NCBI RefSeq assembly: GCF_902833225.1 | Contig: NZ_CADFEI010000002.1 | Span: 434,001-498,000 of the forward strand | Source: Burkholderia sp. BCC1644 | GTDB taxonomy: Bacteria; Pseudomonadota; Gammaproteobacteria; Burkholderiales; Burkholderiaceae | Direction of reading: 5' to 3' | DNA: 64,000 nt | Part shown: positions 1 to 64,000 of the stretch, one piece after another | Numbering within the stretch: the stretch's first letter is position 1 | How the letters are laid out: every line of letters begins with the position of its first letter | The notes under the pieces: generated by a model | Told to the model about the DNA's origin: nothing | The model's database searches: none | What the model saw: only the letters and a program-made list of their open reading frames with translations | Position numbers and translations under genes: made by a program

Positions 1-417
1 CGTACGCGCCAGCATCTCGCGGCGATCGATCCACGGGCCGAAGCGGCGCGGCTCGTGACCGAGGAAGATGTTCTCGGCCACGCTGCGCTCGGGGATCAAG
101 TTGATTTCCTGGTAGACCGCGCAGATGCCCGCGCGCTGCGCGGCACGCGGGCTGTCGAACGACACCGGCGCGCCGTCGACGCGGATCTCGCCCGCATCGG
201 GCTGGTGGAAGCCGGTGAGGATCTTGATCAGCGTCGACTTGCCGGCGCCGTTCTCGCCCATCAGCCCGTGCACCTCGCCCGCCCGCAGCGTCAGCGACAC
301 GCCGTTGAGCGCGCGCACGACGCCGAACGTCTTGCCGACGCCGCGCGTCTCGAGCACGACGGGTTTGCCGCCGGCGCCCTCGTCGGCGCCGGGTGCGGCG
401 GGAAGCATTGCGTCCAT
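1..417 (-). CDS. Sugar ABC transporter ATP-binding protein (5' part, cut by window edge)
   Basis: This is the N-terminal 139 residues of an ABC ATPase of the sugar-importer (RbsA/MglA/YtfR) class, which hydrolyses ATP at the inner membrane to drive uptake. Visible are the Walker A motif GENGAGKST about 50 residues in, the Q-loop region [10 protein letters not shown] and the [13 protein letters not shown] stretch typical of these duplicated sugar ATPases. The ATG at 417 follows a GAGG ribosome-binding site and comes 50 bases after the binding-protein gene, so the two are almost certainly co-transcribed. The rest of the gene and presumably the permeases lie beyond position 1. Sugar specificity cannot be read from this part; the neighbouring YtfQ-like protein suggests a furanose or similar aldose. 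Confidence 0.9.
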
Positions 418-467
418 CGCGCGCCTCGCGTTCGCGTGTGAGCCGTTGCCGCTCGTTTGCCGGCCGG

Positions 468-1496
468 TCAGTAGACGAGGTTCGCTTCGAGCGAATGCTT
501 CGCGTTCGCCTTGTCGTACAGCGCGTCGTCCATGATCTGCTTCTGCGCGACCGGCTTGCCGGCGAACCACGCTTCGAGCGACTTGAACGCGAGCGGGCCG
601 AAGCGCGGGTTCGTCTCGACGCTCGCGGCGGTCGAGCCGTTCGCGATCGCGGTGACGAAATCCTTCGTGCCGTCGATCGACACGACCGTCACGCCGCGCT
701 GCTTGCCGGCCTGCCGCAGCGCGGTCATCGCGCCGAGCGCCATCGTGTCGGCCTGCGCGTAGACGGCAGTCACGTCCGGGTGCGCGAGCAGCACCTGCTC
801 CATCACCTTCTGCGCTTCGGTGGCCGACCAGTTGGCAGTCTGCGACGCGACGATTTTCATGTTCGGGAATTTTTTCAGGCCGTCGGCGAAACCGTCGGTG
901 CGCTGGCTCTCGACGGTATTGCCGTAGCCGCCCTGGATCTCGACGATCGTGGCTTTGCCGCCGGTCGCATCGGCGAGCGCCTGCGCGGCGCGCTGCCCTT
1001 GCCGGAAGAAGTCGGAACCGAGGAACGTGATGAAATCCTGGCACGGCGTGCCGGCCGTCTGGCGGTCGATCGTGACGACGGGGATGCCCTTCGCGCGCGC
1101 CTGCGCGAGCGCGGGCTGCAGGCCGGTCGAATCGTTCGGCGCGACGATCAGCGCCTGCGCGCCCTGGTTGATCATGCTTTCGATATCGGCGACCTGCTTC
1201 GCCTGGTTCGCGTTCGCATTCGTATACAGCAGCCGCTTGACGCCGGCCGCCTTCGCGGCCGCACGCACCGACGCGGTTTCGGTCGCGCGGAACGGGTTCT
1301 GCTCGTTTTCCGACTGCGAGAAGCCGACCACCAGATCGGTCAGCTTCACGCTGCCCGGCTTCGGATTCGTGCAGGTCTGCGCGGAGCTCGACCCGACCTT
1401 CTGCGCATTGTCCTGCGCCTGCGCGATCGCGACGCATCCGAGCGTCACACCCATCGTCACCACGATACGTTGCAGCTTTGCACGGCTCGGCATCAT
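468..1496 (-). CDS. Periplasmic sugar-binding protein, YtfQ-like
   Basis: A 342-residue periplasmic binding protein of the ribose/galactofuranose type (Peripla_BP_4 fold). A signal peptide (MMPSRAKLQ, hydrophobic stretch, cut near AIAQAQ) is followed by [18 protein letters not shown], close to the VGFSQ...WR.AET opening of E. coli YtfQ. Other family landmarks are [34 protein letters not shown] and VSIDGTKD. The ATG at 1496 is preceded by TTGGAG, while the frame stays open upstream to 1535 without another good site. It lies between aldose epimerase and the ABC ATPase in one transcription direction, and an AT-rich operator-like dyad at 1563-1584 sits 67 bases upstream. Substrate is inferred only at the level of a hexose or pentose. 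Confidence 0.88.
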
Positions 1497-1562
1497 CGTC
1501 TCCAAGTGTTGTGATCGGCCCGCACGCCGTGGCACACACGGTCGGCTTCGGCGTCACGAATT

Positions 1563-1584
1563 AATATTATTACTCGATATTATC
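1563..1584. promoter_or_regulatory. Candidate LacI-type operator upstream of the sugar-binding gene
   Basis: AATATTAT-TACTCG-ATATTATC matches the perfect dyad at 2669-2690 (AATAATAT-N6-ATATTATT) at 14 of 16 half-site positions with the same 6-base spacer. It is an AT-rich island in GC-rich DNA, between the epimerase stop and the binding-protein start. Binding by the nearby LacI protein is inferred. Confidence 0.55.
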
Positions 1585-1628
1585 GCCTGCCCGACTCGGG
1601 ATAATCCCGTACCGCCGGGCCCCCTCGC

Positions 1629-2567
1629 TCAGATCGGGCCAGGCGTCCAGCGCAGCGTCGCTTCCAGCGACTCGCCGGGCGCCAGCACGCAGCCGCCGAC
1701 CGGCGCGGCGCGGTCGCGCGCGCCCACGTTGAAGCAGTCGGTCGTGTTCGTCACGGGCTCGACGCACAGCGCATCGGCGCCGGCGGGCGCGAACACGACG
1801 AGCTGGTCGAACGGCTGCTGCGCGGACAACACGACCTGGCAGCCGCGCTCCGGCCAGATCACCGCGGCCTCGCGCGCCCAGCCCACGAAATTGTTGTCGA
1901 GATCGAATGCATCGACCCGCAGCCCGTCGCGCAGTGCATCGACGGCCGGATGCTTGCCGACGCGGGTCGGCAGCACGTCGTCGTCGATGTGCCACATCGC
2001 GTCCACGTGCGCCCTGACGAGCGTGCGCGACGTCCTGACGTAATACGGATGGTGGCCCATGCCGAACGGCATCGGCAGCGCGTCGAGATTGCGCGCGAAC
2101 AGCGTGATCGACAGGCTGCCGCCATCCAGCCGGATCGTCTGGCGCGCCTCGTAGCGGAACGGCCAGTCGCCCTGCCGGCGGGGATCGGGCCGGTGCTCTA
2201 AGTGCAGTTCGACCGAGGTGGCGTCCTGTCGTCCGACCTGCCACGGCCGGCTCCAGCCGTGGCCGTGCAGCGCATGCCGGAACGCATCGTGCGGGCCCGA
2301 CAGGTCGATCGTGCGGCCGTCGAATTCGAATTTCGCGTCGCGGATGCGATTGCAATAGGGGAACAGCGGGAAACTTGCCATGCCGAGCGGGTCGCCGCTC
2401 GCAAGCGCCTCGCCGGTGGCGGGCCGGAACCAGTGCCGCTGGCGGTCGCGCTCGTACTCGTAGTAGGCGGCGATCGAGCCGCCGACCTGCGGCGCGACAC
2501 ACACGCGGGCCGTGGCGCTGGTCAATTCGATCAGGTTGGCGCTGCGCGGTATTTCCATCGGCATCAT
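1629..2567 (-). CDS. Aldose 1-epimerase (galactose mutarotase family)
   Basis: A 312-residue GalM-type mutarotase, interconverting alpha and beta anomers of an aldose in the cytoplasm. The family catalytic elements are visible: the histidine of FGMGHHPYY and the glutamate in CVEPVTNTTD near the C-terminus; CNRIRDAKFEFDG and HGLP-region equivalent HGHGWSRPW are also present. Length is close to the usual 300-340. The start MMPMEIPRS at 2567 is preceded by GGGGAT. It is transcribed toward the YtfQ-like transporter genes, 132 bases upstream of them, and divergently from the LacI regulator, which suggests one sugar-responsive unit. No signal peptide is seen. Confidence 0.85.
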   Translation of the reverse strand: MMPMEIPRSANLIELTSATARVCVAPQVGGSIAAYYEYERDRQRHWFRPATGEALASGDPLGMASFPLFPYCNRIRDAKFEFDGRTIDLSGPHDAFRHALHGHGWSRPWQVGRQDATSVELHLEHRPDPRRQGDWPFRYEARQTIRLDGGSLSITLFARNLDALPMPFGMGHHPYYVRTSRTLVRAHVDAMWHIDDDVLPTRVGKHPAVDALRDGLRVDAFDLDNNFVGWAREAAVIWPERGCQVVLSAQQPFDQLVVFAPAGADALCVEPVTNTTDCFNVGARDRAAPVGGCVLAPGESLEATLRWTPGPI

Positions 2568-2668
2568 CGATCATCCCCGGACGCGAGACTGACGACCCCG
2601 CCGGCCGGCATACGGCACCGGCCGCGGGCATGTGCGGCAAAGAATGGCACGGCGCGGCACGCATGGTC

Positions 2669-2690
2669 AATAATATTTGTTGATATTATT
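2669..2690. promoter_or_regulatory. Perfect inverted repeat, candidate LacI operator in divergent promoter
   Basis: AATAATAT-TTGTTG-ATATTATT is a perfect 8-6-8 dyad midway between the divergent epimerase (start 2567) and lacI-type gene (start 2841). Its position and near-copy at 1563-1584 make it the likely autoregulatory site of the repressor. Confidence 0.6.
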
Positions 2691-2840
2691 ATCTAACCGT
2701 CGACGCATCCGGCAAAGCACGCGTAAAGCTTGATTGCCGGCCCGATTGGCCGATGTTACCGTCGGGTCAGATTGATCCGACCCGCTGTTCATTACCGATT
2801 TTATTTGTCCATCCTGCCGAGGCCGGACCGCGCCCCTACC

Positions 2841-3911
2841 GTGAAACGCTCTACTCAACGTCGCCCCACGATGACCGACATCGCCAAGCTTGCCGGCGTG
2901 TCGCAATCCACCGTCTCCCTCGTGCTGAACAACGCGGCGGGCACCAAATTCTCGGACACCACGCGCGAGAAGGTGCTGAAGACCGCGCACGAGCTCGGCT
3001 ACCGCTTCCTGCCGCGCGAAGTGGCGATGACGCACGACGGCGAGCGCGACCTGATCGTCTATCTCGCCGACGAAATCTCGACGAGCCCGCACCCCGTCGT
3101 CAACATCGACGGCGCGCGCGACGCGGCCTATGCGAACGGCAAGCTGCTCGCCGTGTACTCGACGCACGGCAACGTCGACATCGAGCGCCAGGTGCTCGAT
3201 TCGGTGCTCGCGATGCCGAACCTGCTCGGCGTCGTCTATGCAACCGTCTATACGCGCAAGGTCACGCTGCCGTCCGAACTGCTGCGCGTGCCGGCCGTAC
3301 TGCTCAACTGCTATACGACGGACAGCGGGCTGTCGTCGATCGTGCCGGCCGAAGTCGCGGGCGGGCATGCGGCGACCGAATACCTGCTGCGCGCGGGCCA
3401 CCGGCGCATCGGCTACGTCAACGGCGAGCCGTGGCAGGACGCCGCCAAGGATCGCCTGAAGGGCTATCGCACCGCGCTCGCGACGGCCGACATCCCGTTC
3501 GCGCCGGAACTCGTGCGCGACGGCGACTGGGGCTCCGATACGGGCTTCGAGCAGACGCTGTCGCTGCTGCGCGAGCCGCACCCGCCCACCGCGATCTTCT
3601 GCGCGAACGACCTGATGGCGATCGGTGCGATCGAGGCCGTCAAGCATCTCGGGATGCGCGTGCCCGACGACGTGTCGGTGCTCGGCTACGACGACCAGGA
3701 AATCGCGCGGCACACGCACCCGCCGCTGTCGACGATCGTGCTGCCGAACTACGAGCTCGGCCGCTGGGCCGTCGAGATCCTGTTGCAGGAAGAGCAGAAC
3801 CGCGCGGTCGGGATGCCCGTGCGCCGCCGCGCGATCAAGCTCGACGGGCCGCTGGTCGAGCGCGGATCGGTGCGCACCGTCGAGACGGCCGCGCAATCGG
3901 CCAGCGCGTAA
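2841..3911 (+). CDS. LacI-family transcriptional repressor
   Basis: A LacI/GalR-family regulator of about 356 residues. The N-terminus carries the family helix-turn-helix (TMTDIAKLAGVSQSTVSLVLNN), followed by the hinge and a periplasmic-binding-protein-like effector domain ending with VSVLGYDDQEIARHTHPPLST, the usual LacI signature. The frame is open upstream to 2730, but homologues begin just before the TDIAKLAGVS segment; the GTG at 2841 (giving KRSTQRRPTMTD) or the ATG at 2871 fit best. It is divergent from the epimerase and sugar ABC genes and reads toward the secreted hydrolase. Likely role: sugar-relieved repression of both units through the AT-rich dyads at 1563, 2669 and possibly 4050. 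Confidence 0.87.
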   Translation: MKRSTQRRPTMTDIAKLAGVSQSTVSLVLNNAAGTKFSDTTREKVLKTAHELGYRFLPREVAMTHDGERDLIVYLADEISTSPHPVVNIDGARDAAYANGKLLAVYSTHGNVDIERQVLDSVLAMPNLLGVVYATVYTRKVTLPSELLRVPAVLLNCYTTDSGLSSIVPAEVAGGHAATEYLLRAGHRRIGYVNGEPWQDAAKDRLKGYRTALATADIPFAPELVRDGDWGSDTGFEQTLSLLREPHPPTAIFCANDLMAIGAIEAVKHLGMRVPDDVSVLGYDDQEIARHTHPPLSTIVLPNYELGRWAVEILLQEEQNRAVGMPVRRRAIKLDGPLVERGSVRTVETAAQSASA

Positions 3912-4049
3912 GCACCCGCCTGCCTTCCCGCTGAATTCCACACGGCGCGGCGCATGCGCCGCCCGCTCCCCTTGCCGCGCGCATCCCGCGCCGCCCTTCC
4001 CGTCCCGCTTGCCCGTGGCCGCCGCCTGCTTCAGGGTAAACACCATCGC

Positions 4050-4070
4050 TAAATTATTAGTAATAATTTA
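4050..4070. promoter_or_regulatory. 21-bp AT-rich palindrome upstream of secreted hydrolase
   Basis: TAAATTATT-AGT-AATAATTTA is a perfect 9-3-9 dyad, followed by a -10-like TATACT at 4082. It shares AATAAT half-site character with the two other dyads of this locus but differs in spacing, so common recognition by the LacI protein is only possible, not shown. Confidence 0.45.
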
Positions 4071-4295
4071 AAAGCATTTCTATACTTGCGTCGGCATCGG
4101 GCAGAACCCCGAGCCACGACACGGCAACACGACGAGACGGTGACCGGAAGCGAATGCGCGCGAACCCGCCGCGCTGCCCGCTCCGCCCGTCCGCACCTCA
4201 CACGCCTACCGTTCCGCGACACGTCCTGTCCGGCACGGCTTCATCCGCATCGAGTCACCAGTCGTCCGCTTCTCCTCATTCATCCGGAGTCCAGA

Positions 4296-6614
4296 ATGAC
4301 TATCACGTCTCGTCTCAAGCCCGCCGCGCTGGCGGTCGTCGTACTGCTCGCGTCCTGCGGCGGCGATGATTCGTCCGCCCCGTCCGCATCGGCACTCGCG
4401 GCGCGCGCGTCCGTCGACGCCGCGTCGAGCGACAGCGCCGCCGCCGCGAATGCAGCTGCATCCGGCGATTTCATGAATGCCGGGCACGGCGGCCCGTCGC
4501 ACTTCCCGAACCAGCTCGTCACGCTCGGCCTGCCGGGGCCGACGCCCGCGCTGCGCGTGTCGTCGCGCGGCGTGCCGCCCTACGCACCGCCGGCGCCGCC
4601 GGCCGCGACCGGCACGCAAACGCTGACGCTCGCCGACTTCGATACGTACGGCCCGGCCTGGACGAGCGGCGGGACGAACACGATCCAGATCGACGGCACG
4701 AGCACGGACGGCGCGAAGCTCGTCACGAACGCACAGCACCCGGCGTACGGTCACGCATCGTACGAAGCGGACGTCACGATCGGCGCACCGGCGCCCGGCG
4801 CAAATACCGCGAATGCGGGCTTCATCGTGCACGTGACGAACCCGGCAGTCGGCACCGACGCGCTGACGGGCTACTACATCGGGCTCGACGCGGTGCGGCA
4901 CGTGGTGCAGGTCGGCCGCGAGCAGAACAACTGGACCGACTTCATCGACTATCCGGCGCCCGCGATCGTGCCGGGCAGCACGCATCACCTGAAGGTCGTC
5001 ACGCGCAACAACGCAATCGACGTTGATGTCGACGGCACGCAGGTGATCAGCATCAACGACGCGACGAGCGGCCTGACGACCGCGCTGCGCGCGGGTGCGT
5101 TCGGGCTGCGCCGCTTCGGCGCGAGCGTCGCATTCAGCAACGTGACGGTGAACCGCTATCCGGACGTCGCGCCGGCAACCTACGACTTCTCGCGCGTGGT
5201 CGGCGCGGTGTACAACCCGTGGAACGCCGTCAACGCGATCGACTTCTGGCAGAACTACGATCCGGCGATCGTCGACCGCGAGCTCGATTACGCACAAACG
5301 TACGGGATGAACACGATCACCGTGTACCTGCACTACCTGAACTGGGTCAACGACCGCGACGCGTTCCTCGCGAAGTTCGACAGCCTGCTCGAGATCGCCG
5401 CGCGTCATGGCCTGAAGGTCGCGCCGATCTTCTACGACGATTGCTGGCACGTCGATCCCGCCTACGGCCCGCAGCCCGCGCCGATCTTCGGCGTGCACAA
5501 CAGCCGCTGGGTGCAGTCGCCCGGGCAGTCGGTCGAGCAGCAGTACCTGCAGCCGATCGCGGCCGGCGGGTCGACGACGTACAAGCAGGACCTGCAGCAC
5601 TACATCGCCGATTTCGTGTCCGCGCACCGCAACGACCCGCGCATCCTGTACTGGGAACCGATGAACGAGCCCGGCTGCAGCGGCAACGGCGCGTTGCAGC
5701 CGACGCGCGCGCTGATGATGAACGACGCGCGCATCGCGATCCGGAATGCGGGCGCGACACAGCCGATCAATTCGCCGAACGTGCAGGAACCGGAAGGCGA
5801 CTACTTCTCAGACTTCCACGCGTTCCACCCGTACGCGATCAATGCGACGACGCCCGACTACGCGCTGCCGCCGAGCCTGCTCGACAGCCTGAATTCGGAA
5901 ACGCTGCAGCGCGGCTGGCCGGGCGGCCAGGCAGGACAGACGATGGCCGGCATCGCGTCGACCTACGGCGGCAAGACCGGCTTCCTCGTGTGGGAACTGA
6001 TGATCGGCCGCACGAACACGCGTTTCCACTGGGGGCAGACGGCATCCGCGCCGGCGACCGTCGAGCCGGCGACGCCGTTCCAGGGCACGCTCTACCCCGA
6101 CGGCCATCCGTGGAGCACGGCCGAGGTGCAGGCGCTCGCGAGCGCATTCAGCTCGCGGCTGCGCGTGCTCAATGCGACGTACTACAACGACACGACGTTC
6201 ACGACGCCGGTGTTCTCGTCGATCACGCCGCTGGTCGACTTCGACCTGAACACCGAGCGCGGCACCGATTCGCCCGATGCGTCGAAAGGAATGAATGCGA
6301 CGAACTATGCGATCCGCTGGACCGGCGCGCTCGATATTCCGCAGGCCGACAACTACACGTTCAGCGTGACGAGCGACAACGTCGCGCGCGTGTGGATCGA
6401 CGGGCGCAAGGTGATCGACAAGGAACAGCCGGGGCTCGCGACCGCGAAGGGCCGCATCCACCTCGCGCAGAAGCGGAACGTGCCGATCCGCGTGGAGTAC
6501 GTGCATGCGAGCGGGCCGGCCAGCATGCATCTGCAATGGTCGAGCCCGGGTGCGGGCCGCGACAATCTCGTGCGGGTCGCGCAGCGGCCTTTGACGGACG
6601 CGCTCGCGCAATAG
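4296..6614 (+). CDS. Secreted lipoprotein glycoside hydrolase, lectin-like / clan GH-A / PA14
   Basis: A 772-residue predicted lipoprotein starting MTITSRLKPAALAVVV with a lipobox LLASC (Cys about 18). The ATG at 4296 follows CGGAG, so the longer upstream frame is not used. After a low-complexity linker come three regions: a laminin-G/DUF1080-like beta domain (about 110-290); a TIM-barrel hydrolase of clan GH-A (about 310-620) with the acid/base motif YWEPMNEPG (Glu about 458) and a candidate nucleophile in FLVWELMIGR (Glu about 567), about 109 residues apart; and a PA14 domain (about 630-765; FSVTSDNVARVWIDG, IRVEYVHASG). The substrate is unknown. Context with a LacI repressor and sugar importer suggests it releases a sugar that is then taken up. 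GH family assignment below clan level is not certain. Confidence 0.8.
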   Translation: MTITSRLKPAALAVVVLLASCGGDDSSAPSASALAARASVDAASSDSAAAANAAASGDFMNAGHGGPSHFPNQLVTLGLPGPTPALRVSSRGVPPYAPPAPPAATGTQTLTLADFDTYGPAWTSGGTNTIQIDGTSTDGAKLVTNAQHPAYGHASYEADVTIGAPAPGANTANAGFIVHVTNPAVGTDALTGYYIGLDAVRHVVQVGREQNNWTDFIDYPAPAIVPGSTHHLKVVTRNNAIDVDVDGTQVISINDATSGLTTALRAGAFGLRRFGASVAFSNVTVNRYPDVAPATYDFSRVVGAVYNPWNAVNAIDFWQNYDPAIVDRELDYAQTYGMNTITVYLHYLNWVNDRDAFLAKFDSLLEIAARHGLKVAPIFYDDCWHVDPAYGPQPAPIFGVHNSRWVQSPGQSVEQQYLQPIAAGGSTTYKQDLQHYIADFVSAHRNDPRILYWEPMNEPGCSGNGALQPTRALMMNDARIAIRNAGATQPINSPNVQEPEGDYFSDFHAFHPYAINATTPDYALPPSLLDSLNSETLQRGWPGGQAGQTMAGIASTYGGKTGFLVWELMIGRTNTRFHWGQTASAPATVEPATPFQGTLYPDGHPWSTAEVQALASAFSSRLRVLNATYYNDTTFTTPVFSSITPLVDFDLNTERGTDSPDASKGMNATNYAIRWTGALDIPQADNYTFSVTSDNVARVWIDGRKVIDKEQPGLATAKGRIHLAQKRNVPIRVEYVHASGPASMHLQWSSPGAGRDNLVRVAQRPLTDALAQ

Positions 6615-6633
6615 CAGGCCGCATTCGCGTCAA

Positions 6634-6664
6634 CGCCCGTGAAGCCGCAACGGCATCACGGGCG
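6634..6664. terminator. Hairpin between convergent genes
   Basis: CGCCCGTGA / TCACGGGCG (9 bp) encloses GCCG-CAA-CGGC, giving a near-perfect 13-bp stem in the 72-base gap between the hydrolase and hisP, which converge here. No clear T-run follows on either strand, so it may act bidirectionally or only stabilise 3' ends. Confidence 0.55.
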
Positions 6665-6686
6665 CCGACGCCAAACCCGCGCGAAG

Positions 6687-7454
6687 TTACTTCAACCGCC
6701 CCGACAGGAACTGCCCGAGCCGTTCGCTCTTCGGATTCACGAGAATCTCCTGCGGATTCCCTTCCTCCTCGATCTTCCCCTGATGCAGGAAGATCACGTG
6801 ATTCGACACGTTGCGCGCGAAGCCCATCTCGTGCGTGACGACGACCATCGTGCGGCCTTCCTCGGCGAGCTTCTGCATCACCTTCAGCACTTCGCCCACC
6901 AGTTCGGGATCGAGTGCGGACGTCGGCTCGTCGAACAGCATCACTTCCGGCTCCATCGCGAGCGCGCGTGCGATCGCGACACGCTGCTGCTGGCCGCCCG
7001 ACAGGTGCGACGGATACATGCCTTCGACGCGCGACGCGAGGCCGACCTTCTCCAGATACTTGCGCGCCCGTGCGATCGCTTCATCCTTGCCGATCCCGAG
7101 CACCGCCATGGGCGCCTCGATCACGTTCTCGAGCACCGTCATGTGCGCCCACAGGTTGAAGTGCTGGAACACCATCGACAGCTTCGTGCGCATCCGCTGC
7201 AGCTGCTTCTGGTCGGCCACGCGCAGCGAGCCGTTGCGGTCGCGCGTGGTCTGGATCGGCTCGCTGCCGATCGTGATCTGCCCCGAGCACGGCTGCTCGA
7301 GGAAGTTGATGCAGCGCAGGAACGTGCTCTTGCCGGAGCCGCTCGAGCCGATGATGCTGATCACGTCGCCGGCCTTCGCCTTCATCGACACGCCCTTCAA
7401 CACCTCGTTGTCGCCGAATTTCTTGTGCAGGTTGTCAACGGTAAGCTTGTACAT
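6687..7454 (-). CDS. hisP: Basic amino-acid ABC transporter ATPase (HisP)
   Basis: A 255-residue ABC ATPase of the polar amino-acid importer class that powers histidine/arginine/lysine/ornithine uptake. Seen: Walker [12 protein letters not shown]-loop [18 protein letters not shown], signature LSGGQQQR, Walker [15 protein letters not shown] and switch His in VVVTHEMGF. The insertion [25 protein letters not shown] resembles HisP of enterobacteria (258 residues). It is the last gene of a hisJ-Q-M-P order, 33 bases after hisM. Exact substrate among the basic amino acids is not decided by sequence alone. Confidence 0.93.
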
Positions 7455-7487
7455 GCTGGGTCCTTCCTTGCGAATCTTGCGAATGCG

Positions 7488-8201
7488 TTAATGGCCGCGC
7501 GGCGAGAGGTACGCGAGCCAGCGCGTCTCGAGCTTGCGGAACGCCCAGATGAGCGTGAACACGACGACGGCGTACAGCACGGCGGCAATGCCGTAGGCCT
7601 GGAACGACATGTACGTCGCCGAGTTGACGTCGCGCGTGACCTTCAGGATGTCGGGCACGGTCGCGGTGAACGCGAGCGTCGTCGCGTGCAGCATCAGGAT
7701 CACTTCGTTGCTGTAGCTCGGCAGCGAGCGGCGCAGCGCGGAAGGCAGGATGATGCGCGTATAGAGCTTGAAGCGCGACATCCCGTAGGCCATGCCGGCC
7801 TCGATCTCGCCGGCCGACGTCGACTTGATCGCGCCCGCGAAGATCTCCGTCGCATACGCGCATTCGTTCAGCACGAACGCGAGCAGCGTGCAATTCATCG
7901 CGTTGCGGAAGAACGTGTCGAGCAGCACGTGGTTGTGCACGACCTGCAGGCTGTAGATGCCCGTGTAGCACATCAGCAGCTGCACGTAGAGCGGGGTGCC
8001 GCGGAACACGTACGTGTAGAGCCACACGGGGCCCGAGATCCAGCGGTTCGACGATGCGCGTGCGATCGCGAGCGGCACGGCGAGCGCGAAACCGAGCGCG
8101 ATCGACACCACCAGCAACCACAGCGTGATCGCGAGGCCGCTGAAGCGGTAGCCGTCGGTATAGAGATAGCTTTGCCAGTACTGGCTGACGAGTTCGATCA
8201 C
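7488..8201 (-). CDS. hisM: Basic amino-acid ABC transporter permease (HisM)
   Basis: A 237-residue inner-membrane permease of the HisMQ family, partner of HisQ in the channel heterodimer. Several hydrophobic segments are visible (ITLWLLVVSIALGFALAV, LLAFVLNECAYATEIF, AVLYAVVVFTLIWAF) and the EAA loop reads EIEAGMAYGMSRFKLYTRIILPSALR. Translation most likely starts at the GTG at 8201, whose first bases overlap the hisQ stop codon (GTGA), indicating translational coupling; a longer upstream frame overlaps hisQ and is discarded. Length matches the enterobacterial protein (238). Confidence 0.92.
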   Translation of the reverse strand: MIELVSQYWQSYLYTDGYRFSGLAITLWLLVVSIALGFALAVPLAIARASSNRWISGPVWLYTYVFRGTPLYVQLLMCYTGIYSLQVVHNHVLLDTFFRNAMNCTLLAFVLNECAYATEIFAGAIKSTSAGEIEAGMAYGMSRFKLYTRIILPSALRRSLPSYSNEVILMLHATTLAFTATVPDILKVTRDVNSATYMSFQAYGIAAVLYAVVVFTLIWAFRKLETRWLAYLSPRGH

Positions 8202-8929
8202 AGTGCGAGCCTCCGGACACCGACGGAATAACGCTTCTCGAGGTGATGCAGCACGAGGTTGGACACCGTCGTGATCGCGAGGTAGATCGCGCCCGCAGCC
8301 AGCGTGAAGAAGAAGAAATCGAGCGTGCTCTTGCCCGCGTCCTGCGATGCCTTGACGACGTCGGCGAGGCCGATGATCGACACCAGCGCGGTGGCCTTCA
8401 CGAGCACCTGCCAGTTGTTGCCGATGCCGGGCAGCGCGAAGCGCATCATCTGCGGGAACAGGATGCGGCGGAACACGCGCCAGCCGCTCATGCCGTACGC
8501 GAAGCCGGCTTCGAGCTGGCCGCGCGGCACCGAGAGGAACGCGCCGCGGAACGTCTCGGTGAAGTACGCGCCGTAGATGAAACCGAGCGTGATGACGCCG
8601 GCCACGAACGGGTCGATGTCGATCTGGTCCCAGCCGAGCATGTCGGTGAAGTTGTTCAGCAGGATCTGGATCCCGTAGAACAGCAGCAACATCAGCACGA
8701 GGTCCGGCACCGCGCGGATCAGCGTCGTGTAGAAGGTGCCGATCGACTTGAGCACACGGTTCGTCGACAGCTTGGCGCTCGCGCCGATGAGGCCCAGCAC
8801 GAGCGACGCGGCGAGCGACAGCACCGCGAGCTTCACGGTCTCGACCGTACCGGCCCACAGCAGCGGGCCAAATCCTTGGAAGATCATATGAGGGATCCAG
8901 AACGAGGTGGCTGGATTGTCAATAGCCAT
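8198..8929 (-). CDS. hisQ: Basic amino-acid ABC transporter permease (HisQ)
   Basis: A 243-residue permease of the HisMQ family with the EAA motif QLEAGFAYGMSGWRVFRRILFPQMMR and four to five membrane segments, the first in VKLAVLSLAASLVLGLIGA. The product starts MAIDNPATSFWIPHMIFQGFGPLLW; the second methionine (8887) gives an N-terminus closer to known HisQ, but neither start has a strong ribosome-binding site, so the start is uncertain by 14 residues. It overlaps hisM by four bases and lies 132 bases after hisJ. Confidence 0.9.
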   Translation of the reverse strand: MAIDNPATSFWIPHMIFQGFGPLLWAGTVETVKLAVLSLAASLVLGLIGASAKLSTNRVLKSIGTFYTTLIRAVPDLVLMLLLFYGIQILLNNFTDMLGWDQIDIDPFVAGVITLGFIYGAYFTETFRGAFLSVPRGQLEAGFAYGMSGWRVFRRILFPQMMRFALPGIGNNWQVLVKATALVSIIGLADVVKASQDAGKSTLDFFFFTLAAGAIYLAITTVSNLVLHHLEKRYSVGVRRLAL

Positions 8930-9061
8930 TAGCCGCGCATCAAACGATATCTGCGCACTACCTGATGCAGGCTGCTCATCAAGTCGAACGCATCACGCGA
9001 AGCGGGTTGCACCCACGACAGACGCGGCGCGCGCCACAGCCGGTGCGCGCCGCATGGTGGG

Positions 9062-9835
9062 TCAGCCGCCGTAGACGTCGAACGCGAAGTACTTCTTCTC
9101 GAGCTTCTTGTACGTGCCGTCCTTGATGATGTCGGCGATCGCATGGTCGATCTTCGCCTTCAGGTCGCCATCGTCCTTGCGCAGGCCGATGCCCGCGCCG
9201 TTGCCGAGCGTCTTCGGATCGTCGATGTCCTTGCCGGCGAATTCGAAGTTCGCGCCGCGCGGCGTCTTCAGGAAGCCGATATCGGCCTGCACCGCGTCCT
9301 GCAGCGCCGCGTCGAGGCGGCCGGACATCAGGTCCTGGTACACGCCGTCCTGGTTCTGGTAAGGCACGACCTGCACGCCCTTCGGCGCCCAGTAGGCCTT
9401 CGCGTAGGTTTCCTGGATCGTGCCCTGCTCGACGCCCACCGACTTGCCCTTCAGCGATTCGGCCGTCGGCTGCAGGTTCGCGCCCTTCTTCGCGACGAGG
9501 CGCGTCGGCGTGTTGAACAGCTTGTCGGAGAACGCGATCTGCTCGGCGCGCGCCGGCGTCATCGACATCGACGACAGCACGCCGTCGAACTTCTTCGCCT
9601 TCAGCGCCGGGATCATCCCGTCGAAGTCGTTCTCGATCCACACGCATTTCGCCTTCAGGCGGGCGCAGATCTCGTTGCCGAGATCGACGTCGAAGCCGAC
9701 GACCTTGCCGCTTGCGTCCTTCGATTCGAACGGCGGGTAGCTGGCGTCGACGCCGAACCGGATCGTCGACCAATCCTTGGCGTGGGCACCGACCGCGATG
9801 CAGGCAAGGGCAATACTGAGCGCGAGTTTCTTCAT
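9062..9835 (-). CDS. hisJ: Periplasmic basic amino-acid-binding protein (HisJ/ArgT type)
   Basis: A 257-residue periplasmic binding protein for lysine/arginine/ornithine or histidine. Signal peptide MKKLALSIALACIAVGAHA ends before KDWSTIRFGVDASYPPFESKD, the SBP_bac_3 opening; FDVDLGNEICARLKAKCVWIENDFDGMIPALKAKKFD and SMTPARAEQIAFSDK match the LAO/HisJ ligand-binding pattern. It is first of the hisJQMP operon, which supplies ligand to the HisQM-P complex. Upstream, 9836-10116 has no gene and holds an AT-rich stretch at 10021-10055 that is the likely promoter; I see no certain operator there. Confidence 0.93.
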   Translation of the reverse strand: MKKLALSIALACIAVGAHAKDWSTIRFGVDASYPPFESKDASGKVVGFDVDLGNEICARLKAKCVWIENDFDGMIPALKAKKFDGVLSSMSMTPARAEQIAFSDKLFNTPTRLVAKKGANLQPTAESLKGKSVGVEQGTIQETYAKAYWAPKGVQVVPYQNQDGVYQDLMSGRLDAALQDAVQADIGFLKTPRGANFEFAGKDIDDPKTLGNGAGIGLRKDDGDLKAKIDHAIADIIKDGTYKKLEKKYFAFDVYGG

Positions 9836-10116
9836 GGCGTTCCTGTCAGAGGCGAACTGGGCCGGGTTCCGGTCGGACTGCCCGCCGTGAACCCTTCCAA
9901 CCCGGGAATCGCCTCTCCCGGCGACGCCCCAAGTTGTACATACAACTTTGCCTTTTCCGGGGTAGAGCCAGCAATCCGTGTTTATCTCTAATTGTCGGCG
10001 GATTCTTGCCGTGGGCTGCGATTTTCCTTAATTTTCAATTAATTATCGATTACATGATGCTGAATTCCGGCTTTCTCGCGGCGTAAGGCGGCAGCCGGAC
10101 GAGGCGCGAAGCCTGT

Positions 10117-10839
10117 CTATACCTCCCGTGGCAAGCCGACCGTTTCCAGACCGACCAGCCGGTAGCCGAACTGCAACTCCGTCAGCAGGTGCCGCGGCCG
10201 CGCGGGCACCGGCTCGAGCTTCTGCCGCAGGTTCGTCATGTACACGCGCACGTAGTGCGCGCGATCGGCGTCATGGATGCCCCACACCTCGGCCAGCAAC
10301 TGCCGCGCGGCGACCACGCCGCCGCGCGCGCGGATCAGCGCGGCGAGCAGCCGGAATTCGAGGCGCGTCAGATGGACGGGCTCCCCGCCACGGGCCACTT
10401 CGTGCCGGCCGAGATCGACGGTCACGTCGCCGAACCGCACGATCGACGACGACTGCCCGTCGGCCGTCACGAACGCCGCGCGCCGCAACTGCGCCCGCGC
10501 CCGCGCGAGCAGTTCGGGCACGCCGAACGGCTTGGGCAGGTAATCGTCGGCGCCCGCATCGAGCGCCGCGACCTTCTCCACCTCCTGCTGCCGCGCGGAC
10601 AGCACGATCACCGGTACCGTCGACCATTCGCGCAACTCGCGGATGAAGGTCTTGCCGTCGTCGTCCGGCAGCCCGAGATCGACGATCACGAGATCGGGCT
10701 TGCTGCTCGACGCATACATCCGCGCCTCGCGGGCCGTCGACGCCTCGCAGGTGTCGAGCCCCTCCTGTTCCAGCGCCATCCGCACGAAGCGGCGGATATC
10801 CGCTTCGTCCTCGACGATGAGTACGCGCGATCTGATCAT
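10117..10839 (-). CDS. kdpE: Response regulator KdpE
   Basis: A 240-residue OmpR-class response regulator that activates kdp transcription when phosphorylated by KdpD. The receiver domain shows the acidic pair VEDEAD, phospho-acceptor Asp54 in VIVDLGLPDDDG, the Thr/Ser switch VIVLSARQQE and Lys in DYLPKPFG; the winged-helix C-terminal domain shows LTRLEFRLLAALIRARGGVV and YVRVYMTNLRQKLE. The ATG at 10839 overlaps the kdpD stop as ATGA, so the two are translationally coupled. Length equals that of homologues (about 225-240). Confidence 0.95.
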   Translation of the reverse strand: MIRSRVLIVEDEADIRRFVRMALEQEGLDTCEASTAREARMYASSSKPDLVIVDLGLPDDDGKTFIRELREWSTVPVIVLSARQQEVEKVAALDAGADDYLPKPFGVPELLARARAQLRRAAFVTADGQSSSIVRFGDVTVDLGRHEVARGGEPVHLTRLEFRLLAALIRARGGVVAARQLLAEVWGIHDADRAHYVRVYMTNLRQKLEPVPARPRHLLTELQFGYRLVGLETVGLPREV

Positions 10840-12521
10840 GTCCGGCTCTCGGGTTCGATGTCGGGCGGCGCGCCCAGTGGCAGACGAATCTCGAACCGCG
10901 CGCCGTGCGGAGCGAGCGGCACTGCGCGGATCGAGCCGCCGTGCGCGTTGACGATACTGCGACACAGCGCGAGCCCGAGCCCGACGCCGCTGATCGACGA
11001 TTCCTTGCGTTCGCGCTCGAACGGCTCGAACAGCGGCTCGGTGTTGCGCGCGATGAAACCGGGCCCGTCGTCCTCGACGAACACGTACAGCGTTTCGCCG
11101 AACACGCGCGCGCGCACCGACACGGCCGCTTCCGCGCCCGCGTATTTCGCGGCGTTGTCGAGCAGGTTCATCAGCACGCGCTCGATCAGCAGCGCGTCGA
11201 CGTCGATCAGCGGCAGGTCGGCCGGCAGGTCGGCGCTCACGTCGCGGCCGGCCAGCACGCCGGCCGAATGCGCGAGCGCGCTGCCGACGATCTCGTCGAG
11301 CATGTGCCACTCGCGATTGAGCCGCACGCCCTCGCTCTGCATGCGCGCGAGATCGAGCAGGTTCACGACGAGCCCGTGCAGCGCCTCGGCCTGGTTGCGG
11401 ATGCCGTGCGCGAGCGCGGCCGGCTGCCCGTCAGCGAGCCGCTCGGGCCGTTCCAGCGTTTCGGCGAGCCCGCGGATCGCGGTGAGCGGCGTCTTCAGGT
11501 CGTGCGACACGGCGGCGAGCAGCGCATTGCGCAACCGCTCGCCTTCGATCCGCACCAGCGTGTGCTGCGCGACGCCGACGTAGTGCACGCGTTCGAGCGC
11601 CATCGCGATCGACGAGCACAGCGCGTCGATCAGGCGGCGATCGTCGGGATCGGTCGGCACCGGCTGCGCATCGCCGAACAGCACGAGCACGCCGCGCACG
11701 CGCATCGGCGCCTTCAGCGGCAGGTACTGCGCGGCCGCGCGCTCGAACGGCGGCATCCCGCAACCGGCAGCGCGTGCATGCTCGTAGACCCAGCGTGCGG
11801 TCGGCGCTTCGACGAACCGTGCATGCCGCGCCGGCGTCAGGTGATCGTCCGCATCGGGCAGCACGAGCGCGACACGCACGCCGAGCAGCGGCGCGATCGT
11901 GCCGGTGCAGATCGATGCGATCTGGTCGGTCTCGATCGCGGCCGACAGATCGTGCGCGACGCGCGCGAGTGCAGCCGAGCGTTTCTCGTTCGCACGCGCG
12001 GCGCGTGCCTCCGCGCGCAGGCGTGCCGCGAGCTGGCCGATCGCGAGCGCGACGGCGAGCATCAGCGCGAACGTGAACACGTATTGCGTATCGGACACCG
12101 CGAACGACAGCCTCGGCTCGACGAAGAAGAAGTCGAAGCAGCCGACGCAGACGAACGCGGCCCATGCGCCGGCCAGCCGGCCGAGCCGCAGCGCGATCAG
12201 CACGACGGTCATCAGGAACAGCATCACGACGTTCGACAGGTCGAACACGCGCAGCAGCGCGCTCGCCGCGAGCGTCGCCAGCGCGCAGACGAGCGTGGCC
12301 AGCAGCAGCGGCACCGCGTGCCGCGACACCCACACGTGCGTGCGCGGGCGCGCCTCGCGCACGGCCAGCGCGGGCTGCGTATCGGGCCCGGCGCCCGCGA
12401 TGCGGTCGGCCATCGCCGCGCAGGCGCGCAGCATGCCACGCCAGCGGTCGCCGCCCGCGGCGGATTCCGGCGGCATCCTCGTCCGCCGATTCGCTTCGTT
12501 CACGTTCACATTCACATCCAT
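10836..12521 (-). CDS. kdpD: Short KdpD-type sensor histidine kinase lacking the N-terminal sensor region
   Basis: A 561-residue membrane histidine kinase pairing with KdpE. From the N-terminus: about 65 hydrophilic residues (MDVNVNVNEANRR), four membrane segments of the DUF4118 type (about 66-170, with LSNVVMLFLMTVVLIALRLGRLAGAWAAF and CFDFFFVEPRLSFAV split here only for length), a GAF-like domain (190-310), HisKA with AAVSHDLKTPLTAIRG (His340), and HATPase with NLLDNAAKYA and SGVGLGLALC. Canonical KdpD is about 890 residues and begins with a KdpD ATP-binding domain and a USP domain; both, about 330-350 residues, are absent. The upstream DNA is kdpB and a terminator, with no remnant of them. 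The ATG at 12521 comes only 13 bases after that terminator's T-run. Confidence 0.9.
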   Translation of the reverse strand: MDVNVNVNEANRRTRMPPESAAGGDRWRGMLRACAAMADRIAGAGPDTQPALAVREARPRTHVWVSRHAVPLLLATLVCALATLAASALLRVFDLSNVVMLFLMTVVLIALRLGRLAGAWAAFVCVGCFDFFFVEPRLSFAVSDTQYVFTFALMLAVALAIGQLAARLRAEARAARANEKRSAALARVAHDLSAAIETDQIASICTGTIAPLLGVRVALVLPDADDHLTPARHARFVEAPTARWVYEHARAAGCGMPPFERAAAQYLPLKAPMRVRGVLVLFGDAQPVPTDPDDRRLIDALCSSIAMALERVHYVGVAQHTLVRIEGERLRNALLAAVSHDLKTPLTAIRGLAETLERPERLADGQPAALAHGIRNQAEALHGLVVNLLDLARMQSEGVRLNREWHMLDEIVGSALAHSAGVLAGRDVSADLPADLPLIDVDALLIERVLMNLLDNAAKYAGAEAAVSVRARVFGETLYVFVEDDGPGFIARNTEPLFEPFERERKESSISGVGLGLALCRSIVNAHGGSIRAVPLAPHGARFEIRLPLGAPPDIEPESRT

Positions 12522-12533
12522 GATCGCTTCCGG

Positions 12534-12594
12534 CAATAAAAACGCCGAACGGCCCCGCGCACGCCGCGAAGGCGTGAACGGGGCCGCGACGGCG
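12534..12594 (-). terminator. Intercistronic terminator/attenuator between kdpB and kdpD
   Basis: On the minus strand the 81-base gap after kdpB folds into one long hairpin: CGCCG, then GGCCCCG, then ACGCC, loop TTCGC, GGCGT, CGGGGCC, CGGCG, with small internal loops, followed at once by TTTTTATT. It has all features of an intrinsic terminator and lies inside the kdp gene series, so kdpDE expression must depend on read-through or a separate promoter. Confidence 0.8.
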
Positions 12595-12601
12595 CGTTCG
12601 G

Positions 12602-14686
12602 TCAGATAAACGGCGTCAACAGCATGTCGATCAGCTTGATGCCGATGAACGGCGCGACGATCCCGCCCACCCCGTAGATCAGCAGGTTGCGCCCCAGCAG
12701 CTTCTCGGCCGGCTCCGCGCGATACGTCACGCCCTTCAGCGCGAGCGGAATCAGCGCGACGATGATCAGCGCGTTGAAGATCACCGCCGAGAGGATCGCC
12801 GACGTCGGGCTGTGCAGCCCCATCACGTTCAGCGCGCCGAGCGCCGGATAGGTCGCGACGAACGCGGCCGGGATGATCGCGAAATACTTCGCGAGATCGT
12901 TCGCCACGCTGAAGGTGGTCAGCGCGCCGCGCGTCATGATCATCTGCTTGCCGACCTCGACCACCTGCATCAGCTTCGTCGGGTTGCTGTCGAGGTCGAC
13001 CATGTTGGCCGCCTCCTTCGCCGCCTGCGTGCCGCTGTGCATCGCGACGGCCACGTCGGCCTGCGCGAGCGCCGGCGCGTCGTTGGTGCCGTCGCCCGTC
13101 ATCGCGACGAGATGGCCCTTCGCCTGGTGCTCGCGGATCAGCCGCAGCTTGTCTTCGGGCGTCGCTTCGGCGAGGTAGTCGTCGACACCGGCTTCCGCCG
13201 CGATCGCGGCCGCGGTGAGCCGGTTGTCGCCGGTGATCATCACCGTCTTCACGCCGACCTTGCGCAACTCGGCGAAACGCGCGGCGATCCCGTGCTTGAC
13301 GATGTCCTTCAGCTCGATCGCGCCGAGCACCGTCGAGCCATCGGCGACGACGAGCGGCGTACCGCCGCGCCGCGCGATGCCGTTGACGGCCGTTTCGACC
13401 GCTTGAGGAAACACGCCGCCGAGCGCATCGACATGCGCGCGGATCGCGGACGCCGCACCCTTGCGCACCTGGCGCTCGCCGATGTCGAGGCCGCTCATCC
13501 GCGTGCGTGCGCTGAACGGCACCGTGACGCTGCCGTCGGCGGCCGCCACGTCCAGCGAGAAGCGCTGCTTCGCGAGCGCGACGATCGAGCGCCCCTCGGG
13601 CGTTTCGTCGGCCAGCGACGACAGTTGCGCGGCCTCGGCCAGCGCGCGCTCGTCCACGCCGGGCGCCGGCCGGAACTGCACGGCCTCGCGGTTGCCGAGC
13701 GTGATCGTGCCGGTCTTGTCGAGCAGCAGCACGTCGACGTCGCCGGCCGCCTCGATCGCGCGGCCCGACGTCGCGAGCACGTTCGCGCGCATCATGCGGC
13801 TCATCCCCGCGATGCCGATCGCCGACAGCAGCGCGCCGATCGTCGTCGGGATCAGGCACACGAGCAGCGCGATCAGCACGGTCAGGCTCACGGCCGAGCC
13901 CGACGCGTTCAGCAGCACGCTGAACTGCGAGAACGGCAGCAGCGTCACGCATACGAGCAGGAAGATGATCGTCAGCGCGACGAGCAGGATCGTCAGCGCG
14001 ATCTCGTTCGGCGTCTTGCCGCGCTTCGCGCCTTCGACCATCGCGATCATCCGGTCGAGAAACGCTTCGCCCGGTTGCGCGGTGATCTTCACGATGATCC
14101 AGTCGGACAGCACGCGCGTGCCGCCCGTCACCGACGAGAAATCGCCGCCCGACTCGCGGATCACCGGCGCGGATTCGCCGGTGATTGCCGACTCGTCTAC
14201 CGACGCGACGCCGTCGATGACTTCGCCGTCGGCCGGAATCGTGTCGCCGGCCTCGACGAGCACGATGCTGCCGGCCGCGAGTTCGTCGCTCGGTACGCGA
14301 TGGCTGGTGCTGCCGGCTTGCTTCGGCTCGTCGAGCACCTTCGCGTACACGCGCTTGCGCGCCGCCCGCAATGCGTCGGCCTGCGCCTTGCCGCGCCCTT
14401 CGGCCAGCGCCTCGGCCGCGTTCGCGAACAGCACGGTGAACCACAGCCAGCACGCGACCGCGAAGATGAAGCCGGCCGGCGCGTCGGCGGTGCCGGTCAG
14501 CGCCTGCAGCCACAGCACGGTCGTGACGATGCTGCCGAGATAGACGACGAACATCACCGGGTTCTTCAACTGCACGCGCGGCGCGAGCTTGCGGAACGCC
14601 TCGCGCAGCACCGCCGTCCAGCGCATCGGCGGCACGGCGCCGACCGGCATCGCCGCCGGATTGATCGGGGTTTCGATATGGGACAT
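12602..14686 (-). CDS. kdpB: Potassium-transporting ATPase subunit B
   Basis: The P-type ATPase subunit (694 residues) of the Kdp high-affinity potassium pump; it hydrolyses ATP and couples to KdpA. Seen: actuator motif ITGESAP, phosphorylation site [33 protein letters not shown] and hinge [21 protein letters not shown]. The ATG at 14686 ([10 protein letters not shown]) has GGAG seven bases upstream; an in-frame ATG at 14710 overlapping the kdpC stop as TAATG has a weaker site. It follows kdpC rather than kdpA, which is not the usual kdpFABC order. Downstream is a strong terminator. Confidence 0.96.
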
Positions 14687-14709
14687 GAGTGACTCCGTGG
14701 TTCCTGCCA

Positions 14710-15408
14710 TTACTTCACGCCGGCCGCGTGGCCGAACGTGCGGTCGAGCCCGAGGTTCAGGTCGAGCACGCGCACGCGCGGTTCGCCGAGCACGCCGAGT
14801 TGGCGCGGCGACGCGATACGATCGACGAGCGTCGCCACCTGCGCGGCATCGACGCCGCGTGCATGGGCGACGCGTGCCGCCTGCAACCGCGCGTTCGCGA
14901 CCGAGATCTCGGGATCGAGCCCGGACGCCGATGCGGTGACGGCGTCCACCGGCACCGGCGTGCCGTCGGCGAGCGCGTTCTCCTGGCGGTACGCGCGCAC
15001 CCGCTGCGCGATGTCGGCGAGCAGCTTCTTGCTGGTCGCACCCTGGTTGCTGGCGCCGCTGCCGGCCGCGTTGTACGGTTGGTCGACCGTCTTCGACGGA
15101 TCGGCCGGATCGGTGCCGACCGTCGCGCTCGGCCGCGCGTGGAAGTAGCCGGCGCGCGTGAATGGCTGCCCGATCACCGCCGAGCCGACCGTCGTGCCGT
15201 TGCGCTGCACGAGACTGCCGCGCGCCTGCGACGGGAACAGCACGTTCGCAACGCCCGTGGTGAGCAGCGGATACGCGAGGCCGGTGACGAGCATGAACAG
15301 CACCGACGATGCGATCACGGGCCGCACGAGGCCGCGCGTCGCCGCGCCGAACGAAGAACCGGGTGCCGGCGCGGCGGCGGCCGCTGCCTGGCGATTGCCT
15401 TGCATCAT
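14710..15408 (-). CDS. kdpC: Potassium-transporting ATPase subunit C
   Basis: KdpC, the single-span periplasm-facing subunit that stabilises the KdpFABC complex. The 232-residue product has one N-terminal membrane segment ([24 protein letters not shown]) and the KdpC landmarks [49 protein letters not shown] and [16 protein letters not shown] split by linkers. It is longer than the E. coli protein (190), with an Ala/Pro-rich N-terminus and an insertion near [20 protein letters not shown]. It starts 10 bases after kdpA and ends overlapping the possible first start of kdpB, so it lies between kdpA and kdpB. Confidence 0.95.
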
Positions 15409-15418
15409 GATGTTTCCC

Positions 15419-17122
15419 TCAGAACAGTTGGCCGCCCGACATCAGCAGGTGCTCGACGACCGGGCCGAGCGCGAGCGCCGGCAGAAACGTGAGACCGCCG
15501 ACCACCAGGATCACGAAAACCAGCAGGCCGGCGAACAGGCCCGTCGACGTCGACAGCGTGCCCGCGCTTTCCGGCACGCGCTTCTTCGCGGCGAGGCTGC
15601 CCGCGACCGCGAGCATCGGCAGCAGCGTGAGGTAGCGGCCGATCAGCATCGCGAAGCCGATCGTCGTGTTGAAGAACGGCGTGTTCGCGTTCAACCCGGC
15701 GAACGCGGAACCGTTGTTGGCCGTACCCGACGTGTACGCATACAGCACTTCGCTGAAGCCGTGCGGGCCGAGGTTCGCGAGGCTGTCCATCGTCGAGTGC
15801 AGCATCGCGGCCAGCGCGGTGAAGCCGAGGATGCTGAACGGATGCGCGAGCACCGCGAGCATCACGAACTTCATCTCGCGCGCCTCGATCTTCTTGCCGA
15901 GGAATTCCGGCGTGCGGCCGATCATCATCCCGACCAGGAACACCGTGAGGATCGCGAACGTGAACAGGTTGATCAGCCCGACGCCGTCGCCGCCGAACAC
16001 GTTGTTCAGCATCATCTGCGCGATCGGCACGAGCCCGCCGAGCGGCGTCAGCGAGTCGTGCATCGCATCGACCGAACCGGTGGTCGCGGCCGTCGTGACG
16101 GTCGCGAACAGGCTCGTCTGCGCGATGCCGAAGCGCATTTCCTTGCCTTCCATGTTGCCGCCCGGCTGCGCGGCGCTCATCTGCTGGTCGACGCCGAGCC
16201 CGGTCAGGAGCGGATTGCCGTGCTGCTCGGCCGAATAGATCACGGCGAGGAAGCCGACGAACATCACGACGAACGCGCCGAGAATCACCCAGCCCTGGCG
16301 GCGCCGGCCGATCATCGTGCCGAGCGCATAGGTCAGCGCGGACGGGATCAGCAGCATCGACAGCATGTGCAGCGTGTTGGTGAGCGGCGTCGGGTTCTCG
16401 AACGGATGCGCGGCGTTCATGCTGAAGAAGCCGCCGCCGTTCGTGCCGATATGCTTGATCGACTCGAGGCTCGCGACGGGCCCCATCACGATCTGCTGGC
16501 GCGCGCCTTCGAGCGTGGTCGCCCATGCATCGGCGGCGAGCGTCTGCGGCATGCCCTGCCATACGTATACGAGCGCCATCACGAAGCTGAGCGGCAGCAG
16601 CACGCGATAGGTCACGCGCGTGAAGTCGACCCAGTAGTTGCCGATGTCGGCCGCGCTCTTGCGGCTCAGCCCGCGGATGAAGCCGCCCGCGGCCGCGACG
16701 CCAGTCGCCGCGCTGACGACCATCAGGAACGTGATGACGGCCATCTGCGAGAAGTTCGACAGGCTGCTTTCGCCCGCATACGCCTGCCAGTTCGTGTTCG
16801 TGATGAACGACGCGGCCGTGTTGAACGCGAGGTCGGGGCTTTGCGACGCGCGCTGCAGCGTATCGAACGGCAGCGCGTCCTGGATACGCAGCAGCAGGTA
16901 GCCGAGCAGCATCATCCCGGCGTTACTGAGCAGCAGCACCATGCCGTAGCGCTGCCACGACATCGCTTCGTCGGGGTTCACGCCGAGCAGCGCATAGGTG
17001 CGGCGTTCGACCCACGCGTGGCGCGGGCTCGTGAAGGCGTGCGCAAGCCATTTCCCGACGACGGGCACCAGCGCCAGCATGATCGCGAGAACGATCGCGA
17101 ATTGAATGAGATTGTTGAACAT
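15419..17122 (-). CDS. kdpA: Potassium-transporting ATPase subunit A
   Basis: The potassium-translocating channel-like subunit, 567 residues with about ten membrane spans. Selectivity-filter loops of the family are visible: [27 protein letters not shown] and NNGSAF; other landmarks are [12 protein letters not shown] and [16 protein letters not shown]. The ATG at 17122 follows a 27-codon small frame by 12 bases. E. coli KdpA has 557 residues, so it is complete. Next downstream gene is kdpC. Confidence 0.96.
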
Positions 17123-17134
17123 GTCGACGCTCGC

Positions 17135-17218
17135 TCAGATCCGGTCGAGGCCGGTGATGAAACCGGCCGTCAATGCAAAGAACGCGAGCGTGAAAAAAAT
17201 GAAAAGCAGATCGCTCAT
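17135..17218 (-). CDS. 27-residue membrane peptide between kdpF and kdpA
   Basis: A small frame in the kdp operon, MSDLLFIFFTLAFFALTA plus nine residues ending in TGLDRI. Almost the whole peptide is one hydrophobic helix with a charged C-terminus. It sits between kdpF (42 bases upstream) and kdpA (12 bases downstream) and shares their direction. The ribosome-binding site (GGTGA) is modest. Similar short membrane peptides next to kdpF have been seen by me in other kdp operons, but I cannot name a family. It may be a second KdpF-like accessory helix or a leader peptide. Confidence 0.6.
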   Translation of the reverse strand: MSDLLFIFFTLAFFALTAGFITGLDRI

Positions 17219-17260
17219 GACATTCACCGATATTTTCGAATTCCTGTTGAATCGCGCCGA

Positions 17261-17341
17261 TCAATACCGCTCGGGCTTGATCAACGCATGAAACAGATAG
17301 ATAAAGAGCGCGAGCGATAGCGCGCCGGTGATCCACAACAT
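17261..17341 (-). CDS. kdpF: KdpF small subunit
   Basis: A 26-residue single-helix protein, MLWITGALSLALFIYLF then HALIKPERY. The ending LIKPERY/F is the hallmark of KdpF, the lipid-like small subunit that stabilises KdpABC in the inner membrane. The ATG at 17341 follows GGGGAAAGCC. It is the first gene of the kdp series and too short for most gene finders. Confidence 0.88.
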   Translation of the reverse strand: MLWITGALSLALFIYLFHALIKPERY

Positions 17342-17678
17342 GGCTTTCCCCTTTTGTTCGTATGCGCGGCAACGCCGCGCTACCGTCGCCGTAGCGGGCC
17401 ATGCCGTGTCGGCACAACCCCCGGTGACGCCCCCATGCTCATCTGGCGAATGGGATGCGACAGTGTAGAAATCCGCGTATCAAAGCGGTGTTCAATTTCC
17501 TTGCAGGGAATAAAAAAGCCGTAAAGACGAAAGCCGGCGCGCACTGCGTTTTTATGGGTTCTTTTCAGGGCCGGGGCGAGTCTATACACCGTATCGTCAT
17601 CGCGATTCTTAAAATGAGCGCCATGTCTAGGACGAGCTTTTCGCGTTGCGGAGCACGATGCGACCAGGGGAAGAAAGC
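17342..17678. promoter_or_regulatory. Divergent intergenic region upstream of kdpF
   Basis: About 340 bases with no credible gene. On the minus strand CTTTACGGCTTTTTTATTCC (17493-17513 region) resembles the paired T-rich KdpE target of E. coli, but the match is loose. On the plus strand the aggggaag at 17665-17672 is the ribosome-binding site of the small gene at 17679. Confidence 0.35.
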
Positions 17679-17993
17679 ATGAAACCGACCAGAACCGAAT
17701 CCGCTGCTTCACACGATCTGCCACCCGTGCGTTCGCGGCGTCGCTTCCCCGCGGATGACCTCGTGCTGCTGTCGATCCGCGTCGAATCGGACAACCTCGC
17801 GGCCGTGCGACGCCGGCTGCATCAGGCCGTCGGCGCCGCGCTCAATTTCTACACGGCCGCGATCGACCGGCGCACCGGGCGCGCGTGCATCGAGCTCGAA
17901 GTCGCACGGTCGCAGGCATCGCCCGCGATCCTGTCGATCCTCCGCCTGCTGCCGGCCGCCGAGTTCGGCACGATCCGCCTGTTGCAGCACTAG
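17679..17993 (+). CDS. Conserved hypothetical protein, possible ferredoxin-like fold
   Basis: A 104-residue protein I cannot assign. After about 28 polar residues the sequence alternates as in a small alpha/beta domain (DLVLLSIRVESDNLAAVRRRL, then FYTAAIDRRTGRACIELEVA, then AILSILRLLPAAEFGTIRLL), reminiscent of ACT or other ferredoxin-like folds; this is inference from the pattern. The ATG at 17679 follows AGGGGAAG and is preferred to upstream in-frame codons. It is divergent from kdp and followed by a hairpin with a T-run, so it is probably monocistronic. Confidence 0.65.
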   Translation: MKPTRTESAASHDLPPVRSRRRFPADDLVLLSIRVESDNLAAVRRRLHQAVGAALNFYTAAIDRRTGRACIELEVARSQASPAILSILRLLPAAEFGTIRLLQH

Positions 17994-18010
17994 TCGGCAT
18001 TCGCCGCGGC

Positions 18011-18045
18011 CGCGCGTGACCCGCGTCACGCGCGCCTCCCTTTTC
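18011..18045 (+). terminator. Intrinsic terminator after the 104-residue gene
   Basis: A 10-bp stem CGCGCGTGAC / GTCACGCGCG with loop CCGC, followed by CCTCCCTTTTC, 18 bases after the stop codon at 17993. Confidence 0.6.
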
Positions 18046-18130
18046 ATCGATTCGAACGCGCGTGTCCGCACGGATGCGCGCGACGAATCGTCGTTCCCGT
18101 CGCAACGGGCCTTTCCAGGAAGCACACGCA

Positions 18131-19258
18131 ATGAAAAAAGCAGTCGTCGGTACCCTCTCCCTCGCCTTCTTCGGCGCCGCCGCGCATGCGCAAAGCAGCG
18201 TCACGCTCTACGGGATGCTGGATGCCGGTATCGCCTATACGAACAACCAGTCGGGCAAAAGCGCTTGGCAGCAAGGCAGCGGCCTGCTGTCGAATACCGT
18301 CTTCGGCCTGAGCGGCAACGAAGATCTCGGCGCCGGCCTGCATGCGCTGTTCCGCCTCGAGAACGGCTTCAACCTGAACAACGGCACGCAGTCCTACAAG
18401 AACACGATGTTCGGCCGCCGCGCGTACGTCGGCCTGCAGAGCGACCGGTACGGCACGCTGACGCTCGGCCGCCAGTACGACGCGGTGGTGGACTATCTCG
18501 GCCCGCTCGCGATGGCGAACAACGGCGACGGCAACAACCTCGCGTCGCATCCGTTCGACAACGACAACATCGACGATTCGTTCTACATCGACAACGCGGT
18601 GAAATACACGAGCCCGACGCTCGCCGGCTGGCAGTTCGGCGGCCTGTACGGGTTCAGCAACGCGGCGGGCGGCTTCGCGAACAACCGCGCGTACAGCGCG
18701 GGCGTGTCGTATGCGAACGGGCCGGTCAGCCTCGGCGCCGCGTACCTGCAGCTCAATCGCGGCGGGCTGACGGCCGGCGGGGCACTGTCGACGAACGACG
18801 GCGCGAACTTCCCGGCCGTGCGCCAGCGCGTGATGGGCGCGGGCGGCAGCTACGCGTTCGACCGGCTGACGGTCGGCGCGCTGTGGACGCATTCGATGTT
18901 CGACGAAACGGCTGCGTCGTCGCTGCCCGGCGCGCTGAATGCGCTGCGCTTCGACAACTACGAGGTCAACGCGCGCTACGCGCTGACGCCGGCCGTCTCG
19001 CTCGCGGGCGCGTATACGTTCAGCGACGGCCGCTACGACGACGCAACCGGCAGCCACCGGCCGAAATGGCACCAGGTGACGCTGATGGCCGATTACGCGC
19101 TGAGCAAGCGCACCGACGTGTATGCGGAAACCGTGTACCAGCACCAGTTCGGCGTGCCGTCCGGCGCGACGCTCGGGTTCGCGAACGTGACGGGGCTCGC
19201 GGCTTCGTCGACGAACACGCAGGTCGTCGCGACGGTCGGCATCCGGCATCGGTTCTGA
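18131..19258 (+). CDS. Outer-membrane porin (Gram-negative porin, OmpC-like)
   Basis: A 375-residue trimeric beta-barrel porin for small solutes. Signal peptide MKKAVVGTLSLAFFGAAAHA precedes QSSVTLYGMLDAGIAYTNN, the standard beta-proteobacterial opening; LSGNEDLGAGLHALFRLENGF and FGRRAYVGLQSDRYGTLTLGRQYDA mark strands and loop 3, and it ends in phenylalanine (VVATVGIRHRF), as needed for barrel assembly. The ATG at 18131 follows CCAGGAAG; the frame continues upstream but lacks a better site. It stands alone between the small unknown gene and a HutC-type regulator. Confidence 0.94.
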   Translation: MKKAVVGTLSLAFFGAAAHAQSSVTLYGMLDAGIAYTNNQSGKSAWQQGSGLLSNTVFGLSGNEDLGAGLHALFRLENGFNLNNGTQSYKNTMFGRRAYVGLQSDRYGTLTLGRQYDAVVDYLGPLAMANNGDGNNLASHPFDNDNIDDSFYIDNAVKYTSPTLAGWQFGGLYGFSNAAGGFANNRAYSAGVSYANGPVSLGAAYLQLNRGGLTAGGALSTNDGANFPAVRQRVMGAGGSYAFDRLTVGALWTHSMFDETAASSLPGALNALRFDNYEVNARYALTPAVSLAGAYTFSDGRYDDATGSHRPKWHQVTLMADYALSKRTDVYAETVYQHQFGVPSGATLGFANVTGLAASSTNTQVVATVGIRHRF

Positions 19259-19440
19259 CCACACGCCGGCGGTCGAAGGCCGGCCGCTCTGTGCAATCCC
19301 GCATGGACGCGCGCCGGCCGAACAGGGATCATTCGGGGAATCCGGGCCCGCTCGCCCGCGAAACCGGTACACTCGGCGCCGGGCGCGCGCCGGATCGGCA
19401 TTCGGCAGCGAGCCGCCGCCGACTCTGGAATCGCGATCTC

Positions 19441-20136
19441 ATGACCACACCGATCTATCAGGAAATCAAGGACTTCATCCTCGCCCGCATTCATGCCGGC
19501 GAGTGGGCGGAAGGTGACCAGGTGCCGTCGGAGAACGAACTCGCGCGCGAATTCAACGTCGCACGGATGACCGTGAACCGCGCGCTGCGCGAACTGACGG
19601 CCGAACAGGTGCTCACGCGCACGCGCGGTTCGGGCACGTATGTCGCATCGCCGAAGTACGAATCGACGCTCGTCGCGATCCGCAGCATCTCGGACGAAGT
19701 CGCCGCGCGCGGCCACGGTTATCGCGCGCAGGTGCTGCAGGTCGGCGCGGCCGTCGCCGATGCGAAGCTCGCCGACGAACTGCAGCTCGATACGGGCAGC
19801 CCGATCTTCCATTCGCGTGTGCTGCATTTCGAGAACGACACGCCCGTGCAGCTCGAGGAACGCTGGGTCAATCCGGCCTGCGCGCCGGAATATGCGTTGC
19901 AGGACTTCACGACGACGACGCCGAACCAGTACCTGACGCGCGTCGCGCCGCTGCAGCGCGTCGAATACCGGATCGAGGCCGCGATGCCCGACGCCGAAAC
20001 GCGCCGCCACCTGACGATGGACGACCGCGAGCCGTGCCTGTTGCTGCATCGGCGCACGTGGTCGCAGGGGATGGTCGCGTCGGTCGCCAATCTGTGGCAC
20101 CCGGGCAGCCGTTACCGGTTCACCGGGCATTTCTGA
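19441..20136 (+). CDS. GntR-family regulator, HutC subfamily
   Basis: A 231-residue GntR regulator. The N-terminal winged helix (IYQEIKDFILARIHAGEWAEGDQVPSENELAREFNVARMTVNRALREL split in family fashion) is followed by a UTRA effector domain with LVAIRSISDEVAARGHGYRAQVL, VLHFENDTPVQLEERWVNP and LWHPGSRYRFTGHF, which closely follow HutC, the urocanate-responsive repressor of histidine utilisation. No hut catabolic gene is nearby, and the gene is flanked by a porin and a glycosyltransferase, so its targets cannot be inferred from context; a role linked to the hisJQMP importer 10 kb away would be speculation. Confidence 0.85.
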   Translation: MTTPIYQEIKDFILARIHAGEWAEGDQVPSENELAREFNVARMTVNRALRELTAEQVLTRTRGSGTYVASPKYESTLVAIRSISDEVAARGHGYRAQVLQVGAAVADAKLADELQLDTGSPIFHSRVLHFENDTPVQLEERWVNPACAPEYALQDFTTTTPNQYLTRVAPLQRVEYRIEAAMPDAETRRHLTMDDREPCLLLHRRTWSQGMVASVANLWHPGSRYRFTGHF

Positions 20137-20151
20137 TCCCGCGGCGCGGGT

Positions 20152-21393
20152 TCACCGCGCTGCGGCGCGCCCCCATCGCTCGATCGCACTGGCGGCGAGC
20201 GTCAAACCGTCCTCTTGCGCGATGCGCGTACCGAGTTCCGTGGCGCGCGCCTGCGTCTCGCCGCGATCAGCAAACGCGATGGCCCGCGCCAGCGCCGCCG
20301 CATCCACGCGCCGCCCCGCCACTGGCGCATCGGCCACACCGAGTCGCTGCAACCGGTTCGCCCAGAAGAACTGATCGCCCGCGAACGGCACGACGACCGA
20401 CGGAATCCCGGCACGCGCAGCCGAATGCGTGGTGCCCGACCCGCCGTGATGAATCGCCATCGATACGCGCGGGAACAGCCAGTCGTGCGGCGTGTCGCCG
20501 ATCACGCGGACGTGTGCCGGCAGCATCGACGCGTCGATGCCGCTCCAGCCCGGATAGAACAGTGCGCGCCGGCCGGCGAGCGCATGGTTCAGCGCGTCGA
20601 CCATGGCAGCCCGGTCGAAGCCGGCCATGCTGCCGAATCCGATGTACACGGGCGGATCGCCCGATTCGAGAAACGCCGAAAGATCGGCGGGCGGCGCCCA
20701 TGCACGCGCATCGATCCGCCACTGGCCGCATGCCTGCACATTCGACGGCCAGTCGGTCGGGCCCGACAGCAGCGCCGGCGACACACCGTACAGCATCGGA
20801 TGATCGTTCCACACGTGCTTGCGCGGCGGCAACCCGCACACGCCGGCGCGCGCCGCGTTCGTCGACTTCCTGAACGCCTGCCACAGCAGCGCGTTCACGA
20901 ACCGGTGGCTCACGCGGTTCAGCCCGCGCGGCACCTTCCCCGGCGGCAGGAACGGCGACGCGAATTCGGCGGTCGGCGTGATCGGGATCATTCCGGCGCC
21001 GATCGCCGGCACACCGCGATACTCGGCGACCGACAGCCCGACGAACGACGCAAGCCCCGACACGAGGATCGCGTCGCAGCCGTCCGACGCGTCCGCGACT
21101 TCGCGCATCCACGCAGCCGTGTTCGCATTCGCGATCGCCGCGAGCGCCTTCGACGTGTCGTTGAAACCGCCGCGCCCACGCACCGCATCGGCCAGCGCAC
21201 CCTCCGGCGCGATCGCGCGGCGGATATCGCCGGACAACGGCGCAGACGGCACGCCGAGCATGGCGGCCGACCCGAGCGTCGCCGCGTCGGCCAGCAGCCG
21301 GACGTCATGGCCAGCATCGATCAGCGCACGGCCGAGCGCCGCGAGCGGGCGCGTGTCGCCTTCGGTGCCGTAGGTGGCGATGACGAGCTTCAT
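20152..21393 (-). CDS. GT1-type glycosyltransferase (UDP-glucosyltransferase-like)
   Basis: A 413-residue GT-B fold glycosyltransferase of family GT1, transferring a sugar from a nucleotide donor to a small hydrophobic acceptor or lipid. The N-terminus reads MKLVIATYGTEGDTRPLAALGRAL as in sterol/macrolide/rhamnosyl transferases, and the donor-binding signature is MAIHHGGSGTTHSAARAGIPSVVVPFAGDQFFWA. No signal peptide is seen. It is divergently transcribed from a TetR regulator starting at 21488, so it may be a detoxification enzyme induced by the acceptor; the acceptor is unknown. Confidence 0.85.
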   Translation of the reverse strand: MKLVIATYGTEGDTRPLAALGRALIDAGHDVRLLADAATLGSAAMLGVPSAPLSGDIRRAIAPEGALADAVRGRGGFNDTSKALAAIANANTAAWMREVADASDGCDAILVSGLASFVGLSVAEYRGVPAIGAGMIPITPTAEFASPFLPPGKVPRGLNRVSHRFVNALLWQAFRKSTNAARAGVCGLPPRKHVWNDHPMLYGVSPALLSGPTDWPSNVQACGQWRIDARAWAPPADLSAFLESGDPPVYIGFGSMAGFDRAAMVDALNHALAGRRALFYPGWSGIDASMLPAHVRVIGDTPHDWLFPRVSMAIHHGGSGTTHSAARAGIPSVVVPFAGDQFFWANRLQRLGVADAPVAGRRVDAAALARAIAFADRGETQARATELGTRIAQEDGLTLAASAIERWGRAAAR

Positions 21394-21437
21394 GCGTCAC
21401 TCCTCGTGCTCGATGGAAACGGGTGGAATCATAAAAA

Positions 21438-21467
21438 TGCACGTCGTATACTAATGCAACTTGTGCA
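21438..21467. promoter_or_regulatory. Candidate divergent promoter/operator of glycosyltransferase and TetR
   Basis: TGCAC at 21438-21442 and GTGCA at 21463-21467 flank a -10-like TATACT (21447-21452) in the 94-base divergent gap. The inverted arms are only 5 bp, so operator function is a weak inference. Confidence 0.35.
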
Positions 21468-21487
21468 CTTTCAGTCAATCCCCCGCC

Positions 21488-22108
21488 ATGCCGATTCCGA
21501 CCGACGATCCGGGCCGCCGCGCACGCAAACGCATCCAGATGCTCGCGCATCTCGCCGCCACCGGCGCGCGCCTGTTCGATGCGCACGGCTACGATGCCGT
21601 CACGATGGAGCAGATTGCGGCCGAGGCCGATGTCGCGAAGCGCACGCTGTACAACCACTTTCCGACGAAGGAAGCCGTGCTCGCGCACTGGCTCGAAGGC
21701 GAACTCGCGCGCGATCTCGCACATCTGCAGCGCGACGTCGCACGGCGCAGGACCTTCGCATCGCGCATCGGCTGCGTGCTCGACGCGTCGGCCGCGTGGT
21801 GCGAACAGCATCCCGCGTACCTGCTCGCGTACCTGCGGCACCGACTCGTGAGCATCGGTGCGGTCGAACCGGAAATTGATGGAGAGAACGGCAGCGATAT
21901 CGCGCAGGTGTGGTGGCAACTGATCGTCGCCGGGCAGCGGGCCGGCGAACTGAACGGCACGCTGCAGGCCGAGCAGCTCGCCACCTGGTTCCACCACCTG
22001 TATCTTGCGGCGATGCTGCGCTGGCTGACCGTGCCGGGGTTGTCGCTGAAACGGGAGTTTCAGTCGATCGCGAAGCTGTTTATCGAAGGTGCGGAAGCGA
22101 AAAACTGA
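21488..22108 (+). CDS. TetR-family transcriptional regulator
   Basis: A 206-residue TetR regulator. The N-terminal HTH reads GARLFDAHGYDAVTMEQIAAEADVAKRTLYNHFPTKEAVLAHWL; the C-terminal ligand-binding part (AAWCEQHPAYLLAYLRHRLVS) is not diagnostic. The start MPIPTDDPGRRARKR at 21488 lies downstream of the likely -10 element, so the in-frame codon at 21461 is not used. Divergence from the GT1 glycosyltransferase suggests that gene is its target. Confidence 0.85.
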   Translation: MPIPTDDPGRRARKRIQMLAHLAATGARLFDAHGYDAVTMEQIAAEADVAKRTLYNHFPTKEAVLAHWLEGELARDLAHLQRDVARRRTFASRIGCVLDASAAWCEQHPAYLLAYLRHRLVSIGAVEPEIDGENGSDIAQVWWQLIVAGQRAGELNGTLQAEQLATWFHHLYLAAMLRWLTVPGLSLKREFQSIAKLFIEGAEAKN

Positions 22109-22230
22109 ACAACGCCCGCCTTCGCATCGGGCATTCACACGCTCTTGCGCTTACAAGCGCCCGAGTACGACCGCGAGCAACGAGCGCCCGAAACGGGCGA
22201 CCGCTGCACCGCATGCGACCAATGCGCGCT

Positions 22231-22845
22231 TCATTTTTTCCGCGACGCGTTCGCCGCCGGCGCACCGCGTTGCGCGGCGGCGTCACCGCCCGACGGCCAT
22301 TGCGTCTCGTCGAGCAGCCGGTCGAACAGCCTGGCGCGCTCATCGGCCGACAGCGGGCACAGCCCGAACATCGCCGATAGCGCGAGCCCCCACGCGGCCT
22401 TCCATCGCAGCAGCGCGAGATCGGGATCGCCGGATTCGGCCGCCATGCGCTTCACGTTCCCGGCATCGGTCTCCCGCACCTTCTCCAGCGGCGCGGGATC
22501 CTCGACGAGCGCCGCCATGATTGCGAGCGCCGCCGACGGCTGCTGGTTGATCACCTCGCGCATCGTCGCGATCTGCGCGGACAGCGTCGGCTGCGCTTCG
22601 CGCGGATCGCGCGCGGCCAGATAGTCGCGCTGGAAGCGTTGGTAGGTGTCCTGCTGATGTTCCATCAGCGCGTTCAGCACATCGCCTTTCGTGCGGAACT
22701 GATGCATCAGCCCGCCCTTGCTGATCCCGCTTTCACGCGAAATCGCATCGAACGTGAGCTTGCCCGGACCGTCGCGCTCGAGGATCGCGAGCGCCGCCTG
22801 GATCGCGGCAGTGCGCGTTCGCTCGGAACGCGTCGGGTTATCCAT
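22231..22845 (-). CDS. TetR-family repressor of the adjacent lipoprotein/MCE genes
   Basis: A 204-residue TetR regulator with HTH AALAILERDGPGKLTFDAISRESGISKGGLMHQFRTKGDVLNALM (helices 2 and 3 in SRESGISKGGLMHQF). The C-terminal domain resembles TetR_C_37-type ends with DPREAQPTLSAQIATMREVINQQPSAALAIMAAL. The ATG at 22845 has GGGGACAG upstream; a longer frame to 23202 is not credible since it crosses the operators. Twin dyads at 22933 and 23129 bracket its promoter and that of the divergent lipoprotein gene, so autoregulation plus repression of the lipoprotein-MCE pair is likely. The inducer is unknown. Confidence 0.85.
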   Translation of the reverse strand: MDNPTRSERTRTAAIQAALAILERDGPGKLTFDAISRESGISKGGLMHQFRTKGDVLNALMEHQQDTYQRFQRDYLAARDPREAQPTLSAQIATMREVINQQPSAALAIMAALVEDPAPLEKVRETDAGNVKRMAAESGDPDLALLRWKAAWGLALSAMFGLCPLSADERARLFDRLLDETQWPSGGDAAAQRGAPAANASRKK

Positions 22846-22932
22846 GAACTGTCCCCGGTATGGAGTGATGCCATGCGACCGCACCGTACCGGTGCGATCG
22901 TATGAAGGAAGTGCGCGGAGTCTATCACAAAC

Positions 22933-22950
22933 AAACCGCCTGGTCGGTTT
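22933..22950. promoter_or_regulatory. TetR operator copy 1
   Basis: AAACCG-CCTGGT-CGGTTT is a perfect 6-6-6 inverted repeat 88 bases upstream of the TetR start, inside its promoter region. A near-identical copy lies at 23129-23146. Confidence 0.75.
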
Positions 22951-23128
22951 ACATCCGGAAATGGCGGTGCTACGATCGGCTCCCGCATCGGCCCCGGCCG
23001 GATGACGGGCGCGTCGCGCAACGCATGGTGCGACGCAAGGGCCGCCTGTGGCCGGGCTTTCCGGCCGACGACCGCCGCCGGATGGTCCATCGTCCCCGAT
23101 CGTCATGCGGTCAATGCACCCCAAAAAC

Positions 23129-23146
23129 AAACCGTCTGGTTGGTTT
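23129..23146. promoter_or_regulatory. TetR operator copy 2
   Basis: AAACCG-TCTGGT-TGGTTT repeats copy 1 with two differences and is also preceded by ACA. It is 85 bases upstream of the lipoprotein start codon, placing one operator at each divergent promoter. Confidence 0.7.
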
Positions 23147-23230
23147 TTTTCATGAACCCGAGTGGCGATGCCACTCTGTTGCCCCCTTCGCACCGGCTCC
23201 ACCGGCGCGAAGCCCGACCCGGAGAGTCAG

Positions 23231-23902
23231 ATGAACCGAACGATCAAGCCCAGCCACCTGCTCAACGCCGCGCTTTGCGCCGCACTCGTCGCACTCGCCG
23301 GATGCGCCGGCGTCCAGCCCGCCCGCTACAGCGGTATCGAATCGTCGCCGTACCTGCGCAGCGATCCGCAGGACAAGTCGGGCCGCGTGCCCTACCGCTA
23401 CGCGCTGCCGGCGGACTGGCACGCGTACCGGAAGCTGATCCTCGACCCGGTCGCCGTCTATCGCGGCACCGATCATCAGTTCGGCGACCTGACCGACCAG
23501 GACAAGTCGACGCTCGCCGCGTACATGGGCGACACGTTCGCGAAGAAGCTGGGCAAGCGCTTCGAGCTGACGAGCGCGCCGGGTCCCGACACGCTGCGCG
23601 TGAAGCTGACGCTGACGGGCGCCGTCACGACGACGACGTTTGCCGGCGCATTCGCGCATTTCGATCTCGCGGGCAACGTCTACAACGGCGTGCAGGCAAT
23701 CCGCGGCCGCGAAGGCGCGTTCACGGGGTCGGTCATCTACGCGGTGGAGATCCGCGACGCATCGACGAACCGGCTGATCAACGCCTACGTGACGAAGCAG
23801 TATCCGAATGCGATGAACATCGGCGCGAGTTTCGGCGCGCTCAGCGCGGCGAAGACCGGCATCGACAAGGGTGCCGATGCGCTCGTCGCGCAATTCGACT
23901 GA
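23231..23902 (+). CDS. DUF3313 outer-membrane lipoprotein
   Basis: A 223-residue lipoprotein with signal peptide MNRTIKPSHLLNAALCAAL and lipobox LAGC. The mature part (YSGIESSPYLRSDPQDKSGRVPYRYALP, LTLTGAVTTTTFAGAFAHFD, GSVIYAVEIRDASTNRLINAYVTKQYP) fits DUF3313. The ATG at 23231 follows GGAGAG. Its last 32 bases overlap the MCE-domain gene, so the two are translationally linked. By analogy with PqiC, the lipoprotein of the Pqi system, it may provide the outer-membrane end of an envelope bridge; that is inference. Confidence 0.82.
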   Translation: MNRTIKPSHLLNAALCAALVALAGCAGVQPARYSGIESSPYLRSDPQDKSGRVPYRYALPADWHAYRKLILDPVAVYRGTDHQFGDLTDQDKSTLAAYMGDTFAKKLGKRFELTSAPGPDTLRVKLTLTGAVTTTTFAGAFAHFDLAGNVYNGVQAIRGREGAFTGSVIYAVEIRDASTNRLINAYVTKQYPNAMNIGASFGALSAAKTGIDKGADALVAQFD

Positions 23903-25529
23903 AGCGTGCCGGCGTACGTTGGCACGCGTTGCGCGGATGCGTGCCGGGTGGGCGCGGGCGGCAATCTTCTGGATCGTTCCGCTCGCGGCCGCTGCATGCT
24001 GTCTCGCATGGGGCGTATCGTTGCCCGGCAGCCGCGGGCCGATGGTCACGATCGCATTCGCGACCGCCGACGGACTGCAAGCCGGCCGATCGACACTGCG
24101 GCTGCGCAACGTCGAAATCGGCCGCGTCACGCGTGTTCAGGCATTGCACGGGCGCCCGGGCGTGCTGATCGACGTGCGGCTGGACACCAACGCACGCGCA
24201 CTGGCGGTGGCGGACACGCGTTTCTGGATCGTGCGGCCGCGCATCGGGCCCGGCGGCCTCTCGGGTCTCGACTCGCTGCTGTCCGGTTCGTACATCGCAG
24301 CCGCACTCGGTAGCTCGCACGAACCGCGCGCGCATTTCACCGGGCTCGATGCGCCGCCCATGACCGAGGACGGCGGCCGTCACTACACGTTGCGCGCGAC
24401 ATCGCTCGGCTCGGTCGCGATCGGCTCGCCGGTCTACCACCGGCGCGCACGCGTCGGCCAGGTCATCGGCTTTGCGCTCGATGCGGATGGGCACGGCGTG
24501 TCGATCGACGTATTCATCGCCGCGCCGTTCGCTCGCTACGTCGACGTCGATGCGCGCTGGTGGCAGGCCGGCGGCCTCGGCCTGCGACTCGACGCGGGCG
24601 GCATGCAACTCGACACGCCGTCGATTGCCGCGCTGCTCGCCGGCGCGCTCGCGTTCGCATCGCCGCCCGGACACGCATCGATCACGGCTGCGCCGGACGG
24701 CACGCGCTTTCGCGTGGCCGACAACGAGATCGACGCGATGCGCACGCCGAACGCGCCGGCCGCGCCGGTGGTGATGCGTTTCGATCGCTCGCTGCGCGGC
24801 CTCGCGGTCGGTGCGCCGGTGGATTTTCGCGGGATCGAACTCGGCAACGTGACGGCAGTCGGCACCGAATACGACGCAACACGCGGCGACGTCACGATGC
24901 GCGTGACGATGGCGCTCTACCCCGATCGTCTCGGGCAACGCTACCGCGCCGTGCTCGGCAACGGCGACACCGATGCAGGCAGGGCGCTGCTGCACACGCT
25001 GGTCGCACGCGGCTTGCGCGGCCAGTTGCGCATCGGCAATCCGATTGCGAACCGCTCGTATGTCGCGCTCGACATGTTCCCGCACGCGCCGCCCGCGTCG
25101 GTCGATACGGATCGCGAGCCGATTGCACTCCCGACCGTGCCCGGCACGCTCGACGTACTGCGCGACCAGATTGCCGACATCGTCGGTACCGTTTCCCGAT
25201 TGCCGCTCGACAGAATGGGCGCACACCTGAACGCCGCGCTCGTGAAGACCGATGCGCTGTTCGCACAGCTCGATACCGAACTCGCGCCGCAAACGCACGA
25301 TGCGCTGGGTGCCGCACGCCAGGCATTCACGACTGCGCAGGCCATGCTTCGGCAAGAGGGTGCGAACACATCGAATGTCCGCCGCACGCTGGCGCAGTTC
25401 GCGCGCACATCGAGCACGCTGCGCGCGCTGGCGGACGACCTGGAGCAGCATCCGGAATGGTTGCTGCCGACCGGTTCAGGCGCCACGCGGCGGGACAACG
25501 CACCGCATCCGGCCGGTACGGCGCGGTAA
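23871..25529 (+). CDS. PqiB-like MCE-domain protein
   Basis: A 552-residue membrane-anchored periplasmic protein with several MlaD/MCE domains, which form hexameric rings or tubes that carry lipids between membranes. One N-terminal membrane segment (AAIFWIVPLAAAACCLAWGV) is followed by at least three MCE repeats: TIAFATADGLQAGRSTLRLRNVEIGRVTRV, LRATSLGSVAIGSPVYHRRARVGQVIGF and VVMRFDRSLRGLAVGAPVDFRGIELGNVTAV (each cited only as a landmark), then a helical C-terminal region. Length matches PqiB (546). No PqiA-like integral membrane protein adjoins it; its partner here is the overlapping DUF3313 lipoprotein, and a TetR repressor controls both. Substrate unknown. Confidence 0.83.
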   Translation: MPMRSSRNSTEACRRTLARVARMRAGWARAAIFWIVPLAAAACCLAWGVSLPGSRGPMVTIAFATADGLQAGRSTLRLRNVEIGRVTRVQALHGRPGVLIDVRLDTNARALAVADTRFWIVRPRIGPGGLSGLDSLLSGSYIAAALGSSHEPRAHFTGLDAPPMTEDGGRHYTLRATSLGSVAIGSPVYHRRARVGQVIGFALDADGHGVSIDVFIAAPFARYVDVDARWWQAGGLGLRLDAGGMQLDTPSIAALLAGALAFASPPGHASITAAPDGTRFRVADNEIDAMRTPNAPAAPVVMRFDRSLRGLAVGAPVDFRGIELGNVTAVGTEYDATRGDVTMRVTMALYPDRLGQRYRAVLGNGDTDAGRALLHTLVARGLRGQLRIGNPIANRSYVALDMFPHAPPASVDTDREPIALPTVPGTLDVLRDQIADIVGTVSRLPLDRMGAHLNAALVKTDALFAQLDTELAPQTHDALGAARQAFTTAQAMLRQEGANTSNVRRTLAQFARTSSTLRALADDLEQHPEWLLPTGSGATRRDNAPHPAGTAR

Positions 25530-25706
25530 ATGCGTCGCGCGCCGCACACACATTTTTACGACGAACGCACGCACCGCAAGCCAAATTTCCCGCGCGGCAG
25601 TATGCTGATGTCGTACGGCTGCGCACTGTGCATCGGGTAATCCCTTCGTTCGCACGTGATCGCGCCGCCGTCGCGACTGCAATCACGCGTTGCAAGGAGG
25701 GTTGTG

Positions 25707-26060
25707 ATGGCTACCACGCATCAGCACTTCCACCTCGAACTACGGCACGCTACCGCGCCGACCTACTTCATCAGTTACCTGTTCCCCGCCTTGCTGTTCG
25801 TGTACGAACTGCTGCGCGTCGGCCAGTGGATCCGCGATCACGGGATGCAATTCGCCGCGTTCAAGCAGATGGGTTACGAGTACCTGCTGATGCTGCTGTT
25901 CGTCGGGCTGCAGATCGTCGTCGAGGCGATCTTCCTGCTCGGCGCCGCGATGCGCCGCGACAATCGCGACTTCGAGCACCGGCTGCCGAACGTGATCCTC
26001 GGCATCGGCTGCTCGATCGCGCTGCTCGCGATCGATCTCGCGATCCAGCTGTCGTTCTGA
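25707..26060 (+). CDS. Small inner-membrane protein of unknown function
   Basis: A 117-residue protein with three predicted membrane segments (APTYFISYLFPALLFVYELL, YEYLLMLLFVGLQIVVEAIF, VILGIGCSIALLAIDLAIQL) and short polar ends. The ATG at 25707 follows a strong AAGGAGG. I recognise no family. It is monocistronic: 177 bases after the MCE gene, with nothing notable between, and convergent with the hydrolase gene. Confidence 0.7.
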   Translation: MATTHQHFHLELRHATAPTYFISYLFPALLFVYELLRVGQWIRDHGMQFAAFKQMGYEYLLMLLFVGLQIVVEAIFLLGAAMRRDNRDFEHRLPNVILGIGCSIALLAIDLAIQLSF

Positions 26061-26095
26061 CGGCCGGCGGGCCCAGCCCGCCGGTTGCCGGGCGC

Positions 26096-26893
26096 TCAGG
26101 CGCCCGCGTCGCGCAGGAACGTCGCGATGGCGGCCAGCACGTCGTCCGTCCGCTCGCGATGCGGCATGTGCCCGCATCGTGCCAGCAGCAGGAACGACGA
26201 CGGCCCCGCGACGCGCGCGGCGATCCGCTTCGGGTGCACGTCGGACCCGTATTCGTCGTCTTCGCCGTGAATCGCGAGCGTCGCGCATTGCACGCGCGGC
26301 AAGTCCGCGTCGAGATTCCAGTCGCTGAATGCCGGCGACAGCCACGTGTCGACCCACGCGCGCAGCACCCATTCGGCCTTGTCGCCGTGATAGCGCGCGA
26401 GCCGGTCGAGCTGACCCGGTTCGTCGAACTGCTGCCCCGCCGCGCGAATGCCGTCGAGCGTGCGATCCTCGGCGAACGCCTGCGCGGCGACCGTCACGAG
26501 CGCGCGGCAGCGACCGGGATGCGCGGCGGCGCAACCCACCGCCATCCCGCCGCCGACGCTGTGCCCGAATGCGACGAACGCATCGACACGCAGTTGCTCG
26601 AGCACAGCGGCGAACGCATGATCGGCCTCGTCGCGCACGAACGTCGTGCCGAGCGTTCCCGGATGACGCTCCGAGCGGCCGAAGCCGAGGCGATCGTAGG
26701 CGATCACGTCACGCCGCGTGGCACGCGCGAGTTGCTCGGGAAAATCCCGCCACAGGTCGACGCAACCGAGCGAATCGTGCAGCAGCACGATGGGCGCTGC
26801 CGCATCCTGCGCCGGGCTCGCACGCCAGCGTTTCGCAAAGAGACGCCCTTGCGGCGTCTCGACGGTAGTCTCCTCGGTCACGATATCGGTCAT
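26096..26893 (-). CDS. Alpha/beta hydrolase
   Basis: A 265-residue cytoplasmic alpha/beta-hydrolase. The nucleophile elbow is FGHSVGGG, the oxyanion region IVLLHDSLGCVDLW, the acid candidate in AIHGEDDEYGSDV and the catalytic His in LARCGHMPHRERTD. The pattern is that of the MhpC/haloperoxidase-like group acting on esters or C-C bonds; the substrate is not known. The ATG at 26893 (MTDIVTEET) is preferred to an upstream codon at 26983. It lies downstream of a LysR regulator in the same direction, 109 bases away. Confidence 0.8.
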   Translation of the reverse strand: MTDIVTEETTVETPQGRLFAKRWRASPAQDAAAPIVLLHDSLGCVDLWRDFPEQLARATRRDVIAYDRLGFGRSERHPGTLGTTFVRDEADHAFAAVLEQLRVDAFVAFGHSVGGGMAVGCAAAHPGRCRALVTVAAQAFAEDRTLDGIRAAGQQFDEPGQLDRLARYHGDKAEWVLRAWVDTWLSPAFSDWNLDADLPRVQCATLAIHGEDDEYGSDVHPKRIAARVAGPSSFLLLARCGHMPHRERTDDVLAAIATFLRDAGA

Positions 26894-27002
26894 GTGTCTG
26901 TCGTCTGCGTGAAAGCGGCCGCACGCCGGCGGCCGCATCGAATCCGGACATGGTGGCCTGCCGGCGCGCACAGCGTCAAGCAAGCCCCTACGGCCCGCGT
27001 GT

Positions 27003-27920
27003 TCATTCGGGCTGCGGCGGCAGGTACTCCATCTGCGCTTCGTCGTAGAGCCGGTAGATCAGCGCCTGCATCGCGCGGATGTCCTCCGATTCGTCGAGCA
27101 TCCGCATGCTCATGATGATCGGCGACACGAGGTTCGGATCGTCGAGCGGCTTGTAGCTGATGTCGTCGCGCTTCAGCCCGTACACGCTGTGCGGCACGAC
27201 CGATACGCCCTCGCCCATCGCGACGAGGCCGAGCGCGATCTGCAGCTCGCGCGTCTCGTAGATCTTGCGCGGCTGCAACGCGCGATCGTGGAAGGCCGCG
27301 AGCACCTGGTCCGCATAGCTCGGGCGCGGCGCCTTCGGGAAGATGATCAGCGTGTCGTTCACGAGATCGTGCAGCGACAGCACGGGCTTCGCGCTGTCGA
27401 GCACATGGCCGACCGGCAGCGCGACGATCATCCGCTCCTCGCGCAGCACGACGCGCCGTACGCTCGGATCCTCGTGGCGGATGCGCCCGAACCCGACGTC
27501 GATGCGCCCTTCCTTCAGCGCCTTGATCTGGTCCATCGTCGACATCTCGTGCAGGCTCAGCTCGACGGCCGGATACTCGCTGCGAAAGCGCCGGATGATC
27601 TTCGGCAGCATCCCGTACAGCGTCGAGCCGACGAAACCGACCGACATGCTGCGCTCGATCTTGCCGACCCGCTTCGTCATCGATTCGAGTTCGGTCGTCT
27701 GCGCGAGCAGCTGCACCGCGTGCGAATAGAAGAAGCGCCCCGCGTCGGTCAGTTTCAGCGGCCGCGCGTTGCGCTCGAACAGCGGCACGCCGAGCGCTTC
27801 CTCGAGCTGCTGGATCTGCCGGCTCAGCGGCGGCTGCGCGATATGCAGCCGTTCCGCCGCACGCGTGAAATTCCGCTCTTCGGCCACCGCGACGAAGTAG
27901 CGGAGGTGTCTCAACTCCAT
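27003..27920 (-). CDS. LysR-family regulator, BenM/CatM-like
   Basis: A 305-residue LysR regulator beginning MELRHLRYFVAVAEERNFTRAAERLHIAQPPLSRQIQ, very like BenM/CatM/CbnR regulators of aromatic catabolism, with QLEEALGVPLFERNARPLKLTDAG and effector-domain landmarks RIDVGFGRIRHEDP and GLVAMGEGVSVVPHSV. The ATG at 27920 matches the family start. No aromatic catabolic operon adjoins it in the window; the hydrolase downstream is the only possible co-transcribed gene. Confidence 0.87.
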   Translation of the reverse strand: MELRHLRYFVAVAEERNFTRAAERLHIAQPPLSRQIQQLEEALGVPLFERNARPLKLTDAGRFFYSHAVQLLAQTTELESMTKRVGKIERSMSVGFVGSTLYGMLPKIIRRFRSEYPAVELSLHEMSTMDQIKALKEGRIDVGFGRIRHEDPSVRRVVLREERMIVALPVGHVLDSAKPVLSLHDLVNDTLIIFPKAPRPSYADQVLAAFHDRALQPRKIYETRELQIALGLVAMGEGVSVVPHSVYGLKRDDISYKPLDDPNLVSPIIMSMRMLDESEDIRAMQALIYRLYDEAQMEYLPPQPE

Positions 27921-28014
27921 TTTGATGTCTCCCGGACAGCGTTCCGGCGCAACCCACCGCCGGATGATGTCGTCACGATACCGCAGGCGGCGCCCGCCGC
28001 CACGCGCCGCCCAA

Positions 28015-28046
28015 AGCAAAACGGGAAGCCCGCGAGCTTCCCGTTG
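28015..28046 (-). terminator. Intrinsic terminator after the DUF3717 gene
   Basis: On the minus strand AACGGGAAGC / GCTTCCCGTT with loop TCGCGG forms a 10-bp stem followed by TTGC; the last stem bases and tail give TTTT. It lies 41 bases after the DUF3717 stop. Confidence 0.75.
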
Positions 28047-28086
28047 CTTCATCGACGCCGTGTGGCGATGACGTCACGACCGCGCG

Positions 28087-28332
28087 TCACACCTCGGTCG
28101 CGTAGAGCGCATCGCGCTGCTCGTGGCTCAGCGAGTCGAGCGGCACGTCCGGCAGCTGGTAGCAGATCATCGTGCCGTACAGCTCGGCGAGGCAGTTGCT
28201 GCCGGCGTCCAGCGCGTAGCCGTCCTCGCCGTCCGGCGCGGGCGGGTACACTTCGCGCCACGCGTTGATCGCGGCTTCGATTCGCACGATGGAAACGGGT
28301 CCGGCCTTCCGCTCGGCGGGTGATGCGCTCAT
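28087..28332 (-). CDS. DUF3717 protein
   Basis: An 81-residue cytoplasmic protein of family DUF3717, common in Burkholderiales: VRIEAAINAWREVYPPAPDG, then LAELYGTMICYQ and LSHEQRDALYATEV match the family pattern of an I..LE.AIN.WR start and a LA..YG.MI core. The ATG at 28332 follows AGAGGAA. Function unknown. It is flanked by its own terminator, so probably monocistronic. Confidence 0.78.
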   Translation of the reverse strand: MSASPAERKAGPVSIVRIEAAINAWREVYPPAPDGEDGYALDAGSNCLAELYGTMICYQLPDVPLDSLSHEQRDALYATEV

Positions 28333-28529
28333 GGATTCCTCTGGGTTGCGCGCTCCGCGGGCCGTGCCGGCCCGGATGGAACGATGAAAACGCCGGGTAT
28401 GCCGCCGGCCGCCGCGCGCCGCGCACGCCGGATGCCGATCCGCGCTGCGCCTGTCGCGCCGGCCGGGCCGTGGCCCGGTAGGGTCGGGCAATATAACCGG
28501 CTTTGACCCCGTGCAGGCAAAAGCCGGGC

Positions 28530-28562
28530 AAAAAAAACGGGAAGCACGTGGCTTCCCGTTTC
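28530..28562 (-). terminator. Intrinsic terminator after the LysP-like permease
   Basis: AACGGGAAGC-CACGT-GCTTCCCGTT on the minus strand followed by TTTTTTT, 35 bases after the permease stop at 28597. The stem arm is the same as in the terminator at 28015-28046. Confidence 0.9.
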
Positions 28563-28596
28563 ATCGTGCGTCGCGCGGCCGCCTGCCGCGCCCGCG

Positions 28597-30132
28597 TCAG
28601 CCCGCGGTTTCGCGGTTCGCCACCGGCTGCCCCTGCGCGCCGCGGCTCGCGGCGATCCACGGCGCGATCTCCATGTCTTCGTAGCGCACGAAGCGGCTCT
28701 TCTTCAGGAACCGGTAGCCGAGCCACACGACGAGGAACAGCGGAATGCCGACATAGGTCGCGGTGACGCCGGCCCAGTCGACCCGGTTCGCGAGGAACGC
28801 CTGGTAATCCTGGCCGAGCGCGATCACGAGACACAGCACGAACGCGAACAGCGGGCCGAACGGGAACCACTTCGACTGGTACGGCAGCTGGTCGAGCGCA
28901 TAACCCTGCTTCACGTAGCCCTTGCGGAAGCGGTAGTGGCTGACCGCGATGCCGAGCCACGCGATGAAGCCGGTCATCCCCGACGTATTCAGCAGCCACA
29001 GGTACACGGTCTTGTCGCCGTACAGCGACGTGAAGAAGCACAGCGCGCCGACGGCGGTGGTCGCGTACAGCGCGTTGCGCGGCACGCCGCCCGCCGACAG
29101 CTTCGCGAACACCTTCGGCGCGCGGCCTTCGGTCGCGAGGGTGTAGAGCATCCGCGTCGACGCGTACATGCCCGAGTTGCCGGCCGACAGCACGGCCGTC
29201 AGGATCACCGCGTTCATCACGCCGGCCGCGAACGCGAGGCCCGCGTGGCGGAACACGAGCGTGAACGGGCTCACGCCGATGTCGGTCACGTCCGTCTTCA
29301 GCAGGTTCGGGTCGGTGTACGGAATCAGCACGCCGATCACGAAGATCGCGAACACGTAGAACAGCAGGATCCGCCAGAACACCTGGCGCACCGCGCGCGG
29401 AATCGTCGTGCGCGGGTTTTCCGATTCGCCGGCCGCGACGCCGATCAGCTCGGTGCCCTGGAACGAGAAGCCCGCGATCATCGCGACGCCCATCAGCGCC
29501 GGCAGGCCGCCCGCGAACGGCGCGTCGCCGATCGTCAGGTTGCCCCAGCCGTTGCTCGGCGCGCCCTTCAGGATGCCGAAGATCATCAGCAGGCCGACGC
29601 CGATGAACGCGACCACGGTGACGACCTTGATCAGCGCGAACCAGTATTCGGCTTCGCCGAAACCGCGCACGGTGAGCGCGTTGAGCAGGAACATCACGCC
29701 GAGGAAGGCCGCGCTCCACCACACGCCCGGCACGTCCGGAAACCAGTAGTGCATCACGAGCTGCGCGGCGACGAGTTCCACCGCGATCGTCACGGCCCAG
29801 TTGTACCAGTAGTTCCAGCCGAGCGCGAAGCCGAAGCCTTCGTCCACGTATTTCGCGCCGTAGGTCGCGAACGAACCCGACACCGGCATGAACGCGGCCA
29901 TTTCGCCGAGGCTCGTCATCAGGAAGTACACCATCAGGCCGATCAGCATGTACGCGACCATCGCGCCGCCGGGGCCGGCCTGCGAGATCGACGCGCCGGA
30001 CGCGACGAACAGGCCCGTGCCGATCGAGCCGCCGATGGCGATCATCGTCAGGTGGCGCGCCTTCAGCGCGCGATGAAGCTTGGGTGGGTTCGCGGACGAA
30101 CCGGGTTGGTCGGAATTCGGAATTGCGGACAT
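28597..30132 (-). CDS. lysP: Amino-acid permease, LysP-like
   Basis: A 511-residue permease of the amino-acid/polyamine/organocation superfamily with about 12 membrane spans. The glycine-rich first helix MIAIGGSIGTGLFVASG is present, and the stretch WNYWYNWAVTIAVELVAAQLV and VRGFGEAEYWFALIKV match LysP, the lysine-specific proton symporter, more closely than AroP or GabP. The ATG at 30132 starts MSAIPNSDQ; the longer frame adds an Arg-rich tail without support. It is followed by a strong terminator and preceded by a long intergenic region, so it is a single-gene unit. Confidence 0.85.
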   Translation of the reverse strand: MSAIPNSDQPGSSANPPKLHRALKARHLTMIAIGGSIGTGLFVASGASISQAGPGGAMVAYMLIGLMVYFLMTSLGEMAAFMPVSGSFATYGAKYVDEGFGFALGWNYWYNWAVTIAVELVAAQLVMHYWFPDVPGVWWSAAFLGVMFLLNALTVRGFGEAEYWFALIKVVTVVAFIGVGLLMIFGILKGAPSNGWGNLTIGDAPFAGGLPALMGVAMIAGFSFQGTELIGVAAGESENPRTTIPRAVRQVFWRILLFYVFAIFVIGVLIPYTDPNLLKTDVTDIGVSPFTLVFRHAGLAFAAGVMNAVILTAVLSAGNSGMYASTRMLYTLATEGRAPKVFAKLSAGGVPRNALYATTAVGALCFFTSLYGDKTVYLWLLNTSGMTGFIAWLGIAVSHYRFRKGYVKQGYALDQLPYQSKWFPFGPLFAFVLCLVIALGQDYQAFLANRVDWAGVTATYVGIPLFLVVWLGYRFLKKSRFVRYEDMEIAPWIAASRGAQGQPVANRETAG

Positions 30133-30719
30133 AAACGAGACGAACGTTGAGCGGGCCGGCATCCGTAGCCGGCGCATGCGGAATCGGAGCGCGGTGCGCG
30201 TCCTGCGATGCATTCGATGCGGCCCCGATACGCGTTGCGCGGCGGGCGCCTGCGGCGAAGCGCGGATTCTACCTGATTCGCCACGGGGACCGCTCGGGTC
30301 GGCGCGCCCGCCATCGCGGGGAGATTTCGCAGAATCAAGGAGTTGGCTGCGTCGACGCGGCCATCACCGCGTGCCGGCACAAAAACCATGCGTTATTCGG
30401 GGTTATTCGGTTTTCCATTCGAGCCTGAATGCAGGCAATCCTGTCTCGATCCGCCAAATACCGCGTGGATATGCAAAATCGACCGGTCTTCACATCATTA
30501 ATCAGACAAAACGACCGGGACTGATAATTGATTCAAATCAAATCGCCCGCGCGCGATGCGGTAATGATGCGTAACAGTTTCGAATCGCCGTTTCCGCATG
30601 CATGTTTTGCATGCGCACGCGAAAATCAGGAATTCGCGAGATAATGCCGATTAATTCGAAATAATCAGCGCGCGGAATCGCCAGCCACGCGAATATCCGC
30701 CGCCCCGCCACTCCCGAGG
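30133..30719. other. Intergenic region between permease and diguanylate cyclase
   Basis: Nearly 590 bases without a credible gene, unusually AT-rich from about 30380 on. It contains a short direct repeat GTTATTCGG (around 30391-30410) and a perfect 8-5-8 inverted repeat at 30595-30615. The permease promoter must lie at its left end and that of the cyclase at its right end. Confidence 0.5.
30595..30615. repeat. Inverted repeat upstream of diguanylate cyclase
   Basis: CGCATGCA-TGTTT-TGCATGCG, a perfect 8-5-8 dyad about 105 bases upstream of the cyclase start. It could be a regulator site or an RNA hairpin; no T-run follows. Confidence 0.5.
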
Positions 30720-32252
30720 ATGAAGTCACTCCCGCTGCCCGCCACGCTGCGCCGCCATACCGCGTCGATCGTGGCACGCATTCTGTCGCCCCGCGGCGTG
30801 CTCGTTGCGGGCATCCTGCTGCTGATGTTCAGTTGGGGACTTTCCACGTCGCTATTAATCGAGGCACGGCGCGACGCGTATGGCCATGCGGTCGAAAATG
30901 CGCGCAACCTGATGCTGCTGATCGAACGCGATATCGCGCGCAATATCGAACTCTATGATTTGTCGCTGCAAAACGTCGTCGACGGCGTCACCGATCCCGA
31001 ACTGATGACATTGCCGCCGCGCCAGCGCCACCGGCTGCTGTTCGACCGCGCAGCGACCGGCGAGTATCTCGGCTCGATTTTCGTGATGGACCTGCACGGC
31101 AATATCGTGATCGATTCGAGTGCGTCGCCTCCCCGGCAAGGCAATTTCGCCGACCGCGATTATTTCGCCGTGCATCGCGACGGGCTCGCGCAAGGCCTCT
31201 ACATCAGCCGGCCCTACGCTTCCCGGCTGCGCGGCGGCGCACTGACGATCGCGATCAGCCGCCGGATCACCCTGTCCGACGGCAGTTTCGGCGGCATCGT
31301 CGTCGGCACGCTCAGCATCGACTACTTCCGCGCGCTGCTCGACGGCCTCGCGGTCGGCCGGCACGGCAGCGCGGCGATCGTCGAGGACAACGGCACGCTC
31401 GTGTCGCGCCTGCCGTACGACACGCGCGTGGTCGGCCTCGACCTGCACGACTCGCCGCTGTTCATCGAGTCGCAGCGCAGCCGCAGCGGCGAGCTGACCG
31501 GTACCGGCGCGATCGACGGCGTGCGGCGCATCTATGTCTACAAGCATCTCGCCGGCCTGCCGCTGGTGGTCGACGTCGCGCCGGCCGAGATCGACATCTA
31601 CGCGTCATGGCACCACCGCGCGGTCTGGACCGTCGTGCTGATGTGCCTGTTCACCGGGTTCATCGCGTGGGGATCGCTCGCGCTGTCGCGCGAACTGAAG
31701 CGGCGGCAGATCGCCGAGTCGAAGCTGTACCGGCTCGCCCACACCGATTCGCTGACGGGCCTCGACAACCGCGGCACGTTCGACACGGTGCTCGCGAAAG
31801 AGGCGCAGCGCGCGGCACGCAGCGGCCGGCCGCTGTCCGTGCTGTTCGTCGACGTCGATCACTTCAAGGCATTCAACGACTACTACGGCCACCCGGCCGG
31901 CGACGACGTGCTGCGCCGCGTCGCGCAATCCGCGTCGGGCTGCCTGCGCCGCAACAGCGACCATGTCGCGCGCTACGGCGGCGAGGAATTCGTCGTCACG
32001 CTGCCCGATACCGACGCGCAAGGTGCGGCCACGGTCGCCGAAGGCATCCGGCGCGCGATCGCGGGGCTCGGCATCGAGCACGTGAAGAGCCCGTACGGAC
32101 ACGTCACGGCCAGCATCGGCACGGCGACCACCGCCGACGGCCGGATGAACGCCGCGACGCTGCTGAGGCGCGCCGACGAAGCGCTGTACCGCGCGAAGTC
32201 AGGCGGCCGCAACCGCGTGCTGGAAGCGCCGCCGACCACGGCCGACGCGTGA
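30720..32252 (+). CDS. Membrane diguanylate cyclase with Cache sensor domain
   Basis: A 510-residue enzyme making cyclic di-GMP from two GTP. A first membrane helix (VLVAGILLLMFSWGL) and a second near residue 300 (VWTVVLMCLFTGFIAWGSLAL) enclose a periplasmic double-Cache domain (about 50-295). The GGDEF domain begins at AHTDSLTGLDNRGTFD and holds the active site RYGGEEFVV (about 418-426). Upstream of GGEEF, RNSD matches the RxxD inhibitory I-site, so product inhibition is likely. The start at 30720 has GAGG directly against it, which is poor; no better start is visible. Signal sensed is unknown. Confidence 0.92.
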   Translation: MKSLPLPATLRRHTASIVARILSPRGVLVAGILLLMFSWGLSTSLLIEARRDAYGHAVENARNLMLLIERDIARNIELYDLSLQNVVDGVTDPELMTLPPRQRHRLLFDRAATGEYLGSIFVMDLHGNIVIDSSASPPRQGNFADRDYFAVHRDGLAQGLYISRPYASRLRGGALTIAISRRITLSDGSFGGIVVGTLSIDYFRALLDGLAVGRHGSAAIVEDNGTLVSRLPYDTRVVGLDLHDSPLFIESQRSRSGELTGTGAIDGVRRIYVYKHLAGLPLVVDVAPAEIDIYASWHHRAVWTVVLMCLFTGFIAWGSLALSRELKRRQIAESKLYRLAHTDSLTGLDNRGTFDTVLAKEAQRAARSGRPLSVLFVDVDHFKAFNDYYGHPAGDDVLRRVAQSASGCLRRNSDHVARYGGEEFVVTLPDTDAQGAATVAEGIRRAIAGLGIEHVKSPYGHVTASIGTATTADGRMNAATLLRRADEALYRAKSGGRNRVLEAPPTTADA

Positions 32253-32391
32253 CGTCCCGCGTCGCGACCGGGCGCGGCACCTGCGCCGTGGACAGCCCGC
32301 GCGCGTTCGGTTAGCGTGACGTCTGCTGCGCAAGCGGCGTGCGCCGGCCCGCGCACGCCGCCGTGCGCGTTCCGGCCCCCCCCGCTCCGTC

Positions 32392-33462
32392 ATGACCACC
32401 CCGCTCCCTACCCGGCTGCCGCCCCTGCTGCGCAATGCGCTCCGCCCGCTGCTCGACCCGTACCGCCGCTACCGGCACGCGAAGCTGATCCATGCGGCGC
32501 GCGTCGCGCTCGCGATTCTCGTGTCGATCGCGCTGTCCACCGGCCTGCACGTGCCGCACGGCGAGTGGTCGACGATCACCGTGCTGATCGTCGTCGGCGG
32601 GCTGCAGCATCACGGCAACATCCGCAAGAAGGCGGCCGAGCGCGCGCTCGGCACGTCGATCGGCGCGCTCGCGGGGCTCGGGCTGATCGTGCTGTATTCC
32701 GTCTCGCATGCGCCCGTCGCGATCTACCTGCTGATGGCCGTCGCATGCGGCTTCTGCGCGTATCACGCGATCGGCAAGGCCGGCTACATCGCGCTGCTGT
32801 CGGCGATCACGATGGTGATCGTCGCCGGGCACGGCGACAACGAGATCGTCGACGGCCTGTGGCGCGCGGTGAACGTGCTGACCGGCATCGCGATCGCACT
32901 GGCGTTCTCGTTCGCGCTGCCGCTCTATGCGACCTACTCGTGGCGCTACAAGCTCGCCGATGCGTTGCGTGCGTGCGCGGCCGTGCACGCACGGCTCGCG
33001 GGCGACCGCCAGGTCAGCGACGACGCGCACCTGAAGGAAATGGCCGCGCTGAGCGCGCTGCTCGTGCAGTTGCGTTCGCTGATGCCGTCGGTGTCGAAGG
33101 AATGCGAGACGTCGATGGCGCAGCTCGAGGCGATCCAGCGCAGCCTGCGCCTGTGCATCGGCTATCTGGAGATCCTGTCGAGCGCGGTGCCGGCCCGCGA
33201 CGACGTGACGGCCCGCGAATACATGCGCGTCGAGATGAAGGCCGTGAACCGGCGTATCCGCGACACGCTGGTCGGTGCAAGCCGTGCGCTCAAGTTCGGC
33301 ACGCCGAGCCGGCTCGCGGCGCGCCGCCGCCCGGCCGCCCCGCCGCACGACGCGCCGCCGCAGCAGCTGTCCGGCTATGTGTCGATCACGGCCAAGCTGG
33401 CCGGCGAAGTCGATCAGCTGCGCGAGAAGCTGCTGGATACCGCGCAGTCGTGGAATATCTGA
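32392..33462 (+). CDS. FUSC-family inner-membrane protein
   Basis: A 356-residue membrane protein of the FUSC/YccS/aromatic-acid exporter (AaeB-like) group. About six membrane segments occupy residues 35-180 (ARVALAILVSIALSTGLHV, HGEWSTITVLIVVGGLQHHG, RALGTSIGALAGLGLIVLY), with the conserved W.TIT and GT..GA patterns of the family; the C-terminal half is cytoplasmic and helical. Family members export aromatic acids or other small molecules, or are uncharacterised. It is much shorter than AaeB/YccS (about 650-720), having one membrane bundle only. No membrane-fusion partner is adjacent. Confidence 0.8.
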   Translation: MTTPLPTRLPPLLRNALRPLLDPYRRYRHAKLIHAARVALAILVSIALSTGLHVPHGEWSTITVLIVVGGLQHHGNIRKKAAERALGTSIGALAGLGLIVLYSVSHAPVAIYLLMAVACGFCAYHAIGKAGYIALLSAITMVIVAGHGDNEIVDGLWRAVNVLTGIAIALAFSFALPLYATYSWRYKLADALRACAAVHARLAGDRQVSDDAHLKEMAALSALLVQLRSLMPSVSKECETSMAQLEAIQRSLRLCIGYLEILSSAVPARDDVTAREYMRVEMKAVNRRIRDTLVGASRALKFGTPSRLAARRRPAAPPHDAPPQQLSGYVSITAKLAGEVDQLREKLLDTAQSWNI

Positions 33463-35126
<1,664 letters not shown>

Positions 35127-35141
35127 GTCGTTTTGCTCGAT

Positions 35142-35171
35142 ACCGTGCCGCATCGCTGCATGCGGCACGGT
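35142..35171 (+). terminator. Hairpin after argG
   Basis: ACCGTGCCGCAT-CGCTGC-ATGCGGCACGGT, a perfect 12-bp stem 16 bases after the argG stop. There is no T-run, so it may work as a Rho-assisted or 3'-protecting structure. Confidence 0.6.
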
Positions 35172-35338
35172 CGGGCAGGCTGCATGAGTGGCGCATCATC
35201 GCGCACGCAGCCTGCCACCTCTTCCCTCTCCCGCTTTCCCCCTCCGCATACGCATCACGCCGCGTGACGCACCGACGGCACTGCATCGCCGCGCCCGTCA
35301 TGGCAAGCTGCGAGTCGTTCGACTCTCCGCCTCTGCTC

Positions 35339-35836
35339 ATGACCACCCTTACCGTCATCCACCTGAATGGCCCGATCAACAGCGGCAAGACGACGATCGG
35401 CCTCGCGCTCGCACGCGTGCTGCCCGACGCACGCTTCATCGACGGCGACGATCACGATGCGCCTGACGATGCGCCGTTCGACGTGAAGTGGGCCATCGCG
35501 CTCGAACGTCTCGTCACGCAGATCACGACCGCGCGCGAACGCCATCTGGTGATCGCCTATCCGATCGGCGAAGCGGAACACGAACGGCTGCGCGCCGCGT
35601 GCAACGCGCGTGAGGCGCGGTTGTTCGTCGTCACGCTTGCGCCGCCTGAGGCGATTGCCGCGTCGAATCGCGGCTCGCGCGCATTGACGGACTGGGAGCG
35701 CAACCGGATCGCCGAGATGTATCGCGAAGGCTATGCGTCACGGCCGTTCAGCCAGATGGTGCTCGATACGTCGGGCGCGACGCCCGATGCCTGTGCGGCG
35801 CGCATCGCGCAGCACGTCGCTGCTGCCGCGTCGTAA
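35339..35836 (+). CDS. P-loop nucleotide kinase-like protein
   Basis: A 165-residue P-loop protein. The Walker A motif HLNGPINSGKTTIGLALA resembles shikimate kinase and small-molecule phosphotransferases; FIDGDDHD follows, and a Walker B-like IAYPIGEAE and VVTLAPPEAIAASNRGSR with TDWERNRIAEMYREGY complete the fold. The ATG at 35339 is chosen because the P-loop normally starts within ten residues of the N-terminus. Substrate not known; it is not adjacent to aroB, which argues against shikimate kinase itself. Confidence 0.72.
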   Translation: MTTLTVIHLNGPINSGKTTIGLALARVLPDARFIDGDDHDAPDDAPFDVKWAIALERLVTQITTARERHLVIAYPIGEAEHERLRAACNAREARLFVVTLAPPEAIAASNRGSRALTDWERNRIAEMYREGYASRPFSQMVLDTSGATPDACAARIAQHVAAAAS

Positions 35837-36206
35837 CGTCCGCGCCTGTACGCGCGCCTCGGTATCGAAACGCGCATTACGCGCGCCGCGGCTCGGCGGA
35901 AAACGGCTTCATCACCCCATGAAGGAAAACGTTTACTCTTTTGAGGCTTCTTGCTAGCATCGTCCCCGACCGGCTGACCAAACCATCCGGAAAGCCGATC
36001 GCAAGCATCGAGCATTTCAGTGTCTTCCGCTTTAAACGTCTAGTTTCTCCAGTCGCGTTCGAGCCTTACCTGCTTTCTGTATTTTGGAGTGCTTTCTACA
36101 GGCTGCCGATCGCCTTCGCGGCGATCTCACGCCAAAAAAGGAAAACGTTATCCACAACGTGGCGCCCAGCCACGGACAATCAGAGAGAGAGAGAGAGAGA
36201 GACATC
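35837..36206. promoter_or_regulatory. Leader region of the alginate-lyase-like gene
   Basis: A 370-base region without a gene. AAAACGTTTA (35926-35935) and AAAACGTTAT (36142-36151) are two copies of a GGAAAACGTT motif with an AACGTT core, the style of LacI-family operators; a third looser copy GGAAAACGGCTT is at 35898. A GA-dinucleotide run at 36182-36202 ends just before the start codon. Confidence 0.45.
36182..36202 (+). repeat. (AG)10 microsatellite in the ribosome-binding region
   Basis: Twenty-one bases of strict AG alternation, ending four bases before the ATG at 36207. It supplies the only purine-rich Shine-Dalgarno-like sequence of the gene, so changes in repeat number by slippage would alter the position or strength of ribosome binding. 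Confidence 0.85.
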
Positions 36207-37001
36207 ATGAAGAACCGGATCATCCCGTGCGTCGCCGCCGTCCTGTCCGTTGCGTTCCTGTCCGCCTGCGGCGGTGACGACCCGGCCAGCCCGGCCGCCG
36301 CCGCGCGCCAGCAGGCCACCGTCATGGCGCTCAGCCCGTCGAATCCGCCCGGCTCGAACTTCAACCTTGCGCCGTTCACGCTGCAGTTGCCGACCGGCTC
36401 GTCCGGCAACGTCACCACCGTGAGCGGCTCGTCGCTCGCGGGCGGCTACGTGAACCCGACGTATTTCTACACGGACGGCAGCGACGGCTCGATGGTGATG
36501 ATGGACCCGACGCAGGGGTGGACAACGTCCGGCTCGCTGCATCCGCGCACGGAGCTGCGCGAGAACGCGATCTGGCCGACGTCCGGCACCAACCGGCTGA
36601 ATGCGACGGTGGCCGTCACGCAAGTGCCCGATCACACGACGATCGGCCAGATCTTCCAGGGCACCGGCCCGAGCAAGCCGCTGTGCGAGTTGCAGTTCAC
36701 GTCCGGCGGCGTCGTGCAGCTGCTGCTCGAAAGCACCAACCAGGGCGGCAAGTCGACCACCACGCCGATCACCACGGTTGGCGTCGGCAAGACGTTCAGC
36801 TATGCGCTGAGCCTGAGCGGCACGACGATCACCGTCACCGCGAACGGCACGACCAAGACCTTCACGATGGATTCGAGCTTCGACGGCGAGAGCTTCTACT
36901 TCAAGGCGGGCGACTACGACCAGACGGCCGTGTCCGGCACGCCGCTCACGACGCCCGGCACCGTCGTGAAGTTCTATGCGCTGACGCTCACGCACAGCTG
37001 A
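36207..37001 (+). CDS. PL7 alginate-lyase-like lipoprotein
   Basis: A 264-residue predicted lipoprotein (MKNRIIPCVAAVLSVAFLSAC, Cys about 21) with an alginate_lyase2 (polysaccharide lyase family 7) jelly-roll domain. Family motifs seen: HPRTELRE (about 112-119), YFKAGDYDQ (about 231-239) and GQIFQG, where PL7 enzymes usually have QIH or QVH. The two first motifs carry substrate-binding Arg and catalytic Tyr. The Phe in place of His may change activity or reflect a subfamily. Substrate is probably a uronic-acid polymer. It is followed by an intrinsic terminator and preceded by LacI-like motifs and a GA microsatellite. Confidence 0.82.
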   Translation: MKNRIIPCVAAVLSVAFLSACGGDDPASPAAAARQQATVMALSPSNPPGSNFNLAPFTLQLPTGSSGNVTTVSGSSLAGGYVNPTYFYTDGSDGSMVMMDPTQGWTTSGSLHPRTELRENAIWPTSGTNRLNATVAVTQVPDHTTIGQIFQGTGPSKPLCELQFTSGGVVQLLLESTNQGGKSTTTPITTVGVGKTFSYALSLSGTTITVTANGTTKTFTMDSSFDGESFYFKAGDYDQTAVSGTPLTTPGTVVKFYALTLTHS

Positions 37002-37027
37002 AGGGGATCGCGCGTCACGACGCACGG

Positions 37028-37066
37028 AGCCGGACGGGTATGCAACGCACACCCGCCCGGCTTTTC
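37028..37066 (+). terminator. Intrinsic terminator after the PL7 gene
   Basis: AGCCGG-CGGGT arms pair with ACCCG-CCGGCT (one bulged base each side) around an 11-base loop, followed by TTTTC, 27 bases after the stop codon. Confidence 0.75.
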
Positions 37067-37082
37067 TGCGCGCATGCCACGC

Positions 37083-38393
37083 TTACGAGTGATGCCGCAC
37101 GCCCGGCACGACCGCTTCCCGCGCGCTCTTGCGGCTCAGCATCAGCGTGACGACCGCCGACACCGCGAGCGTGCCGGCCACCACGTACAGCCCCGCCGCA
37201 TACCCGCCCGTCGCATGCTTCAGCCAGCCGATCGCGAACGGCCCGACGAACCCGCCGAGATTGCCGATCGAGTTGATCATCGCGATGCCCGCCGCCGCGC
37301 CGGCACCCGACAGGAACGCGCTCGGCATCGCCCACAGCGGCGCCTTCGCGGCGCTGATCCCGATGTTGACGACGACCAGCGCGAGCACGGTCAGCAGCGC
37401 GGTGCTCGCCTGCCCCGCGAACACGAAGCCGATGCACGCGAGCACGCACGGAATCACGACGTGCCAGGTGCGCTCGCCGGTGCGATCCGAATGCCGCGCC
37501 CACACGATCATCGCGACGACGGCGGCGATGCTGGGGATGCCGGTCAGCAAGCCCGTCTGCAACGCGGTGAAGCCGAACTGCCTGACCATCAGCGGCGCCC
37601 ACAGCCCGAGCGTATAGAGCCCCGCCGACGTGCCGAAGTAGATCAGCGCGAGCGCCAGCACGCGCGGATCGCGCAGCGCCTGCCACGCGCCGGCCGTGTG
37701 CCCGGCGTGCGTATGCCGTGCGTCGGCTTCGGCCTTCAGCTTCGCGATCAGCCAGTCGCGCTCGTCGGCGCGCAGCCATGCGGCCTTCGACGGCGAATCG
37801 GTCAGGCACTTCAGCACGACGAAGCCGAGCACGACCGCCGGCAGCGCTTCGACGATGTACAGCATCTGCCAGTCGGCGAGCCCGAACATCGGCGGCATCT
37901 GCATGATCGCGCCCGACAGCGGCGAACCGATCGCGGTCGAGATCGGCGCGGCCGCCATGAACCATGCGGCGGCCACCGCGCGCTGCTTCGCGGGGAACCA
38001 CAGGCTCAGGTACAGGATGATGCCGGGGAAGAAGCCGGCTTCGGCCATGCCGAGCAGGAAGCGCAGCACGTAGAAGCTCGTCGGCCCGGCCGCGAATGCG
38101 GACACGGCCGACACGATCCCCCACGTGATCATCACGCGCGCGATCCAGATGCGCGCGCCGACACGATGGAGGATCAGGTTGGACGGCACTTCGAACAGAA
38201 AGTAGCCGATGAAGAACAGGCCGCCGCCGAACCCGAACGCGGTCGGCGACAGGCCGATCGCCTTGTTCATCGTCATCGCGGCGAAGCCGACGTTGACGCG
38301 ATCGAGAAAGCTGACGAAGTAAAGCAGCATCACGAACGGAATGATGCGCCACATCAGTTTCCGCGAGACGCGGGTTTCCAGATCCGCTTGCAT
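37083..38393 (-). CDS. MFS transporter, anion:cation symporter family
   Basis: A 436-residue major-facilitator protein with 12 membrane spans. LDRVNVGFAAMTMNK after helix 1 and WGIVSAVSAFAAGPTSFYVLRFLLGMAEAGFFPGII (landmark region) are typical of the ACS family that takes up tartrate, phthalate, galactonate and similar organic anions. The ATG at 38393 has GGAGGAG eight bases upstream. It lies 198 bases after, and in the same direction as, a tartrate-dehydrogenase-like gene, so tartrate or malate is the likely substrate. Confidence 0.87.
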   Translation of the reverse strand: MQADLETRVSRKLMWRIIPFVMLLYFVSFLDRVNVGFAAMTMNKAIGLSPTAFGFGGGLFFIGYFLFEVPSNLILHRVGARIWIARVMITWGIVSAVSAFAAGPTSFYVLRFLLGMAEAGFFPGIILYLSLWFPAKQRAVAAAWFMAAAPISTAIGSPLSGAIMQMPPMFGLADWQMLYIVEALPAVVLGFVVLKCLTDSPSKAAWLRADERDWLIAKLKAEADARHTHAGHTAGAWQALRDPRVLALALIYFGTSAGLYTLGLWAPLMVRQFGFTALQTGLLTGIPSIAAVVAMIVWARHSDRTGERTWHVVIPCVLACIGFVFAGQASTALLTVLALVVVNIGISAAKAPLWAMPSAFLSGAGAAAGIAMINSIGNLGGFVGPFAIGWLKHATGGYAAGLYVVAGTLAVSAVVTLMLSRKSAREAVVPGVRHHS

Positions 38394-38590
38394 GTGTCTC
38401 CTCCTTCGAGGTCGAGCCGTGCTCTGTCTGTGAATGTTCGGCGGCGCCGGGATGAAGCCGGCGACGGGCAGCCGGCGACGGGCAGCCAGCGGCCGGCGCC
38501 CGGCTCGCGTCGGATGCGCGAGTCCCGGGCAGGAAAATCCGCGGACGGCGCCCGCCTGCCGCTTGCGCAGGCGCGCCGCCAGCCCGTTCG

Positions 38591-39673
38591 TCAGGCCGCG
38601 ACCGCCGCGTGCGCGACGCGCTCGCACACGGCCGCCGTCACCTGCGCGGTCGTCGCACTGCCGCCGAGATCGCGCGTATGCAGCGACGGGTCGGCCGTCA
38701 CGGCCTCGATCGCTTGCATCACGCGCGCGGCGGCGTCCGTTTCGCCGAGATGCTCGAGCAGCATCACGACCGACCAGAACGTGCCGACCGGATTCGCGAG
38801 CCCCTTGCCCATGATGTCGAACGCGGAACCGTGGATCGGCTCGAACATCGACGGGTAGCGACGCTCGGGATCGATGTTGCCGGTCGGCGCGATGCCGAGG
38901 CTGCCGGCCAGCGCGGCGGCGAGATCGCTGAGGATGTCCGCGTGCAGGTTGGTCGCGACGATCGTGTCGAGCGACGCCGGCCGGTTGACCATGCGCGCGG
39001 TCGCTGCATCGACGAGTTCCTTGTCCCACGTCACGTCGGGGAATTCCTGCGCGATCTGCTTCGCGATCTCGTCCCACATCACCATCGCGTGGCGCTGCGC
39101 GTTGCTCTTCGTGATCACGGTCAGCAGCTTGCGGGGGCGCGACTGCGCGAGCCGGAACGCGAAGCGCATGATGCGTTCGACACCGGCGCGCGTGAGGATC
39201 GACACGTCGGTCGCGGCTTCGATCGGATGGCCCTGGTGCACGCGGCCGCCGACGCCCGCGTATTCGCCTTCGGAGTTCTCGCGGACGATCACCCAGTTCA
39301 GGTCGTCCGGCCCGCAGCGCTTCAGCGGCGCGTCGATGCCCGGCAGGATGCGCGTCGGGCGCACGTTCGCGTACTGGTCGAAGCCCTGGCAGATCTTCAG
39401 GCGCAGCCCCCACAGCGTCACGTGGTCGGGCACGTCGGGGTCGCCCGCCGAGCCGAACAGGATCGCGTCCTTGCCGCGCAGCGCGTCGAGGCCGTCGGCC
39501 GGCATCATCGCGCCGTGCTGGCGGTAGTAATCGGCGCCCCAGTCGAAATCCTCGAACTCGAAGGCAAAGCGGTCGCTGCCGCGGGCCAGCGTTTCCAGCA
39601 CCTGCTTGCCGGCCGGCACCACTTCCTTGCCGATGCCGTCGCCGGGAATCGTTGCGATACGGTAGGTCTTCAT
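38591..39673 (-). CDS. Tartrate / D-malate dehydrogenase family
   Basis: A 360-residue beta-decarboxylating dehydrogenase related to 3-isopropylmalate dehydrogenase. IATIPGDGIGKEVVPAG opens the protein; RENSEGEYAGVGGRVHQG is typical of TtuC/DmlA tartrate or D-malate dehydrogenases, and NLHADILSDLAAALAGSLG plus EPIHGSAFDIMGKGLANP complete metal and NAD sites. Such enzymes oxidise tartrate or decarboxylate D-malate with NAD. The ATG at 39673 is the family start. It is divergent from a LysR regulator 108 bases away and precedes the ACS transporter, giving a compact catabolic unit. Confidence 0.87.
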   Translation of the reverse strand: MKTYRIATIPGDGIGKEVVPAGKQVLETLARGSDRFAFEFEDFDWGADYYRQHGAMMPADGLDALRGKDAILFGSAGDPDVPDHVTLWGLRLKICQGFDQYANVRPTRILPGIDAPLKRCGPDDLNWVIVRENSEGEYAGVGGRVHQGHPIEAATDVSILTRAGVERIMRFAFRLAQSRPRKLLTVITKSNAQRHAMVMWDEIAKQIAQEFPDVTWDKELVDAATARMVNRPASLDTIVATNLHADILSDLAAALAGSLGIAPTGNIDPERRYPSMFEPIHGSAFDIMGKGLANPVGTFWSVVMLLEHLGETDAAARVMQAIEAVTADPSLHTRDLGGSATTAQVTAAVCERVAHAAVAA

Positions 39674-39781
39674 GCGGACATCCTCGATTGATCGTGAGCG
39701 TGAACGCACTTTACCGAACCAGGAGTGTAGAAACCGGGGCTATACTCAAAGCATCTTTAACTTCAATTCACAAATCCCGTC

Positions 39782-40702
39782 ATGTCGGATACTGTCCAGC
39801 CGGCCGATCTCGGTTTCTTCTCGACGCTGGCCGCGTCGGGCAGCCTGAGCGCGGCCGCGCGCGAACTCGGGCTGACCGCCGCGGCCGTCAGCAAGCGGCT
39901 CACGCAGATGGAGCGGCGCGCGGGCGTGACGCTCGTCAACCGCACGACGCGGCGGATGATGCTGACGCCCGAGGGCGACGTGTATCTCGACTACGCGCGC
40001 CGGATCCTCGACCAGATGGACGAACTCGGCGAACTGCTCGGCAGCGCGAAGCAGCGGCCGAAAGGGCTGCTGCGCGTGAACGCGACACTCGGGTTCGGGC
40101 GCAGCCACATCGGCCCCGCGATCTCGCGCTTCGTCGCGCGCTATCCGGAGGTGTCGGTGCAGCTGCAGTTGTCGGTGATGCCGCCGCCGCTCACCGACGA
40201 TGCATTCGACGTGTGCATCCGCTTCGGCGAGCCGCCCGACACGCGCGTCGTCGCGCGGCGGCTCGCGCCGAACCGCCGGCTGCTGTGCGCGGCGCCCGCC
40301 TACCTCGCGCGGCACGGCACGCCCGGCACGCCGCACGACCTCGCGCGGCACAACTGCATCGGCATCCGGCAAGGCGACGAAGGGTACGGCGTCTGGCGCC
40401 TGACGAGCGGCCGCGGCGCGGCGCGCCACACGGAAGCCATGCGGATCAACGGCAACCTGACGACGAACGACGGCGAGATCGCGGTGAAGTGGGCGCTCGA
40501 CGGACACGGGATCCTGATGCGCGCGGAGTGGGACCTGCGCGACTATCTCGCCGACGGGCGTCTCGTCGTCGTGCTGCCCGATCACGAAACGCCGAGCGCC
40601 GATATCTACGCGGTGTATGCGCAGCGTCACCAGATGTCCACGCGGATTCGCGCGTTCGTCGATTTTCTGGCGGAAGAACTGGGGCGGTTGAAGGCGGCGT
40701 AG
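39782..40702 (+). CDS. LysR-family regulator of the tartrate/malate unit
   Basis: A 306-residue LysR regulator, HTH in GFFSTLAASGSLSAAARELGLTAAAVSKRLTQMERRAGV. The effector domain (DVCIRFGEPPDTRVVARRLAPNRRLLCAAPAYL) is of the CrgA/DmlR type. It is divergent from the dehydrogenase, as DmlR is from dmlA in E. coli, so it probably activates that gene. A -10-like TATACT lies at 39741-39746 in the shared promoter region. Confidence 0.87.
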   Translation: MSDTVQPADLGFFSTLAASGSLSAAARELGLTAAAVSKRLTQMERRAGVTLVNRTTRRMMLTPEGDVYLDYARRILDQMDELGELLGSAKQRPKGLLRVNATLGFGRSHIGPAISRFVARYPEVSVQLQLSVMPPPLTDDAFDVCIRFGEPPDTRVVARRLAPNRRLLCAAPAYLARHGTPGTPHDLARHNCIGIRQGDEGYGVWRLTSGRGAARHTEAMRINGNLTTNDGEIAVKWALDGHGILMRAEWDLRDYLADGRLVVVLPDHETPSADIYAVYAQRHQMSTRIRAFVDFLAEELGRLKAA

Positions 40703-40755
40703 GAATCGGAACGGCACGCGTGGCGGCTCCGCGCGCAGGGAACGCACACAAGAAC

Positions 40756-40896
40756 GCCAATATTTTGGCTATTTTTTGTTGAAATCACCAAAATATTAGC
40801 ATCGCGGACATCCATCCAGCCCTCAAGATGTCCATGAACCATGCCAATGGTGCTAATATTTTGGCATCTTCGTTAGCAAAATATGGAAATATTGGC
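40756..40896. promoter_or_regulatory. Operator array upstream of hipBA
   Basis: Four related AT-rich elements: GCCAATATTTTGGC (40756-40769), CCAAAATATTAGC in reverse (40788-40800), GCTAATATTTTGGC (40852-40865) and a split fourth copy GCAAAATATGG / GAAATATTGGC (40876-40896) ending four bases before the hipB start. The core inverted arms are GCCAA / TTGGC. The arrangement matches multi-operator autorepression by HipB-type antitoxins. Confidence 0.75.
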
Positions 40897-40899
40897 TTC

Positions 40900-41412
40900 A
40901 TGGCAAAGAAGACCGCCCCGCTCCTGCCTGTATCGAACCAGTTGCTCGCCGAATTCGGCGAGCGGCTGAAACTTGCGCGCCTGCGCCGCAAACTGACGGC
41001 CAAGCAGGTCGCGGAACGCGCCGGCATGTCACCAATGACACTCCGCTCACTGGAAGCCGGTGGGTCGGGCGTCACCATTGGCGCTTATCTGTCCGTCATG
41101 CAGGTTCTGGGGCTCCAGAACGATCTGGAAAATCTCGCCGCCACGGACGAATTCGGCCGCCAGCTTCAAGACGCGCGGCTCGTCCAACCGCGGCCCGAAC
41201 GACGAACCGCGCCACGTCCGTCCTCTGCCGCATCGTCTGGGCCCGAGCGGCACAATCGTGCAACCGCTTCTTCCGCCACGAAAACGACCGACGCAGACAG
41301 CGCAGCCTCCGACACCACCGACCGCGGCGATGCCCGCAGCACGACGGCCGCCGATCTTGCCGCGTTGCTGAAGCCGGCACGAAAACGGCATGGGGAGCAT
41401 CACGGGAAATGA
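40900..41412 (+). CDS. HipB-like antitoxin / XRE regulator with long tail
   Basis: A 170-residue protein with an XRE helix-turn-helix at residues 15-75 ([34 protein letters not shown], then [14 protein letters not shown]). Paired with HipA it should bind and neutralise the kinase and repress the operon. The C-terminal half (about 95-160) is a polar, low-complexity Ser/Thr/Arg/Ala tail ending [19 protein letters not shown]. coli HipB is only 88 residues. The ATG at 40900 ([10 protein letters not shown]) is used because the upstream in-frame codon at 40828 would run through the operators. It overlaps hipA by four bases (ATGA). Confidence 0.85.
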
Positions 41413-42680
41413 CCACGATCGGTGTCTACGCAGATTGGGACGGCTTGCCGGCTCCGCAAAAGCTCGGACTCCTGCACAGCCGCAAGACGCGGGCGAGCGA
41501 GCGGTTCGAGTTCCAGTATGCGTCTGCCGCGCTGGCGGCACCCGAATTCGCAAACGTGCAGATCGATCCGGCAATCGGTTGCTTCGAAGGCCCCCAATAT
41601 CCGGCCCCGCCGCGCGACGCGTTCGGCGCCTTCGCGGACTCCAGCCCCGATCGATGGGGCCGCATGCTGATGGATCGCAGGCTGGAGCGTGACATTCGCG
41701 CCGGCCTGCAACCGAAAGGCACTCGCCTGCACGAATCGGACTACCTGCTTGGCGTGCACGATCTGTATCGCGTCGGCGCATTGCGTTACAAGCTCGACGA
41801 CGCCGGAGCGTTCCTCGACGACCGTCACGATCTCGCCGCCCCACCGTTCGCCGAGATTCGCGAACTGGAGCACGCGAGTCGCGCGCTGGAGGAAGACGTC
41901 GACAATACCGCCCCGAATGGCCGCGACTGGCTGTCGATGCTCATCGCCCCTGGCGGCTCGCTCGGCGGCGCAAGACCCAAGGCAAGTGTGGCCGACGATC
42001 AAGGCCGCCTTTATATCGCGAAGTTTCCAAGCGCACGCGACGACTACGATGTCGGTGGTTGGGAGATGGTCGTCAATGCGCTGGCGGTGGGTTGCGGCCT
42101 CAACGTCGCACACGCCGAAGCAAGAAAATTCGCCAGCGATCACCACTGCTTCCTGGTCAGGCGATTCGATCGGACGGAGAAGGGCCGACGCCTGCATTTC
42201 GCATCGGCGATGACCATGACCAACCACGTCGACGGCGACGATGCGTCGACTGGCGTCAGCTACCTGGAACTGGCCGAAGTGCTCATGAGGCACGGCTCGC
42301 AGCCGAACGCCGACTTGCGCGAGCTGTGGGCGCGAATCGTCTTCAACCTGCTAGTTTCGAACACCGACGATCATCTCCGCAATCACGGCTTCATTCTGGT
42401 GCCGGGTGCGGGGTGGCGGCTCTCGGCGGCCTACGACATGAACCCAGTCGCGATCGCGGACGGGCTCAAGCTCAACATTACGGAAGCCGACAACGCACTC
42501 GACCTCGAACTCGCCCGCGAGGTCTGCGAGTATTTTCGGCTCAAGCTGCAGGACGCCGACGAGATCATCGACGACTTCAGCGACATCGTCGGCCAGTGGA
42601 GAACGCTTGCGACGCGGCTCGCGCTCCCTGCCAGGGAACAGGAGCGAATGGCCGGCGCGTTCCATCTCGCGAGCGCTTGA
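41409..42680 (+). CDS. hipA: HipA-family Ser/Thr kinase toxin
   Basis: A 423-residue HipA-type kinase; family members phosphorylate aminoacyl-tRNA synthetases or other targets and induce persistence or growth arrest. The N-terminal couple_HipA domain ([35 protein letters not shown]) precedes the kinase core with the flexible Gly-rich loop [11 protein letters not shown] (about 181-191), catalytic [12 protein letters not shown] (about 316-327) and metal-binding YDMNP (about 341). All these are intact, so an active kinase is expected. It is encoded with the HipB-like gene in an autorepressed pair; length is close to E. coli HipA (440). Confidence 0.9.
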
Positions 42681-42705
42681 TCGTTCTTCGCCCACCGCGC
42701 ATCCT

Positions 42706-43707
42706 TCACGCCATCGCGACCTCACTACCCTCGCGATCGTCGACCTCGATCGTTTCCGGCGCCGGCCGCCGCGCCACGCCTCCCGCGACGACGAGCCCTT
42801 CGAGGTCCCGCGACGCGTCCGAAAAACGCTCGGCGATCCAGTCGACGAACGCGCGCACGCCGGGCGATACATGCGGGCGCTTCACGTAGACCGCCGACAC
42901 GGCAGCCGCCTCGGGCTGCCAGCGCGGCAGCACTTCCCGCAGCCGACCGGCGTCGATCAGCGGCTGCGCGGCGATGCGCGTCGGCTGGATCAGCCCGAGG
43001 CCATGCACGCCGCAGGCCAGATACGCCTGCTCGTCGTCCACGCTGACGATGCTGTCGAGCCGGATCTTGCGCACGACGTCGTCCGCGACGAAATCGAGCT
43101 CGGCCGTGCGCTGGCCGGACACCGGCGTGCCGCCGACCGCACGGTGCGCCGTCAGCGCGTCGAGCGTGCGTGGAATGCCGAAGCGGTCGAGATACGCGGG
43201 GCTCGCGCACGTCACGCGCTCGAGCGTGCCGAGCCGGCGCGCGACGAGTGACGAATCGGGCAGCGCACCCAGCCGGATACGGCAGTCGATCGCGTCGGCA
43301 TCGCGATCGCCCGCGCGCCCGGCCACGCCCAGCATCAGCACGAGATCGGGATGCCGTGCATGAAACGCGTCGAGCGCCGGCAGCACGATCGCGCCGGCCA
43401 CCGACGCCGGCACCTCGACGCGCAGCGGCCCGCTCGGGTGCCGCGCTGCGCCGCGAATGCTGGCTTCGAGCTCGTCGACGTCCGCCGTGATGCTCACGCA
43501 GCGCCGGTAATACGCATCGCCTTCGGACGTCGCCCGCAGCGCGCGCGTCGTGCGCACCAGCAGCGGCGTGCCGAGCGCCGCTTCGAGTTCCTGCACGGTG
43601 CGCGTCGCGGTGGCGCGCGAGATGCCGAGCGCCAGCGCCGCGCGTGTAAAGCTCTTCATTTCGACGATGCGCGTGAAGATGCGCATCGCGCGGATCGGAT
43701 TGTCCAC
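42706..43707 (-). CDS. LysR-family transcriptional regulator
   Basis: A 333-residue LysR regulator. HTH in AMRIFTRIVEMKSFTRAALALGISRATATRTVQELEAALG; effector domain DCRIRLGALPDSSLVARRLGTLERVTCASPAYLDRFG is of the CrgA/AaeR class. It has a C-terminal extension (PETIEVDDREGSEVAMA) beyond the usual 300 residues. It converges with hipA, 26 bases apart. No target is indicated by context. Confidence 0.85.
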   Translation of the reverse strand: MDNPIRAMRIFTRIVEMKSFTRAALALGISRATATRTVQELEAALGTPLLVRTTRALRATSEGDAYYRRCVSITADVDELEASIRGAARHPSGPLRVEVPASVAGAIVLPALDAFHARHPDLVLMLGVAGRAGDRDADAIDCRIRLGALPDSSLVARRLGTLERVTCASPAYLDRFGIPRTLDALTAHRAVGGTPVSGQRTAELDFVADDVVRKIRLDSIVSVDDEQAYLACGVHGLGLIQPTRIAAQPLIDAGRLREVLPRWQPEAAAVSAVYVKRPHVSPGVRAFVDWIAERFSDASRDLEGLVVAGGVARRPAPETIEVDDREGSEVAMA

Positions 43708-43806
43708 CGCTCACCCCTGCGTGGTTGCGACATGCCGCGGCGCGCATGCGCACCGTGCATGTGTGTCGTTGTCGACGAAAGCCGCGCGGCTCGCGCGGCG
43801 GCCGGT

Positions 43807-44226
43807 TCAGGCGTTCGCCGCCGCCATGCTGCGCGCGGGTTCCGCAAGCAGCCGCTGCGCGAGCGCCAGCGCGTCGTCGCGGGTCGCCGCCGCGTTCAGC
43901 GGATAGCCCCAGACCTTCTCGAACGTGCCCGAAAATGCATCGAGCGCGACACGCCGCGCCGCATCGGGCTCGATCGCGATCATCGCGGGGATCCACTCGC
44001 GCGACTGCGCACGGTTGGCCTTGCTCCACTTCGCGAGCTGCTTGCGCATTTCGTGATCGGCGTCGCCGCGATCGTCGCCGGACGGCGCATCGTCGGTCAG
44101 AAGAACGAAACGTTCGCCGCGTGCCAGCAACGCATCGAGCTCGGCGATCAGTTGGGCGGGTTCGAGGTGCGTCGAACCGCTGTAATGCAGCCAGACAAAC
44201 GGGAATTCAGTCGTGGTGATTTGCAT
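43807..44226 (-). CDS. Hypothetical protein downstream of a Fur box
   Basis: A 139-residue soluble protein of unknown function. It begins MQITTTEFPFVWLHYSG and shows alternating strands and helices (ELDALLARGERFVLLTDDAP, WIPAMIAIEPDAARRVAL, TFEKVWGYPLNAAATRDDALAL), as in a compact alpha/beta fold; no motif is recognised. The ATG at 44226 follows TGGAGG. A perfect Fur-type inverted repeat lies 13 bases upstream of that ribosome-binding region, so expression should rise under iron limitation. No siderophore or iron transport gene adjoins it in the window. Confidence 0.7.
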   Translation of the reverse strand: MQITTTEFPFVWLHYSGSTHLEPAQLIAELDALLARGERFVLLTDDAPSGDDRGDADHEMRKQLAKWSKANRAQSREWIPAMIAIEPDAARRVALDAFSGTFEKVWGYPLNAAATRDDALALAQRLLAEPARSMAAANA

Positions 44227-44238
44227 GTCGACCTCCAG

Positions 44239-44255
44239 ATGAGAACGATTCTCAT
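44239..44255 (-). promoter_or_regulatory. Fur box
   Basis: ATGAGAA-CGA-TTCTCAT, a perfect 7-3-7 inverted repeat, close to the Fur consensus GATAATGATAATCATTATC in its AATGAGAA...TTCTCATT form. It lies between the AraC stop (44351) and the start of the 139-residue gene (44226). Confidence 0.75.
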
Positions 44256-44350
44256 TTTATGGATCGAGGCCAGACACGTCATTTCTCATCCCGGCCAACT
44301 GCTTTTTCAATCCGGCCAAACGTGCGTGAACGCCGGTGTGCCGCGGTCGT

Positions 44351-45151
44351 TCAGCGCTGCCGGTCGGTCAGGAATTGCGTCGGCGACTTGCCGGTCGCCT
44401 TGCGGAACATCGTTACGAAGCTGCTCGCGCTCTCGTAGCCGAGGTCGATCGCGATCTGGTGCACGCGGCGGCCGGTCGTCAGCATCCGCAGCGACAACGC
44501 GACGTGCAGCCGCCGGCGCCAGTCGCCGAGGCTCATCCCGAGCTCCTTCGTCGCGAGCCGTGTGAGGCTGCGCTCGCTGACGCCCGCGCGTCGCGCGAGT
44601 TCGGGCAGCGGCGACTTGTCGGCCGGATCGTCGAGCAGATGATCGATCAGCTTGCGCAGCCGGCGGTCGGTCGGCATCGGCAGGTACAGATCCTCGACCG
44701 GCGCCGCCACGAGTTCGTCGAGCAGCGTCGCCATCAGCCGCCCTTGCGGCCCGTCGACGTCGTACAGGTTCGGGAAGCTCGCGGCTTTCAGCAGCAGCTC
44801 GCGCAGCAGCGGCGACACGGACAGCGTGCAGCAGCGTGCGGGCAGGTCGAGCGCGGCGTCGGGTTCGACCAGCACCGCATAGAAGGTCGCACCGGCCGAG
44901 CCGCGCGCGGCATGCGGGACGTCGCCGGGAATCCATACCGTGCATTGCGGCGGCGCGCTCCACACGCCGCCGTCGATCTCGCAATAGACGACGCCGCTCA
45001 GCGTGTAGAGCAGCTGCGCCTGGCGATGGCTGTGCCGTTCCAGCCGCCATTCGGGCTCGACGACCGAGCCGCCGAACACGACGAGCGGACGCGGCACGTG
45101 ATAGACGTCGGCGTCCGCGGCGGGATCGGTGGTCGGTGGAAGCTCGCGCAT
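44351..45151 (-). CDS. AraC-family regulator with cupin N-terminus
   Basis: A 266-residue AraC regulator. The N-terminal cupin part (HSHRQAQLLYTLSGVVYCEIDGG, WIPGDVPHAARGSAGATFYAVLV) senses an effector; the C-terminal double HTH shows PLPELARRAGVSERSLTRLATKELGMSLGDWRRRLHV and IAIDLGYESASSFVTMFRKATGKSP. It is like NimR/YdeC-type regulators that control an adjacent efflux gene. It is divergent from a LysE exporter 170 bases away, which is therefore the likely target. Start at 45151 (MRELPPTTD) chosen from family length. Confidence 0.87.
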   Translation of the reverse strand: MRELPPTTDPAADADVYHVPRPLVVFGGSVVEPEWRLERHSHRQAQLLYTLSGVVYCEIDGGVWSAPPQCTVWIPGDVPHAARGSAGATFYAVLVEPDAALDLPARCCTLSVSPLLRELLLKAASFPNLYDVDGPQGRLMATLLDELVAAPVEDLYLPMPTDRRLRKLIDHLLDDPADKSPLPELARRAGVSERSLTRLATKELGMSLGDWRRRLHVALSLRMLTTGRRVHQIAIDLGYESASSFVTMFRKATGKSPTQFLTDRQR

Positions 45152-45321
45152 GAAACGATGGGCGGTGGAGGAAGCCGGACGCCGTGCTGCGCGCCCTTTC
45201 GTGCTTATACCAGAAAGGCGCGCGTCCAACCGGGTCGTCCAGCGGCCCGCCAGCGGCCGCGCGCCGAACCGAATACAATGCCCCGATCCCCCCGCCGCTG
45301 CGCCAACCTGCCGGAGCCGCC

Positions 45322-45948
45322 ATGTTCGACCTGACCACGCTGACCACCTTCACGGCCGTCGTTCTGGGCCTGTTTCTGATCCCCGGCCCCGCCGTGCTGC
45401 TCGTGCTGAGCCGCACCGTGCAGGGCGGACGCAAGACCGGCATCCTGACCGGCCTCGGCGTCGCGAGCGGCGACTTCGTGCACACGCTGTTCGCGGCCGT
45501 CGGGCTGTCCGCGCTGCTGATGACGTCGGCGCTCGCGTTCAACGTCGTGAAACTGGTCGGCGCCGCGTACCTGATCTATCTCGGCGTGCGGGCGCTGCTG
45601 GAAAAGGCGTCCGATCCGTCGCTGCCGCAAGTGTCGCCCGTCACGCCGCTCAAGGCGTACCTGCAGGCCATTCCCGCCGAAGTGCTGAATCCGAAGACCG
45701 CGCTGTTCTTCCTCGCGTTCATGCCGCAGTTCGTGCATCCGGAGCGCGGCTCGACGTTCGTGCAGTTCGCGGTGCTCGGGCTGATCTTCGTCGTGCTCAG
45801 CTCGATCTACACGACGCTGATCGCGTGCTCGATCCGCCCGCTCGGCCGCATCGTGAAACGGCTCACGTGGCTCACGCGCTGGCAAGGCAAGATCATCGGT
45901 TCGATCTTCATCGCGCTCGGGCTGCGCGTGGCCGTGCAGCAGCGCTGA
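45322..45948 (+). CDS. LysE/RhtB-family exporter
   Basis: A 208-residue inner-membrane exporter of amino acids or their analogues. Six membrane segments; the family opening FTAVVLGLFLIPGPAVLLVLSRTVQGGRKTGILTGLGVASGDFVH is clear, and NPKTALFFLAFMPQFV is the conserved motif after helix 3. The ATG at 45322 follows CCGGAG. It is divergent from an AraC regulator and 13 bases before a methyltransferase gene, so those two may form an operon. Confidence 0.9.
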   Translation: MFDLTTLTTFTAVVLGLFLIPGPAVLLVLSRTVQGGRKTGILTGLGVASGDFVHTLFAAVGLSALLMTSALAFNVVKLVGAAYLIYLGVRALLEKASDPSLPQVSPVTPLKAYLQAIPAEVLNPKTALFFLAFMPQFVHPERGSTFVQFAVLGLIFVVLSSIYTTLIACSIRPLGRIVKRLTWLTRWQGKIIGSIFIALGLRVAVQQR

Positions 45949-45961
45949 TACGCGCGGCCGC

Positions 45962-46714
45962 ATGACGCCTGCCGACCCGGAGCGCCTCTACGCCGATCCG
46001 CGCCTCGTCGCGGTTTACGACCTGTTCAACGCGGGCGATCACGACTTCGCGTTCTACGCATCCGTGATCGGCGCCGCGCCGCAACGCATCCTCGATCTCG
46101 GCTGCGGCACCGGCACGTTCGCGCGCCGGCTCGCGGCGGCCGGACATGACGTCGTCGCGATCGATCCGGCGCCGGCGATGATCGAATACGCACGACGCCA
46201 GCCGCGCGCCGACACCGTGCGCTGGTTCGCGTGCGAACTCGGCAGCCTCCCGCCCGGCGCGCCGTTCGATGCGGTCGTGATGACCGGGCATGCGTTCCAG
46301 TGCCTGCTGACCGATGACGAAATCGACGCGGCGCTGCGTGGCGTGCGGCACGTGCTCGCCGATGGCGGCCGCTTCCTGTTCGACACCCGCAACCCTCGCC
46401 TCGAGCCGTGGCGTGCGTGGACCCCCGCGCATTCGGCACGCAGCGTCGAATCGCGCGACTTCGGCCGCGTCGATCTCCATCACGCAGTGCGTGCGGTCGA
46501 CCGCGCAATCGTGACGTTCGACACGCACTACCGCTTCCACCGCGACGATACGGTGCTGACGAACACGAGCCGGCTGCGTTTCATCGGGCAACCCGAATTG
46601 CAGGCACGCGTGGCGGCAGCCGGATTCGCGTCGGCCGACTGGTACGGCGGCTGGCAGCATGCGCCATTCGACGAAGCGGCCAGCGCGGAGATCATCGCGA
46701 TCTGCCGCGCCTGA
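45962..46714 (+). CDS. SAM-dependent methyltransferase
   Basis: A 250-residue class I methyltransferase. Motif I is ILDLGCGTGTFARRLAAAG, motif II VVAIDPAPAMIEYARR, and FDAVVMTGHAFQCLL and VLADGGRFLFDTRN correspond to post-motifs. The substrate is unknown; the pattern is that of small-molecule (ubiquinone/menaquinone-like or tellurite-resistance-like) methyltransferases. It begins 13 bases after the LysE gene without a strong ribosome-binding site, suggesting coupling. Confidence 0.83.
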   Translation: MTPADPERLYADPRLVAVYDLFNAGDHDFAFYASVIGAAPQRILDLGCGTGTFARRLAAAGHDVVAIDPAPAMIEYARRQPRADTVRWFACELGSLPPGAPFDAVVMTGHAFQCLLTDDEIDAALRGVRHVLADGGRFLFDTRNPRLEPWRAWTPAHSARSVESRDFGRVDLHHAVRAVDRAIVTFDTHYRFHRDDTVLTNTSRLRFIGQPELQARVAAAGFASADWYGGWQHAPFDEAASAEIIAICRA

Positions 46715-46744
46715 GTGCGCTTGAGTGCGCGAGCGTCGACGACG

Positions 46745-47434
46745 TCAGCCCGCAATGGGCAGCGCATCGACCGCATACGCATGTCGAATCGTGCGGCCCA
46801 GCACCGGATCTTCCAGCTCGACCTCGAACCGCTCGGCCGGCCGGATGCCGCCGATCGCGGCCAGCGTGCCGCACAGCATCGCGGTGCCGTCGACGAAGCG
46901 GCCATCGTCGCGCGCGAACTGTGCGAGCAGATCGTCCGGCGCGCGCATCGCCGTCACCTTGCCTTCCTGATACAGCACGCGCTCGCCGTCGATCGTCGCG
47001 TACGCGCGCAGCACGAGCTGATCCCAGTGCCCGGCCACGTCGTCGAATTTCCACAGAGTGTTCGCGCACGGCTTGCCGCACATCTGCTTCGAGACGGTGA
47101 TCCCGTACGTCTCGACCTCGCGATCGGTGTGGTCGGACGCGATGCCGACGAACGTCTCGCCGCCGTCGCGCACCAGCACGAACTCCGCCTCGCCGCTGCT
47201 CTGCCCGCCCGATACCTGGATCGCGGGCGACAGGTCGAGGCGATCGGCCGCGACGCGGTAGAACACCGGTGTCGTCGCCGGGCGCTTGACGCCGAGTGCT
47301 TCCAGCTCGCGGATGTGCTTCTCCATGGCGACCGTGTCGCGTCCGGTCCAGCCCGCGATCACGAGCGTGTCGATCGCGATCGCGCGCTCGGTGCGGCCGT
47401 CGCGACCGTCGATCGCGAACGTGATGGTTTTCAT
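46745..47434 (-). CDS. DUF2848 protein
   Basis: A 229-residue protein of family DUF2848, whose fold is related to fumarylacetoacetate hydrolase-like enzymes in my recollection. Landmarks: VIAGWTGRDTVAMEKHIRELEALGV, QVSGGQSSGEAEFVLV, GIASDHTDREVETYGITVSKQMC and TAMLCGTLAAIGGIRP. The function is not established; repeated association with catabolic clusters suggests a hydrolase or isomerase. The ATG at 47434 follows GAGGAGC. It is 67 bases downstream of a cupin gene in the same direction, with a strong hairpin between, and likely belongs to the HpaB/HpaC-like cluster. Confidence 0.78.
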   Translation of the reverse strand: MKTITFAIDGRDGRTERAIAIDTLVIAGWTGRDTVAMEKHIRELEALGVKRPATTPVFYRVAADRLDLSPAIQVSGGQSSGEAEFVLVRDGGETFVGIASDHTDREVETYGITVSKQMCGKPCANTLWKFDDVAGHWDQLVLRAYATIDGERVLYQEGKVTAMRAPDDLLAQFARDDGRFVDGTAMLCGTLAAIGGIRPAERFEVELEDPVLGRTIRHAYAVDALPIAG

Positions 47435-47450
47435 CGAATGCTCCTCGTGG

Positions 47451-47478
47451 CGGGCAGCGCACGATACTGCGCTGCCCG
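47451..47478 (-). terminator. Hairpin between cupin and DUF2848 genes
   Basis: CGGGCAGCGCA-N6-TGCGCTGCCCG, a perfect 11-bp stem with loop CGATAC (plus-strand reading). It has no T-run, so it may be an RNA-processing or partial termination element that lowers expression of the distal DUF2848 gene. Confidence 0.5.
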
Positions 47479-47501
47479 CGATGTGTCGTGAATGGCCGCG
47501 C

Positions 47502-47888
47502 TTATGCCGGGTCGTAGTAGTGGATCTCGAGCAGCACGCAGCCGCCGTTCGACTTGAACGGGCCGTGCCATGCACCGGGCGGACGCACCGCGTACGTGTA
47601 GCCGTTGAACGGCGTGCCGCCGTCGCCGTGCTCGTCGTTGCCGACGGTCAGGTCGCCTTCGACCAGAAACACTTCTTCCCAGTAGTCGTGCACGAACGGC
47701 TTCTTCGTATGCAGTCCGGCCGGCAGGCGCAGCAGGCGCGTGCGGCTGCCGCGCTTGCGCTCGGTATCGAGCGCGCCGGACAGGATCAGCTCCTGCGCGC
47801 CGGATGCCGGGTCATAACCTTCCGGCAACTGCCAGTCGCGCTGCATGTCCAGCGTATGGAATTCGTCGTGAAGCTTGTTGATGGCCAT
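47502..47888 (-). CDS. Cupin-domain protein
   Basis: A 128-residue single-cupin protein. The metal-site pattern is in GLHTKKPFVHDYWEEVFLVEGDL (His and Glu ligands) with second motif VRPPGAWHGPFKSNGGCVLLEIHYY. Such proteins are dioxygenases, isomerases or ligand-binding proteins; the role here is unknown but the gene lies 50 bases downstream of the HpaB-like oxygenase in the same direction. The ATG at 47888 follows CAGGAGAG. It may act on the hydroxylated product. Confidence 0.8.
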   Translation of the reverse strand: MAINKLHDEFHTLDMQRDWQLPEGYDPASGAQELILSGALDTERKRGSRTRLLRLPAGLHTKKPFVHDYWEEVFLVEGDLTVGNDEHGDGGTPFNGYTYAVRPPGAWHGPFKSNGGCVLLEIHYYDPA

Positions 47889-47938
47889 CTGTCTCTCCTG
47901 AATGCGATAGCGGGTGAAGTTGGATGCGACCGGACGCG

Positions 47939-49417
47939 TCAAGCGGCGCGTGGCGTCGACAGTTCCTGGTTCAGCGAATAGCTGCCGAGCATCGAATCGA
48001 CGAGATGCGACGCGCGCTGCCAGTCGTACGTGCGGTACGCATGCCCCTTCGTGACGAACGACGCACCGGCATAGAACAGTTCGTACTGGTTGTGGCGCGA
48101 CGCGAATTCGGAGCCGACCGCGTCCCACGCGAGCTTGAAGAACTTCACGCGCTCCTCGGACGAGCACACCGGCGACTTCTGCGTCTTCTCGATGATGCGC
48201 AGCAGGTCGGGGTTCTCGAAATCGCGCACGCTGGACGGCAGCATGATCATTCCGCCGCCAGCAAGCTCGCGCAGCGTGTTGAGCACCTTCGAATACAGCT
48301 GCTGCGTGACGACCTGCGAGCCGTACAGCATGTTGCGGTCGGGCACGTAGAAGCCGTTGACGACCGTGCCCTTCGCCTCCATCCCGTAGACCCACGCCTC
48401 GACCATCGACGCTTCGGCCGCGAGCTGGCCCAGCGTCTCGCGCACCTGCGGGAACGCGTTCGTCCCGTTGACCTCGGAGATCTTCAAGCCGAGCCCCACC
48501 AGGAAGCGCAGCTTCGTCATCAGGCGCACCTGGCATTGATAGTTCTGGTACACGTGGGCAGGCGTCGCGTGAAACTGCTTCGCGCACATCGCCGTATTGC
48601 CGGCGACGAAGATCCGTTCCCACGGCACCTTCACGTCGTCGAAGTACAGCACCGCGTCGTTCTCGTCGAAGCGGCTCGACAGCGGGTTGTCGAACACCGA
48701 CGTCGCGTTTTCCTCGTACGACTTGCGCGACATGATCTTCATGCCCTTCGCGTTCATCGGCACCGCAAACGACAGCGCGTACATGTCGTCGCCTTCGCGC
48801 AGCGGCTGGATGCAGCTGCAGAACACCTCGTTCGCCATGATCCCGCTCGTCGCGAGCATCTTCGCGCCGCGCACCGTGATGCCTTCGGCATCCTGGTCGA
48901 CGATGCCGACCGCGAGGTACTTGTCTTCCTGTTCGTGTGCGGCCTTCGACTGGTTCGCCTGCGGATTCACGATCACGTAGGTCAGGAACAGGTCGTTGTC
49001 GCGTGCGTAACGGTAGTAGTCGCGCAGCGCGCCTGCACGCGCCGGATCGTATTGCTCGAATACGTCGGCGCCCATATACATGCCCGCCAGGCACGACGCA
49101 ACGTGGTCGGGCGAACGGCCCATGAAGCCGTAATGCAGCTCCGACCACGCTTCCAGCGCGGCACGGCGCTCGACGAGTTCGGCATAGGACGCCGGCAGTT
49201 GCCAGATCCTGCTCACGCGGTTGCCCGTGTCGGGCGACACGAACGTCATCTTCTCGACGTTCTCGTCGCGCGCCTGGTAGTCGTACAGGCTCGCGTAGCT
49301 GCGAATCGAATTGCGGAATGCCGCATGCGCGGTCACGTCGCCGACCGGCTGCCCGTTCAGGTAAACCTGCCGACCGTCGCGCAGCGACGCGATGTGCTGG
49401 GTCCCGTTCTTGATCAT
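47939..49417 (-). CDS. HpaB/PvcC-like flavin-dependent monooxygenase, oxygenase component
   Basis: A 492-residue protein of the 4-hydroxyphenylacetate 3-hydroxylase family, which uses reduced FAD and oxygen to hydroxylate phenols ortho to the hydroxyl. Landmarks: SLRDGRQVYLNGQPVGDV, FMGRSPDHVASCLAGM, NPQANQSKA, GITVRGAKMLATSG, KVPWERIF, VRETLGQLAAEASMVEAWV and RVKFFKLAWDAVGSEFASRHNQYE (landmarks only). Length fits the Acinetobacter/Thermus type and PvcC more than the 520-residue E. coli form. It is followed by cupin and DUF2848 and preceded, 37 bases away, by a flavin reductase that should supply reduced flavin. Substrate unknown. Confidence 0.88.
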   Translation of the reverse strand: MIKNGTQHIASLRDGRQVYLNGQPVGDVTAHAAFRNSIRSYASLYDYQARDENVEKMTFVSPDTGNRVSRIWQLPASYAELVERRAALEAWSELHYGFMGRSPDHVASCLAGMYMGADVFEQYDPARAGALRDYYRYARDNDLFLTYVIVNPQANQSKAAHEQEDKYLAVGIVDQDAEGITVRGAKMLATSGIMANEVFCSCIQPLREGDDMYALSFAVPMNAKGMKIMSRKSYEENATSVFDNPLSSRFDENDAVLYFDDVKVPWERIFVAGNTAMCAKQFHATPAHVYQNYQCQVRLMTKLRFLVGLGLKISEVNGTNAFPQVRETLGQLAAEASMVEAWVYGMEAKGTVVNGFYVPDRNMLYGSQVVTQQLYSKVLNTLRELAGGGMIMLPSSVRDFENPDLLRIIEKTQKSPVCSSEERVKFFKLAWDAVGSEFASRHNQYELFYAGASFVTKGHAYRTYDWQRASHLVDSMLGSYSLNQELSTPRAA

Positions 49418-49453
49418 GATGTCCTCCTGGGTGGAATGAATCGTGGGTTGCGT

Positions 49454-49981
49454 TCACACGGACGGCGCGAGCGCGCCGTCGAGCGCGCGGTAGCGACCGC
49501 CGAAGAAGATCAGCGGGCGCCCTTCCGAGCGCGCGCGGTGCCGCGTCACGCGGCCGACGAAGATCACGTGGTCGCCGCCGTCGTACTGCGCATAGGGTTC
49601 GCATTCGAACGTCGCGAGCGCGTCGGGCAGCAGCACCGCGCCGTCGTCGTCCGCCGCGCCGGCGCGCCAGCCCCATTTGTCGCCGTTCGCTTTCGCAAAG
49701 CAGTTCGACAGGTGCTGCTGCGTCTCGTCGAGCACGTTGACCGCGTAGCCGTCCGCGCCGGCCAGGTCGCCGAGGCTCAGGCTGCGGCGATCGACCGAGA
49801 ACAGGATCAGCGGCGGATCCAGCGACACCGAATTGAACGACGCGACCGTGATGCCGACCGGCATCCCCTCTTTGCGCGGTGCGGTAATCACCGCGACGCC
49901 CGTCGCGAACATCGACAACGCGCTGCGAAAGCGCCGCTGCTCGTCGGCGCCCGCGCCGGCTCCGGCATGGTTCTCGCTCAT
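49454..49981 (-). CDS. HpaC-like NAD(P)H:flavin reductase
   Basis: A 175-residue short-chain flavin reductase, partner of the HpaB-like oxygenase. FRSALSMFATGVAVITA, GITVASFNSVSLDPPLILFSVDRRS, FAVN-like YAVNVLDETQQHLSNCFAK and HVIFVGRVTRHRA are the family pattern. Translation starts at 49981 (MSENHAGAG), since AAGGAGG lies seven bases upstream; an in-frame ATG at 50035 is less well placed. It is the first gene of the oxygenase operon, behind two tandem 13-bp repeats that are probably regulator sites. Confidence 0.9.
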   Translation of the reverse strand: MSENHAGAGAGADEQRRFRSALSMFATGVAVITAPRKEGMPVGITVASFNSVSLDPPLILFSVDRRSLSLGDLAGADGYAVNVLDETQQHLSNCFAKANGDKWGWRAGAADDDGAVLLPDALATFECEPYAQYDGGDHVIFVGRVTRHRARSEGRPLIFFGGRYRALDGALAPSV

Positions 49982-50041
49982 CTCGTCCTCCTTGGGTTGC
50001 ATCGCTGGATCCCGCCGTGGAATCCAGCCCAACAAAGCACC

Positions 50042-50067
50042 GTTATTTAGCTTTGTTATTTAGCTTT
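50042..50067. promoter_or_regulatory. Tandem 13-bp direct repeats, candidate MarR sites
   Basis: GTTATTTAGCTTT occurs twice head to tail (50042-50054, 50055-50067) in the divergent region between the flavin reductase and iscS-like genes. Its core ATTTAGCTTT recurs at the marR promoter (52078-52087), and AGCTTTGTT again at 50122-50130. Confidence 0.7.
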
Positions 50068-50254
50068 TATTAAATGTAAACACAAAGGCGGGTTCAAGCT
50101 GTCGTAAACCCTGATCTTGAAAGCTTTGTTTGAAAGACAACCCTACTGGCGTGATGGATGTTGCGCGGCGCCCGCGAATGTCCACGTACACTGCGGCAAC
50201 CGTATTCCCCGGCTTTCGCGCCCCGCGAGAGACCCGCTTTCCGGAGCCCTTTCG

Positions 50255-51466
50255 ATGTCATCCCGTCCAATCTACATGGACTACAGCGCGACGACGCCCG
50301 TCGATCCGCGCGTGGTCGACAAAATGGTGCCGTTCCTGCACGAGCAGTTCGGCAACCCCGCGTCACGCAGCCACAGCTATGGCTGGGATGCCGAGCAGGC
50401 CGTCGAGGAAGCGCGCGCGCACGTCGCCGCGCTGCTGGGCGCGGACCCGCGCGAAATCGTGTGGACGTCCGGCGCGACCGAGGGCAACAACCTCGCGATC
50501 AAGGGCGCCGTGCACTTCTACCAGGGCCATGGCAAGCATCTCGTCACGGTGAAGACCGAGCACAAGGCCGTGCTCGATACGTGCCGCGAACTCGAACGGC
50601 AGGGCTTCGACGTCACGTATCTCGACGTGCGGGAAGACGGCCTCGTCGATCTCGATGCGCTGCGGCAGGCGCTGCGCGGCGACACGATCCTGGTGTCGGT
50701 GATGCTCGCGAACAATGAAACGGGCGTGATCCAGCCGGTTGCCGAGATCGGCGCGCTGTGCCGCGCGCGCGGCATCGTGTTCCACTGCGACGCCGTGCAG
50801 GCAGCCGGCAAGATTCCGGTCGACGTGAATGCGTTGAACGTCGACCTGCTGACGGTGACCGCGCACAAGGTGTACGGCCCGAAGGGGATCGGCGCGCTGT
50901 ACGTGCGCCGCAAGCCGCGCGTGCGCATCGAAGCGCAGATGCACGGCGGCGGCCACGAGCGCGGGATGCGTTCGGGCACGCTGCCGACGCACCAGATCGT
51001 CGGGATGGGCGAAGCGTTTCGGCTTGCGAAGGAAGAGATGGGAGAAGAAGGCCGCCGCGTCGGCGCGTTGCGCGACCGGCTGCTGGCCGGGCTGTCGACG
51101 CTCGACGAGGTTTACGTGAACGGCGACCTGACGCAGCGGATTCCGCACAACCTGAACGTCAGCTTCAACTTCGTCGAAGGCGAATCGCTGATCATGGGGA
51201 TCAAGGGCGTGGCGGTATCGTCAGGCTCCGCGTGTACGTCGGCGTCGCTGGAGCCGTCTTACGTGCTGCGTGCGCTCGGCCGCAGCGACGAACTCGCGCA
51301 CAGCTCGATCCGCTTCACGCTCGGCCGCTTCACGACCGAAGCCGAAGTCGACAGCGTGATCGCACAGGTGCGCGACACGGTCGGCAAGCTGCGCGCGCTG
51401 AGCCCGTTGTGGGACATGCATCTGGAAGGGGTCGACCTGAACACGATCGAGTGGGCCGCGCACTGA
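50255..51466 (+). CDS. IscS-type cysteine desulfurase (second copy, outside an isc operon)
   Basis: A 403-residue PLP enzyme that removes sulfur from cysteine to load it on its active-site cysteine. [13 protein letters not shown] opens the protein; the PLP lysine is in [15 protein letters not shown] (about 205), the persulfide cysteine in [17 protein letters not shown] (about 327), and the C-terminus [19 protein letters not shown] is that of class I IscS. The ATG at 50255 follows CCGGAG. No iscR, iscU, iscA or hscBA adjoins it; neighbours are a flavin monooxygenase operon (divergent) and a MarR regulator. It may supply sulfur or repair clusters for that pathway, or be a stress paralogue. Confidence 0.92.
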
Positions 51467-51483
51467 GCGTGGCCGAGGCATCG

Positions 51484-51502
51484 CGCCGGCCCGCGGCCGG
51501 CG
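51484..51502. terminator. Hairpin between convergent iscS-like and marR genes
   Basis: CGCCGGCC-CGC-GGCCGGCG, a perfect 8-bp stem 18 bases after the iscS-like stop, followed after ten bases by TTTTTT, which already lies within the 3' end of the convergent MarR gene. Confidence 0.5.
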
Positions 51503-51506
51503 TGCG

Positions 51507-52049
51507 TCAGCTTTTTTCCTGGCGCGCGATCATGTGCGCGAGATCGAGCGTCGCGCGATCACCGTTGGTGACGAGGCGGTCGATCACCGAGCACATCACC
51601 TTGAATTCGGTCTTGGTCACGCCCTCGAACAGCACGTTGTTGATCCGCTGCTGGGTGGGCGCCAGCGCCTTCAGCAGCTTCGTGCCGGCCGACGTGACCG
51701 TGAGCCGCATCTTGCGCTTGTCGTCCGGGTCCGCCCGCTTGTCGATCAGGCCGAGCTTCTTGAGCTTGCCGGTTTCGATCGTCACGAACGCGCCGCTCAG
51801 GTGCAGGTGATCGGCCAGGCGGTTGACGGTCACGACGTCGTCGTGAGACAGGTGCGCGACCGACACGAGCAACGAATACTGGATGCCGGTCAGCCCGGCG
51901 ATCGAGCCGAAACCGTCGCGCACCGACAGCAGGCGCGCCGCGAACGGCAACAGCCCGTTGATCAGGTGACGGAATTCCGTGTCCGTGCCGTCGATCAGGC
52001 AGGCCGGGTTGGTAATGGTCAGAACGGACTCCTCTTGCTGCTTGGCCAT
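51507..52049 (-). CDS. MarR-family regulator
   Basis: A 180-residue MarR regulator with winged helix VVTVNRLADHLHLSGAFVTIETGKLKKLGLIDKRADPDDKRKMRLTVT (recognition helix in LSGAFVTIETGKL, wing in DPDDKRKMRL). Of the two possible starts, 52049 (MAKQQEES) and 52073, the first is more typical. The sequence ATTTAGCTTTG in its promoter is shared with the tandem repeats before the flavin monooxygenase operon, so it probably represses both itself and that operon, as HpaR does for hpa genes. Ligand unknown, probably a phenolic. Confidence 0.83.
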   Translation of the reverse strand: MAKQQEESVLTITNPACLIDGTDTEFRHLINGLLPFAARLLSVRDGFGSIAGLTGIQYSLLVSVAHLSHDDVVTVNRLADHLHLSGAFVTIETGKLKKLGLIDKRADPDDKRKMRLTVTSAGTKLLKALAPTQQRINNVLFEGVTKTEFKVMCSVIDRLVTNGDRATLDLAHMIARQEKS

Positions 52050-52076
52050 GACGTCGACGCTCCATGCAGTCATGCG

Positions 52077-52098
52077 AATTTAGCTTTGAAACGAAATT
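52077..52098. promoter_or_regulatory. Candidate MarR operator at its own promoter
   Basis: AATTTAGCTTTG shares ATTTAGCTTT exactly with the tandem repeats at 50042-50067; the wider site is a loose dyad AATTT...AAATT. It lies in the divergent gap between marR and the NTF2-like gene. Confidence 0.55.
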
Positions 52099-52177
52099 AT
52101 ACGGCAAAGGCACATGCGCCCCGGCCAGGCCCGGCCGCCCGCATGCGGCCCGATTTTCCGACACTGGAGGTTCGACC

Positions 52178-52771
52178 ATGCCCTTCCCGCTTCATCCCGC
52201 GACGGTTCGCGCGCTGCTCGAATGCTATCTGCGCGCGAAAGACCTGAACCGTCCGTCACTGATCGCCGACTGCTTCGCGGCCGATGCCGAGCTGAGCTTT
52301 TCGCTCGCCAACGACGATATCGATTTTCCGCCGCGCGTGACGGGCGCGGCCGCCATTGCGCGCACGCTGGTCGAGGAATTCGGCGAGCGATTCGAGCGGT
52401 GCCGGACCTATTACGTCTGCACGGAACCGGATGTCGACAACCATGGCGTCAGCAACATGCCGTGGCTGGTCGTGATGCGGCAGAAGGACAGCGGCGCGCT
52501 ACGGATCGGGCATGGCGCGTATCGCTGGCAGTTTGCGGGAGATGACAGCGGCGACGACGTTGCGCGGATCGCCGCGCTGCACATTCACATCGCGCGGATG
52601 GATACCGTCGACGATCCGCAGTCGGTGAAGCTCGGCGCGCTGCATGCGGCGCTCGGGTATCCGTGGCTGCCGGCGCGTGCGTTTGCGCACGGGCTGGCGG
52701 ATGTCGCGGCGGCGCACCCGGATTGGGGATTCCTGGCGCCGTTTCACGACGCGGCGACTGCGGCGGCCTGA
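52178..52771 (+). CDS. NTF2-like (SnoaL-type) protein
   Basis: A 197-residue protein with the NTF2-like cone fold: helical start LLECYLRAKDLNRPSLIADCFAADAELSFS followed by beta strands (VSNMPWLVVMRQKD, LRIGHGAYRWQF) and IAALHIHIARMDTV. Such proteins are isomerases, dehydratases or ring-hydroxylating dioxygenase beta-like subunits; the residues do not decide. The ATG at 52178 follows CTGGAGG. It is divergent from marR and could be part of the same regulon. Confidence 0.7.
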   Translation: MPFPLHPATVRALLECYLRAKDLNRPSLIADCFAADAELSFSLANDDIDFPPRVTGAAAIARTLVEEFGERFERCRTYYVCTEPDVDNHGVSNMPWLVVMRQKDSGALRIGHGAYRWQFAGDDSGDDVARIAALHIHIARMDTVDDPQSVKLGALHAALGYPWLPARAFAHGLADVAAAHPDWGFLAPFHDAATAAA

Positions 52772-52801
52772 CCGATCGCGCCGGCTGCGCCGCGGCGCGC
52801 G

Positions 52802-54418
52802 TCATGCCCCGTCGAGCGCCTGCCTCACCGCCTCCCAATCGAGCCCGAACCGCGCGAGATACTTGCGCAGCCGGTCCGCATCGTTCGGCTGCTTCTTGCT
52901 CTGCCGCGACACCGCGAACAGCGTGCGCCCGGCTTCCGACAGGCTCGCCGAGGTGCGGCACACGTCGAGCACGCGTTCGAGCTGCGCCCGGTCGAACAGG
53001 TCGAGTTCCGCCGCGCGCATACCGAACACCGCGTCGACGCACGATTCCGGCACGCGCGCGCCGCCCGGCGACGACCACGTGCGCGTCAGCCGCTCGACTT
53101 CCTGCTCGGCAAGCGCCTCGGTAATCCGCCCTGCATCGGCCAGCGTCGCCATCCGCGTGACCGACGCCGACAGTTCGCGGAAGTTGCCGGCCCACGTTGC
53201 GCGCGGTGACGCCGCGAACGCGAGATAGCGCCGCTTCGCCTCCACGTTGAATCGCACCAGCTCGCCCTGCTCGCGGCCGAAGCGATCGAGTTCGAATTCG
53301 AGATTCGGCTCGATGTCCTCGCGGCGTTCGGCGAGCCCCGGCAGTTCGTACGTCCACAGATTGATCCGCGCGTAGAGATCCTCGCGGAACGTGCCGACCG
53401 CCACCATCTGCCGCAGGTCGCGATGCGTGCCCGCGATCAGCTCGAAATCGCTGGTCGCCTCGACGTCCGCGCCGACCGGCAGGAAACGCTTCTCCTCGAT
53501 CGCCTTCAGCAGCATCGCCTGCTCGTCGAGCCCGAGTTCGCCGATCTCGTCGAGAAACAGCAGCCCGCCGTCCGCCGCGCGCAGCAGGCCCGCGCGCGCC
53601 GTCTGCGCGCCGGTGAACGCGCCCTTCACGTGCCCGAACAGCGTCGACATCGCCGCGTCGCCGCGCAGCGTCGCGCAGTTGATCTCGATGAACGGCCCCG
53701 CGAGCCGATGGCGGCCGCGCTTCAGCTCGTACACGCGCTTCGCGAGAAACGATTTGCCGGCGCCCGTCGGCCCGACCAGCAGCATCGGCGCGCGCGACCG
53801 CACGGCCACACGCTCCAGTTGCTCGATCAGCGCATTGAAACGCGCGTTGCGCGTGGCGATGCCGGCCTTCAGGAACGACACCGTTTCGTCGCGCTCGCGC
53901 GTGAAGCGTTGCGCGATCCGGTTGTAGCGCGACAGGTCGAGATCGATCACCGATATCGTGCCCGGCCCGCTCGGGCCTTCGTCGGTCCGCTGCGGCGGGC
54001 CCGTCTGCACGAGGCGCGCGGGCAGGTAGCGCGCTTCCGCCAGCAGGAACCAGCAGATCTGCGCGACGTGCGTGCCGGTCGTGATGTGGATCAGGTAATC
54101 CTCGTGCTCGAGGTCGAACGGATACGCGCGCGCGAAGTCGTGCAGCGTCGCGTAGACCTTCTCGAAATCCCAAGGATCGTGGAGCGTGACCGGCGTCAGC
54201 CGCACGTCGGTATACGGCGACAGCTGCGCGAGATCCTCCCGCACGTGACTGGCGAGACGCAGGTACTCCTGCGGATACAGCAGTTCGAGCCGGTCGATCG
54301 GCAGGTCGGGGTGCTCGCACAGCGAAATCGTCGGCCGCCATTTCGGGTAGCGACGCGCCGTGCGATCGCCCTGGTCGAGCACGGTACCGAGAAAACCGAT
54401 CGCAACGGTCTTTCGCAT
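52802..54418 (-). CDS. rtcR: RtcR, sigma-54-dependent activator of RNA repair genes
   Basis: A 538-residue enhancer-binding protein (E. coli RtcR 532). The N-terminal regulatory domain (about 1-180; MRKTVAIGFLGTVLDQG, HITTGTHVAQICWFLLAEARYLPARL) is a CARF-like fold thought to sense RNA-derived ligands. The AAA+ domain has Walker A VGPTGAGKSFLAKR, the sigma-54 contact loop HVKGAFTGAQ and Walker B GLLFLDEIGELG; the C-terminus has a Fis-like HTH region. The ATG at 54418 lies against an 18-bp palindrome. It is divergent from the slipin-rtcB operon, whose promoter is of sigma-54 type, so the whole matches the known rtc regulation. Confidence 0.94.
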   Translation of the reverse strand: MRKTVAIGFLGTVLDQGDRTARRYPKWRPTISLCEHPDLPIDRLELLYPQEYLRLASHVREDLAQLSPYTDVRLTPVTLHDPWDFEKVYATLHDFARAYPFDLEHEDYLIHITTGTHVAQICWFLLAEARYLPARLVQTGPPQRTDEGPSGPGTISVIDLDLSRYNRIAQRFTRERDETVSFLKAGIATRNARFNALIEQLERVAVRSRAPMLLVGPTGAGKSFLAKRVYELKRGRHRLAGPFIEINCATLRGDAAMSTLFGHVKGAFTGAQTARAGLLRAADGGLLFLDEIGELGLDEQAMLLKAIEEKRFLPVGADVEATSDFELIAGTHRDLRQMVAVGTFREDLYARINLWTYELPGLAERREDIEPNLEFELDRFGREQGELVRFNVEAKRRYLAFAASPRATWAGNFRELSASVTRMATLADAGRITEALAEQEVERLTRTWSSPGGARVPESCVDAVFGMRAAELDLFDRAQLERVLDVCRTSASLSEAGRTLFAVSRQSKKQPNDADRLRKYLARFGLDWEAVRQALDGA

Positions 54419-54419
54419 G

Positions 54420-54437
54420 TTTATCTCATGAGATAAA
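54420..54437. promoter_or_regulatory. 18-bp perfect palindrome, candidate RtcR enhancer site
   Basis: TTTATCTCA-TGAGATAAA, a perfect palindrome directly upstream of the rtcR start and about 130 bases upstream of the sigma-54 promoter, a usual enhancer distance. It could serve both activation of the rtc operon and autocontrol of rtcR. Confidence 0.6.
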
Positions 54438-54567
54438 AGACGATCTGATTGTATCGGAATTCCGTAATCACGCGAGGCTGAAAGCATCGGCACCCAATAC
54501 TGCACATCAAACAAAACCCCTTTATTTTCAACGAACTAAAAAATATCCCGAGCGCAAACACGCCCAC

Positions 54568-54583
54568 TGGCACGCTCCTCGCT
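54568..54583 (+). promoter_or_regulatory. Sigma-54 promoter of the RNA repair operon
   Basis: TGGCACGCTCCTCGCT matches TGGCACG-N4-TTGCW with one mismatch, with GG and GC exactly 10 bases apart. Transcription would start near 54595 and give a leader of about 490 bases before the slipin start. Confidence 0.8.
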
Positions 54584-54610
54584 AAATAGAACACGCCGGA
54601 TGTCCCGCTG

Positions 54611-54686
54611 GCCCGCGAGCCAGGGTTCAACAAGCCCTGCTGGTGCGCCGCCGCCGAACCTCGTTCGTCGCGGCAGCGCATGCCGC
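54611..54686 (+). ncRNA. Structured 5' part of the rtc leader
   Basis: Two hairpins precede the tRNA-like elements: CAGGG / CCCTG around TTCAACAAG (54621-54639; loop begins TTCAA like a T-loop) and GCGGCA / TGCCGC around GCGCA (54670-54686). They are part of the presumed sigma-54 transcript. Whether they belong to a separate RNA or to the tRNA-like elements downstream is not clear. Confidence 0.4.
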
Positions 54687-54707
54687 CATGGACAGATGAA
54701 GGCAAAG

Positions 54708-54754
54708 GGGCGCGCGCCAGGATGCCTCGTCCGGGTTCGAATCCCGGAGCGCCC
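54708..54754 (+). ncRNA. tRNA-like minihelix (acceptor stem plus T-arm)
   Basis: A T-arm CCGGG-TTCGAAT-CCCGG (54731-54747) with perfect T-loop sequence is followed by AGCGCCC, whose GCGCCC (54749-54754) pairs with GGGCGC at 54708-54713. Only 17 bases lie where D- and anticodon arms would be, so it is a mini tRNA mimic, not a tRNA. It abuts the second element at 54757. Confidence 0.65.
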
Positions 54755-54756
54755 AT

Positions 54757-54828
54757 TGTTCGGAAGCTCAGCCAGGTGGAGCAGCCGGCGAAAGCCGGCC
54801 GGTGGCGGGTTCGAATCCCGCTCGAACA
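54757..54828 (+). ncRNA. tRNA-like RNA with GAAA-capped stem in place of the anticodon arm (Y-RNA-like)
   Basis: Folds as a tRNA: 7-bp acceptor (TGTTCGG 54757-54763 with TCGAACA 54822-54828, one G-U), spacer AA, D-arm GCTC-AGCCAGGTG-GAGC (54766-54782), then GCCGGC-GAAA-GCCGGC (54784-54799) where an anticodon arm belongs, variable CGGTG, and T-arm GCGGG-TTCGAAT-CCCGC (54805-54821). There is no anticodon and no encoded CCA end. A 6-bp hairpin ACTGTC / GACAGT (54828-54845) follows. Bacterial Y RNAs (YrlA) mimic tRNAs this way and accompany rtcBA/Ro genes; the GGCGAAAG of the capped stem also resembles the GNCGAANG Ro-binding consensus as I recall it. Confidence 0.8.
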
Positions 54829-55086
54829 CTGTCCGTAAAGACAGTCTTGTGATGAAAGCAGTACCCGCCGGTGCGGGCCGACAGGCCCGCCGCGCGTCGG
54901 ACCGGTCGAGGTTCCGCGCGATCGGCCGGGCGGCCGCACGGCCTGCGCGGATGCGCACGACGACGCGATGCAGGATGCGTCGCCGTGTGCTTCGACGCCG
55001 GCCGGCGCGCCGCCCGCCCGGTTGCGTCGCACCCCGATTCGCACGATGCGCGTCACCCGGCGGCCGTTGAAAAAAAGGACAAAAAT

Positions 55087-56226
55087 ATGTGGATGCGACA
55101 TGTAGTGAAAAAGAACGAACGCGCGCTGCTGATGAGCGAAGGCGATTTCGTGAAGGTGCTGGAACCGGGCGTGTTCAAGGCCTTCGATCCGTTCAAGCGT
55201 CTGTCGGTGCAAACCGCGCGTCTCGACGCGCCGCTCGCCGACGCCGCGCTGGCCGACTACCTGCGTCACGACGCACCGGACGTGCTCGCGCAGTCCTTCG
55301 TCGCGATGGATCTCGCCGACGACGAAGCGGGCCTGCGCTATGAAGACGACGTGCTCGTCGAGATCCTGGCGCCGGGTACGCGCCGGCTGTACTGGCGCGG
55401 CCTGACCGCGCACCGCCTCGAACGCGTCGACCTCGCGCAGGACAGCATGCTGCCGGCCGCGCTCGTGAAGCGCATCGCGCAACCGGCGCTGCGGGCGCGC
55501 GGCGTGGCGGGCCTGACGGGCGTGCTGCTGGCGCAGGTGCCGGCGTACCACGTCGGCGTGCTGAAGATCGACGGCAAGATCGAGCGGTTGCTGGATGCGG
55601 GTACGTCGGCGTTCTGGCGCTTCAACCGCGACGTCGCGGTCGACCTCGTCGACCTGCGCCTGCAGGCGATCGAAGTCGGCGGACAGGAAATCCTGACGCG
55701 CGACAAGGTCGCGCTGCGGCTGAACCTGTCGGCGACGTGGTGCTATGCGGACGTCCTGCATGCATTCGGCCAGTTGCAGAAGCCGGTCGAGCACCTGTAT
55801 CGCGAGCTGCAGTTCGCACTGCGCTCGGCGGTCGGCACGCGCTCGCTCGATGAACTGCTGGAGGACAAGCAGTCGATCGACGAGGTCGTGATCGCGCAGG
55901 TGCGTGCCCGTCTCGGCGATTCGGGCGTCGACGTGCGCAGCGTCGGCGTGAAGGATATCGTGCTGCCGGGCGACATGAAGACGATCCTCGCGCAGGTGGT
56001 CGAGGCGGAGAAATCCGCGCAGGCGAACGTGATTCGCCGCCGCGAGGAAACGGCGGCCACGCGTTCGCTGCTGAACACCGCGAAGGTGATGGAAGAAAAC
56101 CCGACCGCGCTGCGGCTCAAGGAGCTGGAAACGCTCGAGCGCGTCGCGGAACGGATCGACCGCATCTCGGTGTTCGGCGGCCTCGACCAGGTGCTGAACG
56201 GACTCGTCAGCATCAAGGGCGCGTAA
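55087..56226 (+). CDS. Slipin / SPFH-domain protein of the RNA repair operon
   Basis: A 379-residue SPFH (stomatin/prohibitin, band 7) protein. The SPFH domain covers about residues 150-345: LLAQVPAYHVGVLKIDGKIE, VDLVDLRLQAIEVGGQEILTRDKVALRLNLSATWCY and DVRSVGVKDIVLPGDMK, followed by the coiled region VVEAEKSAQANVIRRREETAATRSLLNTAKV. No N-terminal membrane segment is seen, unlike classical slipins. The ATG at 55087 follows AAGGAC. It precedes rtcB by 60 bases; slipins are recurrent companions of rtcB in proteobacteria, possibly tethering or scaffolding the repair system. Its exact task is unknown. Confidence 0.85.
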   Translation: MWMRHVVKKNERALLMSEGDFVKVLEPGVFKAFDPFKRLSVQTARLDAPLADAALADYLRHDAPDVLAQSFVAMDLADDEAGLRYEDDVLVEILAPGTRRLYWRGLTAHRLERVDLAQDSMLPAALVKRIAQPALRARGVAGLTGVLLAQVPAYHVGVLKIDGKIERLLDAGTSAFWRFNRDVAVDLVDLRLQAIEVGGQEILTRDKVALRLNLSATWCYADVLHAFGQLQKPVEHLYRELQFALRSAVGTRSLDELLEDKQSIDEVVIAQVRARLGDSGVDVRSVGVKDIVLPGDMKTILAQVVEAEKSAQANVIRRREETAATRSLLNTAKVMEENPTALRLKELETLERVAERIDRISVFGGLDQVLNGLVSIKGA

Positions 56227-56286
56227 TGCAGGACACGGCGCGGCACGCGTGTGCCGCGCCGGACAACGGAATGAAGGGTGAAGCAA

Positions 56287-57510
56287 ATGAATGACATGGG
56301 TTACCAGGTGATGGAACTGGCGAACGGCAAGCCGGTGAAGATGTGGACGCAAGGCGTCGCCGTCGAGGACGAAGCGCGCGCGCAGCTGCGCAACACCGCG
56401 CAGATGCCGTTCGTCTTCAGCCACATCGCGGTGATGCCGGACGTCCATCTCGGCAAGGGCTCGACGATCGGCAGCGTGATCCCGACGAAGGGCGCGATCA
56501 TCCCGGCCGCGGTCGGCGTCGACATCGGCTGCGGGATGATGGCGGCACGCACGACGCTGACGGCGTCCGACCTGCCGGATTCGCTCGCGGGGCTGCGCAG
56601 CGCGATCGAACGCGCGGTGCCGCACGGCCGCGCGCCGGGGCGTCGCGATCCGGGCGCGTGGGGCGATCGCACGCCGGCCGCCGTGACCGAATCGTGGAAG
56701 TCGCTGCTGCCCGGTTTCCAGCGGATCGTCGACAAGTATCCGAAGCTGGAAAAGACGAACCACTACGCGCATCTCGGCACGCTGGGCACCGGCAATCACT
56801 TCATCGAAGTGTGCGTCGACGAGGCGGACCACGTGTGGTTCATGCTGCACAGCGGCTCGCGCGGCGTCGGCAATGCGATCGGCAGCCTGTTCATCGAACT
56901 CGCGCAGGCCGACATGCGTCAGCACATCGCGAACCTGCCGGACCGCAACCTCGCGTATTTCACCGAAGGCAGCCGGCACTTCGACGACTACGTCGAAGCG
57001 GTCGGCTGGGCGCAGGACTATGCGCTTCGCAACCGGCAGGCGATGATGGACGCGGTGATCGCCGCGGCGCGCGGCGTGATCGCGAAGCCGTTCGCGGTCG
57101 ACGAGCACGCGGTGAACTGCCACCACAACTACGTGCAACGCGAACGTCACTTCGGCGAAGACGTGTTCGTGACGCGCAAGGGCGCGGTGTCCGCGCAGAT
57201 GGGGCAACTGGGGATCATTCCGGGCTCGATGGGCGCGAAGAGCTTCATCGTGCGCGGGCTCGGCAACCCGGAAAGCTTCTGTTCGTGCAGCCACGGCGCG
57301 GGCCGGACGATGAGTCGCACCGAAGCGAAGCGCCGCTTCACGGCCGACGACCAGGCGAAAGCCACGCAAGGCGTCGAATGCCGGAAGGACGCGGGCGTCG
57401 TCGACGAAATCCCGATGGCCTACAAGGACATCGACGCGGTGATGGCGGCCCAGCGCAGCCTCGTCGAAGTGGTGCACACGCTGCGCCAGGTGGTGTGCGT
57501 GAAGGGGTAG
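56287..57510 (+). CDS. rtcB: RNA-splicing ligase RtcB
   Basis: A 407-residue GTP- and Mn-dependent RNA ligase that seals 2',3'-cyclic phosphate or 3'-phosphate ends to 5'-OH ends. VKMWTQGVAVEDEARAQL, HIAVMPDVHLGKGSTIGSVIPTKGAIIPAAVGVDIGCGM (metal Cys about 82), GTGNHFIEVC, HHNYV and the guanylylated histidine in CSHGAGRTMSRTEAKRRF (about 336) are all intact. The ATG at 56287 is preferred to a GTG at 56278, having AAGGG nine bases upstream. E. coli RtcB has 408 residues. No rtcA (cyclase) follows; a terminator hairpin lies 65 bases downstream. Confidence 0.97.
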   Translation: MNDMGYQVMELANGKPVKMWTQGVAVEDEARAQLRNTAQMPFVFSHIAVMPDVHLGKGSTIGSVIPTKGAIIPAAVGVDIGCGMMAARTTLTASDLPDSLAGLRSAIERAVPHGRAPGRRDPGAWGDRTPAAVTESWKSLLPGFQRIVDKYPKLEKTNHYAHLGTLGTGNHFIEVCVDEADHVWFMLHSGSRGVGNAIGSLFIELAQADMRQHIANLPDRNLAYFTEGSRHFDDYVEAVGWAQDYALRNRQAMMDAVIAAARGVIAKPFAVDEHAVNCHHNYVQRERHFGEDVFVTRKGAVSAQMGQLGIIPGSMGAKSFIVRGLGNPESFCSCSHGAGRTMSRTEAKRRFTADDQAKATQGVECRKDAGVVDEIPMAYKDIDAVMAAQRSLVEVVHTLRQVVCVKG

Positions 57511-57574
57511 CGCGGTGCGGCGTGTCGATGCCCGACACGTTCCCGTGCGAGGTTTTCGACAGTCGATGAAAAGC

Positions 57575-57609
57575 AAACGGCGCGGTGCCTGGCGGCATCG
57601 CGCCGTTTG
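57575..57609 (+). terminator. Terminator-like hairpin after rtcB
   Basis: AAACGGCGCG-GTGCC-TGGC-GGCAT-CGCGCCGTTT, a nearly perfect 15-bp stem with a 4-base loop. The AAAC/GTTT ends make it look bidirectional. The rest of the 290-base gap to 57804 holds no gene; TATACT at 57696 may be a -10 element for the next gene. Confidence 0.65.
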
Positions 57610-57803
57610 TCCGTCTGCAGCGGCCTCTGCGCGGCCAGCAACGCACGCACGCGCGCACTACGGGTCGCCACATCGGGCGCCTCCCGTCGCAGCGGTATAC
57701 TTGACGCCGTTCGCGCCGCTGCACTCGACCTGCACCGCTTGCTGACGATGCGCTTGCAGTCCGGCATCTTCCGCCCGCCCTTTCACCGTCGATACGAACC
57801 GTC

Positions 57804-58955
57804 ATGTCGCACCGTTTTTCGCTTGCCCTCGCCGTCCTCCTCTCCGTTTCCCCATTCGCCGCACAGGCCCGTCCGCTCGCGCGGCCGCCGGTCGAGCGCG
57901 ATTTCAAGAACTGGTCGGTCGTCTGCGACAACGGCAATCGCTGCGTGGCCGAAAGCCATGCGGACGATATCGACGATGCACGCACCCGCCTCATCCTGCG
58001 CGTGACGCGCGACGCCGGCCCCGATGCGCAACCGTCGCTCGACCTCTACGCGTCGGCGCCGCTGGACCTGCGTACCGCACGCGTCGACGGCCGCCCGTTC
58101 GATGCGGTGCCGGCCCAATGGCATGCGTTCGGCGACAAGCCCGACGACGAAGCACACCCGTTCCGGGTCCGCACGAACGATCCGGCAACGGTTGCCGCGT
58201 GGCTTTCCGCGTCGCGCAACGCACAGCTGCTGAGCTTCGGCGATCCGGCGTCGGCACACACCGCGCGCACGCCGTTGTCGGGGTTGAATGCCGCGCTGCT
58301 GCTGATCGACGATACGCAGGGCCGCGTCGGCACGGTCACCGCGCTGCTGCGCCCCGGTACCAGGCCTGCGTCGTCGGTGCCGCCCGCACCGGCGCTGCCG
58401 CCCGCCGTCACGCCGGCGCCGCCGCCCGTCTCCAGCCTGTCGGCAGCAGAACAGCGTCCGCTCGTCGACGCGGTGCTCGCGAAATTCGGCACGGACGTGA
58501 AGCAATGTGCGGCCGATGTCGAAGACGAAATGTCGGCAAGCGATCGCAGGAAGGCATCGACCGCCGTCGCGATCTCGGCCGACGAGGCGCTCGTCGCGAT
58601 CCCGTGCCAGACCAGCAGCATGTATAACCACACCGACCTGTGGTATCGCATCCGCCGCACCGCACCGTACGCACCGACGGCCATGAATTTCGGCGAGAAC
58701 GCAAATGCGGGCCTCGATTCGGCATCCTTCGCGAACGAACTCACCGACGCCGGCTACGACCCGTCCAGCGCGATGCTGTCGAGCAAGGTCCGATTGCGCA
58801 GTGCCGGCGATTGCGGCTCGACCGCGTCGTGGATCTTCGACGGCCGGCGCTTCCTGCTCGCCGACATCGCAACGCACGGCACCTGCAACGGCCTGTTCCA
58901 GGATCAGTGGCCGCGCCTGTATCGCCGCGCCGACGCGACCGCAAGCGCGCACTGA
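57804..58955 (+). CDS. DUF1176 secreted protein
   Basis: A 383-residue exported protein of family DUF1176, function unknown. Signal peptide MSHRFSLALAVLLSVSPFAAQA is followed by RDFKNWSVVCDNGNRCVAES, the family opening with paired cysteines; a Pro-rich linker (PPAPALPPAVTPAPPPV) leads to the C-terminal domain with IPCQTSSMYNHTDLWY and RLRSAGDCGSTASWIFDGRRFLL. It probably lies in the periplasm, with disulfides. It is not clearly linked to either neighbour. Confidence 0.8.
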   Translation: MSHRFSLALAVLLSVSPFAAQARPLARPPVERDFKNWSVVCDNGNRCVAESHADDIDDARTRLILRVTRDAGPDAQPSLDLYASAPLDLRTARVDGRPFDAVPAQWHAFGDKPDDEAHPFRVRTNDPATVAAWLSASRNAQLLSFGDPASAHTARTPLSGLNAALLLIDDTQGRVGTVTALLRPGTRPASSVPPAPALPPAVTPAPPPVSSLSAAEQRPLVDAVLAKFGTDVKQCAADVEDEMSASDRRKASTAVAISADEALVAIPCQTSSMYNHTDLWYRIRRTAPYAPTAMNFGENANAGLDSASFANELTDAGYDPSSAMLSSKVRLRSAGDCGSTASWIFDGRRFLLADIATHGTCNGLFQDQWPRLYRRADATASAH

Positions 58956-58964
58956 CGCATCACG

Positions 58965-59633
58965 TCACGCGCCGACGATCGAGATCGAGAACCCGTCCCA
59001 GCCCTTCTGCCCGACCGTCTGCACGGCCGTCGTCGTGAGCGCCGGCTCGGCCACGAGACGCGCGAACCCGTCGCGCACGCCGACCACGTCAGGCTCGCGA
59101 TTGTCCGGATCGGCCACGCGCCCGCGCCGCACGACGTTGTCGACGACGATCACGGTGCCGGGCCGCGACAGCTTCAGCGCCGCGTCGAGATAGACCGCGT
59201 TGTTGTCCTTGTCCGCATCGATGAAGATGAAATCGAACGGCGCCTCACCGGCGTCGACGAGCCGCGCGAGGCTGTCCTTCGCGCTGCCGACCACCACCGA
59301 CACGACCTCCGCGAACCCGGCGCGCGCGATGTTCTGCGTCGCGACCTTCGCATGGTCGGGGTTCAGTTCGAGCGTCACGAGCGCGCCGCCGGGCGGCAAT
59401 GCGCGTGCAAGCCAGATCGTACTGTAGCCGCCGAGCGTACCGACCTCGAGGATGCGGCGCGCGCCGCGGATCGTCGCGAGCAGCTGCAGCAGCTTGCCCT
59501 GGTTCGGCGCGACGTTGATCGCGGGCAGCCCGGCCGCGTCGCTTGCCGCCAGCGCGGCATCGAGCGCATCGTCGGACGGCACGAGCGTCGCGGAGAAATA
59601 CGCATCCACCTGGTTCCACTGATCCTGATCCAT
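58965..59633 (-). CDS. Class I O-methyltransferase (catechol/caffeoyl-CoA type)
   Basis: A 222-residue methyltransferase of the Methyltransf_3 family. SAM motif ILEVGTLGGYSTIWLARALP, then VTLELNPDHAKVATQNIARAGF and the metal/acidic motif FDFIFIDADKDNNAVYL with VIVVDNVVRRGRV. Such enzymes methylate catechols or related phenols. The start at 59633 gives MDQDQWNQVD, the frame upstream being untenable. It converges with the DUF1176 gene and is divergent from metY. Confidence 0.87.
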   Translation of the reverse strand: MDQDQWNQVDAYFSATLVPSDDALDAALAASDAAGLPAINVAPNQGKLLQLLATIRGARRILEVGTLGGYSTIWLARALPPGGALVTLELNPDHAKVATQNIARAGFAEVVSVVVGSAKDSLARLVDAGEAPFDFIFIDADKDNNAVYLDAALKLSRPGTVIVVDNVVRRGRVADPDNREPDVVGVRDGFARLVAEPALTTTAVQTVGQKGWDGFSISIVGA

Positions 59634-59783
59634 CGCGCACCTTTCGTCTGCGGGAAAAAGGCATTCTATGCGCGACGCCCCCATAAGCAACACACCATTC
59701 GTTCTAAGGACAGCAGCGCACGTGCTCCTATAATCGCCGGACGGCAGGACCCCTCGACCTTCACAACAACAAACGGAGCACCC

Positions 59784-61079
59784 ATGACCGATCAGGCCAA
59801 TCCGAACTGGCGTCTCGAAACCATCGCCGTGCACGGCGGTTATCGTCCCGACCCGACCACCCGCGCGGTCGCCGTCCCGATCTACCAGACCGTTGCGTAC
59901 GCATTCGACGATACGCAGCACGGCGCCGACCTGTTCGACCTGAAGGTCCAGGGCAACATCTACACGCGGATCATGAACCCGACGACGGACGTGCTCGAGC
60001 AGCGGATCGCCGCGCTCGAGGGCGGCATCGGCGCGCTCGCGCTTGCATCGGGGCAATCCGCGGTCACGTACGCGATCCAGACGATCGCCGAAGCCGGCGA
60101 CAACATCGTGTCCGCGAGTTCGCTGTATGGCGGCACCTACAACCTGTTCGCGCATACGTTGCCGCAATACGGGATCACCACGCGCTTCGCCGATCCGCGC
60201 GACCCGGCGTCGTTCGAACCGCTGATCGATGCGCGCACGAAGGCGATCTTCGCGGAATCGGTCGGCAACCCGCTCGGCAACGTCACCGACATCGCCGCGC
60301 TCGCGGAAGTCGCGCATCGGCACGGCATCCCGCTGATCGTCGACAACACGGTGCCGTCGCCGTACCTGCTGCGCCCGTTCGAGCATGGCGCGGACATCGT
60401 CGTGCACTCGCTGACGAAGTACCTCGGCGGGCACGGCACGAGCCTCGGCGGCGCGATCGTCGATTCGGGCAAGTTCCCGTGGGCCGAACACGCCGACCGC
60501 TTCAAACGGCTGAACGAGCCGGACGTCAGCTACCACGGCGTCGTCTACACGGAAGCGTTCGGGCCGGCCGCGTATATCGGCCGCGCGCGCGTGGTGCCGC
60601 TGCGCAACATGGGCGCGGCGATCTCGCCGTTCAACGCCTTCCAGATCCTGCAGGGCATCGAGACGCTGGCGCTGCGCGTCGAACGGATCAGCGACAACGC
60701 GCTGACGATCGCGCAGCATCTCGCGCGCCACGAGCACGTCGAGTGGGTGAACTACGCGGGCCTGCCCGATCACCCCGACCATCCGCTCGTCGCACGCTAC
60801 CTGTCGGGTCGCGCGCCGGGCATCCTGACGTTCGGCGTGAAGGGCGGCCGCGACGGCGGTGCGAAGTTCCAGGACGCGCTGAAGCTGTTCACGCGGCTCG
60901 TCAACATCGGCGATACGAAGTCGCTCGCGACGCACCCCGCCTCGACGACGCACCGGCAACTGTCGCCGGCCGAGCTCGCGAAGGCCGGCGTGAAGGAAGA
61001 AACGGTGCGACTGTCGATCGGCATCGAGCATATCGACGACCTGCTCGCCGATCTCGACCAGGCGCTCGCGCAACTTTGA
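59784..61079 (+). CDS. metY: O-acetylhomoserine sulfhydrylase
   Basis: A 431-residue PLP enzyme of the Cys/Met metabolism family that makes homocysteine from O-acetylhomoserine and sulfide. Landmarks: LETIAVHGGYRPDPTTRAVAVPIYQTVAYAF, YTRIMNPTTDVLEQRIAALEGG, SSLYGGTYNLFAHTLPQYGI, PLP lysine in HSLTKYLGGHGTSLGG (about 212) and NIGDTKSLATHPASTTH. Length and the DTKSLATHPAST end separate it from cystathionine synthases. The ATG at 59784 follows ACGGAGC. It could serve methionine synthesis with direct sulfhydrylation. Confidence 0.93.
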   Translation: MTDQANPNWRLETIAVHGGYRPDPTTRAVAVPIYQTVAYAFDDTQHGADLFDLKVQGNIYTRIMNPTTDVLEQRIAALEGGIGALALASGQSAVTYAIQTIAEAGDNIVSASSLYGGTYNLFAHTLPQYGITTRFADPRDPASFEPLIDARTKAIFAESVGNPLGNVTDIAALAEVAHRHGIPLIVDNTVPSPYLLRPFEHGADIVVHSLTKYLGGHGTSLGGAIVDSGKFPWAEHADRFKRLNEPDVSYHGVVYTEAFGPAAYIGRARVVPLRNMGAAISPFNAFQILQGIETLALRVERISDNALTIAQHLARHEHVEWVNYAGLPDHPDHPLVARYLSGRAPGILTFGVKGGRDGGAKFQDALKLFTRLVNIGDTKSLATHPASTTHRQLSPAELAKAGVKEETVRLSIGIEHIDDLLADLDQALAQL

Positions 61080-61125
61080 CGGGAACGGGCGCGCCGGCTG
61101 GCCGGTACGCCCCGCGTCAAATGCC

Positions 61126-61156
61126 TTGACCTTGAAGCGGCTTCAAGGTGTTCAAT
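61126..61156 (+). promoter_or_regulatory. MerR-type promoter with 19-bp spacer
   Basis: -35 TTGACC (61126-61131) and -10-like TTCAAT (61151-61156) are 19 bases apart, and the spacer contains the perfect 9-3-9 dyad ACCTTGAAG-CGG-CTTCAAGGT (61129-61149). This is the architecture activated by MerR-family metal regulators through DNA twisting. No merR-type gene is in the window. Confidence 0.78.
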
Positions 61157-61241
61157 CCCCGGTTGATGCCGGGGCACCGCCCGGCGCGTACGAACCGTGC
61201 AATGCAGCACCTGCTGTTGCACGCCCACTGCCCGAGGCCAC

Positions 61242-61967
61242 ATGACACCGACCGCGAAGCTTGCGCTGCTCACGTTACCGCCCGTGCTGGCGGCCTGTTT
61301 CGGCGCCCTCGCGGCCGCGTGGCGTGCGCCCGGCCCGAAAACGTCGAGCGTCATCCAGCATTTCACCGGCGGCATCGTGTTCGCGGCCGCGGCGCTCGAA
61401 CTGCTGCCGCAAGACCGCGCGCATGCGCTGTTTCCGGTCGTCGTCGGGTTCGTGCTCGGCATCGCGCTGATGCTCGCGATCCGTGCGCTGTCGGGCACGA
61501 TCGAGACGCGCTTCGAGGACGCGCGGCTGCCCGTGAGCCTGATCATCGTCACCGCGATCGACCTCGTCATCGACGGCCTCGTGCTCGGCATCGCCTTCTC
61601 CGCCAGCGACGAAAGCGGCATCATCCTGACCGTCGCGCTGACGCTCGAAGTGCTGTTCCTCGCGCTATCGGTCAGCGCCGCGCTTGCCGCCGCAGGGATC
61701 GGCCGGATGCTGTCGATCGTCGTGCCGGTCGGGCTTGCCGCATTGTTGAGCATCGCGGCCATTGCCGGCAATGCGGCGTTTGCCGGCCTGCCGACGAATA
61801 TCTACGCGGCGCTGCTGGGGCTCGGCACCGTCGCGCTGCTGTACCTCGTGACCGAAGAACTGCTGGTCGAAGCGCACGAGGTGCCCGAAACGCCGTTCGC
61901 GACGGCCGCGTTCTTCATCGGCTTCATCGTGTTCTTCCTGATCGAAGGGTCAGTCAAGGCGGGATAA
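61242..61967 (+). CDS. ZIP-family metal transporter
   Basis: A 241-residue membrane protein of the ZIP family with about seven to eight spans. IQHFTGGIVFAAAALELLPQD corresponds to the conserved metal-binding helix pattern (H..GG..F...A.E.LP) and VTAIDLVIDGLVLGIAFSAS to the second; TEELLVEAHEVPETPF near the end is also acidic and His-bearing. Members move zinc or related divalent metals. The MerR-type promoter 85 bases upstream points to induction by excess metal, which would fit efflux better than uptake; direction of transport is not settled. Start at 61242 (MTPTAKLALL). Confidence 0.8.
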   Translation: MTPTAKLALLTLPPVLAACFGALAAAWRAPGPKTSSVIQHFTGGIVFAAAALELLPQDRAHALFPVVVGFVLGIALMLAIRALSGTIETRFEDARLPVSLIIVTAIDLVIDGLVLGIAFSASDESGIILTVALTLEVLFLALSVSAALAAAGIGRMLSIVVPVGLAALLSIAAIAGNAAFAGLPTNIYAALLGLGTVALLYLVTEELLVEAHEVPETPFATAAFFIGFIVFFLIEGSVKAG

Positions 61968-61981
61968 GCCGGACGCGGCGG

Positions 61982-62485
61982 CTACCACGTCGTCGCGCCT
62001 GCCGGATAGGTGTCGACGATCCGCGTGCCGTTCACGGGCGTGACGCCCTCGTTGCGCAACGCAGCCCACAGGTCGATCGCATGTTCGCGCGACTTGCGGC
62101 TGCCGTCGTCGGTCAGCACGTTCAGTGCGATCACTTCGTCGCGCGTCGTCAATTGCAGTTGTTCCTTCAACTTGCGCGACTGATGCGACGCGGTGCGGAC
62201 GTCGCCGAGCACGATCCGCTTCTCCGTCATCGTCGCCCCGCTTCCCGCATCGGCCGGCACGAACGTCAGCCGGCCGTTGGCGACTTCGCATTGCCCGCGC
62301 GTGAACGTCGCCGTCCACGCGCCAGCAGGCACCGCCGCGAATTCGCAGTGCATCCGCTCGTTTGCACGGCTGCCGACGTCATGCGCCGGCGCGTGCGACA
62401 GCGCACGTTCCGGCCAGCCGGCCGCCATCGCGGCCGTCGACATCAGGCACACCGCAAGCACGATTCCTTTCGCGATAGTACGCAT
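61982..62485 (-). CDS. Secreted hypothetical protein
   Basis: A 167-residue protein with signal peptide MRTIAKGIVLAVCLMSTAAMA. The mature part has two cysteines (MHCEFAAVPAG, FTRGQCEVANG) and polar strands (VLGDVRTASHQSRKLKEQLQL, DEVIALNVLTDDGSRKSREHAI). I recognise no family. The ATG at 62485 follows AAAGGAGAG. It ends 14 bases from the ZIP gene (convergent) and is 66 bases after a DUF4148 gene in the same direction, perhaps one operon. Confidence 0.68.
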   Translation of the reverse strand: MRTIAKGIVLAVCLMSTAAMAAGWPERALSHAPAHDVGSRANERMHCEFAAVPAGAWTATFTRGQCEVANGRLTFVPADAGSGATMTEKRIVLGDVRTASHQSRKLKEQLQLTTRDEVIALNVLTDDGSRKSREHAIDLWAALRNEGVTPVNGTRIVDTYPAGATTW

Positions 62486-62551
62486 GGCACTCTCCTTTAC
62501 GCGGGTGGATCCAGCCGGCGGGCATCGCGCCGCCCGGCCGTGAATGAACGA

Positions 62552-62827
62552 TCAACGCACCGCAAAGCGGTTGTCGTGCGCATCGACCATCGGCGCCGGC
62601 TCGCCGCGATGAACGGTCGAGCGATGAATTTCCTGATTCCGCGCGACAGCAGCCGGGCTCGCCGGGTAATCGTGATTCGGGCTCGGGATCACGCCGTCGT
62701 GCCGCGCGCGCACCAGTTCCTGACGCACTTCCTGCCGGGTCTTCGATTGGGCGGCGACCGCCGGTGAGAAGGCCGCAATCGACAGTGCGGCAACGGCGAT
62801 GGCGATCATCGGTCGCGGAATGTTCAT
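62552..62827 (-). CDS. DUF4148 small secreted protein
   Basis: A 91-residue exported protein with signal peptide MNIPRPMIAIAVAALSIAAFSPAVA. The short mature part (KTRQEVRQELVRARHDGVIPSPNHDYPASP) is the DUF4148 signature common in Burkholderia, where such proteins occur in many copies; function unknown. The ATG at 62827 follows AAGGAGC; an upstream codon at 62869 is not used. Confidence 0.85.
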   Translation of the reverse strand: MNIPRPMIAIAVAALSIAAFSPAVAAQSKTRQEVRQELVRARHDGVIPSPNHDYPASPAAVARNQEIHRSTVHRGEPAPMVDAHDNRFAVR

Positions 62828-63142
62828 GTTGTTGGCTCCTTGCTGGAAATCCGTGACGGGAGCGTTCACTGTGAGCCGACGCCGGTGCGAAATCGTGATC
62901 GCAGCATGACGGTTTCGTCACCGTCCCGGCATCTGCTGCGTCGCAGTACGAATGAAATTCCCCGCCTGATTCCGCGCACATGACACGGCGATGACATTTT
63001 TCTCATTTGTCCCTCACCTCCACGATCCGAACGCTTTCCAGAATCGCCAGCGCAATCGCGATATTCCGGCTCGCCCCCATAAGGCTCCACACCGGAATCG
63101 AGCGATGCACGAAACGATCTTCTTGAACCTCAGGGGCACACC
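62828..63142. other. Divergent intergenic region between DUF4148 gene and porin
   Basis: About 315 bases with no credible gene. It must hold both promoters. GACGGT-TTCGTC-ACCGTC (62908-62925) is a small 6-6-6 inverted repeat; otherwise I see nothing definite. Confidence 0.4.
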
Positions 63143-64000
63143 ATGAAAACTCCAGTTCGGCTCGTCATGATGTCGAGTACGTTGCTCGCGGCTACCCACG
63201 CGGCGCATGCGACGGAAGTCACGCTGTACGGGCTGTTCGATACGTCGCTCACGTACGTGTGGAACGCCGACGCGGGCGGCAAGAACCTCGTCGGCCTCGG
63301 CAACGGCAATCTGCTCGGCAACCGCTTCGGCGTGAAAGGCGCGGAAGACCTGGGCGGCGGGCTGAAAGCGATCTTCACGCTGGAAAACGGCTTCAACCCG
63401 AACACCGGCGCGCTCGGGCAAGGCAACCGGATGTTCGGCCGGCAGGCGTTCGTCGGCCTTGAAAGCGCCCGCTGGGGCACGCTGACGCTCGGCCGCCAGT
63501 ATGACGCGCTTGCGGACGTCGCATGGCCGGTCACCGGCGACTTCTACTTCGGCAGCGTGTATGCGACACCCGGCGACGTCGACAACTACGACACGTCGTC
63601 GCGCACCGACAACGCGGTGAAGTACACGTCCCCCGTAATCAGCGGATTCCAGTTCGTCGGCATGTATGCGCTCGGCGGCGTGGCCGGCAAGAGCGGCGCG
63701 GGCCAGACCTGGTCGGCCGGCCTGTCGTACAGCAACGGCCCGGTCGACGTCGCGGGCGGCTACTACTACGCGGCCAACCGTTCATCGCTCGCCAACGGGA
63801 TCCGGACTGGCTGGAACGGCACGTCCGACGGCACGTTCGACGGGTCGCTGGTCAACGGCGGCTACATCTCAGCGAAATCGATCGGCATCGCACGCGGTGC
63901 GCTGCGCTACAACTTCGCCCCCTTCGCGATCGGCATCGACTACAGCAATGCGCTGTACAAGGCCGACGCGATGTCCGCGTTCCGCAGCACGCAGAAGTAC
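63143..64000 (+). CDS. Outer-membrane porin, cut by window end
   Basis: The first 286 residues of a Gram-negative porin of the same family as the one at 18131. Signal peptide MKTPVRLVMMSSTLLAATHAAHA precedes TEVTLYGLFDTSLTYVWN; FGVKGAEDLGGGLKAIFTLENGF, FGRQAFVGLESARWGTLTLGRQYDALADV and KYTSPVISGFQF are family landmarks. The ATG at 63143 follows CAGGGGC. The C-terminal strands and terminal Phe lie beyond the window. Confidence 0.93.
   Translation, partial: MKTPVRLVMMSSTLLAATHAAHATEVTLYGLFDTSLTYVWNADAGGKNLVGLGNGNLLGNRFGVKGAEDLGGGLKAIFTLENGFNPNTGALGQGNRMFGRQAFVGLESARWGTLTLGRQYDALADVAWPVTGDFYFGSVYATPGDVDNYDTSSRTDNAVKYTSPVISGFQFVGMYALGGVAGKSGAGQTWSAGLSYSNGPVDVAGGYYYAANRSSLANGIRTGWNGTSDGTFDGSLVNGGYISAKSIGIARGALRYNFAPFAIGIDYSNALYKADAMSAFRSTQKY

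Follow-up and report, generated by a model that had tools for sequence, protein, structure and literature searches.

In the Salmonella rsr-yrlBA-rtcBA operon, which includes a gene for Ro60, the RNA YrlA is reported to carry a tRNA-like domain and was suggested by the authors to act as a competitor or inhibitor of nucleases; fragments of YrlA are reported there as undetected (PMC7790460). Salmonella RtcR is reported to be activated by cleaved tRNA with a cyclic phosphate (PMC9879122), and RtcAB to bind the CARF domain of RtcR (PMC9650030). In Anabaena, TrcR is described as the repressor of a stress-induced tRNA array and of rtcB, and a slipin gene rises when TrcR is missing (PMC10272220). The pseudo-tRNA tRNAOther of Bacillus cereus is a tRNA-shaped RNA reported to be non-functional in translation (PMC3399842), and phage tRNAs with altered anticodon loops have been proposed to be forms insensitive to anticodon nucleases (PMC10264068).

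We investigated the leader of a slipin–rtcB operon in a 64,000-nt stretch of DNA from Burkholderia sp. BCC1644 (referred to as the window). It resembles the YrlA operon in that tRNA-mimic RNA is found inside an RtcR/sigma-54 RNA-repair operon, but the YrlA model has permuted arms (T-arm, stem, D-arm), whereas the leader mimics stand in tandem with their arms in ordinary tRNA order, and the leader operon contains slipin instead of an Ro60 gene, together with a separate 5' RNA domain. The Anabaena trn/TrcR system is similar in having a set of tRNAs that shares a repressor with rtcB and a slipin gene, but differs in its 26 tRNA genes, its RHH repressor and its targets scattered genome-wide, and no mimic pair is described in the available text of that report (PMC10272220). 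By contrast with the leader, tRNAOther flanks a pathogenicity island, with no link to RtcR, rtcB or slipin described in the available text (PMC3399842), and the altered-loop tRNAs are phage-encoded (PMC10264068). Full-text literature searching found no account of the tRNA-like pair in the portions of articles returned.

The original prediction had called the elements Y-RNA-like, in an operon with no Ro (Rsr) gene in the window. The YrlA covariance model (RF02553) scored only 19.5 and 17.9 bits on the window compared with a gathering score of 69, and had no match at that score in eight related loci. Among 25 slipin-bearing genomes searched with the TROVE profile (PF05731, E ≤ 0.001), 24 had no match, this genome (G000) being one of them; the sole match, in G172, covered profile positions 266–358 at 24.7 bits. 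Membership in YrlA or the Y RNAs was therefore rejected. What survives of the interpretation is that these are very probably selected tRNA mimics in an RtcR leader; it had not seen the covarying 5' domain, the tie to slipin, or the tRNA arrays of relatives.

Layout of the leader and its 5' RNA domain

The features of the locus are collected in Table 1. A divergent rtcR, a sigma-54-like site and rtcB, identified by Pfam and pattern matching, place it among the RtcR/sigma-54 RNA-repair operons, and both tRNA-like elements lie between the sigma-54-like site and the slipin–rtcB operon, which diverges from rtcR. The start of slipin is about 260 nt 3' of element 2. Among 89 dereplicated loci, with rtcR counted as divergent within 3.2 kb, a sigma-54-like site was present between −720 and −380 of slipin in 46 of the 59 loci with divergent rtcR, compared with 2 of the 30 loci lacking it and 5 of 1,180 shuffled sequences, in agreement with the earlier placement of the tRNA-like RNAs in the leader of a sigma-54 rtc operon. 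In leaders of many relatives read by eye, hairpins of differing letters occupy the position of the hairpin directly 3' of element 2, and a motif similar to the 3' segment GCAGTACCCGCCGGTG follows element 2. The CCGGTG motif of the 3' segment also recurs within the 5' domain of many loci.

Table 1. Features of the rtcR–slipin–rtcB locus, in positions of the window.
Feature	Position	Strand	Basis
rtcR, sigma-54 activator with RtcR regulatory domain	52802..54418	-	Pfam RtcR PF06956, E 7e-81; Sigma54_activat, E 2e-49
Sigma-54 promoter-like site CTGGCACGctccTCGC	54567..54582	+	Pattern match
5' RNA domain, P1 and P2	54609..54686	+	Model R1, 69.3 bits (own sequence in training set); covariation
tRNA-like element 1, acceptor and T-arm minihelix	54708..54755	+	Sequence; acceptor pairing test
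tRNA-like element 2, cloverleaf with GAAA-capped stem	54757..54828	+	Sequence; ARAGORN; fold; model R2; covariation
Small hairpin CTGTC/GACAG, directly 3' of element 2	54829..54844	+	Fold of 54829–54851, z −2.75
3' conserved segment GCAGTACCCGCCGGTG... with hairpin	54858..54899	+	Largely kept in 38 Burkholderia leaders
slipin (SPFH/Band 7 protein)	55087..56226	+	Pfam Band_7, E 1.4e-26
rtcB, RNA ligase	56287..57510	+	Pfam RtcB, E 1e-129

The 5' domain consists of the hairpin P1, with an internal purine–G mismatch, and the long stem P2, ending in ...GCAUGCCGC. A hand-guided alignment of 26 rows, covering the sequence 5' of element 1, revealed a hairpin, the motif CYGGYG and a long stem ending in RTRCCGC; both partners vary at 12 of its 16 pairs, and 90.6% of the cells pair, compared with 33–52% on sliding. 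At E ≤ 0.01 the model built from this alignment, R1, recognized 74 of 90 loci, a number that includes the 26 used for training. In a wider set of 80 R1 matches (six of them weaker than E 0.01), all 16 pairs change on both sides, in an alignment fitted to the model. Among 349 genomes of the order, 29 contain slipin at E 1e-60 or better. R1 matched 24 of the 349 at E ≤ 1e-3, ten of which had contributed a locus to its training, and by coordinates every match lay less than 600 nt upstream of a strong slipin match. Five order genomes with strong slipin had no R1 match (G164, G383, G105, G118, and G173), and five weak R1 matches (E 0.002–0.006) in order genomes without strong slipin were taken as chance. 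Across 369 genomes of the class, under stricter filters, R1 matched this genome only; thus the domain as modelled is narrow. Searched up to E 5, Rfam yielded no family overlapping the window's copy of the domain, and none matched it in five relatives at gathering scores. The 5' domain appears to represent a new RNA family.

The two tRNA-like elements and their anticodon loops

Element 2 has a 7-bp acceptor formed by 54757–54763 (TGTTCGG) and 54822–54828 (TCGAACA), a D-stem GCTC/GAGC (54766–54769/54779–54782) with the loop AGCCAGGTG, and a canonical T-arm at 54805–54821 with the loop TTCGAAT. The place of the anticodon arm, 54784–54799, is taken by GCCGGC-GAAA-GCCGGC, a 6-bp stem with a GAAA tetraloop. 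ARAGORN reported 54757–54829 as a tRNA whose type it could not assign, giving it an 'anticodon' of 2 nt. The original prediction of two tandem elements, one with a GAAA tetraloop for an anticodon arm, thus proved right to the base, by the sequence and by the ARAGORN call on element 2. Folded alone, element 2 adopts a cloverleaf (−34.7 kcal/mol, z −3.1) that none of 200 shuffles equalled, and model R2 scored it at 74.2 bits, the same sequence (L001) being in the R2 training set. The compensatory stem changes that the prediction had called for across relatives were found here as in the 5' domain: in a 42-row alignment of beta- and gammaproteobacterial sequences, both partners vary at 15 of 21 pairs, including all five anticodon-stem pairs, and 89.9% of the cells are paired compared with 32.8–42.3% on sliding. 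The T- and acceptor stems covary and the D-stem is invariant across these rows; outer acceptor pairs are often missing, with 73.5% of acceptor cells paired.

In element 1, GGGCGC (54708–54713) pairs with GCGCCC (54749–54754) to form a 6-bp acceptor, next to a T-arm at 54731–54747; the Burkholderia element has neither D-arm nor anticodon arm, and CCA is absent here. The best Rfam score of element 1 was for mascRNA-menRNA (RF01684, 23.6 bits), a family likewise of tRNA-like small RNAs but named for the MALAT1/MEN beta RNAs, and was under the threshold of 42.5. Folding of the element alone, using 54710–54754 with two acceptor bases missing, was no better than that of shuffles, 76 of 200 equalling it (z −0.26). 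Acceptor pairing exceeds that of shuffles: among 68 loci, 34 show a perfect 7/7 acceptor (G-U allowed) before the first T-arm, compared with 8.2% of 1,360 shuffles, and 55 show at least six Watson–Crick acceptor pairs, compared with 21% of shuffles. The support for element 1 is therefore comparative. It is more variable than element 2, a D-stem being present in 13 of the 68 loci and absent from 55. In 37 of these 55 D-stem-less elements, TGG follows the acceptor, a count that, uncorrected for shared ancestry, was never reached in 300 shuffles (mean 22.8); the motif may correspond to the D-loop GG docking on the T-loop.

The anticodon loops of element 2 differ between loci. The loop, CCA and acceptor counts use 68 loci, obtained from the 71 with a T-arm pair (see below) by setting aside L096, L097, and L177, where array or atypical T-arms had been picked; loops could be measured in 66, L100 having no D-stem and L116 no loop. 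Tetraloops were found in 21 of the 66 (14 GNRA and 5 UNCG), and 7-nt loops, holding 14 different triplets, in 30, where the script picks the most GC-rich stem, so that some '5-nt' loops may be 7-nt. On a slipin tree made by a quick method from 59 rows, with seven Burkholderia rows of L001–L036 left out, the stable-tetraloop state changed at least nine times, six of the changes being forced by well-supported branches. In the study of phage tRNAs with altered anticodon loops, those tRNAs were reportedly taken as still usable.

An encoded CCA, scored when no more than 2 nt from its expected position, is present in 4 of 68 elements 2, the window's own not among them, and in 32 of 68 elements 1; among real tRNAs it is encoded in 20 of 20 sampled from the genome's 53 and in 72 of 74 upstream tRNAs of relatives, a count that includes two tRNAs of L090 and misses three of L097 and the His and Lys tRNAs of L096. 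The Rfam tRNA model (RF00005, E ≤ 0.001), which found the 53 tRNAs, had no match at 54708–54829. The window elements thus lack three marks of a functional tRNA: a match to the tRNA model, a 7-nt loop with a conserved anticodon and an encoded CCA. Elements of relatives can pass the model, at least one doing so in each of the five element-bearing loci tested (L095, L110, L114, L139, and L179). Since the anticodon arm is absent, capped by a tetraloop or supplied with a triplet that varies by locus, and element 2 usually has no CCA, the mimics are unlikely to be kept for decoding. U33 is retained in 23 of the 30 7-nt loops, and GAT and CAT occur six times each among the 30 triplets (hand count), so in some of these lineages the loop may be compatible with decoding.

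Distribution of the pair and its association with slipin

Leader matches were found in 47 of 150 genomes, this one included. Among the 64 genomes of the same genus listed, 38, again counting this one, had full-length leader matches and 26 had partial, weak or no matches; an alignment of the 38 Burkholderia leaders, running from the promoter to the 3' segment, shows conservation of both elements. A wider slipin scan of genome contigs used the best 80 of 553 confirmed loci, and the slipin loci listed include Pseudomonas, Acidovorax, Variovorax, Undibacterium, Accumulibacter, Thiobacillus, Gilliamella, Citrobacter, Klebsiella, and Enterobacter. Merging of near-identical leaders reduced 117 slipin loci from beta- and gammaproteobacteria to 96, of which 71 have, in the 1.1 kb upstream of slipin, two T-arms separated by 60–95 nt, L096 and L097 being counted owing to array tRNAs. 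No such pair was seen in 1,920 dinucleotide shuffles or in 84 downstream stretches, and one was seen among 80 far-upstream stretches. Of the 88 pairs present before dereplication, 76 had a spacing of 68–76 nt, the length of one tRNA. In the remaining 25 loci the script found one T-arm, another spacing or none, with a single T-arm in several, e.g. in Variovorax. Six of seven enterobacterial slipin leaders have a single T-arm, with no acceptor visible by eye, and the seventh (L180) has none by the script.

In the same sample of 369 class genomes, slipin relatives at 41–50% identity were found in 20 other genomes. Nine of 11 such distant leaders (L194–L204) have two T-arms 46–76 nt apart, less than 700 nt upstream of slipin; in L195 the pair is found only 1.3 kb from slipin, and L203 has a single T-arm. 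R1 matched one (L194) of five distant leaders tried. Read by eye, L196 and L198–L202, from gammaproteobacteria, have the fuller cloverleaf first and the D-armless element second, the reverse of Burkholderia, and the second element bears a short hairpin, often GNRA or UUCG. Separately, the slipin match spans about 1,550–1,590 nt, compared with the usual 1,130 or so, in L107, L173, L157, L161, L164, L170, and L177, which suggests an insert in the protein or gene. An insert in the match also seems to shift the slipin start of Gilliamella, Snodgrassella, and B. stagnalis-type loci by some 420–450 nt. Slipin occurs in nine plasmid records, four of them Burkholderia replicons larger than 2 Mb, and was absent from the phage records searched; a Pseudomonas leader had no plasmid match.

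The pair or its remnant adjoins slipin also in loci with rtcB upstream or with no rtcB found nearby (L093–L095, L100, L101, L129, L149, and L179), and by gene position the leader pair is tied to slipin rather than to rtcB or rtcR. In 13 loci (L095, L179, L077, L084, L086, L091, L093, L096, L097, L129, L139, L140, and L156), canonical tRNAs precede the pair, 2 to 18 per locus with up to 18 in L095, nearly all with an encoded CCA; tRNA-His is present in 12 of the 13. L097 was added to this set and L090 excluded, its two tRNA-Lys genes, beyond its rtcR, being probably ordinary neighbours. None of the 13 has a divergent rtcR within 3.2 kb, and L129 alone has rtcR at the front of the cluster, with rtcB next, so that RtcR-inducible spare tRNAs would fit one locus and not the group. 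The gene after rtcB in L129 presumably encodes RtcA, judging from its start. No reserve tRNA array was found in the window, where ARAGORN called element 2 and a doubtful tRNA-Ala(cgc) at 59317–59390; the latter is absent from the genome's Rfam tRNA list and is probably a false call.

In Pseudomonas aeruginosa, the rtcB operon is reported to hold PA4582 beside a divergent rtcR (PMC8619066), and a 'tRNA gene', PA4581.1, is reported to be one of the most strongly increased genes in a later clinical isolate (PMC8743555). Because its number places PA4581.1 between rtcR and PA4582, and both R1 and R2 match the PA7 locus (L110), we infer that PA4581.1 is a tRNA-like element of the leader. In Escherichia coli, an operon of slipin and a nucleotidyltransferase near lysC (L232:4660-6907) has a sigma-54-like site and a leader in which a single T-arm hairpin can be read by eye, with no rtcB annotated alongside. 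R1 had no match to this leader, its likeness being read by eye from the letters. The operon may be a second RtcR target. At least 80% of a 2441-base E. coli query was present in 1617 of 5426 complete genomes.

Possible roles of the leader

Comparison of its parts and their order among sequenced genomes shows the leader to be a noncoding RNA module conserved with the slipin operon, which often also includes rtcB. We consider it very probable (roughly 0.9) that the elements are tRNA mimics maintained by selection as part of the RtcR response, for a purpose other than decoding. The structure of the mimics and their association with the operon are well supported, and it is their function that we infer. 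When nucleases cut tRNAs, ends with a 2',3'-cyclic phosphate would switch on RtcR and the leader would be transcribed. The mimics, predicted to fold like the acceptor/T-arm elbow of tRNA, would be freed by tRNA-processing enzymes, RNase P at the 5' ends and RNase Z or exonucleases at the 3' ends, and would then tie up proteins that hold a tRNA by its acceptor and T-arm. During repair of tRNAs by RtcB, they would serve as a bait or decoy for enzymes that damage, process or modify tRNA. As a whole, this chain is offered tentatively, at somewhat less than even odds, and its trans-acting step, taken by itself, is also a little short of probable. A bait or decoy is favoured because the acceptor/T-arm side is constant, the anticodon is free to vary, and timing should be governed by tRNA breakage where rtcR is present. 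Because Burkholderia element 1 has no anticodon arm, the function common to the mimics cannot consist solely of decoying anticodon nucleases, and an excised mimic poorly fits the enterobacteria because of their single T-arm without visible acceptor. Also speaking against the reading are the 25 loci in which the script detected no pair, the 30 of 89 loci lacking a divergent rtcR within 3.2 kb, and the undetected fragments of YrlA, its closest analogue. The tight link to slipin would be equally expected of a cis-acting leader.

Control of slipin in cis by the 5' domain, the mimics and the 3' segment is a possible but less likely explanation, nearly as likely as the bait or decoy because slipin is the constant neighbour. 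The elements might serve, for example, as RNase P/RNase Z punctuation for trimming of the mRNA, or as an operator for a tRNA-binding protein through which free tRNA levels set slipin translation. Consistent with it, the pair or remnant stays ahead of slipin even without nearby rtcB, a single T-arm precedes the E. coli slipin operon, the conserved 3' segment comes after the pair, and the T-arms are about one tRNA length apart. However, the roughly 260 nt separating element 2 from slipin in the window, the missing CCA of most elements 2, and their retention of D-arm, acceptor, T-arm and capped stem, seemingly beyond what a processing signal needs, argue against it.

Binding of the mimics or their fragments to RtcR, RtcB or RtcA, as ligands that feedback-tune the operon, is unlikely. 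Binding of RtcAB to the RtcR CARF domain (PMC9650030) and activation of RtcR by cleaved tRNA (PMC9879122) would be in keeping with such a ligand, but the pair tracks slipin and not rtcB or rtcR, and the ligands reported for RtcR are cleaved tRNAs rather than intact ones.

Still less likely, the pair would be the decayed members of an ancestral set of reserve tRNAs that replaced cleaved ones, with arrays surviving in some lineages. The 13 array loci, with their CCA-encoding tRNAs, and the joint rise of the tRNA array, rtcB and the slipin gene on loss of TrcR in Anabaena (PMC10272220) are in line with such an origin. However, the pair is far commoner than the arrays, which have no divergent rtcR within 3.2 kb, and compensatory changes at every anticodon-stem pair together with repeated GNRA and UNCG caps argue for selection and not decay. 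A decayed tRNA cluster, the alternative named in the original prediction, is likewise disfavoured by the covariation in the 5' domain and element 2. A YrlA homologue working with a Ro60/Rsr protein is highly improbable, for although a tRNA-like domain in an RtcR operon recalls Salmonella rsr-yrlBA-rtcBA (PMC7790460), the model scores far under threshold, the genome has no TROVE match, and the arm order is that of an ordinary tRNA.

The 5' domain, mimic pair and slipin might also form a dedicated ribonucleoprotein, in which a membrane SPFH scaffold loaded with mimics during tRNA damage would gather tRNA-acting enzymes or broken tRNAs for RtcB, a speculative arrangement that we regard as improbable. 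If true, the system would resemble Y RNA and Ro60 while being built anew from other RNA and protein components, to which some lineages would have added the reserve tRNA arrays.

A conserved, apparently non-decoding tRNA mimic in RtcR operons points to a tRNA-recognition step beside ligation, and the mimics link slipin, an unexplained partner, to RNA. The recurrent replacement of an anticodon loop by a stable tetraloop provides a natural experiment on which part of the tRNA matters, and presence of the family in Pseudomonas and, in reduced form, E. coli makes a role in coping with broken tRNAs testable.
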